Positions 1 through 33,186 of a stretch of 33,186 nt of DNA are shown one piece after another. The stretch comes from Clostridium sp. Marseille-P2415. GTDB lineage: Bacteria; Bacillota; Clostridia; Lachnospirales; Lachnospiraceae. The stretch's first letter is position 1. The number at the start of each line of letters is the position of its first letter. A program made the position numbers and the translations under genes. The DNA is taken from positions 1,561,832-1,595,017 of the forward strand of contig NZ_LT732526.1 of NCBI RefSeq assembly GCF_900155545.1. The letters are read 5' to 3'. Under the pieces are notes generated by a model. It saw nothing but the letters and a program-made list of their open reading frames with translations, searched no databases and was not told the origin of the DNA.

Positions 1-299
1 ACCTCCTCCACACCGGCCGTTACGGCGTTCTGCCCAAAGTATGGGTCAATTACCATGGCATCCATGTTAAAACGGTCCTTTAACCCCACCAGGACCGGAC
101 GGAAGTTGCTTACAAGTCCGCCGGAGCCTACCGTTAAGATCAGATATCCGACAATGGCTTTAATCACACCGGACAGAACATCGTACCAGGGCTTCCCCAG
201 TAATAAATATCCCACCATTACAATAAGTCCAATCATAAACGCCGGCTGCTGCAGCACATTAACTGCGAAATACGACCAAATCTTCATTAAAATTTCCAT
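1..299 (-). CDS. ulaA: PTS ascorbate-specific EIIC (UlaA/SgaT-like), N-terminal part
   Basis: Integral membrane channel of the ascorbate PTS; it imports L-ascorbate while EIIA/EIIB phosphorylate it. Translating the minus strand from the ATG at 299 gives an open frame to the window edge (about 99 residues). It begins MEILMKIWSYFAVNVLQQP, followed by a hydrophobic helix (FMIGLIVMVGYLLLGK) and a second one (GVIKAIVGYLILTVGSGG). The stretch DRFNMDAMVIDPYFGQNA near residues 77-94 is typical of the UlaA/EIIC-ascorbate family. A GGGAGGG ribosome binding site lies about 5 bases upstream. It starts 14 bp after the EIIA stop, in the same operon as EIIA and UlaG. The gene is cut by the window edge, so the rest of the protein and any EIIB gene cannot be seen. 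Confidence 0.88.
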   Translation of the reverse strand, partial: MEILMKIWSYFAVNVLQQPAFMIGLIVMVGYLLLGKPWYDVLSGVIKAIVGYLILTVGSGGLVSNFRPVLVGLKDRFNMDAMVIDPYFGQNAVTAGVEE

Positions 300-313
300 A
301 AGAACCCTCCCCC

Positions 314-772
314 TTATTCATCCAAATAGTTTTCCTGAATCCTAAGCAGATCTTCCGGCGTCTCCGCCTCCAAAAGCGCTTCCACTGCCGCCTCATTCAT
401 CAGAAGCTCTGACAGCTTTGTCATGTTCTGCAAATGCTGTTCCGGATTGCTGGAAGCCAGTGTGAAAAACAATCTTGCATCCTTTTCCGTATCCCCGGGA
501 ACAAAACTCACCGGCTTTTTAAGCCTCATAAAACCGATGGCTGTCTTGTGCACACCCCTTGCACATTCCTGGGAATGCGGCATGGCCACATTCGGCATGA
601 TGACGATATACGGCCCGTATTTCTTCACGCATTCAATGATATCTTCCTTATAATTTGCCTCCACGGTCCCGTCCGCCTCCAGGGTCTCGCAGCTCATCCG
701 GACAGCCTCCTGCCAGTCAGATGCTTTCTCAGCAAATTTATAATGATTCCATTCCACGAATTCTCTTAACAT
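314..772 (-). CDS. ulaC: PTS EIIA component, ascorbate/fructose-mannitol type (UlaC-like)
   Basis: Cytoplasmic phosphocarrier that takes phosphate from HPr and passes it to EIIB of the ascorbate PTS. The 152-residue length fits a single PTS_EIIA_type-2 domain. The phospho-acceptor histidine is visible as His66 in NVAMPHSQE, preceded by the family-typical GPYIVIMP, and the C-terminal helices carry LSELLMNEAAVEALLEA. It lies 23 bp downstream of the ulaG-like gene and 14 bp upstream of the EIIC gene, all on the minus strand, so the three are probably co-transcribed. Assignment to ascorbate rather than another pentitol rests on these two neighbours. Confidence 0.9.
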   Translation of the reverse strand: MLREFVEWNHYKFAEKASDWQEAVRMSCETLEADGTVEANYKEDIIECVKKYGPYIVIMPNVAMPHSQECARGVHKTAIGFMRLKKPVSFVPGDTEKDARLFFTLASSNPEQHLQNMTKLSELLMNEAAVEALLEAETPEDLLRIQENYLDE

Positions 773-795
773 CAGTTCCCCCTCCTAATAAAGCC

Positions 796-1899
796 TTACA
801 GACAGGATTTAAACGGTATGTTCTGGGGCGCTTCGAAACAATCCTCAAATCCTCTGCGGTGATGGTAAGCCTTCCTGTCCTTATCCGTTGGATAGACGTA
901 TTTACCGCCCACCTCCCAGAAGAACGGGTGGAATTTATAATCCAGCCGGTCCTTCTTCATATCGTACAGCACCCGGATTTCATTCACATCCGCCATGAAA
1001 TTGGTCCATACGTCATAGTGGACCGGAATCACGACATCACACCGCAAAGCCTCCGCCATGCGAAGGATATCGCAGGAAGTCATCTTATCCGCCATGCCCA
1101 CCGGATTTTCCCCATAAGACCCAAATGCCACATCCACCTTATGATCTTTGCCGTGCTTAGCGAAATAAATGGAATAATGGGAATCGCCGCTGTGATAAAT
1201 ATTGCCTCCCGGAGTCTTAATAAGATAGTTCACTGCCTTATCATCCATATCCGTCGGGCAGATTCCCGTAAGCTCTTCCCGGTCGGGCCCGGTAGAATCC
1301 GTAGTCACCAGGCAGGTCCGGTCAAAGGAATCCAGAACCGCGATTTCCACATCCTTTATCCTGATTGTATCACCCGGCCGTACAATTTGACAACGTTCTT
1401 TGGGTACTCCCCATTTTAACCAGGTTTCCACGGATTTTAACGGACCGATGAATGGAACAGGAATCTCCCTGCCGTTCTCATCCACCGTAGTCATACCGCT
1501 TTGGATTACATGGGCCGCATATTCCGCGCTCATATGGTCCTGGTGGTAATGGGTAGCTAAAACCGCATCCACCTGTCTGATGCCAAAAGGGTCAATGACA
1601 AAGGGAACTGCCCTGAGATTGGGCTGCATGTTCCTGGCCCCGCACATATTGGCCATCTGGTGCCCAACTGCCATTTTCCCATTGCCATGGGTCCGTTTTC
1701 CGTTTCCGCACCATAGATCAATGGTCAGATTACAGCCACCGGGAGTCTTAAACCAGATTCCCGTACAGCCCAGCCACCACATGGCCACAGTCCCGGGTTT
1801 CACTTCTTCGCTTTCAATCTCTTCATTCAGCCAGGTTCCCCATTCCGGAAACGTGCTCATGATCCAGGATTCTCTGGTGATTTCGCTCACCTTGCTCAT
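796..1899 (-). CDS. ulaG: L-ascorbate-6-phosphate lactonase UlaG
   Basis: Cytoplasmic metallo-beta-lactamase-fold hydrolase that opens the lactone of L-ascorbate 6-phosphate to 3-keto-L-gulonate 6-phosphate, the first intracellular step after PTS uptake. Length is 367 residues (E. coli UlaG is about 354). The metal-binding motif THYHQDH spans residues 116-122, with His117, His119, Asp121 and His122 as expected ligands. Further conserved parts are [15 protein letters not shown] near 41-55, [10 protein letters not shown], and [12 protein letters not shown] towards the C-terminus. An excellent ribosome binding site (AAAGGAGG, about 7 bases before the ATG) fixes the start. It is the first gene of the ula operon, directly behind the promoter and repeat region at 1900-2030. 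Pairing with EIIA and EIIC genes strongly supports the UlaG assignment over a generic hydrolase. Confidence 0.93.
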
Positions 1900-1959
1900 A
1901 AATCATCCTCCTTTGATTATATGCTTGTTTTTTATGTTCTTTTTGTTCTTTATATGAGA

Positions 1960-1988
1960 ATATTATCATGTTTATGAATGTTTTTCAA
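1960..1988 (-). promoter_or_regulatory. Predicted sigma-A promoter of the ula operon
   Basis: On the minus strand TTGAAA (1988-1983) is followed after 17 bp by TAATAT (1965-1960); an overlapping TGATAAT could serve as an extended -10. The ulaG start is about 60 bp downstream. The spacing is ideal and the surroundings are AT-rich. This is read by eye, with no mapped start. Confidence 0.5.
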
Positions 1989-1992
1989 TGGC

Positions 1993-2025
1993 TTTATATG
2001 TTCGTTTTGTTTTTATATGTTCGTT
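1993..2025 (-). promoter_or_regulatory. Two direct 14-bp repeats upstream of the ula promoter (candidate operator)
   Basis: TTTATATGTTCGTT occurs exactly twice, at 1993-2006 and 2012-2025 (19 bp start to start), just upstream of the predicted -35. Looser copies of the same core (ATGTTCTTT, TTGTTCTTT) lie at about 1931-1950, between promoter and gene. Reiterated short sites bracketing a sugar-operon promoter are typical of DeoR-family regulators such as UlaR. The regulator itself is not in the window. Confidence 0.5.
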
Positions 2026-2209
2026 ATTGAAATTTTGTGATTTTGTATATCTTTCCACATTTTTTTGTGCACTTTTTTTACATATCCCTTTTTTAAATTA
2101 ACGGGCCGGACAATGGAACACATTGCCCCCGAAGCGTTTTAAGAGAATATGGGGAAATATTCCTGCGGCAGGAAATTGAGACAAAATGAAAGGAAATAAA
2201 TTTAATTAT

Positions 2210-2239
2210 TTTACAAGCTCAAAAAAGATATGCTATAAT
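2210..2239 (+). promoter_or_regulatory. Predicted sigma-A promoter of the lgt-like gene
   Basis: TTTACA (2210-2215), an 18-bp spacer, then TATAAT (2234-2239) with an upstream TG that makes an extended -10. The likely start codon is about 42 bp downstream. The rest of the 1900-2280 intergenic stretch holds the divergent ula promoter and AT-rich sequence with no gene that I can support. Confidence 0.6.
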
Positions 2240-2280
2240 AAACTGTCTTAAATACTAAGGATATGAAAAGGAAAATTATC

Positions 2281-3054
2281 ATGTACAATGACTTATTCTC
2301 TATCGGAGGAATCACCCTCCACGGATATGGCCTGATGATCGGTATCGGAATCGTCTCCGCTTATTTAACATCAGAATACCGCGCAAAAAAACTGGGACTT
2401 GATCCGGATCATCTGTTTCCTCTGCTTATTTGGGGAGCCGGCTTTGGTCTGGTCAGCGCAAAGCTTCTTTATTACCTGACCATTTTAAACGATATCATCA
2501 AAGACCCGGGCCTTTTGTTAAGCCTCTCCGGCGGCTTTGTTGTCTATGGCGGGATCATCGGCGGAATCGCTGCCGGTTATGTTTATTGCAGGGTTAAAAA
2601 AATAAGCTTTTTTCATTACCTGGACCTGGTTGTCCCGTCCATTGCACTGGCACAGGGCTTTGGAAGAATCGGGTGCCTTCTGGCCGGATGCTGCTATGGG
2701 ACCCAGTTCCATGGACCGCTGTCCATTACCTTTAATAGCTCCCGGTTTGCCCCTAACGGCATCCCTTTGTTTCCGTCCCAGATCGTATCAAGTGCCTTTG
2801 ATTTTTTAAACTTCTTTGTGTTATGCACTTTGGCAGGGAAAAACAAAAACCCAGGGAGAATCAGTGCCTTCTATCTGATTTTTTACAGCATAGGCCGGTT
2901 TATCATTGAGTTTTACCGGGGCGATCTGGTCCGGGGATCTGTGGGCAGCTTATCCACCTCCCAGTTCATCTCCATGTTTGTAGCACTTGCCGGGTTTCTC
3001 CTCTTTTGGAAAACCACGAAAAAAGCAGAAAAAGAACCCCGATCCTTATCATGA
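2281..3054 (+). CDS. lgt: Prolipoprotein diacylglyceryl transferase family protein (Lgt-like, Cys-rich variant)
   Basis: Polytopic membrane enzyme family that moves diacylglyceryl from phosphatidylglycerol to the lipobox cysteine of prolipoproteins. It is about 257 residues from the ATG at 2281, which has AAAAGGAAAA about 8 bases upstream; the in-frame ATG at 2263 has its AAGGAT too close to be used well. Family marks are YGLMIGIGI near the N-terminus, the central GFGRIGCLLAGCCYG (about residues 126-140) and GRFIIEFYRGD near the C-terminus. The classical Lgt motif is GRIGNFINGE; here the Asn position is Cys and a CC pair follows, a variant I know from clostridial paralogues. It may be a housekeeping Lgt or a specialised paralogue. 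Monocistronic: its own promoter lies upstream and a terminator follows. Confidence 0.85.
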   Translation: MYNDLFSIGGITLHGYGLMIGIGIVSAYLTSEYRAKKLGLDPDHLFPLLIWGAGFGLVSAKLLYYLTILNDIIKDPGLLLSLSGGFVVYGGIIGGIAAGYVYCRVKKISFFHYLDLVVPSIALAQGFGRIGCLLAGCCYGTQFHGPLSITFNSSRFAPNGIPLFPSQIVSSAFDFLNFFVLCTLAGKNKNPGRISAFYLIFYSIGRFIIEFYRGDLVRGSVGSLSTSQFISMFVALAGFLLFWKTTKKAEKEPRSLS

Positions 3055-3085
3055 CCTGTTGCGGGATTGAGGAAGTATTGATGCA

Positions 3086-3127
3086 GGCTCTTGTGCCCGG
3101 ACGTTAACCGGGTGCAAGGGCCTTTTT
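3086..3127 (+). terminator. Rho-independent terminator after the lgt-like gene
   Basis: A 15-bp stem (GGCTCTTGTGCCCGG against CCGGGTGCAAGGGCC, with two G-U pairs and one mismatch) closes on a short ACGTTAA loop and runs straight into TTTTT. It sits 32 bp after the stop codon. Confidence 0.85.
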
Positions 3128-3405
3128 ACCCCCAAAAACCGGCATAAAAACCGCTACAATTAGCAGTTTATAGGCTTTAGTACATAATTATATTAGCTTT
3201 TTTATTAAAAAAATAGGGTTTCTCTATTATATTCTTGTCGGATTATGTCGATTATACAGATGTTAAAGCGACACGATAAAGTCTGTAAACAGAAAAGGAG
3301 GGTCACTTCCAATTTTTCAAATTATAGTTTTATCTCAAATATTATCGACAAAAAGGAGGGTAGATTTTTTTCTAATCATTTCATTTAAAGGGAGTATGAC
3401 ACAAT
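3128..3405 (+). promoter_or_regulatory. Long leader region of the chemotaxis receptor gene
   Basis: About 280 bases without a gene. They contain an AT-rich stretch, a small hairpin (AATAG/CTATT near 3210-3226), and a sequence resembling a sigma-28 promoter (TATA, 15 bp, CACGATAA ending near 3279) that is only a weak match to TAAA-N15-GCCGATAA. The motif AAAAGGAGGGT occurs twice (3293-3303 and 3351-3361), each looking like a ribosome binding site with no start codon behind it. The true ribosome binding site is AAAGGGAGT at about 3387-3395. No cyclic-di-GMP or other riboswitch consensus was recognised. Confidence 0.35.
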
Positions 3406-5628
3406 ATGAAAAGCATCAAAAAATTTAATTTCAATAATCTTAAACTCGCAACAAAAACTTCCATTGCTACGTGCATCATTCTTGCGCTGAGTCTGACTTT
3501 GCTGATCGCAATCTCTTCCATACAGGCAAGCAACGCAGTCTCAAAGGCAATCAACGGAGAATTTTCCGGAATTGCAGCCCAGAATGGTCTTATGGTACAG
3601 GCCATTATCGATGATGCCACCGGCATCGCCCAGGATTTACAGAATTACTTAAATAATGTTTATAACGGCGGTGAGGCAGACAGCGAATGGAAAAACATCA
3701 ATCGAAAAAGCCGGATATATGACGCTGAACTAAATGGAATTAATTATGAAATTGAAAACTATATCATTAATTCTGCATGGTCAACCGTCAGCAACAATCC
3801 TGATATCTATGGAGTCGGTGCATTTTTTGAACCTGGCAAATTTGATATTGCAGTAAAGGATTATTCTGTTTATGTAGACAGGGATGATGCTAAAAACAGA
3901 ACCGCTCAATCTTTGGGCGCATACAGCGAATATTCCGCACAGGACTATTACCGCGTCGCAAAGGAAACAAAGGCCCCCTATATTACGGATCCGTTTGATT
4001 ACAAAGGTACTATGATGAGTACCGTTGCCTTCCCCATTATGGAGGGCGATCAAGTCATCGGTGTGATACTGGCTGATATCAACGTATCGAATTTTTCCAA
4101 AATAAAGACATCCGATGAAAAATATCAGACCATGTATGTTGATATCTACACAGAAGGCAATATGATTGCTTATGACAGCCAATCCAGTGATAATATAGGG
4201 AAAAAACTGGAAGACCTTATTCCCGCTTCGGAATACGCAAAAATCGTATCCGGCCAACAGGCAAAGACTGATTTCCAGGTAACCACCAGAAGATCAGACG
4301 GTACCATGGAATCCAGACATTACTACCCGATCACCTGCGGAACACAGACCTGGTGGGCTTCCAGCTGTCTGGAAAAGAGCGATTTAAATAAAGATGTCGG
4401 ACAGATCGTTTTCATTATGATTGTTTTGGCTATTCTGGCACTTATTTTTATTACCGTCGTTATAGCACTTTTCCTGAAAAAAACACTGAACCCCATCAAT
4501 AGCGTGGTTGCGGCTGCTACGGACATTGCAGCCGGCAATCTGGATATCCATATGGAGGTTCATTCTAATGATGAAATCGGTATTCTTTCCCAAACGTTCC
4601 TGGGAATGGCGGATAATCTGAAGTTCATCATTCAGGATATCAACTATCTTCTGGGAGAAATGAGCACAGGGAATTTCAGGGTAAAGACCGAACATGAGGA
4701 AAAGTACATCGGCGCTTACCAGTATATCTTAGAGGCCATGCGGAACATCCGATTTACCTTAAGCGATACGCTTCTGGAAATTGACCGCGCCTCAGAGCAG
4801 GTATCCACTGGTGCTTCCCAGGTATCCAGCGCTTCCCAGGCTCTCAGCCAGGGAGCAACCGAACAGGCCTCATCCATTGAAGAATTGTCTGCAACCATTA
4901 CTGAAATTTCAGAGCGGGTAAAACAAAATGCGGCCAATGCCTCAGAAGCCAATTCCCTGTCACAGGAGGCCAGCGAAGGCGTACTTACCGGCAACCAGAA
5001 GGTGAAACACATGATCACTGCAATGAATGAAATTGCAAGTACCTCCAATGAGATCGGTAAAATCATTAAAACTATTGACGACATCGCTTTCCAGACAAAT
5101 ATCCTGGCTTTAAATGCAGCGGTAGAAGCAGCCAGAGCCGGTTCTGCCGGCAAGGGATTTGCAGTTGTTGCAGATGAGGTACGCAACCTGGCAGGAAAGT
5201 CTGCTGAAGCTGCAAAAAATACCACAACTCTTATTGAAAATGCCATCTCCGCGGTTGGAAACGGAACAAAAATTGCGGGTGAGACTGCAGAAGCACTTCG
5301 CCTTATCGTTGAAAAAGCCAATATCTCTTCCAACCGGATCGCGGAAATTGCGGAGGCGTCGGCAGTTCAGTCCGATGCGATCATGCAGGTTACGACCGGC
5401 ATTGATCAGATATCAGCAGTTGTACAGACGACTTCTGCAACCTCCGAAGAAAGCGCGGCAACTTCCGAGGAACTGTCAGCACAGGCAATGAACTTAAAAG
5501 CTCTGGTCGGAAAATTCCAGTTAATGGAAAACCATACAGAAGCGCTTAAAGAAATGCCTTCCGGGATCAGCCGGGAAACAGAAACCTATGAGGCGCCTGC
5601 TGCGGAAGAAACTTATTACAAATATTAA
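3406..5628 (+). CDS. Methyl-accepting chemotaxis protein with extracellular dCache-type sensor
   Basis: Membrane chemoreceptor that senses an extracellular ligand and controls the CheA kinase. Length is 740 residues. Order: short basic N-terminus, first membrane helix about 17-39 (TCIILALSLTLLIAISSI), a large extracellular region about 40-330 that looks like a double Cache domain (YGVGAFFEPG and YITDPFDYKG stretches), second membrane helix about 333-357, HAMP about 356-410 and a second HAMP-like linker. The methylation and signalling coiled coil follows, with the conserved hairpin tip IDDIAFQTNILALNAAVEAA near 555-575 and FAVVADEVRNLAGKSAEAA after it. The C-terminus (EETYYKY) does not look like a CheR-tethering pentapeptide. 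The ligand cannot be inferred. No chemotaxis or flagellar partners are nearby, so it is an orphan receptor; the IS element lies directly downstream. Confidence 0.93.
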   Translation: MKSIKKFNFNNLKLATKTSIATCIILALSLTLLIAISSIQASNAVSKAINGEFSGIAAQNGLMVQAIIDDATGIAQDLQNYLNNVYNGGEADSEWKNINRKSRIYDAELNGINYEIENYIINSAWSTVSNNPDIYGVGAFFEPGKFDIAVKDYSVYVDRDDAKNRTAQSLGAYSEYSAQDYYRVAKETKAPYITDPFDYKGTMMSTVAFPIMEGDQVIGVILADINVSNFSKIKTSDEKYQTMYVDIYTEGNMIAYDSQSSDNIGKKLEDLIPASEYAKIVSGQQAKTDFQVTTRRSDGTMESRHYYPITCGTQTWWASSCLEKSDLNKDVGQIVFIMIVLAILALIFITVVIALFLKKTLNPINSVVAAATDIAAGNLDIHMEVHSNDEIGILSQTFLGMADNLKFIIQDINYLLGEMSTGNFRVKTEHEEKYIGAYQYILEAMRNIRFTLSDTLLEIDRASEQVSTGASQVSSASQALSQGATEQASSIEELSATITEISERVKQNAANASEANSLSQEASEGVLTGNQKVKHMITAMNEIASTSNEIGKIIKTIDDIAFQTNILALNAAVEAARAGSAGKGFAVVADEVRNLAGKSAEAAKNTTTLIENAISAVGNGTKIAGETAEALRLIVEKANISSNRIAEIAEASAVQSDAIMQVTTGIDQISAVVQTTSATSEESAATSEELSAQAMNLKALVGKFQLMENHTEALKEMPSGISRETETYEAPAAEETYYKY

Positions 5629-5632
5629 TATC

Positions 5633-5656
5633 TGCCCGGAGCCCTGGCTCCAGGCA
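5633..5656 (+). other. Hairpin after the chemoreceptor gene, without T-tract
   Basis: TGCCCGGAGCC and GGCTCCAGGCA form a stem of about 10 pairs with one mismatch and a CT loop, 5 bp after the stop. No run of T follows; the IS terminal repeat begins 10 bp later. Possibly a native terminator whose downstream part was altered by the insertion, or simply a stem that stabilises the mRNA 3' end. Confidence 0.45.
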
Positions 5657-5665
5657 AATGCCCAT

Positions 5666-5684
5666 AAAAGGGGCTGTCGCACTA
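5666..5684 (+). repeat. Left terminal inverted repeat of the IS element
   Basis: AAAAGGGGCTGTCGCACTA, an exact inverted match to 7549-7567. It marks the end of the element on the chemoreceptor side. Confidence 0.88.
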
Positions 5685-5697
5685 GTTGATTAAAATC

Positions 5698-5717
5698 AGC
5701 TGGTGCCCAGCTCTTTT
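5698..5717 (+). terminator. Small hairpin with T-run inside the left IS end
   Basis: AGCTGG, TGC loop, CCAGCT, then CTTTT. In plus orientation it is a weak terminator for transcripts coming in from the chemoreceptor gene. Confidence 0.4.
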
Positions 5718-5763
5718 GAGTGCTTTTAGAGTTCATTTTTATTCTGGATTTACGAACAAAGAA

Positions 5764-5822
5764 AAATAGCAGACAACTACTATACCTCTGATTGTTCAGC
5801 GGCTTTTAGTTGTCTGCTATTT
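5764..5822 (-). terminator. Transposase terminator, 16-bp perfect stem
   Basis: AAATAGCAGACAACTA (5764-5779) and TAGTTGTCTGCTATTT (5807-5822) pair perfectly around a 27-base loop. Read on the minus strand, the stem ends in a T-rich run (ATTTTTCTTT) and lies 14 bp past the transposase stop. On the plus strand it is followed by AAGGTTTTTT, so it may act in both directions. Confidence 0.7.
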
Positions 5823-5836
5823 AAGGTTTTTTAAAT

Positions 5837-7465
5837 TTATGCGCTTTCTTTAAGGTTAAACAGATGTGTTCCTGTACATTCTCTTTGGATCTTATGGTGC
5901 AGCTTATTCACGTTGTGAGCCATTGCAAGAAGAACGCTTTCCGCAAGTACATTGTTTTTCCCTCTGCATAGATAGCGATGGAAATTCATATCTGTTTTCA
6001 CATCAGCAAATGAACCCTCAGCCTGGATGCTTCTGTTCATTCGAAGCTGACAGCCTTCATCAGAGAGAATACGTTCCAGATCTTCTGCTCGTTTTTGTTG
6101 GAACACCTTTGATACTTCAAGCCGTTTTACTCGTTCTTCAAAAGGTATCTTACTGTTGTTTCCTTTGATACATTCCCTTTTGTACGGACAATCATAGCAG
6201 TCCTCACAGGTATAGATGTTTTTTCTGATTACATAACCCGTTTTGCTTTTCCCTTGTTTCGTACCTGTTAAAACAAGTTTTTTCCCGGCTTTGCAGGTAT
6301 AGCAGTCGTTTTCTGTGTTATATTCCATGTTTTCTCTGCGGCTTATATCTGTTTTATATTTTCGCGTCTTGGAAATCTCATAGTTTGCAGGCTTGATGAA
6401 TGAAACCTGTTCATTTTCTTCAATATATAGGTAATTCTCCTCGCTTTCATATCCAGAGTCCGCTACGATGTTTTTATATTTGAAATTTAAATGTTCTTCC
6501 ATATCTTTCAGAAATGGGATCAGTGTTGTGGTATCTGTTGGCTGTGGCCCGATCGTAAGCCATGTGATGTATTCCGAATCCACACCATGCTGAAGGTTAT
6601 AGCCTGGCTTCAGCTGTCCATTCAGCATCGCATCTTCTTTCATTCGCATAAAGGTTGCATCTGGATCCGTTTTTGAATAACTATTACGACTACCGCATTG
6701 GTAGATTTTCTTTGTGTATTCTTTCAGCTTATCCAGATATTCTTCTAGTCGCTCAATTGAGCGCTGCAACTGTGTTTTACGTTTTCCGATTCCATGGACG
6801 AATTCAATTCCTTCTTCGGCTTTGATCTTATAAAGTTTTTTGCGGAGTTTCTTTACATGACGCAGTTGAACTTGATTATGGTACACAACTTTAATACCGT
6901 ATTCTTCTTCACATTCTTCTACAAAAGCTGCAAGTTTTTCTAACAGTTTTGCGAGATTTTTAGTCACTGATTTTTTCCAGACAAACGTGTACTTATTCGC
7001 ACAGGCTTCAATCTTGGTACCGTCAATAAAGATATCCTTTCCGGAGATTTCACCAAGTTCAAACAGCAGGACAGACATTTGAGCTAACATTTTCTTTGAA
7101 CAGGAAGAAAAATGGAGTGAACGGAATCTGGCAATGGTGGCATGATCCGGAGCTTTGGAATCCTCTAATAAGAACATGAAATTAATGTCACGATGACAGG
7201 CTCTTTCAATATCTCTTGCAGAATAGATGCGGTTCATGTAAGCATACAGCATAATCTTCAGCATCTGTCTTGGCGTTGCAGTATTTTTCCGAATTCGGGA
7301 ATAAGTCGAATATAACTCTGAAATATCCATCTCCTCTACAACCTGACTTAGCAAACGCACAGAATCATTATCTGGGATTATACAATCGATATTTAATGGT
7401 AGTTTTAATTGATAAAAATCTTGAACCATAGTATAATCTTTTTGTAGAATTTTATTTAGTAGCAT
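5837..7465 (-). CDS. IS1182-family transposase
   Basis: DDE transposase of 542 residues that catalyses movement of the surrounding element. The N-terminal DNA-binding region (DUF772-like) includes ATPRQMLKIMLYAYMNRIYS and ARDIERACHRDINFMFLL. The catalytic core shows KDIFIDGTKIEA (first Asp), IVADSGYESEENY (second Asp) and SIQAEGSFADVKTDMNF (Glu). Between the second and third acidic residues is a cysteine cluster (CYTCKAGKK and CEDCYDCPYKREC), probably zinc-binding, as in many IS1182 members. The frame is intact with no internal stop. The start is uncertain: ATG at 7465, or the ATG 12 codons on (MVQDFYQ), neither with a strong ribosome binding site, which suits a low-expression transposase. 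Confidence 0.92.
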   Translation of the reverse strand: MLLNKILQKDYTMVQDFYQLKLPLNIDCIIPDNDSVRLLSQVVEEMDISELYSTYSRIRKNTATPRQMLKIMLYAYMNRIYSARDIERACHRDINFMFLLEDSKAPDHATIARFRSLHFSSCSKKMLAQMSVLLFELGEISGKDIFIDGTKIEACANKYTFVWKKSVTKNLAKLLEKLAAFVEECEEEYGIKVVYHNQVQLRHVKKLRKKLYKIKAEEGIEFVHGIGKRKTQLQRSIERLEEYLDKLKEYTKKIYQCGSRNSYSKTDPDATFMRMKEDAMLNGQLKPGYNLQHGVDSEYITWLTIGPQPTDTTTLIPFLKDMEEHLNFKYKNIVADSGYESEENYLYIEENEQVSFIKPANYEISKTRKYKTDISRRENMEYNTENDCYTCKAGKKLVLTGTKQGKSKTGYVIRKNIYTCEDCYDCPYKRECIKGNNSKIPFEERVKRLEVSKVFQQKRAEDLERILSDEGCQLRMNRSIQAEGSFADVKTDMNFHRYLCRGKNNVLAESVLLAMAHNVNKLHHKIQRECTGTHLFNLKESA

Positions 7466-7481
7466 AAATATATTTTACACC

Positions 7482-7511
7482 AAGAGCCGGGCTTTACAAA
7501 GCCCGGCTCTT
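7482..7511. terminator. Perfect 14-bp hairpin between the right IS end and the transposase
   Basis: AAGAGCCGGGCTTT, an AC loop, AAAGCCCGGCTCTT, then AAATTTTT in plus orientation. It lies 17 bp upstream of the transposase start, so on the minus strand it meets transcripts reading in from the glycerate operon, probably limiting impinging transcription or translation of the transposase. Confidence 0.65.
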
Positions 7512-7543
7512 AAATTTTTGCAAGCAAAGAGGCTGCGCACTAA

Positions 7544-8704
7544 TTACTTAGTGCGACAGCCCCTTTTCTTTATTGCCATTCCTGTCTTAATAAAACGGAA
7601 CATCCGAAGAGCTCCTTGATAATATAACTCTTCGGCATTTTCCAGCGCATGATCCAGTTCCATGATCCCATTGACCGTGGTCATGATGGAACAGATCCCG
7701 AAGTCATAGATCTTCTCTGCGCCCTCTCCCATTGCACCTGCCAGGGCAACAGCCGGAATATTTTTTCTCTTACACCTCATTCCAACGCCCTGCATCACCT
7801 TTCCAAAACAGGACTGCCAGTCCGTCCTGCCCTCTCCGGTCACAACCAGGGACACATCTTCCAGGCGGGAATCGAAATCAATCAAATCCAGGACCGTTTC
7901 AATTCCGGATTTTAACTCCGCATGGAGAAATACCAGAAGAGCCGCACCCAGGCCTCCTGCAGCTCCTGAGCCAGGCATCTCATCCGGATCGATCCCGAAT
8001 TCGCGTTCAATCACATCCCGGTAGTTTTGCATTCCCCTCTCCAGCTCATCAAGGACCTGCGGCGAACCGCCCTTCTGCTTTCCAAAGGTATAGGCAGCTC
8101 CGTCTTTTCCGGTCAATGGGTTATTAACGTCACACATGGCCGTCAGTTTCACCTGATAAATCCGGGGATGCAGGCCGGAAATATCAATATGAGCAACTTT
8201 TTCCAGATCCTTTCCCGTTCCCTCCAGCTCTCTTCCTTCTGAATCCAGGAATTTAATTCCTAACGCCCTCATACATCCCATTCCGCCGTCATTGGTAGCC
8301 GAACCGCCGATTGCAATGGAAATGTCTGTAAATCCTCTGTCCAGAGCATCTTTTATCAGTTCCCCGGTTCCGTATGTTGTCGTGTTCCTCGGGTCCCTTA
8401 AGTTTCTTGGGATCAAAGGAAGCCCGGAAGCAGCTGCCATCTCCAGGACCGCCCGCTTTTCATCCAGTTTTCCATAATAAGCGTTCACAGCCTCCAGAAA
8501 CGGCCCGCATACAGTTACCGGGATCCTTTCTCCCTGAATGGCAGCGATCACTGCATCCGTGGTTCCTTCTCCCCCATCGGCCACGGGTATTCCGTCCCAT
8601 TCCCATTGATCAAACACTTCCCCGGCAGCCCTTTTAAGCAGTTCTATGGTCTGTTCACTGGAAAGAGTCCCCTTAAAAGAGTCGGATGCAAACAATAATT
8701 TCAT
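7544..8704 (-). CDS. glxK: Glycerate 2-kinase (GlxK/GarK family), 3' end supplied by the IS element
   Basis: Cytoplasmic enzyme that phosphorylates D-glycerate with ATP to 2-phosphoglycerate, feeding glycolysis. It is 386 residues from the ATG at 8704 (AAAGGAG 10 bases upstream; family proteins begin MK-hydrophobic-APDSFKG, here MKLLFASDSFKGTLS). A TTG six bases earlier is possible but less likely. Motifs are IPVADGGEGTTDA (40-51), IAIGGSATNDGGMGCMRALG, CDVNNPLTG, GSGAAGGLGAALLVFL and VVTGEGRTDWQS. The body is full length (E. coli homologues are about 380). The final residues RGCRTK and the stop are read from the IS terminal repeat, so the native C-terminus was replaced; most likely only a few residues changed and activity is kept. 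Second gene after the permease at 8747, with 42 bp between. Confidence 0.92.
   Translation of the reverse strand: MKLLFASDSFKGTLSSEQTIELLKRAAGEVFDQWEWDGIPVADGGEGTTDAVIAAIQGERIPVTVCGPFLEAVNAYYGKLDEKRAVLEMAAASGLPLIPRNLRDPRNTTTYGTGELIKDALDRGFTDISIAIGGSATNDGGMGCMRALGIKFLDSEGRELEGTGKDLEKVAHIDISGLHPRIYQVKLTAMCDVNNPLTGKDGAAYTFGKQKGGSPQVLDELERGMQNYRDVIEREFGIDPDEMPGSGAAGGLGAALLVFLHAELKSGIETVLDLIDFDSRLEDVSLVVTGEGRTDWQSCFGKVMQGVGMRCKRKNIPAVALAGAMGEGAEKIYDFGICSIMTTVNGIMELDHALENAEELYYQGALRMFRFIKTGMAIKKRGCRTK
7549..7567 (-). repeat. Right terminal inverted repeat of the IS element
   Basis: TAGTGCGACAGCCCCTTTT, the exact reverse complement of 5666-5684. It codes for the last residues of the glycerate kinase on the minus strand. 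Confidence 0.88.
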
Positions 8705-8746
8705 ATACAAAGTTCTCCTTTCACCCGTGAAGTCTCTTTCCTTCCA

Positions 8747-10138
8747 TCAATGCAGGATCAGGGTCAGAATAAATATCTCAAGGATTCCTGCAATTCCCAT
8801 AATCAGCGTTGCAACGGTCTGAGTCTTATATCCTTTTTCCGGAGTCATGGCACCAAAATTCGTTACCACCCAGAAATAGGAATCATTTGCATGGGAAACG
8901 GTCATCGCACCTGCGCCGATCGCCATACAGGCAAGTGTTACCCGGATGGGGCTTTCCAGACCCAGCATAGGAAGCAGCGGAGCTACAATGCCTGCGGTCG
9001 TGGTGAGAGCCACGGTGGAGGAACCTTGTGCACTTTTTAAGATAGCTGCCAAAAGGAATGGGAAGAAAATGCCCATGGTGCTGAGTACTGCAGCATGATC
9101 CTTGATATAATTCACCATATCGGTAGAAGAGATCACCTTGCCCAGCACACCTCCGGCAGCCGTTACAAACAGGATCGGTCCCACGGTCTTTAAGGTCTCA
9201 TTGGTAATCTCATAGAATTCTTCCATCTTACCCGCTCCTTTCAGCTGAAGTATACCGCAGAGAGTACCTGCTGCCAGGGCTATGATGGGAGTTCCTAAAA
9301 ATTTAATGACATCTGCCCCAAAGCCTTCCATGTTCGCCATGGCTGTTATGGAGGAAAGAGCCATAAGAAGGATCGGAACAATAATAGGAGCAAGGGCATT
9401 GAAACCGCCGGGAAGCCTTCCGTATTCGGCGACCAGCTCCTCATAGGTTTTTGCAGCCTCATTCATATCGGCTTCATCGTCAGACCGCACCTTTCCTCCG
9501 ATGTATTTTGCGTAGAAGAACCCGGCAATCAGAGGAAAAACGGAACATAAAGCGCCCATTCCCATGACAAGAAGAAGATTTTCCCCAATGCCAAGGGTAG
9601 AAGCTGCTGCGATGGGTCCCGGTGTCGGTGGAATGAAAACGTGGGAAATGTAGAGCCCTGAGGAAAGCCCCACTGTCATCGCTACGGATGATGCGGCGGT
9701 CCTGTTTACCAGGGCTTTGCGGATGGGATTTAAAATAACGAAACCGGAGTCGCAGAATACCGGGATCGATACCACCCAGCCCATCATCTCCATGGCCAGG
9801 ACCGGGTTATTTTTCCCCACCAGCCGGATCACCATATCGGCCAGCTTAAGGGCTGCGCCTGTTTTCTCCAAAATGGTCCCGATCAGGGCGCCAAGGATGA
9901 TAACGATGCCGATGCTGGAAAATGTACCGGAAAAGCCGGCTCCGATTACGCTTGCCAGACCGCTTACCTTGGTTCCATCCTCCAACGTCTTATCCACCAA
10001 TGGAATCCCTGCAATCAGTCCCAAAAGCAGTGAAATAGTCATGATGGCAATAAACGGATGGATCTTAAACTTTGAGATTGCAGCGATCATCAGGATAATT
10101 GCCAGTACAAAAACAAAAATTAATGGTAAACCTGTCAT
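8747..10138 (-). CDS. GntP-family proton symporter (gluconate/glycerate permease)
   Basis: Inner membrane permease of the GntP family, 463 residues, strongly hydrophobic throughout with about 12 or more membrane helices. The start MTGLPLIFVFVLAIILMIAAI has an AGGGGGT ribosome binding site about 7 bases upstream. Family-typical stretches are IILGALIGTILEKTGAALKLA, VVSIPVFCDSGFVILNPI, IPPTPGPIAAASTLG and ILKSAQGSSTVALTTTAGI; the C-terminal part has SHANDSYFWVVTNF. These family members carry gluconate, D-glycerate or related sugar acids. The downstream glycerate kinase and upstream CdaR-like regulator make D-glycerate (or a glycerate-yielding acid) the likely substrate; that is inference from context. 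Confidence 0.9.
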   Translation of the reverse strand: MTGLPLIFVFVLAIILMIAAISKFKIHPFIAIMTISLLLGLIAGIPLVDKTLEDGTKVSGLASVIGAGFSGTFSSIGIVIILGALIGTILEKTGAALKLADMVIRLVGKNNPVLAMEMMGWVVSIPVFCDSGFVILNPIRKALVNRTAASSVAMTVGLSSGLYISHVFIPPTPGPIAAASTLGIGENLLLVMGMGALCSVFPLIAGFFYAKYIGGKVRSDDEADMNEAAKTYEELVAEYGRLPGGFNALAPIIVPILLMALSSITAMANMEGFGADVIKFLGTPIIALAAGTLCGILQLKGAGKMEEFYEITNETLKTVGPILFVTAAGGVLGKVISSTDMVNYIKDHAAVLSTMGIFFPFLLAAILKSAQGSSTVALTTTAGIVAPLLPMLGLESPIRVTLACMAIGAGAMTVSHANDSYFWVVTNFGAMTPEKGYKTQTVATLIMGIAGILEIFILTLILH

Positions 10139-10267
10139 AAAATGACCCCCTTCTAAGGATTTGTAACAGTTTTCTGCTGTTTTATGGTATCATATCACCA
10201 TTAATACAATACTTCTACGGTCATTCGTATCAATATAAGCATTGATTTTTGTATCACCGATACAAAA
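10139..10267 (-). promoter_or_regulatory. Control region of the glycerate permease/kinase genes with a 9-bp palindrome
   Basis: TTTTGTATC (10247-10255), ACC, GATACAAAA (10259-10267) is a perfect inverted repeat ending one base from the regulator stop codon. Two further copies of the GTATCA core lie downstream (about 10228-10233 and 10188-10193), the latter within the loose palindrome TGGT-ATCATATC-ACCA. The repeats fit an operator for the CdaR-like protein encoded immediately upstream. The palindrome could also fold as a hairpin at the regulator's 3' end, but no good T-run follows. Confidence 0.45.
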
Positions 10268-11392
10268 CTACTGTTCTTTTCTTAAAAAACTATAAAAGGT
10301 TTCCAGGAAAAACCGGTCTGCCGAAGATTCGATCGGATTGATATTCAAGGTATCCTTAATCTTATTATAACGGTACAAAAGCGTATTCTTGTGCATAAAA
10401 AGCTCTTTTGAAGCTGCTACCAGATTATAATTTGTCTTTATGAGAACTCCGGCAATTTCCATAAATGTCTTTTTAAATTCTTCACTCAGCCCCTTTTCAT
10501 AAATATTGAACATCCACTGCAGCTCACTCACCGGTACAATGGAACGTACATAATTTCCGGTATGATCATAAAAAAAAGCGGCAGAACCGGTATCCACGTT
10601 GTCCTCCAGCCATCTACAGTGCCGGTAAGCATAATAATACTGGGTAAAGCTTCCCTGAAACGAACCGATGTAAAATTTACAGCTTTTCTCCTGTTCCAGA
10701 AGCCATTTTAAAGCTGCGCTCAAATATTCCGCAATGATGTATTTGTAATCTGAGAATACCTTGTGTGTCTTATCAGGCATGGTTTTGAATATGAGGATAT
10801 GGCTGTTATCCAGAACAATGCTGATGTCCTCCGTCCCATGCCCGGGGCTGTTTTTGATCCTATCGAGAAACGGCTCCGGCCTGATGTCTTCAAGCTTACA
10901 CAGTATGGGGATCCGGATTATGTTTTCCGAATAATTAAGCTGCCTCGCAACGCTCCGAAGCTCCCTCGGGTCCGGATATTCCACATGGATCAGAAGATTT
11001 GTAAAATGCTCCTTCCTGTTCCTCCTGCGCCTCAGTTCTTCCTGCTGTTTCTCATACTTCAGCATGGCTTCGATGGCCATTTTGGTAATCAGGGCAACGG
11101 GCTTTATCTCTCCCGGATCTCCGGTGATCCCCACCACTCCCTCCCGCCTGCCGTCAATGTTAATGACCAGGTTGATTCCAGGTTTTACGCCAGGATAATC
11201 TTCCCCGGTGGAGGTAACCACCATATCCTCGCTTCCGGTTACAATATAGTAGGCGACCTCATGAAACGTCCCTACCCGTTTCGGATCCCGGCTGGCAATG
11301 ATAACACCCTGTTCATTCATAATGTTAATATTGTATTCCGTATATTGTGTAACCTGTTCCATGAATTTCTTTGCCAATTCCGTTTCTATCAT
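10268..11392 (-). CDS. cdaR: CdaR-family sugar-diacid/glycerate regulator
   Basis: Transcription activator family that senses sugar diacids or glycerate and switches on glycerate/glucarate catabolism. 374 residues. The N-terminal putative sugar-diacid recognition domain covers about 1-135 (FMEQVTQYTEYNINIMNEQG, IIASRDPKRVGTFHEVAY, VGITGDPGEIKPVALITKM). A central region follows, and the C-terminal PucR-type helix-turn-helix is about 310-370 (LIKTNYNLVAASKELFMHKN followed by TLLYRYNKIKDTLNI). The start has GGGAGG six bases upstream. It precedes the permease and kinase by 129 bp on the same strand, a classic regulator-target arrangement. Named by domain architecture; the exact ligand is not shown by sequence. 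Confidence 0.9.
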   Translation of the reverse strand: MIETELAKKFMEQVTQYTEYNINIMNEQGVIIASRDPKRVGTFHEVAYYIVTGSEDMVVTSTGEDYPGVKPGINLVINIDGRREGVVGITGDPGEIKPVALITKMAIEAMLKYEKQQEELRRRRNRKEHFTNLLIHVEYPDPRELRSVARQLNYSENIIRIPILCKLEDIRPEPFLDRIKNSPGHGTEDISIVLDNSHILIFKTMPDKTHKVFSDYKYIIAEYLSAALKWLLEQEKSCKFYIGSFQGSFTQYYYAYRHCRWLEDNVDTGSAAFFYDHTGNYVRSIVPVSELQWMFNIYEKGLSEEFKKTFMEIAGVLIKTNYNLVAASKELFMHKNTLLYRYNKIKDTLNINPIESSADRFFLETFYSFLRKEQ

Positions 11393-11651
11393 CAGCGGCC
11401 TCCCAGAGCTTTAAGCATTCATTATTTTGAGAAACAGCTTACCATATTTTCCCTTTTGCTTCAATAGCAGAGGATTCTTATGCGTTCTCTTACCATCTTT
11501 CCCAGAAACAGAACAATCCAATCAGCCTTCATCCATCCTCCCGGCCAATGCAGCTGCGGAATCTATATTTTACTTTTTTAAGCATTTGTGGTAAATTATC
11601 TTTTATCTGATATCCGTATCCCGAATATATATTAGAAAGGAAGAGATTTTT

Positions 11652-12041
11652 ATGTTGGAAGAAGATTATATCATGCGGATGATTCATGAAATGGTAAAAA
11701 CCCTGCTAAAGTTGATTTTTCATATCGACTTGGGAGATAAAGAAGAACTGAATTTTAAAGATCATGAAACAGCATCAAAATATCATGAACTATTAAATCT
11801 CATTCACAGCGGGAAGATCAATGAAGCAGAAAATAAATTATTGGATGAGCTGGATTCCGGCGATATGGAATATTACAAAATGGCGCTCATGTTTTATTAT
11901 CATTTAAATCGGAAAGAAACCGGATTTCTTGAAGAACATGATTTTTCCAAAAGCGAAATTACCGATGGATTAAAATACGTATCGTCGATCTATGGCTATG
12001 GAAGCATGGCAGAAGCGCTTCTGGGTAAAGATCCGGAATAA
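11652..12041 (+). CDS. DUF6483-type small acidic helical protein
   Basis: 129 residues, predicted all-helical, with no signal peptide or membrane segment. The N-terminal pattern YIMRMIHEMVKTLLKLIF matches what I know of DUF6483 proteins of Clostridia, whose function is unknown. The middle (HELLNLIHSGKINEAENKLL) resembles a short TPR-like helical pair, and the end has GLKYVSSIYGYGSMAEALLG. The ribosome binding site AAAGGAAGAG is about 8 bases before the ATG. It stands alone on the plus strand between the cdaR regulator and the lon region, and is followed by a bidirectional terminator. I can offer no function beyond the family call. Confidence 0.7.
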   Translation: MLEEDYIMRMIHEMVKTLLKLIFHIDLGDKEELNFKDHETASKYHELLNLIHSGKINEAENKLLDELDSGDMEYYKMALMFYYHLNRKETGFLEEHDFSKSEITDGLKYVSSIYGYGSMAEALLGKDPE

Positions 12042-12075
12042 GAAATGCCTGTTCGAGAAATTACAGCTGTTTTCC

Positions 12076-12113
12076 AAAAAGAGGGCATCTTCATTTGAAG
12101 ACACCCTCTCTTT
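12076..12113. terminator. Bidirectional terminator between the DUF6483 gene and DUF1858/lon
   Basis: AAAAAGAGGG-C-ATCTTC, ATTT loop, GAAGA-CA-CCCTCTCTTT. The stem is flanked by A-run and T-run, so it can end transcripts from both the plus-strand gene and the minus-strand lon operon. Confidence 0.75.
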
Positions 12114-12124
12114 GAATTTAGAAA

Positions 12125-12331
12125 TTATTCCTTTGACATATGGTCATTTAATTTATCGATCAGTTCCTGTACCGGAACGCCGTGCACCATGCAGGCCTCT
12201 TCCAGGCTCTCACCGGCAGATGCCGGGCAGCCAAGACAATGCATTCCCATCTCAAAAAAGAAGGGTGCGGTGGTCTGGTCCGCATTTAAGACTTCTCCAA
12301 TTAAAGTATCCTTTGTTACTGACAGCTTCAT
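12125..12331 (-). CDS. DUF1858 domain small protein (CxxC)
   Basis: A 68-residue stand-alone DUF1858 protein of the kind that often occurs with hybrid cluster protein and nitrosative-stress genes; the function is not established. The family pattern is clear: ITKD-like start (VTKDTLIGEVLNADQTTAPF), FFEMGMHCLGCPAS with the CxxC pair (Cys32 and Cys35), then ETLEEA-like SLEEACMVHGV and a terminal LIDKLNDHM helix. Its ATG follows the lon TAA directly (TAAATG) and its ribosome binding site AGAGGT lies inside the end of lon, so it is almost certainly translationally coupled to lon. The CxxC suggests a disulfide or metal site; that is inference. Confidence 0.85.
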   Translation of the reverse strand: MKLSVTKDTLIGEVLNADQTTAPFFFEMGMHCLGCPASAGESLEEACMVHGVPVQELIDKLNDHMSKE

Positions 12332-14749
12332 TTAAATTACCTCTTTTCTTTCCATATTTTTATGTGGTGTATTTAATCCTTCCGGAAATAATCCGTTACC
12401 CTTTTGCAGAAATACATGTTCGATTCTGGGAAGGAAAATCTCCAAAGACTCCTTTAATACATCTTCTACCGTTTCCACCGGTATGACCGTAAGCTGATTT
12501 TTCACTTCTTCGGGTACATCCTTTAAATCACTTACATTGTCTTTCGGGATCAAAACCCGGTTTATGCCGGCCCTTTGGGCGCCCAGCAGCTTTTCCTTCA
12601 GACCTCCAATGGGCAATACGGCTCCCCGTAAGGTGATTTCTCCGGTCATCGCCAGCCTGGAATCTACCTTATTGCCCGTAACCAGAGAGGCCAGAGCGGT
12701 AAATAATGCAATTCCGGCTGACGGACCATCCTTGGGAACTGCCCCTGACGGAACATGGATATGGAGGTCTTTTTCTTTAAAATTAAAGGCAGTGAGAGGC
12801 AGTCTGGACTTTAACAGGCTTAAGGAAATTCTGGCCGATTCCTTCATCACATCTCCCAGCTTTCCGGTCAATATGACCGCCCCGTTTCCCGGCATATCGG
12901 TTGCCTCTATAAAAAGTATTTCTCCGCCCACCGGGGTCCAGGCCAGGCCCGTGACCACTCCCGGAGGATTGTCCGGCTGAGCCTTTTCATGGCGGGAAAC
13001 CTGTCTGCCGAGCAGTTCTTCTAAATCCTCTTCCCGAATGGTAAAAGGCAGCACTGCTTTTTTTGATACGATTTTTTCCGTTGCTGTCCTGGCCAGGCCT
13101 GCCAGCTGCTTTTTCAGCCCCCGCACTCCGGCTTCCAACGTATATTCACTGATGATTTTCTGCAATACCTCATCTTCCATCACCATTTGCTCCGGTTTTA
13201 AGCCATGTTCTTCTAAGACCGCCGGAAGCAGATGATTTTTGCCTATATGAAACTTTTCATCTATGGTATAGCTGGAAATCTGGATGACCTCCATCCGATC
13301 CAGCAGCGGCCCCGGGATGCTTTCTAATGAATTGGCTGTGGCGACAAAGAAAACATCGGATAAATCATAGGGAAGGTCCAGATAATGATCGGTAAAGCTG
13401 TTGTTCTGCTCCGGATCAAGGACCTCTAAAAGCGCGCTGGCAGGATCGCCGCTGAAGCCGCCGGACATAAGCTTATCCACTTCATCCAACACCATGACAG
13501 GATTGGTTTTTCCCGCTTTCCGAATGCTCTGGATAATTCTTCCGGGCATGGCTCCCACATAAGTCCTCCGGTGCCCTCTGATTTCCGATTCATCCCGGAC
13601 ACCCCCCAGACTTATACGGATGTATTTTCTGCCAAGGGCTTCTGCAATGCTTTTTCCAAGGCTTGTCTTACCGGTTCCGGGCGGTCCCACAAGGAGCAGG
13701 ATGGAGCCTTTCTTATTTTTGTTTAACTGCATGACTGCCAGATGCTGAATAATCCTGTCTTTTACTTTTTTCAGTCCGTAATGCTGTTCATTAAGTATCC
13801 GTCTTGCCTCATCCAGGTCGATATCCTTTGCCCCTTCTTTTTTCCACGGAAGCTGCACCAGGAGATCCAGATAATTGCGTATTACGTTGTAATCCAGTTT
13901 ATTCGGCCCCTGCTCTTCCAGCTTCTCCAGCTCTAAAAGAGCAGCCTCTTTTATCTCAGGCGGCATACCGGCCTCTTCGATCCTGCTTAAATAATCTGCC
14001 TCCTTTTTTCCTTCTTCCTCCCTGCCTTCATTCAGCTCCTCCTGAATGGCCTTTAACTGTTCCCGAAGCACGGATTCTCTATAATACCGGTTGGCTTTTT
14101 CGGAGAATTTCTCGGAAATCTGCATCTGCAGTTCGATCATTTCCTTTTGCTTTAATAAGTAATCCAGGAAGCGCAGGCTTCTTTCTTTTAATGACTGCAT
14201 TTCCAGAAGCTCATATCTTTCACCGTGCGGTATCTGGAGGAATTGGGACAGATACACAATAATAGAATTTAAATCCGTAAACTCATTGACGATCCTCTGG
14301 TATTGTTCTCCGCCTGAAAATCTGGAACTTATCTCATAGGTGATGTTTTTGATATAGCCAAGCATCTCTTCCCGGCTCTTTTCATTTAAATCTGCATGAT
14401 CCGGACTGAGCTCATATTGGGCATGTATCCTGCCATCTTCTATCCGGAGTTCCTTTATTTCAACCCGGTCCGTTAATTTAACGGAAAGCAGAACTCCTTT
14501 ATCCGTCCGATCCAGCCCGGTGACCTCAAAGATCACGCCTGTCCGGTAAAAGTCCTCTTCCTTTTTTGGGTTTTTACCGAAATTCTGTTTCAGCGGCAAA
14601 GCTATTTTCACGGCTTCTTCGTTTTCCAGATACATCATTTGTACATCGTCAGGGGATTCCAATTGAACCGTTGTTACGACATCCGGCAATAAAACTTTGT
14701 TGGATATGGGGAAAACGATTCCTATGTTATTGTTCTGTTTATTTGCCAT
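12332..14749 (-). CDS. lon: ATP-dependent Lon protease
   Basis: Cytoplasmic AAA+ serine protease that degrades misfolded and regulatory proteins. 805 residues from ATG 14749, which has AAAGGA 7 bases upstream. An in-frame ATG at 14791 lies inside the operator and near the predicted transcription start, so it is unlikely. The N-terminal substrate-binding domain (GIVFPISNKVLLPDVVTTVQ) is followed by a coiled-coil region. Walker A is GPPGTGKT near 354-361, Walker B VMVLDEVDKL, and pore/sensor parts are LLEVLDPEQNNSF and VFFVATANS. The catalytic dyad is Ser in PKDGPSAGIAL (about 676) and Lys in GLKEKLLGAQ (about 718). A short tail beyond the usual end (residues after VETVEDVL) is family-variable. 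It is followed without a gap by the DUF1858 gene, and it is probably repressed by the neighbouring TetR protein, whose operator matches the lon promoter region. Confidence 0.95.
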   Translation of the reverse strand: MANKQNNNIGIVFPISNKVLLPDVVTTVQLESPDDVQMMYLENEEAVKIALPLKQNFGKNPKKEEDFYRTGVIFEVTGLDRTDKGVLLSVKLTDRVEIKELRIEDGRIHAQYELSPDHADLNEKSREEMLGYIKNITYEISSRFSGGEQYQRIVNEFTDLNSIIVYLSQFLQIPHGERYELLEMQSLKERSLRFLDYLLKQKEMIELQMQISEKFSEKANRYYRESVLREQLKAIQEELNEGREEEGKKEADYLSRIEEAGMPPEIKEAALLELEKLEEQGPNKLDYNVIRNYLDLLVQLPWKKEGAKDIDLDEARRILNEQHYGLKKVKDRIIQHLAVMQLNKNKKGSILLLVGPPGTGKTSLGKSIAEALGRKYIRISLGGVRDESEIRGHRRTYVGAMPGRIIQSIRKAGKTNPVMVLDEVDKLMSGGFSGDPASALLEVLDPEQNNSFTDHYLDLPYDLSDVFFVATANSLESIPGPLLDRMEVIQISSYTIDEKFHIGKNHLLPAVLEEHGLKPEQMVMEDEVLQKIISEYTLEAGVRGLKKQLAGLARTATEKIVSKKAVLPFTIREEDLEELLGRQVSRHEKAQPDNPPGVVTGLAWTPVGGEILFIEATDMPGNGAVILTGKLGDVMKESARISLSLLKSRLPLTAFNFKEKDLHIHVPSGAVPKDGPSAGIALFTALASLVTGNKVDSRLAMTGEITLRGAVLPIGGLKEKLLGAQRAGINRVLIPKDNVSDLKDVPEEVKNQLTVIPVETVEDVLKESLEIFLPRIEHVFLQKGNGLFPEGLNTPHKNMERKEVI

Positions 14750-14777
14750 AGTTTTATCCTTTCTGTGCGTAGTTTTA

Positions 14778-14799
14778 AAGTGAATGTTCATTTAATATA
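14778..14799 (-). promoter_or_regulatory. TetR-type operator at the lon promoter
   Basis: AAGTGAATG-T-TCATTTA-A-TATA on the plus strand matches the site in the tetR promoter (15447-15469, opposite orientation) at all but two positions. The core TGAATGTTCATT is nearly palindromic. It lies just downstream of the predicted lon -10 (AATAGT at 14807-14802; -35 TTTACA at 14830-14825; 17-bp spacer), over the expected transcription start, as a repressor site would. Confidence 0.65.
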
Positions 14800-14812
14800 G
14801 TACTATTTTTTT

Positions 14813-14853
14813 GCGGGACTCTTTTGTAAAATGGCTTCACAAAATGATCCCGC
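14813..14853. other. Imperfect inverted repeat between tetR and lon
   Basis: GCGGGACTCTTTTGT and ACAAAATGATCCCGC pair at 12 of 15 positions around an 11-base loop. It is just past the tetR stop and overlaps the predicted lon -35. No good T-run follows on the minus strand, so terminator or attenuator function for tetR is uncertain. Confidence 0.4.
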
Positions 14854-14864
14854 TTATAAAAAAC

Positions 14865-15428
14865 TTATAGCAATATTGCATCCTGTATGATTTGAATCAT
14901 CTCCTGCAGCAAATCCGCTTTCTGTGCTTCGTTTTTGCGGCTGTCAACAGCAATTGCTTTTACCGGCTGAAAAATGATGGCCAGCAGATTATCCTCTTTG
15001 TAATTCTTTATGATGTTGTCCCTCTTCATCTCTGACATCAGGTTATAAATATTACAAATGCCTTTTTTCCCGGAACAGTTATTGGCCAATGAGGGGCAAT
15101 TGGAAAATTGCTCCACAAAGCTGAAAACCTCCTTGTTCTCTAATATATAGTTATAATAGCTTCGGATGAGCACCTCGATCTGCTGCCGTCCCTCCATCTC
15201 CCGGTTTATGCAGTCTAATAAATAATCATAAATTTCTTCCGAGTATTCCATGTAGATATCGTGCAGCATATCTTCTTTGTTCTCAAAGTAGATATATACC
15301 GTTGCCGGCGAAACCCCTGCCATCTTAGCGATTTTAGAGACAGAAGTGCCATGGAAGCCCTCCTGCAGGATCAGCTTGATTACTGCTTCTTTAATGCTTT
15401 TCACTTTTTCGTCGTCTTTTTTTCTCAT
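14865..15428 (-). CDS. TetR-family transcriptional regulator
   Basis: Probable repressor of 187 residues starting at ATG 15428 (MRKKDDEK), with GAGGTGA six bases upstream. A more distal in-frame ATG at 15446 lies before the predicted transcription start, so it is excluded. The N-terminal helix-turn-helix is typical: GFHGTSVSKIAKMAGVSPAT then VYIYFENKEDML (residues 25-54). The C-terminal ligand domain has a curious cysteine series, Cys111, Cys118 and Cys125, spaced seven apart within SNCPSLANNCSGKKGICNI, which could sense thiols or metals (inference). It is preceded by a strong promoter with its own operator in the spacer, so it is autoregulated. The same operator at lon makes lon and its coupled DUF1858 gene the likely targets. 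Confidence 0.9.
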   Translation of the reverse strand: MRKKDDEKVKSIKEAVIKLILQEGFHGTSVSKIAKMAGVSPATVYIYFENKEDMLHDIYMEYSEEIYDYLLDCINREMEGRQQIEVLIRSYYNYILENKEVFSFVEQFSNCPSLANNCSGKKGICNIYNLMSEMKRDNIIKNYKEDNLLAIIFQPVKAIAVDSRKNEAQKADLLQEMIQIIQDAILL

Positions 15429-15448
15429 GCTGTCACCTCGATACATTT

Positions 15449-15477
15449 ATAATAAATGATCATTCACTTATTGTCAA
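15449..15477 (-). promoter_or_regulatory. Strong sigma-A promoter of tetR with operator in the spacer
   Basis: On the minus strand TTGACA (15477-15472), a 17-bp spacer, TATTAT (15454-15449). The spacer contains the perfect palindrome AATGATCATT within the operator 15447-15469, so the bound regulator would block polymerase. Near-consensus hexamers and ideal spacing make this one of the clearest promoters in the window. Confidence 0.75.
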
Positions 15478-15516
15478 CCTGTTTTTATATTTTTATGATT
15501 ACGTTATTTAAAACAT

Positions 15517-16323
15517 TTAACGTTGATCTGTCTTCCTTCCAAAATTTTTTTGACTGAATTGATACATGAATTTATAATAGCTCTTTCTTGGCATCAGATT
15601 GAACAAACGGGTAAGCATCTTTGTATGGAATCCCGGAACACTGACCACCTTGCCTTTCTCCAGATCCTTTAACGAGATATCCACAACTTCTTCCGGAGCC
15701 ATCCATTTGACCGGCCCTCTGTCGGTCTGCCGTGCTTTCTCCATTCCCATCTTCTCATGAAAGTCCGTGTGAGTTAATCCAGGGCAGACAGCCATTGCCT
15801 TCACCCCCGTCCCCATGAGATCCATATACAGTCCTTCCGTAAAGGTTTTCAGAAAAGACTTGACCCCGGAATAAACGGCGTTTCCAGGCACGATCATAAA
15901 AACGCTCTCAGAGGAAATATTAATGATCGTTCCACTGCCCCGTTCCAACATTCCCGGCAGTACCGCCCGGATCAGTTCCATTGGAGCCGACACATTTACT
16001 TTAGCAAGCTTCTCCATAACAGCCGGATCAGCCCCCTGATAAAGCCCGGTTGCCCCAAACCCTGCGTTATTGATGAGAACCTCAATTTTCTTCCCTTTTA
16101 TGAATTCAGTGACCTTCTTTACTTCTCCCGGCTCTGAAAGCTCTGCCAGGACCACTTCTGCCTTAACGTTGTATTTTCCACAGATCCGGGCTGCAGTTTC
16201 CTCAATCTTTTCTTTTCGTCTCCCTGTTATTATAAGGTCATACCCCATTTTTGCAAATTTACCGGCATAAGCAGCCCCGATCCCGCTTGTTGCACCTGTA
16301 ACCACCGCAATTTTATTCTCCAT
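15517..16323 (-). CDS. Short-chain dehydrogenase/reductase (SDR)
   Basis: Classical NAD(P)-dependent SDR oxidoreductase of 268 residues. The cofactor glycine motif is TGATSGIG at 9-16, followed by the TGRR (33-36) favouring NADP. NNAG is at 85-88, the catalytic Ser is in SSES (137-140), and Tyr151 and Lys155 form the YxxxK. The C-terminal part is basic (RLFNLMPRKSYYKFMYQFS), as in the DltE/YqjQ-like subgroup. The substrate is unknown. It overlaps the end of the MarR gene by 11 bp, so the two form an operon in which the regulator probably controls the enzyme, perhaps in response to a small aldehyde, ketone or phenolic compound (inference). Confidence 0.9.
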   Translation of the reverse strand: MENKIAVVTGATSGIGAAYAGKFAKMGYDLIITGRRKEKIEETAARICGKYNVKAEVVLAELSEPGEVKKVTEFIKGKKIEVLINNAGFGATGLYQGADPAVMEKLAKVNVSAPMELIRAVLPGMLERGSGTIINISSESVFMIVPGNAVYSGVKSFLKTFTEGLYMDLMGTGVKAMAVCPGLTHTDFHEKMGMEKARQTDRGPVKWMAPEEVVDISLKDLEKGKVVSVPGFHTKMLTRLFNLMPRKSYYKFMYQFSQKNFGRKTDQR

Positions 16324-16792
16324 CCCTGCTGCCCTCCCTCATAGACCCATTTACATTCTTTGCTAAAATCTGCAGAAGCCGGATAAGCTCCCTGCGCTCC
16401 TTGGAGGTTTCATAGGACCCCAATACTCTTTCCCATAAAACTTTTTCACTTTTACGGTGTTCCTGCTGTGCGATTCTGCCTTCTTCCGTCAGTTCCAGAC
16501 CAAATGACCGACGGTCTTTTTTACTGATCACCCGCTTTAGCAGGCTCCGTTTTTCCAACCGGTCGACCGCGCTGGTAAGCGTACTGCCCGGTATTCCCAA
16601 TGCTTCTGCAATTTCCTTAAGTATGGCATCCGGCTTCCGCTCAATCATACTGAGTATGCTGATTTCAACAGTTGATGCGCCCTCAAGTTTATCCTTCCAT
16701 AGTTCTGCACCTGTCTTCTGCATTGAGAAGATCAGCTCATGCCAGACCTTGTCTATGCCCTGTATTTCTTCTTCGGTGATTTTTTCCTTCAT
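16313..16792 (-). CDS. MarR-family transcriptional regulator
   Basis: Winged helix regulator of 159 residues. The winged-helix core is visible as VEISILSMIERKPDAILKEI, then AEALGIPGSTLTSAVDRLEK (recognition helix), then the wing RVISKKDRRSFGLELTEEG. Flanking helices at both ends would form the dimer. The start has AAAAGGAGC about 7 bases upstream. First gene of a two-gene operon with the SDR. Inverted sequences in its own promoter (16811-16840) suggest autoregulation. Confidence 0.9.
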   Translation of the reverse strand: MKEKITEEEIQGIDKVWHELIFSMQKTGAELWKDKLEGASTVEISILSMIERKPDAILKEIAEALGIPGSTLTSAVDRLEKRSLLKRVISKKDRRSFGLELTEEGRIAQQEHRKSEKVLWERVLGSYETSKERRELIRLLQILAKNVNGSMREGSRDGE

Positions 16793-16810
16793 TTAGCCGC
16801 TCCTTTTATT

Positions 16811-16840
16811 ACGATTTTCGTATTATATTATAATCGAAAT
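16811..16840 (-). promoter_or_regulatory. Candidate MarR operator/promoter
   Basis: Two overlapping inverted repeats: TACGA-TTT-TCGTA (perfect, 16810-16822) and TTTCG...CGAAA (16816-16820 with 16835-16839) around a TA-rich centre that contains TATAAT on the minus strand, a probable -10. The site lies about 20-45 bp upstream of the MarR start. Confidence 0.5.
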
Positions 16841-16866
16841 ATATACTTTCCCGTAATAAATGTCAA

Positions 16867-17958
16867 CTATAAATCGTTTGAGAATTGTTCTATTTTTTCA
16901 TTGTCTTCATCCGGCGTAAGCTGACAAATGTCGAATTTGGCCTGACGATTAGTATTATCCGCAGAAAAGAACAACTGTCTCCCATAGGCGCAATAACTGT
17001 CTTCCGCCATATAATCTCCGTCATGATAATACCCCGCCCGTGCACGGCAGCCTCCGCACACGTTCCTGTAACCGCAGACACCACATGCCCCTTTATAATG
17101 CTTTGTGCGCAGATTCTCAAACAGTGAGCTGTTCTTCCAGATTTCATCAAACGGTTTTTCGCGGATATCTCCTGCTTCCTCAACCATATAAGCGCAGGGA
17201 CGAACGATTCCTTCCGGGTTCACCACACAATAGGACAGTCCGGCAAGACAGCCTTTGGTAAAACGGGTTTTTACATCCATTTGTTTTGCCACTCTTGTAA
17301 ATTGAGGGGCACAGGTTGGTTTTATATCAATGGGAACCTCTTTTTGTTTCGACATAATGGTTTGCAGCAGATTTTCATATTCCATAACTTCAAGAGAGGT
17401 TTCTTCCAGAAACTTCCCCCTGCCAACCGGGATCAGAAAAAATAAATAATTTGCTATTGCCCCCATTTTTACGCCAAAATCAATGATATCGCAGACTTCT
17501 TTTTGATTCCAGTCCATGATGGTGGTATGGATCTGAAAAGGTAAGCCGGCTTTTCTGCAATTTTCAATTCCCTCTAGGGTTAAGCGGAATGCCTCCTTGT
17601 TTCCCCTGAACAGGTTATGCTTCTGTTCATTTAAGCTGTCAAGGCTGATCCCCATGGTGACAGCGCCGCTGTCCTTTAATTTTTCTGCCGTCTCTTTTGT
17701 GATCAGCGTACCGTTGGTGCCAAAAACCGGCCGGAGGCCTGCACGTGCTGCGTAGGACACCAGAGTGTAGATATCCGGACGCATCAGCGGTTCCCCTCCG
17801 CTGAAAATCATGATTTTAAAACCTGCCCTGGCAATTTCATCAATCATTTTTTTTGCTTCATCCGTGGTTAATTCATTTGCTTTTTTATTGCCGGCATCCT
17901 GATAACAGTGTTTGCATTTTAGATTACACCGGTTTGTTGTCAGCCATGAAACAATCAT
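16867..17958 (-). CDS. Radical SAM/SPASM-type protein (AhbD/NirJ2-like)
   Basis: Cytoplasmic radical SAM enzyme of 363 residues. The start is ATG 17958 (AGGGGA six bases upstream; MIVSWLTTNRCN matches the family start); an ATG 15 bases earlier lacks such a site. The SAM cluster CxxxCxxC is Cys11, Cys15 and Cys18 in CNLKCKHC, followed by the FSGGEPLMRPD motif and GTNGTLI. The C-terminal SPASM-like region has many cysteines: KGCLAGLSYCVVNPEG, RPCAYM, then GACGVCGYRNVCGGC and DSYC, so additional Fe-S clusters are likely. Best family resemblance is to the AhbC/AhbD/NirJ group of haem-pathway decarboxylases, but no haem genes are nearby and peptide-modifying relatives are possible. It is divergent from the DUF1858/GTPase/ATPase operon across 314 bp with a large palindrome, which suggests a shared role. 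Confidence 0.85.
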   Translation of the reverse strand: MIVSWLTTNRCNLKCKHCYQDAGNKKANELTTDEAKKMIDEIARAGFKIMIFSGGEPLMRPDIYTLVSYAARAGLRPVFGTNGTLITKETAEKLKDSGAVTMGISLDSLNEQKHNLFRGNKEAFRLTLEGIENCRKAGLPFQIHTTIMDWNQKEVCDIIDFGVKMGAIANYLFFLIPVGRGKFLEETSLEVMEYENLLQTIMSKQKEVPIDIKPTCAPQFTRVAKQMDVKTRFTKGCLAGLSYCVVNPEGIVRPCAYMVEEAGDIREKPFDEIWKNSSLFENLRTKHYKGACGVCGYRNVCGGCRARAGYYHDGDYMAEDSYCAYGRQLFFSADNTNRQAKFDICQLTPDEDNEKIEQFSNDL

Positions 17959-18272
17959 ATGTCTTCCCCTCATATCATATTTTTAATGGTTTTATTCTTT
18001 ACATTGGGACATATATCCGTAATATATATGTCAAACGTTTGTCTGTTAGAATCAATCTCTTTTTGATGATTATGCCGTCATAAGCTGATTCATGCGGCCG
18101 GAAATCTGATGCAGTATAGGAGCCGCTGCATGGATATATAATAAATTATATCAACAGCATCCCATTATACGTTGTTTCTACAACAAACAAAACAGGAGCA
18201 ATATGTTATGATGTATTTATCATTAAAAAAAACATCATATAAACTTTTTATCATTTTCAGAAAGGAAGAAAA
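17959..18272. promoter_or_regulatory. Divergent intergenic region between radical SAM gene and SBP-like operon
   Basis: No gene seen. It contains a perfect 9-bp-arm palindrome (18008-18032), a TTGACA on the minus strand at 18034-18029 next to it (possible -35 of the radical SAM gene), a 6-bp inverted repeat ATGCAG/CTGCAT (about 18110-18131), and GTTGT-TTCT-ACAAC (18171-18184). TATGAT near 18208 is the best candidate -10 for the plus-strand operon. The ribosome binding site of that operon is AAAGGAAG at about 18261-18268. Confidence 0.45.
18008..18032. promoter_or_regulatory. 25-bp palindrome, candidate shared operator
   Basis: GACATATAT (18008-18016), CCGTAAT, ATATATGTC (18024-18032): perfect 9-bp arms with a 7-bp centre, about 50 bp upstream of the radical SAM start. 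Shape and place fit a dimeric regulator; no regulator gene adjoins. Confidence 0.5.
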
Positions 18273-19526
18273 ATGTCACATTACTTAAAAGCTACCGATA
18301 CCATTTATGATATAACAGAAAAATATCCTGAGACAATTGAACTGTTTGTTACAAACGGCTTTGAGAAGCTGAGCAACCCGGTCATGCGCCGCTCCCTGGG
18401 GAAAACCATTACTCTGGAAACGGCTTTATCCATGCGTAAGATAAATCAGGAGCTCTTCATAAAGAAGCTTGAGGAGGCCATTGAACAAAGCCTTCCAAAT
18501 CCTTCTGCCGGTCTTTCTCCCATGAAAAAGGAAGACGGAGGCGACATTCGCATAGAAGGGGTTCTGCCCTGTCCCATCCGCCTTCCCCTGATGGAAAAAT
18601 TTGAAGCCTGGATGGAATCTCAAAAAGATACGCTTGATTATAAGGTAGATTATAATTTGAAATCCGCCAATCTTGGGCTTGATGATGTCAAGGACCGCGT
18701 CATTGCCGCTGACGGCAATGCGGATGCCCTGTCCGATCTCTATTTATCTGCGGGCTTTGACCTGTTTTTTGACAAAAAACTCATGGGAGGCTATCGGGAG
18801 GCAGGCGAATTTGAAGATATTTCAGATGTGGAACAAATAAATCCTGATTTTGATAATGAAAGTATTTCATTAAAGGATCCCAAAAAGCAATACGCCATTA
18901 TCGGTGTTGTTCCCGCCATTTTCATGGTAAATACTGCGGCGTTAGGCGATCGTCCTTTTCCTGAAACCTGGGCAGATTTAATGAAGCCCGAATTCGAAAA
19001 CAGTATCAGCCTGCCCATGAGAGATTTGGACATGTTCAATGCATTTTTACTGCATATCCACCGGTATTATGGAGAAGACGGAGTTAAAAAAATGGGGAAA
19101 GCCCTTTTACGCAGCATGCATCCGGCCCAGATGGTAAAATCCCATATTTCAAAAGAAGGCAATCCGGCTCCCGCCGTATCCGTCACCCCTTACTTTTTTG
19201 CCAGTATGGCTGATAAAAAAGGCCCTATGCGTCCGGTCTGGCCCAGGGACGGTGCAATTATAAGCCCTATTTTTCTTCTGGCAAGGTCAAAAAACAGGGA
19301 AAAAATCAAACCCTTTGTGGATTTCCTCTATTCTAAGGAAATAGGAGAAATACTGTCCTCCAACGGAAAATTTCCCTCTACCAATCCATTGGTAGACAAT
19401 CACTTAAGCCCGGAACAGAAATTCATGTGGGTCGGGTGGGATTATATCCACAGCCACGATATGGGTGAGCTGATCGCAGCCACGGAACACCTGTTTTATC
19501 ATGCCTCAGAAAAGGAGTCCCTATGA
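18273..19526 (+). CDS. Cytoplasmic substrate-binding-protein-like protein with N-terminal DUF1858-like domain
   Basis: 417 residues. The first about 75 residues resemble DUF1858 (YLKATDTIYDITEKYPETIE, LFVTNGFEKL, then a terminal helix NQELFIKKLEEAIEQ), but the usual CxxC is missing. The rest looks like a type-2 periplasmic binding protein of the Fe(III)/thiamine/spermidine class (IIGVVPAIFMVNTAALGDRP, ETWADLMKPEF, NSISLPMRDLDMFNAFLLHI, PFVDFLYSKEIGEIL near the end). Unlike such proteins it has no signal peptide or lipobox, so it should stay in the cytoplasm. One notable site is GVLPCPIRLPLMEKFEAW, with a lone Cys. Its stop overlaps the next gene by 4 bp (ATGA). A solute-binding fold used inside the cell suggests ligand or metal-complex delivery to an enzyme rather than import; this is inference. 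Confidence 0.75.
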   Translation: MSHYLKATDTIYDITEKYPETIELFVTNGFEKLSNPVMRRSLGKTITLETALSMRKINQELFIKKLEEAIEQSLPNPSAGLSPMKKEDGGDIRIEGVLPCPIRLPLMEKFEAWMESQKDTLDYKVDYNLKSANLGLDDVKDRVIAADGNADALSDLYLSAGFDLFFDKKLMGGYREAGEFEDISDVEQINPDFDNESISLKDPKKQYAIIGVVPAIFMVNTAALGDRPFPETWADLMKPEFENSISLPMRDLDMFNAFLLHIHRYYGEDGVKKMGKALLRSMHPAQMVKSHISKEGNPAPAVSVTPYFFASMADKKGPMRPVWPRDGAIISPIFLLARSKNREKIKPFVDFLYSKEIGEILSSNGKFPSTNPLVDNHLSPEQKFMWVGWDYIHSHDMGELIAATEHLFYHASEKESL

Positions 19527-20224
19527 ATCTGATTATTTTTTCAGGCCCCCCTTCCTCCGGAAAAACCTCCGTGATCTTAAAAACCATAGCTTCCTTTCAT
19601 AACAGAGCTTTAAAGGTCGGTGTGGTTAAATTTGACTGCCTGTATACGGATGATGACCTGGCCTATGAAAAAGCCGGCATACCGGTTAAAAAAGGGCTTT
19701 CCGGCGCCCTGTGTCCCGACCATTTCTTTGCCTCCAATATTGAAGAGGTGGTAAACTGGGGAAACCAGGAAAAGCTTGACCTGCTCATTACGGAATCTGC
19801 AGGCCTTTGCAACCGCTGCTCGCCTTATTTAAAAGGAATTAAGGGAGTCTGCGTGATCGACAACCTTTCAGGTATTAACACACCGAAAAAAATCGGACCC
19901 ATGTTAAAATCCGCAGACTTTGTGGTCATAACAAAGGGGGATATCGTCTCCCAGGCAGAGCGCGAGGTCTTTGCTTCCTGTATAAGCTCCGTAAATCCCC
20001 GGGCAGTTACCATGCATGTAAACGGCCTGACCGGGCAGGGAGCCTACGAACTGGGAAGCCTTCTGTATGACGAAAACCAGAATATCGGATCCGTTCAGGG
20101 CATGCAGCTCCGCTTCCCAATGCCTTCTGCTCTTTGCTCCTACTGTCTTGGAGAAACAAGAATCGGAGAAGCATTTCAGATGGGTAACATTAAAAAAATA
20201 GATTTGGGGGCGGATAAGACATGA
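19523..20224 (+). CDS. HypB/CobW-like P-loop GTPase with two CxxC pairs
   Basis: 233-residue soluble P-loop protein. Walker A is GPPSSGKTS (8-16). The loop LLITESAGLCNRCSP around residues 88-101 corresponds to the switch region that in HypB reads ENVGNLVCP, and here it carries Cys96 and Cys99. TKGD (137-140) stands where G4 (NKxD/TKxD) gives guanine specificity. A second pair, Cys205 and Cys208 (CSYC), is near the C-terminus, followed by GETRIGEAFQMG. HypB, UreG and CobW relatives load metals or cofactors in a GTP-dependent way, and the Cys pairs suit metal or Fe-S binding. It overlaps both neighbours by 4 bp, so it is made in step with them. The target enzyme is unknown. Confidence 0.78.
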   Translation: MNLIIFSGPPSSGKTSVILKTIASFHNRALKVGVVKFDCLYTDDDLAYEKAGIPVKKGLSGALCPDHFFASNIEEVVNWGNQEKLDLLITESAGLCNRCSPYLKGIKGVCVIDNLSGINTPKKIGPMLKSADFVVITKGDIVSQAEREVFASCISSVNPRAVTMHVNGLTGQGAYELGSLLYDENQNIGSVQGMQLRFPMPSALCSYCLGETRIGEAFQMGNIKKIDLGADKT

Positions 20225-21234
20225 TGGAATGGAGTTTAGACAAGCTGCTTGAGGAATATCCCTTTGCTGCTGCTTACTTTGAACAGAATAAGCTGGAGAT
20301 TACCGGACACGGAGATAAGACCTTTAAGGAGTATTTAGAGCTTTTTACCGAAGAAGAGCTGGAGGACCGGGCCATCGACAAGGAAAAGCTTCTGTCGGAT
20401 CTTCCCATCTATATAGAACAGATGCGCTCCTTTCTGGGACTGGAAACGGATCGTAAAGTTCTTTCCCTGACCATCCTGGCCGGGCATGATAAATCCGGCA
20501 ATCCGGAAGGCTTCTCAGAGCTTACTGCAGAAACCTCACAGATCATTTCAATTGTAGGGCCTACCGGCTCCGGCAAAAGCCGCCTTTTGGCAGATATTGA
20601 ATGGGCAGCCCAGAAGGATACTCCTACCGGACGCAGCATTCTGATCAACGGGAAAACCCCGGATAATAAATGGCGCTTTTCCTCCAATAACAGGCTGGTG
20701 GCACAGCTCTCCCAGAACATGAATTTTGTAATGGATCTTACCGTACAGGATTTTCTAAGGATGCATGCCGTCAGCCGTCTTGTGGAGGATCCCCAATCTG
20801 TCATAGAACAGATCATCCTGGCTGCAAATAAGCTTGCAGGGGAAAAATTTGACTTAAACACCCCTGTGACCAGCTTAAGCGGCGGTCAGTCCAGAGCATT
20901 GATGATCGCAGATACCGCGATCTTAAGCTCCTCTCCGATTGTGCTCATCGATGAAATCGAAAACGCGGGAATTGACCGTAAAAAGGCCCTTGAGCTCCTG
21001 GTCTCTTCCGATAAAATCGTCTTAATGGCTACCCATGATCCCCTTCTGGCTCTCATGGCCCATAAACGGATCGTCATAAAAAACGGCGGTATCAGCAAAG
21101 TGATCGTCACAAGTGAAGAGGAAAAGCTGCTGCTGGAGGAACTGGAAAAGATGGATTCCCTGATACAGACCGCGCGGCAGGAACTGCGCAAAGGAAGCAC
21201 GCTGTCTGCCAGAACCTTAATGCCGGAAAAATAA
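20221..21234 (+). CDS. Soluble ABC-type ATPase with N-terminal DUF1858/ScdA-like helical domain
   Basis: 337 residues. Residues 1-80 are a small helical domain (WSLDKLLEEYPFAAAYFEQN, then LEITGHGDKTFKEYLELF) reminiscent of DUF1858 or the ScdA/RIC N-terminal domain, without cysteines. An ABC nucleotide-binding domain follows: Walker A GPTGSGKS (113-120), Q-loop near LVAQLSQNM, signature LSGGQSR, Walker B IVLIDEIENA, H-loop MATHDPLL. A C-terminal helical tail (EEEKLLLEELEKMDSLIQTA) could dimerise. No membrane permease is encoded anywhere near, so this is probably a cytoplasmic mechano-ATPase like SufC or the methyl-CoM reductase activator A2, not a transporter. It ends the operon; a strong terminator follows. 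Confidence 0.78.
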   Translation: MMEWSLDKLLEEYPFAAAYFEQNKLEITGHGDKTFKEYLELFTEEELEDRAIDKEKLLSDLPIYIEQMRSFLGLETDRKVLSLTILAGHDKSGNPEGFSELTAETSQIISIVGPTGSGKSRLLADIEWAAQKDTPTGRSILINGKTPDNKWRFSSNNRLVAQLSQNMNFVMDLTVQDFLRMHAVSRLVEDPQSVIEQIILAANKLAGEKFDLNTPVTSLSGGQSRALMIADTAILSSSPIVLIDEIENAGIDRKKALELLVSSDKIVLMATHDPLLALMAHKRIVIKNGGISKVIVTSEEEKLLLEELEKMDSLIQTARQELRKGSTLSARTLMPEK

Positions 21235-21277
21235 AACAAATGAACTCAATGAGCGAAATATAATAGTGAGTAATCGT

Positions 21278-21307
21278 AAAAAAGGACTTTGCGAAAGGTC
21301 CTTTTTT
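21278..21307 (+). terminator. Terminator after the SBP-like/GTPase/ATPase operon
   Basis: AAAAAAGGACTTT, GCG loop, AAAGGTCCTTTTTT: a stem with one bulged base and a long U-tract, 44 bp after the stop. It separates this operon from suf. Confidence 0.85.
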
Positions 21308-21368
21308 ATTTCTGATTCATTTCATACCGCCTGACCCGGATTAATAAAATAAAAAATTGAATTTAGGG

Positions 21369-21397
21369 TTGTAATTCATACCAAAAAGGTATAGTAT
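21369..21397 (+). promoter_or_regulatory. Predicted suf promoter with ATACC-N5-GGTAT palindrome in the spacer
   Basis: TTGTAA (21369-21374), 17 bp, TAGTAT (21392-21397). The spacer holds ATACC (21378-21382), AAAAA, GGTAT (21388-21392). A second inverted repeat, GTTAGC-ATTC-GCTAAC (21415-21430), lies at or just after the expected transcription start. ATACC/GGTAT half-sites recall Rrf2/IscR-type boxes, but the spacing is shorter than usual. Confidence 0.5.
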
Positions 21398-21472
21398 GGA
21401 TTATATGAAAAAATGTTAGCATTCGCTAACTAAATGACTGCCCGTTTCAGGGCACAAAGGAGGCTGATATGT

Positions 21473-22237
21473 ATGAGCAGTCCGCTGCTTGAAATTCTAG
21501 ATTTAAGCGTTGCCGTAGAGGACAAAGTAATTCTGGATGGCGTAAACCTTACCATCCGGCCCGGTGAGGTGCACGTACTGATGGGGCCCAACGGAACCGG
21601 AAAATCCACTCTGGTTTCCGCCATAATGGGCGATCCCCGGTACACCATCCTGAGAGGCCGGATCCTGTTGGAGGGCCGGGATATCACGGAGGAAAAGGCC
21701 GATGCCCGCGCCAGGGCAGGGGTTTTCTTATCCTTCCAGGCACCGGAGGAAATCCCCGGCGTCACATTGGAAAACTTCCTGCGCACTGCCCGGGGTGCGG
21801 TGGACGGCCGGCAGCCTAAGATCCTTAAGTTTCGCAAGGAGCTGCAGGAACAGATGGCTGCACTGGACATGGATCCGTCTTACGCCGAACGGTATCTCAA
21901 TACAGGCTTTTCCGGCGGGGAGAAGAAAAAGGCGGAGATCCTGCAGATGCTGATGCTTCATCCCAGGCTGGCACTGCTTGATGAGACGGATTCCGGCCTG
22001 GACGTGGATGCAGTGCGCACAGTGACCAAAGGCATCCGCGCGTTCCGCACCGGCCGCAACGGCCTTTTGATCATCACCCACAACGCCAGGATTCTGGATG
22101 GCCTGGATGTCGATGTTGTCCATGTGCTGAATGGCGGCCGCATCGCCCGCACCGGAGAAAGGGAGCTGATCTCCAGGATCACAAAGAACGGCTTCGGTGT
22201 ACTGGAGAAGGAGGTACGGTCCCATGAAAGACTTTGA
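21473..22237 (+). CDS. sufC: Fe-S assembly ATPase SufC
   Basis: Cytoplasmic ABC ATPase of the SufBCD scaffold, driving conformational change during Fe-S cluster assembly. 254 residues from ATG 21473, with AAAGGAGG 9 bases upstream; an earlier in-frame ATG (21434) would place the ribosome binding site inside the gene. Walker A is GPNGTGKST, the Q-loop region SFQAPEEIPGVTLENFLR, the signature GFSGGEKKKAEILQM, and Walker B LALLDETDSGLDVDAV, all close to canonical SufC. H-loop: IITHNARIL. First gene of sufCBDSU, overlapping sufB by 14 bp. GC is noticeably higher than in the preceding operon. Confidence 0.95.
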   Translation: MSSPLLEILDLSVAVEDKVILDGVNLTIRPGEVHVLMGPNGTGKSTLVSAIMGDPRYTILRGRILLEGRDITEEKADARARAGVFLSFQAPEEIPGVTLENFLRTARGAVDGRQPKILKFRKELQEQMAALDMDPSYAERYLNTGFSGGEKKKAEILQMLMLHPRLALLDETDSGLDVDAVRTVTKGIRAFRTGRNGLLIITHNARILDGLDVDVVHVLNGGRIARTGERELISRITKNGFGVLEKEVRSHERL

Positions 22238-23642
22238 TCAGGAAAAAACACAGGTAGATGAGGTGGACCGCAGCATTTACGACATCTACGACAGGACGGA
22301 TCCCTCCTTTGAGGTGGATTCCGGCCTGACAGCCGGGATTGTGGAGAAAATATCAGAAGAAAAACATGACCCGGAATGGATGCGGATCTTCCGCCTTAAA
22401 TCTCTGGAAATCTATCAAAAAACACCCATGCCCTCCTGGGGCCCGCCGCTGGACGAGCTGGACATGGCTCATATCGTTACCTATGTCCGTCCCAAGACGG
22501 TCATGCGGACCCGTTGGTCCGATGTGCCGGATGATATCAAAAACACCTTTGAGCGGCTGGGGATCCCGAAAGCGGAACGTAAGTCCCTGGCCGGTGTAGG
22601 CGCCCAATACGATTCCGAGGTAGTCTACCATAACGTCCGGGCTGAGGTGGCCGCCCAGGGCGTGGTGTATACTGACATGGAAAGCGCTCTCACGGGGCCC
22701 TATGCCGATATGGTACGCAAGCACTTCATGCGCCTGGTGCATCCCTCGGATCATAAGTTTGCCGCACTGCATGGTGCAGTCTGGTCCGGCGGTTCTTTCG
22801 TCTATGTTCCACCGGGAGCATCTGTGGAGATCCCGCTGCAGTCCTATTTCCGGCTCAATGCGCCGGGCGCCGGCCAATTCGAGCACACGCTCATCATTGT
22901 AGGGGAAGATGCATATCTGCACTTCATTGAGGGCTGCTCCGCCCCCAAATATAACGTGGCAAACCTTCATGCCGGATGTGTGGAGCTGTACGTGGGAAAG
23001 AACGCCAGGATGCGCTATTCCACCATTGAAAACTGGTCCAAGAACATGTATAACCTCAACACCAAACGGGCAGAAGTCGAGGAAGGCGGTACCGTGGAAT
23101 GGGTGTCCGGATCCTTCGGATCCCATACCTCTTATTTATATCCCATGAGCATTTTGAAAGGAGAAAATTCCCGCATGGAATTCACCGGGATCACCTTTGC
23201 CGGCGCGGGGCAGAACCTGGACACCGGAGCTAAGGTGATTCACGCCGCCCCCAACACTACCTCCCACATCACAACCAAATCCATATCCAGGGACGGAGGC
23301 ATTTCCACCTTCCGCAGCGCCATTACAGTGGCCCCCCAGGCGGCGGGCAGCAGATCTGCCGTATCCTGTGAGTCGCTTATGCTGGACAGCCGCTCCCGTT
23401 CGGACACAATCCCTGTGATGGACATCCAGTGCGACGAAGTGGACGTGGGCCATGAGGCTAAGATCGGACGGATCAGCGAGACAGCCATCTTCTACCTGAT
23501 GAGCCGGGGCTTATCCGAGGAGGACGCCCGGGCCCTGATCGTGGGCGGCTTTGCTGAGCCCATAGCCAAGGAACTGCCTTTGGAATATGCCGTAGAGATG
23601 AACAACCTGATCCATTTGGAAATGAAAGGCAGCATTGGCTGA
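22224..23642 (+). CDS. sufB: Fe-S cluster scaffold protein SufB
   Basis: Scaffold subunit of SufBC2D on which Fe-S clusters are built. 472 residues from ATG 22224 (GGAGG 9 bases upstream). Typical stretches are YYxxR-type FERLGIPKAERKSLAGVGAQ, SEVVYHNVRAEVAAQGVVYT, GGSFVYVPPGASVEIPLQSY and FRLNAPGAGQFEHTLIIV. The core beta-helix contains EGCSAPKY, ENWSKNMYNLNTKRA and GSFGSHTSYLYP. The C-terminus has VGHEAKIGRISETAIFYLMS with the expected RGLSEEDARALIVGGFAEP. Length and motifs match firmicute SufB. Its start lies inside the end of sufC, indicating translational coupling. Confidence 0.95.
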   Translation: MKDFDQEKTQVDEVDRSIYDIYDRTDPSFEVDSGLTAGIVEKISEEKHDPEWMRIFRLKSLEIYQKTPMPSWGPPLDELDMAHIVTYVRPKTVMRTRWSDVPDDIKNTFERLGIPKAERKSLAGVGAQYDSEVVYHNVRAEVAAQGVVYTDMESALTGPYADMVRKHFMRLVHPSDHKFAALHGAVWSGGSFVYVPPGASVEIPLQSYFRLNAPGAGQFEHTLIIVGEDAYLHFIEGCSAPKYNVANLHAGCVELYVGKNARMRYSTIENWSKNMYNLNTKRAEVEEGGTVEWVSGSFGSHTSYLYPMSILKGENSRMEFTGITFAGAGQNLDTGAKVIHAAPNTTSHITTKSISRDGGISTFRSAITVAPQAAGSRSAVSCESLMLDSRSRSDTIPVMDIQCDEVDVGHEAKIGRISETAIFYLMSRGLSEEDARALIVGGFAEPIAKELPLEYAVEMNNLIHLEMKGSIG

Positions 23643-23658
23643 AAGGAGGAACCGCAAT

Positions 23659-24747
23659 ATGAACACAAAAATCAACAGTCTGCCGGTTCCCACCTGGAAC
23701 CGGCAGGGGGTCAACTGGGCAGAGCCAGACGCCGCGCTTCCGGAGGCAGCTCTTCCCGAAGGCGGGCAGGAACCTTTTGCCCCAGAAATGCCCCAGGGCG
23801 TCCGGCTGCTTAAGGACTTACCTGCCGAAGTATCCGCCATCCCGGGCGGGATGGGGGATGAGGTGGACCGCTTTGTAAAGAACGGCGCCGACAGGGTCTG
23901 CTATCTGCAGGCAGAGGGTGACGGGAAGGAACCGGTGACAATAACGCAGATGCTGGATACGGCCCGCCCTGTTATCCGGACACACTGGGGCATTGTGGCC
24001 AAACCGGGCAGCCGGCTTACGGTGGTGCAGGTGAACCGGGGCGATGCTGAAAACGGCATTCTGGCAAACCTTACCCAGATCCATGCAAAGGCCGGTGCCG
24101 TGGTCCGCCTGGTTCAGGTACAGCTGCTGGGAAACAGAAGCCGAAGCTGGGACTCTGTAGGCGCCCGGATCGGTGAGGGCGCCCGTGTGGAGCTGGTCCG
24201 GGCCGTGCTGGGAGGCAGCGTAGCCGCCTGCGGCTCCCTGGCTATGCTGGAAAGCCGGGGCGGGGAGTATGACCTGGACACGGCCTATTTCGGCGATGGA
24301 GAACAGTATCTGGATTTCAACGATATCGCAAAGCACACCGGCCGGGAAACCTTGTGCGAGATGCACACCGCCGGTGTTCTGGCCGGAAGGAGCTGCAAGA
24401 TCCTGCGGGGCACCATCGACTTTTGCAGGGGAGCTGTCCGTTCCATAGGCCATGAAAATGAAACGGTACTGTTACTGAACCCTGCCGCCCGCAGCCGTAC
24501 TGCGCCGCTGATCCTCTGCGGCGAGGAGCAGGTCGAGGGCCAGCACGCCGCCACCCTGGGACGGTTCGAGGAAAGGCAGCTTTATTATCTCTGTTCCCGG
24601 GGATTAAGCCCCGCCCAGGCCAAGCGGCTGATGGTAGAGGCACGCTTCGCACCGGTGTTTGACAAACTCCCGGACGAAGCCCTGCGCAGAGAAATTCTTG
24701 AAAACATCGGAAGGAGGCTGGACAGCCATGAAAACAATCCAGGATGA
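23659..24747 (+). CDS. sufD: Fe-S cluster assembly protein SufD
   Basis: Partner of SufB in the SufBC2D complex, needed for iron entry into the scaffold. 362 residues from ATG 23659 (AAAGGAGG 9 bases upstream), shorter than E. coli SufD (about 423) but usual for short clostridial forms. An N-terminal helical part is followed by the beta-helix (SVGARIGEGARVELVRAVLG, AYFGDGEQYLDFNDIAKHTG) and the conserved C-terminal FEERQLYYLCSRGLSPAQAK, RLMVEARFAPVFDKL. Codon use is strongly GC-rich. The 3' end overlaps the sufS start by 20 bp. Confidence 0.92.
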   Translation: MNTKINSLPVPTWNRQGVNWAEPDAALPEAALPEGGQEPFAPEMPQGVRLLKDLPAEVSAIPGGMGDEVDRFVKNGADRVCYLQAEGDGKEPVTITQMLDTARPVIRTHWGIVAKPGSRLTVVQVNRGDAENGILANLTQIHAKAGAVVRLVQVQLLGNRSRSWDSVGARIGEGARVELVRAVLGGSVAACGSLAMLESRGGEYDLDTAYFGDGEQYLDFNDIAKHTGRETLCEMHTAGVLAGRSCKILRGTIDFCRGAVRSIGHENETVLLLNPAARSRTAPLILCGEEQVEGQHAATLGRFEERQLYYLCSRGLSPAQAKRLMVEARFAPVFDKLPDEALRREILENIGRRLDSHENNPG

Positions 24748-25948
24748 TTTTCCCATCCTGGCCGTACCCGAAAACGGGAAACGGCTGATATATCTGGATA
24801 ATGCAGCCACCACCCCGAAGCCCCTGCCGGTGCTTCGGGCAGTGGAGGAATATTACAGCCACGACAACGCCAATCCCCACCGGGGCGTCTACGAGCTGAG
24901 CGTCCGGGCTACCGATGCCCATGAGGGTGCCCGGAAAACGGTTGCAGAATTTTTAAATGCCGATCCGGATGAGATCATCTTCACTCAGAACACCACTGAG
25001 AGTCTTAACCTGACGGCCTACAGCTACGGCCTGGAATTCCTGACAAAAGGGGATGAGATCGCCCTCTCCGTAGCGGAGCACCACAGCAATCTGGTTCCCT
25101 GGCAGAGGGTGGCCAGGGCAACCGGGGCCAAACTGGTCTACATTTATCCCGGACCCGACGGCCGGCTGACAGAGGAGGAACTGGACAAAAAGATCACCTC
25201 CCGGACCCGGTTGGTAGCCATTGCCCAGGTGTCCAATGTCCTGGGGATCAAAGTGCCGGTGGAATCCATCGTCCGCCGGGCCCACGGCCAGGGGGCCGTG
25301 GTGGTACTGGACTGCGCCCAGAGTGCGCCCCACCTTCCGGTGGATGTAAAAGCGCTGGACGTGGATTTTGCCGCCTTTTCCGGCCATAAGCTCTACGCTC
25401 CCATGGGGATAGGGGTCCTGTACGGAAAAAAAGAGCTGCTGGAGAAAATGCCGCCCTTCTTAAGCGGCGGAGACATGATTTCCAGTGTTCATGAGCAAAG
25501 CGTTACCTATGCCGAAGTTCCCCGGTGCTTTGAGGCCGGCACCCGGAACGTTGGAGGGGAGGTGGGCTTAGCGGCAGCCATACGCTATATACAGTCTCTG
25601 GGCTGGGAAAAAATCCAGTCCCATGAGCAAAGCCTTATGGCCCGTGCGCTGGAGGGACTCTCGAAGCTCTCCCACGTGACGGTATACGGAGACCCCCGTC
25701 CCCAGGGGCGGTACGGCGTTATCTCCTTTAACGTAGAGGGAGTCCATCCCCACGATACAGCCACCGTGCTGGATGCCGACGGCATCACGGTCCGGGCCGG
25801 CCACCACTGTGCCCAGCCCCTCATGGACTTTTTGGGAATTAACGCATGCGTACGCGCCAGCTTCGCTGTCTGCAACACAGCGGAGGATGTGGATGCCTTT
25901 TTAAACAGCGTAGAAAATGTAAGGAGGTGGATGGGCCTTGGAGCTTGA
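24728..25948 (+). CDS. sufS: Cysteine desulfurase SufS
   Basis: PLP enzyme that takes sulfur from L-cysteine to give alanine and a persulfide on its active cysteine. 406 residues from ATG 24728 (GGAGG 10 bases upstream). YLDNAATTPKP is at the N-terminus. The PLP lysine is Lys221 in FSGHKLYAPMGIG, with DCAQSAPH just before it. The catalytic cysteine is Cys361 in RAGHHCAQPLMDF. These positions nearly equal those of E. coli SufS (226 and 364), so this is a class II desulfurase. Sulfur is expected to pass to SufU, encoded next, whose TTG start lies 11 bp inside the end of this gene. Confidence 0.96.
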   Translation: MKTIQDDFPILAVPENGKRLIYLDNAATTPKPLPVLRAVEEYYSHDNANPHRGVYELSVRATDAHEGARKTVAEFLNADPDEIIFTQNTTESLNLTAYSYGLEFLTKGDEIALSVAEHHSNLVPWQRVARATGAKLVYIYPGPDGRLTEEELDKKITSRTRLVAIAQVSNVLGIKVPVESIVRRAHGQGAVVVLDCAQSAPHLPVDVKALDVDFAAFSGHKLYAPMGIGVLYGKKELLEKMPPFLSGGDMISSVHEQSVTYAEVPRCFEAGTRNVGGEVGLAAAIRYIQSLGWEKIQSHEQSLMARALEGLSKLSHVTVYGDPRPQGRYGVISFNVEGVHPHDTATVLDADGITVRAGHHCAQPLMDFLGINACVRASFAVCNTAEDVDAFLNSVENVRRWMGLGA

Positions 25949-26387
25949 TGCTTTGTATAACCAGATCATTGTGGAAAACAGCCGCGCCCTCCAAAACCGC
26001 CACAAGGTGGAGGACGCCACAGCCGTACTGGAAGGCGTGAACCCCAGCTGCGGCGATGACATCACCCTGGAACTGCGGGTGAAAGACGGCATCATTGAGG
26101 ACGCCGGTTTCATGGGGAACGGATGTGCCATCTCTCAGGCCTCCGCTTCCCTGATGATCGACTTGATCCTGGGCAGAACGGTGGATGAAGCCAAAAAACT
26201 TCTTCACACCTTCTTCGGCATGATTAAGGGTGATGTGACGGATGAAGGACAGTTGGAAGCGCTGGAGGAGGCTGTGGCACTGCAGGGCATCTCCCATTTG
26301 CCTGCCCGGGTCAAATGTGCCGTGCTTGCCTGGCATACCCTGGAGGAAGCCCTGGACGGTAAAAAAACAAAAACCGAAACACTGTGA
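25938..26387 (+). CDS. sufU: Sulfur-transfer protein SufU, TTG start
   Basis: Zinc-containing sulfur acceptor that relays persulfide from SufS to the SufBCD scaffold. 149 residues. The zinc ligands are Cys38 and Asp40 (NPSCGDDI), Cys63 (GNGCAISQAS) and Cys127 (VKCAVLAWHTL), matching the B. subtilis SufU pattern. The only start that keeps the N-terminus (ELDALYNQIIVENSR) is TTG at 25938, with AAGGAGG 10 bases before it; nearby ATGs are out of frame. The TTG and the 11-bp overlap with sufS may set a lower level of SufU. Last gene of the operon, followed by a strong terminator. Confidence 0.94.
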   Translation: MELDALYNQIIVENSRALQNRHKVEDATAVLEGVNPSCGDDITLELRVKDGIIEDAGFMGNGCAISQASASLMIDLILGRTVDEAKKLLHTFFGMIKGDVTDEGQLEALEEAVALQGISHLPARVKCAVLAWHTLEEALDGKKTKTETL

Positions 26388-26415
26388 CGGATTCATTCTT
26401 ATCTGTATAAAGAAA

Positions 26416-26464
26416 GGTACCGCCCAACAGCTACGAATCAGCTATTGGGCGGTACCCTTTTTTT
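26416..26464. terminator. Strong terminator between suf and iron-transport operons
   Basis: GGTACCGCCCAA-C-AGCT, loop ACGAATC, AGCT-A-TTGGGCGGTACC, then TTTTTTT. It ends suf on the plus strand. With A-rich flanks and the convergent ABC gene ending at 26473, it probably also serves the minus-strand operon. Confidence 0.9.
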
Positions 26465-26472
26465 CTTTCCGC

Positions 26473-27285
26473 CTATATTGGAGAAGTTGCGACATGATAT
26501 CTTCCCTTAGGTACGATAAAAGGAGACCCGGAAACAGGATCCTCTGTTACCACACAGTCCAGTCCAAAAACCTGCTTGATCAGTTGTTCTGAAATAACTT
26601 CAGAAGGCTCTCCCTGAGCAATGAGGTTTCCTTTCCATACGGCAAAAATATAATCTGCATAGCGTGCGGATAAATTTATGTCATGAAGTACCATAACAAT
26701 CGTTGTCCCTCTTTTCCGGTTCAAATCGGTTAACAAATCCAGAATTTCGATCTGATAGGTAATATCCAAAAAGGTGGTCGGTTCATCCAGAAGCAAAATG
26801 TCTGTCTGCTGTGCCAGTGCCATGGCGATCCATACCCTCTGGCGCTGGCCGCCCGACAATTCATCCACACTCCGGTTTGCAAGGCCTGTGATCCCCATGG
26901 TTTCCAATGCCTCTTCCACTGCTTCATAATCCTTTTTCCCCATGCCTTTTAAAAAACTCTGGTAAGGATACCGTCCTCTGGATACCAGATCTGAAACCGT
27001 GATTCCTTCCGGCACTACCGGTGACTGAGGCAATAACCCCAGCACCCTGGCCAGCTGCTTCGGAGGAATGGTGCTGATCTGCTTTCCATCAAGATAAACC
27101 TGGCCGGAAGCCGGTTTTATCAATCTGGCCAGGGTTTTTAACAGAGTTGATTTTCCACAGGCATTGGCACCGATGATTACACTTATTTTATGATTCGGTA
27201 TCACCACATTCACATCATTCAGAATCATTTTTTTATCGTACCCGGCAATCAGATTGCCGGCCGATAATTCAGGTGTTTGTTTCAT
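26473..27285 (-). CDS. Iron-siderophore/cobalamin ABC transporter ATP-binding protein (FecE/FepC-like)
   Basis: Cytoplasmic ATPase that energises uptake through the two FecCD-type permeases. 270 residues. Walker A is GANACGKST (39-47), Q-loop GLLPQSPVVPEG, signature LSGGQRQRVWIAMAL, Walker B ILLLDEPTTFLDI, H-loop VLHDINLS. GRYPYQSFLKG after the Q-loop is typical of the siderophore/B12 subfamily. The last gene of the four-gene operon, overlapping the permease stop by 4 bp. The substrate (ferric siderophore, haem or B12) cannot be read from the ATPase; the DtxR-like box in the promoter favours iron. Confidence 0.93.
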   Translation of the reverse strand: MKQTPELSAGNLIAGYDKKMILNDVNVVIPNHKISVIIGANACGKSTLLKTLARLIKPASGQVYLDGKQISTIPPKQLARVLGLLPQSPVVPEGITVSDLVSRGRYPYQSFLKGMGKKDYEAVEEALETMGITGLANRSVDELSGGQRQRVWIAMALAQQTDILLLDEPTTFLDITYQIEILDLLTDLNRKRGTTIVMVLHDINLSARYADYIFAVWKGNLIAQGEPSEVISEQLIKQVFGLDCVVTEDPVSGSPFIVPKGRYHVATSPI

Positions 27286-28316
27286 AATGCTCCTCCGCTT
27301 CTGTTCATGCGTATCAATAAGTAAATCAAATAGGGTGCGCCTAAAATTCCGGTAATAACCCCCACAGGAAAGCGGATATCAAAGGTATACTGCCCTATGA
27401 GATCTGCCAAAAGCACCAAAGCCGCCCCTGTCAGACCGGCAGGTATTGTATTGGATGAGCCCGCTCCTGCCAATCTGCCCGCTATGGGACCTGCCAGAAA
27501 GGAAACAAAAGCAATGGGTCCTGTTACAGCAGTTGCATATGCAATTAAGAAAACAGCACTTAAAACCAATACAAGCCTTGTCCGGTCTGTCCTTAATCCC
27601 AGCGTTACAGCAGAATGATCTCCCAGTTCAAGGATTTTTAACTGTCTGCCGAAGAAAATAAGGATCCAGCCAAACAGGAGCACAACGGAAAAAAGCCCGG
27701 GAATATCTTTCATCTGCATACCGTTTAAGCTGCCGCTGAGCCACCGGAACGCTGCCGGAACATCGTACTGACTGGCCCTTAAAAGCAAAAAGGATATTAC
27801 CGCATTCAGCATAGCCTGTATTCCGATCCCGATAAGGATCAGCCTTCCGCCGGAAAAGCTGCCTCCCCTGGATAAAATATAGATCAGGACAGCCACCCCG
27901 ATTCCCGATATAACCGCCGAAATGGAAACCACAGTTCCACTGACTTTCAATATAAGGAGGCAGAAAACCGCCGCAACGCTGGAACCGGAGGTGACTCCGA
28001 TAATATCCGGACTTGCCAGCGGATTTCTTAACATGGTCTGAAACGTATTTCCCGCCATACCAAACGCCATACCCGCCAGCAGCCCGGAGAGCATCCGGGG
28101 CAGCCTTATTGTTCCGATTGCAAAGGCGGCTCCTTTTATCTGCTCCCCTAAAAGGACCCTAAAGATCACTGCCGGAGAATACGTCGTGTTTCCCAAATAC
28201 AGCATAGCTCCGCAGAGAACCGCAGTAAAGACGGTCAGCAAAACAGATACTGCCAGGAACCGGACTTTTCTTTTATAAAAACCTGCTTTTACAATATTGA
28301 GATTATCATTTGTCAT
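27282..28316 (-). CDS. FecCD-family ABC permease, second subunit
   Basis: Inner membrane permease of about 344 residues and 9-10 membrane helices. The start is ATG 28316 (MTNDNLNIV), overlapping the upstream permease stop by 4 bp; the open frame extends further upstream, but that stretch is the other permease read in the wrong frame. Family marks are the RLPRMLSGLLAGMAFGMAGN motif, FQTMLRNPLASPDIIGVTSG, LSGSLNGM, and GPIAFVSFLAGPIAGRLAG near the coupling helix. Pairs with the permease at 28313-29308 as a heterodimer. Confidence 0.92.
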   Translation of the reverse strand: MTNDNLNIVKAGFYKRKVRFLAVSVLLTVFTAVLCGAMLYLGNTTYSPAVIFRVLLGEQIKGAAFAIGTIRLPRMLSGLLAGMAFGMAGNTFQTMLRNPLASPDIIGVTSGSSVAAVFCLLILKVSGTVVSISAVISGIGVAVLIYILSRGGSFSGGRLILIGIGIQAMLNAVISFLLLRASQYDVPAAFRWLSGSLNGMQMKDIPGLFSVVLLFGWILIFFGRQLKILELGDHSAVTLGLRTDRTRLVLVLSAVFLIAYATAVTGPIAFVSFLAGPIAGRLAGAGSSNTIPAGLTGAALVLLADLIGQYTFDIRFPVGVITGILGAPYLIYLLIRMNRSGGAL

Positions 28317-29308
28317 AATGAACGCACCTTCACTCTCATAGCAATCAAAATCAGAATCGGCGCTCCGAAAAATGCCGTAACAATTCCGGCTTCCAATTCC
28401 CCGGGATATCCAATGAGTCTGCCTATGATATCTGAAACGGTCAGAAGAATGGCCCCTCCTATTGCAGACATGGGGATCACATATCTCAAGTTTGGACCGC
28501 AAACGAGCCTCATGGTATGAGGAATCATCAGGCCCACAAATCCGATGGGACCTGCCAGAGCTGTTGTAGCACCGCATAGCAGTACTCCTGCCAAAGCCCC
28601 TGTAATTCTTACCAGCCCTGTATTTACACCAAGCCCTGTCGCCACATCATCGCCTAAGGAAAGGGCATTTAAAGCAGATGCTGATAAAATCCCAATGCTG
28701 AAACCGGCAGCCAGAAACGGAGAAACCGAAAGGATCCCTTCCCAGGTAGCTCCGCTGACACTGCCCGCCTGCCAGAACCGGAACGCATCCATAACGTCCG
28801 CTCTGGGCAGAATCACAGCGCTGACGAAAGAGGACAAAGCCGCACTGACCGCTGCACCTGCCAGCGCAAGTTTAATGGGAGTGGCACCTCCATATCCCAT
28901 GGAACCTATTCTGTAAACAAAAGCAGCCGTTACCGCCGCTCCCGCTAAAGCAAACCATATGTACTGGCTTGCGGTATTGATATGAAAAAATGCGATTCCG
29001 CTTACCACAAACAGGGAAGCTCCGGTATTCACTCCCAAAATGCCGGGATCTGCAATGGGGTTACGGGTGACTGCCTGCATCAGAGCTCCGGAAACCCCGA
29101 GGGAAGCTCCTGCGAGAATACTGAAAACCGTTCTCGGAATACGTTCACGGACTACCAGCGAATCAAAGGATCCGCCTGAGTTCAATAAGGCTCCTATCAC
29201 CTCTTGAAGCCCCACATTTCTTGAGCCAAGCGCAAGTGATGCAAAAACCGACAGAATAAGCCCAATTCCCCCGGCGCATAACAGTATGATTAATTTCTTT
29301 AGCTTCAT
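28313..29308 (-). CDS. FecCD-family ABC permease, first subunit
   Basis: Inner membrane permease of 331 residues. RIPRTVFSILAGASLGVSGA and LMQAVTRNPIADPGILGVNT are the family signature. The end has GPIGFVGLMIPHTMRLVCGP (EAA-like coupling loop), then GELEAGIVTAFFGAPILILI. It starts 4 bp inside the substrate-binding protein gene and ends 4 bp inside the next permease, so expression is tightly coupled. Confidence 0.93.
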   Translation of the reverse strand: MKLKKLIILLCAGGIGLILSVFASLALGSRNVGLQEVIGALLNSGGSFDSLVVRERIPRTVFSILAGASLGVSGALMQAVTRNPIADPGILGVNTGASLFVVSGIAFFHINTASQYIWFALAGAAVTAAFVYRIGSMGYGGATPIKLALAGAAVSAALSSFVSAVILPRADVMDAFRFWQAGSVSGATWEGILSVSPFLAAGFSIGILSASALNALSLGDDVATGLGVNTGLVRITGALAGVLLCGATTALAGPIGFVGLMIPHTMRLVCGPNLRYVIPMSAIGGAILLTVSDIIGRLIGYPGELEAGIVTAFFGAPILILIAMRVKVRSL

Positions 29309-30357
29309 TCTGCTTTATCCGCTGCCTCTCCGATCAGACTTAAGTATTCATCAATGGTTGCCGGTATGGAAAGGGCGCTCGGGTTCCCGGAAGCAGCCAG
29401 CGGAGTCCCCTCCGGTATCAATACCACAAACCCTCTCTTTACGGCGGGAATGGTTCCGATAAGCGGATCAGCCTGCAGTGCTTCCAGTAAGGATCCGTCG
29501 CCATAAGCAATGATAATATCGATATCGTCAAGAACATCTGCATTTTCAGCACTGATTTCTACAGAAAAACTTGCAGAGCTTTCTTCCAGTCTGTTTACGC
29601 TGTCAGGTACTTTCATTCCCAGATCCGTAAGATAGGCGGCCCTGGGATCTGTAAATAAGTAAATATAAAACTTGCCGAGGTCAGAGGGATTAAAATAGAA
29701 AAATGCAGCCTTTTTTCCTGCTATCTGAGGATAAGCAGCAGTTTTATCCGCTATCAGCTTTTCCAGGCCGGAAATCAGCTTCTCACCTTCTGCTTTCATG
29801 CCCATTCCTGCAGCATCCATGATAATCTGGTCACGCCAGGATGTCTGCCATGGAAGAGCCGGGTATGCGACAACAGGTGCTATTTCACTTAACATGTCAT
29901 ACTCTTCCTCTGTGATTCCGGAATATGATGCAAGAATCACATCAGGCTGCACATCACTGATGGCTTCGTAATCAAGGCCATCTGTATCATGAAAAAGAAC
30001 CGGGTTCTCTACACCAAGATTTTTAAAACCTTCTGCTGTCCATGGCAATAATCCGCTGCCATCTGTTACTCCGTAATTGGCTTCGGAAATTCCTGCCGGA
30101 GTAACTCCCAGTGCCAACGGCACATCCTGATTCCCCCAGGATATGGTTGCAATTCTTTCCGGTTTGCTTTCGATTACGGTTTCTCCGAAGGCATGCTTTA
30201 TCGTTATGGGATATTCCCTTTCGGCTTCATTGGAAGATGCCGGCGCTGCTGCCGTATCTTCCACAGCAGCTTCATGATTCCCGGATTTGCCCGCGCATGC
30301 GGTCAATGTCATAGCCAGCGCTGCAGCTAAAATACAACTCAGTTTTTTTAACTTCAT
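29305..30357 (-). CDS. Iron-siderophore ABC transporter substrate-binding lipoprotein
   Basis: Extracytoplasmic receptor of the importer, anchored as a lipoprotein: signal MKLKKLSCILAAALAMTLTA then Cys21 (lipobox LTAC). 350 residues from ATG 30357 (GAGGAG 7 bases upstream); a TTG two codons earlier is less likely. Type III (FecB/FhuD) fold: PITIKHAFGETVIESKPERI, ATISWGNQDVPLALGV, DYEAISDVQPDVILASYSG, APVVAYPALPWQTSWRDQI, and ADVLDDIDIIIAYGDGS at the C-terminus. The tryptophan-rich LPWQTSW resembles FepB-like siderophore receptors, not haem receptors. First gene of the operon, behind a DtxR-like box. Confidence 0.9.
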   Translation of the reverse strand: MKLKKLSCILAAALAMTLTACAGKSGNHEAAVEDTAAAPASSNEAEREYPITIKHAFGETVIESKPERIATISWGNQDVPLALGVTPAGISEANYGVTDGSGLLPWTAEGFKNLGVENPVLFHDTDGLDYEAISDVQPDVILASYSGITEEEYDMLSEIAPVVAYPALPWQTSWRDQIIMDAAGMGMKAEGEKLISGLEKLIADKTAAYPQIAGKKAAFFYFNPSDLGKFYIYLFTDPRAAYLTDLGMKVPDSVNRLEESSASFSVEISAENADVLDDIDIIIAYGDGSLLEALQADPLIGTIPAVKRGFVVLIPEGTPLAASGNPSALSIPATIDEYLSLIGEAADKAE

Positions 30358-30384
30358 AATCAAGCTCCTCTTTTATTCGTTGAT

Positions 30385-30409
30385 GTTAGTCTATCCTAAC
30401 TCAATTAGG
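30385..30409 (-). promoter_or_regulatory. DtxR/IdeR-like box in the iron operon promoter
   Basis: On the minus strand TTAGGATAGACTAAC (30399-30385) matches the IdeR/DtxR consensus TTAGGTTAGSCTAACCTAA at about 15 of 19 positions over the full site. It overlaps a second inverted repeat, CCTAA-TTGAG-TTAGG (30409-30395). Both fall within a promoter-like TTGATA-N17-TAGACT (about 30416-30388), so a bound iron-dependent repressor would block initiation. Confidence 0.55.
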
Positions 30410-30500
30410 TTATCAAACCGGAGCACCTTTGTCAAGTGACCAAAAATAGGATGATAGATATTATCAAGTTCTTTCTGAACTGCCGGCGGTTACAGCAAGA

Positions 30501-30550
30501 TAAAAACCATCTGCATATTTTTCCATAAAAATAATTGCAGATGGTTTTTA
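30501..30550. terminator. Bidirectional terminator between the VanZ-like gene and the iron operon
   Basis: TAAAAACCATCTGCA and TGCAGATGGTTTTTA form a perfect 15-bp stem around a 20-base loop. A-run and T-run at either end allow function in both directions. It lies 11 bp past the VanZ-like stop. Confidence 0.8.
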
Positions 30551-30560
30551 TTAAATATCT

Positions 30561-31088
30561 CTACTGCCCGCCGGAATCAAACACTTTCCTGATCCCCGCA
30601 TAAATCACCCAGCCTGCCGCCGTACCTAAAGTATTCATGATGATATCGTCCAACTGGCAGTACCCTCTCTTCGTCATCCATTGAACCGTTTCAATAAAAA
30701 TACTGAGCATACAGCCTGATAAAATACAGATCCAGCTTTTTCGGGCTTTCGGCAGGCACAAAGGCAGCAAGATCCCAAAAGGTATGAACAATATAAGATT
30801 TTCAATCACAAAGACATGGGAACGAAGCGTTGTACCCCAGGTTCCCATCACTTCCATATTCACTTTATCCCTCGATAAGGAAGGCCTACTGTAATACACC
30901 GTTCTTGCAAGCACCACAAGGTATGCCAACGCAAGAAACAGGCTGACGCCGCGCTTCCTTCCCATTGGTTTTAATCCAAAACAATACCGAATCAATTCAA
31001 TAAAAGGATATGACGCAATGGCAACGATGATCCCGGATACCATGTAGGAAATCGGTTGCTTCATATCCTCTAAAATATATACTATCAA
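30561..31088 (-). CDS. VanZ-like membrane protein
   Basis: Small polytopic membrane protein of about 175 residues with four to five membrane helices. VanZ family marks are ENLILFIPFGILLPL, and SIFIETVQWMTKRGYCQLDD with IIMNTLGTAAGWVIY after it. VanZ itself gives low teicoplanin resistance; most members have no known role, and here it lies at the end of a polysaccharide locus. Start: TTG 31088 has GAGGA 9 bases upstream, while ATG 31064 has GAGG only 2 bases away, so the TTG is preferred but not certain. It is 53 bp downstream of the acyltransferase gene. Confidence 0.8.
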   Translation of the reverse strand: MIVYILEDMKQPISYMVSGIIVAIASYPFIELIRYCFGLKPMGRKRGVSLFLALAYLVVLARTVYYSRPSLSRDKVNMEVMGTWGTTLRSHVFVIENLILFIPFGILLPLCLPKARKSWICILSGCMLSIFIETVQWMTKRGYCQLDDIIMNTLGTAAGWVIYAGIRKVFDSGGQ

Positions 31089-31141
31089 TTATGTCTGTCC
31101 TCTTTCTTGCAATTCTTTCAATTGATACTCACCATACAAGT

Positions 31142-31792
31142 TCATACCTCCCAGCATATGTTTTCAGAAAGTATTCGATTAAACCCTCCAACCAAAAGAG
31201 ACTCTTTTTTAAATTTCTGTGTAATACAGCCTTTTGCGGCAACAACCGAATGGTCCTGCACAGACGCCCCCTTTAAAAGCATGGCTTCTGATGCAATCCA
31301 AACATGATTCCCCACATATATATTGGGAGATTCTATTGGGGAATTTTCTCCCCGCTTAAAGATATTATGGCCATCTCCATCCATAACAGTTACATTCCAG
31401 CCGAGAATACAATTGTCGCCAAAGGAAATACCGCTCCCCGAATTAATAATGCAATTGGCATTGCAGAAAAAATCCTTACCAAACTCCAGCACTCCATTGG
31501 CAATGATCTGCGTACCTTTTCCTAATATGGCATTTCCCTTAAAAATAACAGCAGAGTCATTGCCTATCTGCCAGTAAGTACTTTGTTTATTCCCCAATCC
31601 AAATGATCCCACAGTACCAATATGAATTCTTGTACCTTCCCGGAGCTTAACCGAGGTACGCTTTCCCATACTTTTGATTTTCACATTTGGCGCCACTCTG
31701 ATCGGCAGCCTGACCGCCTTCCAAAATGGAAGATAATAAAAATTAAAATATAAAGTTTTAGGCATTCCTAAAATCATTTTTATATTCATCAT
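31142..31792 (-). CDS. Hexapeptide-repeat acyltransferase (LbH family)
   Basis: Left-handed beta-helix acyltransferase of 216 residues, probably O-acetylating a sugar of a surface polysaccharide. Hexapeptide turns run from about residue 75 (IGNDSAVIFKGNAILGKGTQ) through FGDNCILGWNVTVMDGDGHN, with the likely catalytic His142, to IYVGNHVWIASEAMLLKGAS and VVAAKGCITQKF. The N-terminal segment (YFNFYYLPFWKAVRLPIRV) is the usual lead-in for WcaF/colanic-type transferases. Overlaps the upstream pyruvyl transferase gene by 4 bp. Confidence 0.87.
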   Translation of the reverse strand: MMNIKMILGMPKTLYFNFYYLPFWKAVRLPIRVAPNVKIKSMGKRTSVKLREGTRIHIGTVGSFGLGNKQSTYWQIGNDSAVIFKGNAILGKGTQIIANGVLEFGKDFFCNANCIINSGSGISFGDNCILGWNVTVMDGDGHNIFKRGENSPIESPNIYVGNHVWIASEAMLLKGASVQDHSVVAAKGCITQKFKKESLLVGGFNRILSENICWEV

Positions 31793-32982
31793 AATCCTCC
31801 ATACAGCAAATTCTGCAGGTTATCCTTTAATTCATTGGTTTTTTCAGTCGCCAGCGCATTGCACTGAATGACCTCTTTTTGAAGCTCGGCATGTTTTTCT
31901 ATCCAATCCAATGTTTTTTCTATTGCCTCATCCGTAGTATCCGAGCATCCATGTATGACCCTGGCATACCCCAGACTGTCAAACAGTCCTTCAAACTTCC
32001 GGCTGTAAGAAAACGGTACACATGCTACATTTGCAGAAAATGCCGCTATTGTTGCATGCATGCGGGCTCCAATAAACCCATCCAGACGGGCAATATAAGA
32101 CTTTACCTCCATAGGTGTTATAAAATCATCTATCACAACCAATGATGGAAATTCCTTCTTTAATTCACGGATCGCAAACAGATCATTATCCATACTCTGG
32201 GTCAGATCAGTCAGTACGTGGGGAATTAAATAAACCTCATATTTTTTTATCAGATTTTGAATCACCTCCCTGCAGTATTTTTGATAATCAACAGTCAGTC
32301 CAAATTGATTATCTCCGGTATAGCCTCCATTCCACAGCAAACCGGATGGATTGAATCCAATGTTTACAATGTGATTTTTATGTTCATTTTTTGTATAGGG
32401 TAAAGCAAATGCCACATCAGTAGTCAATACCGGCTTTCTTCCGCTTATTTTCACAGTATAATCCACAGATAACTGATCACGGGCATACACCTCTTTACAG
32501 CCATGAATGACCTTTACAGCCATATCCCTGACATCTTTATCCTGAAACGGCCCAATTGTCTGGCTTCCAAGCACGAGCGGAATTCCCATATCAATCACTT
32601 TCTGTTTCAGAGCAGTCCGTACAAAAAAACGCTGGCGTCCATATATATCTGTAAAACTATCTCCCGCAGTGAAATCAAAAACAACATCACATTCCTTTAC
32701 ACCAGGGGATACGATATATTTCCCGCATACCATTTTAAAAAAGCAAAATCCAATATTCAAATTTTCATATGTATACCTGGGCAGAAATTCATCCATACAT
32801 GTTCTGTAGTTTCCTTTGGCTTTTAAGAATTTCTTTGTTGGAAACGTTGATAAAATTTTAATTTCTATTTTTTCATTCCGCTTGGCAGCTATCTCATCGA
32901 CAATACTTAAAAATGCATAGGAAAGGGCCTCGCAGCCCTTATTGCTTGCACGAAAGATCAAACCTAATAATCCAATTTTCAT
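31789..32982 (-). CDS. Polysaccharide pyruvyl transferase family protein
   Basis: 397 residues, PF04230 family: cytoplasmic enzymes that add pyruvate ketals to sugars of exopolysaccharides, or related CsaB-like proteins. Visible parts are the N-terminal GLLGLIFRASNKGCEALSYA, FDFTAGDSFTDIYG, GSQTIGPFQDKDV, EVYARDQLSVDYT, TTDVAFALPY and the C-terminal SYIARLDGFIGARMHATIAA (family RxHa motif), then CVPFSYSRKFEGLFDSLG. Low GC and A-rich codons mark this locus off from the suf genes. It is followed by the acyltransferase and preceded by a flippase-like end, forming an exopolysaccharide operon. The substrate is unknown. Confidence 0.88.
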   Translation of the reverse strand: MKIGLLGLIFRASNKGCEALSYAFLSIVDEIAAKRNEKIEIKILSTFPTKKFLKAKGNYRTCMDEFLPRYTYENLNIGFCFFKMVCGKYIVSPGVKECDVVFDFTAGDSFTDIYGRQRFFVRTALKQKVIDMGIPLVLGSQTIGPFQDKDVRDMAVKVIHGCKEVYARDQLSVDYTVKISGRKPVLTTDVAFALPYTKNEHKNHIVNIGFNPSGLLWNGGYTGDNQFGLTVDYQKYCREVIQNLIKKYEVYLIPHVLTDLTQSMDNDLFAIRELKKEFPSLVVIDDFITPMEVKSYIARLDGFIGARMHATIAAFSANVACVPFSYSRKFEGLFDSLGYARVIHGCSDTTDEAIEKTLDWIEKHAELQKEVIQCNALATEKTNELKDNLQNLLYGGL

Positions 32983-33009
32983 ATTATCTTCACCATCCCA
33001 GTCATTTAC

Positions 33010-33186
33010 TTATTTTCGCAGCATCTTAACAATCTCTTTTCTTTTTATTATCATTATCACTCCAAGCACTGCTATTAAAATATAGCGGATAATCATATAG
33101 CTGTAAATTCCTGAAACTATTACAGTGATCAAGCTCACCAAACAGGATAAGCATAAAATTCTTTTATTATTATAGACATGACCATA
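33010..33186 (-). CDS. C-terminal fragment of a membrane protein, probably a polysaccharide flippase
   Basis: Translation of the minus strand from the window edge gives 58 residues ending KRKEIVKMLRK at a stop at 33010-33012. There are two hydrophobic helices (ILCLSCLVSLITVIVSGIYS and MIIRYILIAVLGVIMII) and a basic tail, the usual end of Wzx/MATE-like polysaccharide exporters. The locus context agrees, but the fragment is too short to be certain; a polymerase or other membrane protein is possible. The gap to the pyruvyl transferase start is 27 bp. Confidence 0.5.
   Translation of the reverse strand, partial: YGHVYNNKRILCLSCLVSLITVIVSGIYSYMIIRYILIAVLGVIMIIKRKEIVKMLRK

Follow-up and report, generated by a model that had tools for sequence, protein, structure and literature searches.

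The locus and its genes

The analysed DNA (33,186 nt in full, referred to here as the window) contains three consecutive genes on the plus strand, encoding a protein that resembles substrate-binding proteins (SBP), a GTPase and an ABC ATPase. This trio stands next to a divergent radical SAM gene, and the features, derived from ORF calls and Pfam unless stated otherwise, are the following.

16867-17973, minus strand: NirJ2-family radical SAM/SPASM gene, Pfam Radical_SAM and SPASM, also TIGR04055, divergent from the trio
18171-18184, no strand: HcpR-type palindrome GTTGTTTCTACAAC, in the gap that separates the divergently oriented NirJ2 and SBP genes, 102 bp ahead of the SBP start
18273-19526, plus strand: SBP-like gene, DUF1858 and SBP_bac_6, 417 aa
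19523-20224, plus strand: HypB/UreG-like GTPase gene, Pfam cobW, 233 aa
20221-21234, plus strand: soluble ABC ATPase gene, Pfam ABC_tran, 337 aa
about 21280-21307, plus strand: terminator-like hairpin and T-run after the ATPase gene, by eye

An earlier note on this DNA had placed the four genes at the same positions and had pointed out ATGA overlaps in the trio, and indeed both junctions (SBP/GTPase and GTPase/ATPase) read ATGA. The divergent neighbour has the Radical_SAM and SPASM domains that were ascribed to it, and with 550.4 bits for TIGR04055 (cut-off 500) it belongs to the NirJ2 family. The hairpin with its T-run, as read by eye, stands between the trio and downstream suf genes. The partner gene hcp, which is treated below, lies outside the window.

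Conservation of the three genes

When the GTDB genome contigs were scanned, 252 relatives of the SBP were confirmed, and the best 80 of these, a choice that is biased towards close kin, were fetched with their flanks. Loci with a full-length SBP number 89, namely the window, 79 of the 80 fetched loci and nine from a draw of 398 genomes of the window's phylum (the phylum draw), and this set contains repeats (Pectinatus twice, some species names more than once); genes were called as longest ORFs, so some starts are wrong. The earlier note had proposed a cytoplasmic metal-cofactor system, and had named as evidence against it genes that are scattered in other genomes, homologues that consistently have signal peptides and permeases, and a published function for the cluster. 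The order SBP-GTPase-ATPase is kept in 85 of the 89 loci (fetched loci being the best 80 of 252); of the four exceptions, two run into a contig end, one has its ATPase frame split and one lacks a GTPase ORF. The commonest SBP/GTPase junction is a 4-base overlap, found in 36 of the 85 ordered loci, again with the fetched ones taken from the best 80 of 252. The note had also described an SBP without export signal and a trio without permease. By a simple hydropathy measure, no signal peptide is seen in 89 of 89 SBPs (fetched loci from the best 80 of 252), no 19-residue stretch that starts in the first 45 residues having a mean above 1.26. A membrane protein ORF, counted by prediction and as a class only (at least four predicted membrane stretches), is in the gene run of seven of the 89 loci and absent from 82. 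A conserved, apparently cytosolic module without a permease is thereby supported. As to a published function, no description of the module was found in the titles and abstract starts of the literature searched, in which subscription papers are mostly outside coverage. In a Bacteroidota draw, a match at E 1e-80 occurred in one of 296 genomes, which was the centre genome itself.

Linkage of the trio to hcp

After the trio itself, the most frequent gene family in the fetched flanks is hcp, present at 33 of 80 trio loci (best 80 of 252), and the gene orders are trio-hcp, trio-Crp-hcp, or hcp upstream with a divergent Crp gene; ORFs of Crp-family regulators are in the flanks of 18 of the 80 (best 80 of 252). 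In the other 47 loci of the best 80 of 252 there is no hcp in the flanks, the contig ending within a flank in 16 of these 47, and in 42 of the 47 the gene is elsewhere in the genome, the remaining five being MAGs, going by their titles. The earlier note had suggested that genomes be searched for the metalloenzyme that tracks with the trio, and this enzyme is Hcp, judged by linkage, by co-occurrence and by the common HcpR-type box described below: 75 of 80 trio genomes (best 80 of 252) carry hcp, versus 275 of 398 genomes of the phylum draw. As hcp is found in 275 of 398 genomes overall, its presence alone is weak evidence, and the linkage is the stronger. The SBP profile matched at E 1e-50 in 13 of the 398 genomes, of which the ten with the DUF1858 part were counted as full SBPs (left out were G189, G303 and G307, where this part is all or mostly missing and hcp is not nearby), and hcp is present in ten of these ten, within about 6 kb in eight. 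The full SBP in only 10 and Hcp in 275 of the 398 genomes also mean that the trio is not generally needed by Hcp, which counts against the explanation favoured below. Both hcp genes of the window's own genome are more than 1 Mb away from the trio, and this, too, counts against a trio that serves Hcp. A 2026 survey of 1476 HCP genes, as far as its accessible text goes, found the neighbours so diverse that few conclusions could be based on them, with the exception of FeS proteins and regulators, which are frequent for class I (PMC13056359).

The trio-linked Hcps are scattered over a 59-row tree of Hcps (six of 20 non-trio Hcp stretches gave no row), with six label changes, at least five of them forced. 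All 59 Hcps retain the first Cys of the cubane and seven hybrid-cluster positions, in the numbering of the Desulfovibrio Hcp literature, and solved Hcps align across the cluster-ligand regions. Since these positions are kept in linked and unlinked Hcps alike, there is no mark of a trio dependence in Hcp itself, another point against the explanation favoured below. A nickel-type variant of Hcp was considered, and none was seen, as the checked positions are kept in all 59 rows. CODH was dropped as a target, as BLAST with the genome's own CODH-like gene against the collected ORFs matched only itself and Hcps. This CODH-like gene of the window's genome was recognized by sequence reading, and the hcp model scores it weakly.

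A common operator

The motif GTAACnnnnGTTAC is the HcpR2 motif beside hcp, according to the accessible text of Rodionov et al. 2005 (PMC1274295). HcpR-type palindromes are found upstream of 67 of 87 trios versus two of 773 control upstreams (those of the loci's other ORFs). Among the trio boxes, 41 have the GTAACnnnnGTTAC form and 26 the variant GTTGYnnnnRCAAC, and 20 of the 87 trios have no recognised box; as the variant was defined from these same data, it is the 773 controls and the whole-genome counts that lend it weight. The upstreams of hcp, 51 in number, show the first form (GTAACnnnnGTTAC) in 27 cases, a third form in two and no box in 22. The 33 linked trio/hcp pairs have GTAAC before both in 23 cases, no box before either in five, and a box before only one in five. 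The Fisher and binomial figures calculated alongside take no account of relatedness and do not serve as proof here. Where trio genomes have no local hcp, 24 of 30 hcp loci have a box and six have none.

In the window, the three patterns that were searched give a single site, the box at 18171-18184. In the whole genome (5.25 Mb), GTTGTNNNNACAAC occurs at nine places and the backward control pattern at six. One of the nine sites belongs to the trio. The two hcp loci account for three, of which one lies between hcp2 and a Crp gene, one further site precedes a ferredoxin-like gene, and the last four are in or near unrelated genes. The box type of the window is common to the trio and the hcp loci of this genome. 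In further genomes, GTAACnnnnGTTAC sites were counted against the backward control, with 3 vs 7 in Pectinatus, 3 vs 5 in Treponema parvum, 5 vs 18 in Labilibaculum, 8 vs 2 in Tissierella pigra and 2 vs 2 in Clostridium prolinivorans. As the sites are not above the control in four of five genomes, their number is not generally enriched, and only the position speaks: in the first four genomes two sites each are the trio's and hcp's, and in C. prolinivorans one of the two sites is the trio's, with hcp lacking a box. At least four genomes (L003, L006, L020 and L055) have one type of box at the trio and another at hcp, which counts against a shared control, and these genomes may therefore use a second Crp paralog. 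Comparison of the upstream regions suggests that the trio is controlled together with hcp by an HcpR-type Crp/Fnr regulator that would act at the box, and a link of the trio to Hcp and HcpR is very likely.

The proteins and their neighbours

In the SBP-like protein, a DUF1858 domain, unmentioned in the earlier note, is fused N-terminally to the SBP_bac_6 fold (Pfam), and Cys100 is invariant in the trio alignment. The fold resembles ferric-binding proteins in structure comparison, and database names of relatives include 'ABC-type Fe3+ transport system substrate-binding protein'. The top Foldseek match is a pyridoxal-phosphate-binding protein (P5PA), which counts against the ferric reading, and the list also has sugar-phosphate and polyamine binders. 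DUF1858 proteins are found in a table of the NnrR regulon and in Thermus nitrate respiration, which, in the accessible parts of these papers, fits the nitrogen-oxide setting (PMC6710368, PMC6282519).

The GTPase had been called HypB/CobW-like, with two CxxC pairs. Pfam assigns it to cobW, and the nearest structures are HypB-nickel and UreG, though the hypB model (TIGR00073) gives 51.9 bits, below its cut-off of 121.2; the structure model of the GTPase is of low confidence (pLDDT 64.5). Cys96, Cys99, Cys205 and Cys208 are all present and are kept in 88, 88, 87 and 87 of 88 trio GTPases, and the motifs can be written as C64-P-x-H67, C96xxC99 and C205xxC208, with C64, H67, C96 and C99 in 88 of 88. 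In the alignment, C64 and H67 stand opposite a C and an H of HypB, the His of UreG is opposite D66 rather than H67, and N97, between C96 and C99, is opposite the second Cys of HypB, two mismatches that count against the explanation favoured below; the C-H stretch of HypB and the His of UreG are presumably metal ligands. In 13 other alignment rows, chosen from the best 120 matches, identity to the window's copy is 81 to 88%. GTPase matches with E < 1e-60 occur in 28 of the 398 phylum-draw genomes, 26 of them with hcp and two (G216 and G383) without. The window's genome has a separate true HypB. Paralogs of the GTPase-ATPase pair adjoin FecBCD- or NitT-like transporters, with hcp absent there, an observation that counts against the trio serving Hcp.

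The ABC ATPase has Walker A, LSGGQ, Walker B and H-loop motifs. Its N-terminal part compares weakly with DUF1858 (hhalign probability 52%, P 1.4e-4), which is suggestive only of a DUF1858-like N-terminus. The radical SAM enzyme had been counted as part of the system by the earlier note, and in this point the note has to be corrected: of the 80 loci (best 80 of 252) only L002 holds a close relative of the NirJ2 gene (82% identical), and L056, L069 and L070 have ORFs that are about 31% identical over half the length. A link to SUF was likewise discarded, as sufC is in the flanks of only nine of 80 loci (best 80 of 252; Lacrimispora, Clostridium, Hungatella and a Paenibacillaceae MAG), which is read as the neighbourhood of one group. 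In many species, the gene directly 3' of the ATPase gene encodes a Cys-rich protein of about 80 residues, near the trio in 31 of 80 loci as ORFs and in 38 by tblastn (best 80 of 252), and without a match in the window's own genome. That it is a HypA was not confirmed, as it reaches 18.9 bits with Pfam HypA (13.7 for a second member) at a gathering score of 28.9, and a PDB family-profile search gave no HypA.

Possible functions of the trio

Gene order, hcp linkage, hcp co-occurrence and the HcpR-type operator emerge from sequence comparison. The idea of a system for metal-cofactor assembly or activation thus survives in its link to a metalloenzyme, which is Hcp, and not in its radical SAM part; assembly, insertion or repair is what we infer. 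Our favoured explanation, which we hold tentatively and at slightly below an even chance, is that the trio forms an HcpR-regulated cytosolic metallochaperone or repair module that serves Hcp in nitrosative stress, with the metal-delivery step lowering the confidence. The cognate Crp/HcpR regulator would act at the GTTGTnnnnACAAC box and raise the synthesis of Hcp, which would be needed in quantity while NO damages iron centres. The cytosolic ferric-binding-like SBP would bind a metal, most likely iron, either as such or in a complex, the HypB/UreG-like GTPase would hand it on, gated by GTP, and the permease-less ABC ATPase would contribute an ATP-driven conformational step, so that Hcp would have its hybrid Fe-S-O cluster loaded, completed or repaired. 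In many species the small Cys-rich protein may be a fourth partner.

A rather unlikely alternative, yet the one that has to be weighed first, is a general module for iron or Fe-S repair in the HcpR response, which would bring iron from NO-damaged centres to many proteins, Hcp merely being a co-regulated neighbour. Operator and co-occurrence are equally expected in this case, the trio is absent from most Hcp genomes, and hcp is outside the flanks in 47 of 80 loci (best 80 of 252; 16 of the 47 cut by a contig end). In the window's genome, the same box precedes one or two ferredoxin-like genes, one of which is followed by a DUF438/hemerythrin-like gene (all names by sequence reading), and DUF1858 proteins occur in nitrate/NO settings elsewhere, as far as the accessible text of two papers goes (PMC6710368, PMC6282519). 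However, the direct linkage to hcp recurs in several arrangements and several parts of the Hcp tree, which is beyond what a shared regulon alone would need.

Insertion of nickel or another non-iron metal into Hcp or an enzyme of the CODH superfamily, comparable to the work of HypAB on hydrogenase and of UreG on urease, is improbable. HypB-nickel and UreG as the nearest structures to the GTPase, HypA as the best Pfam model for the small protein, and the Prismane/CO dehydrogenase family in which Pfam places Hcp would agree with it, but the Fe-S-O cluster positions are kept in 59 of 59 Hcps, the HypA match is under the cut-off with no HypA in the PDB family-profile search, and the window's genome already has its separate true HypB. 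There is also little probability for a ligand-sensing or regulatory complex, in which the SBP would sense a small ligand of nitrogen-oxide stress and the nucleotide-driven partners would relay it: ligands as different as pyridoxal phosphate and sugar phosphates are bound within the SBP fold family, and Crp-family ORFs flank 18 of 80 loci (best 80 of 252), but Pfam finds no signalling output domain in the three window proteins, and the conserved Cys and His of the GTPase suggest a metal. An ordinary ABC importer with its permease encoded elsewhere, as the Pfam families of SBP and ATPase and database names with Fe3+ transport would have it, is most improbable in view of 0 of 89 SBPs with a hydrophobic N-terminal stretch, 82 of 89 loci without a multi-membrane-stretch protein in the run, and a GTPase gene between SBP and ATPase in 85 of 89.

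Going further with the trio as a module for Hcp, it is possible, if doubtful, that it is the first dedicated machine for maturation or repair of the Hcp hybrid cluster and a two-nucleotide metal-insertion complex, in which a ferric-binding protein without export would act with a HypB-like GTPase and an ABC ATPase that has no permease. The trio would then be one among a larger number of GTPase-ATPase modules, which would serve different metal systems. No maturation factor for the hybrid cluster of Hcp was found among the titles and abstract starts of the literature searched. With a module that is co-regulated with hcp and often linked to it, the maturation of Hcp can be put to a direct test, and if the explanation is true, transport-type proteins serve as a cytosolic metal-handling machine.

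Comparison with known systems

The accessible text of the HcpR regulon study does not name the trio, which shares with that regulon the operator GTAACnnnnGTTAC, the hcp link and the Crp/Fnr regulators (PMC1274295), and the trio is likewise unnamed in the accessible text of PMC12915319, PMC5701242, PMC13370916, PMC12750200 and PMC6344411. Like the ferric-binding proteins FbpA and FutA of ABC importers, the SBP of the trio is ferric-binding-like in fold, but by hydropathy it has no export signal, it mostly has no adjoining permease, and it carries a fused DUF1858. The trio differs from ABC importers with a substrate-binding protein in the same two respects, none of the 89 SBPs appearing exported by the hydropathy test and 82 of 89 loci being without a co-encoded multi-membrane protein. 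With the nickel-insertion GTPases HypB and UreG, the GTPase of the trio has in common the G domain, the fold, and the Cys and His that align with the C-H stretch of HypB, but it is under the hypB cut-off and adjoins an SBP and an ABC ATPase, often also hcp. The trio may be a new variant of GTPase-linked metal handling that is tied to Hcp. The CODH maturation factors CooC, CooJ and CooT belong to protein families that differ from those of the trio. They are likewise accessory to an enzyme of Hcp's wider family, as can be gathered from the accessible text of the HCP survey (PMC13056359), whereas the target of the trio here is Hcp.

Paralogs of the GTPase and ATPase genes

A GTPase and an ATPase are found together with a DUF1858 + SBP_bac_6 protein in locus L117, where there is no hcp within the fetched stretch. 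In four other loci (L119, L120, L124 and L125), a paralogous GTPase-ATPase pair is adjoined by the gene of a DUF364/DUF4213 "putative heavy-metal chelation" protein, which was assigned by Pfam in L119 only and by clustering in the other three, and these loci, none of which contains an hcp, also hold FecBCD-type permease and ATPase genes as read from the sequence. The window itself has a gene set that resembles a FecBCD-type importer and, elsewhere, a transposase-like ORF, both by the same kind of reading:

26473-30363, an ATPase ORF together with a pair of permease-like ORFs and one for a lipoprotein-like binding protein
5837-7465, minus strand, transposase-like ORF

In L127, L128 and L129, the paralogous pair is accompanied by a shorter SBP-like protein, by permeases that read as NitT/TauT-like, and by a divergent Crp-family gene, and none of the three searched box patterns occurs upstream. 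PMC6344411 links clade B CODH to NitT/TauT transporters; a BLAST search with the CODH-like gene of the window's genome against the ORFs of the loci analysed recovered only that gene and Hcps, and no CODH in these three loci.

Regulators and a possible relation to heme

The window's genome encodes a second hcp (locus L150), and the box between it and a divergent Crp-family gene is of the same type as that of the trio:

L150:4899-5573 and L150:6052-7644, the divergent pair made up of the second hcp and the Crp-family gene

The Crp-family protein matches HcpR of P. gingivalis (9day, 1.5e-11) in second rank, after Lmo0753. In the genomes of L003, L006, L020 and L055, the trio has a GTTGY box whereas the hcp has a GTAAC box, and this difference hints at a second regulator there.

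The same genome as the window also has a NirJ1-family gene, with a score above the cut-off:

G000:C9:1683922-1685073, NirJ1-family gene

NirJ2, the radical SAM/SPASM gene divergent from the trio, may thus be part of a heme-type pathway. PMC12750200 describes heme binding by the HcpR of Porphyromonas.
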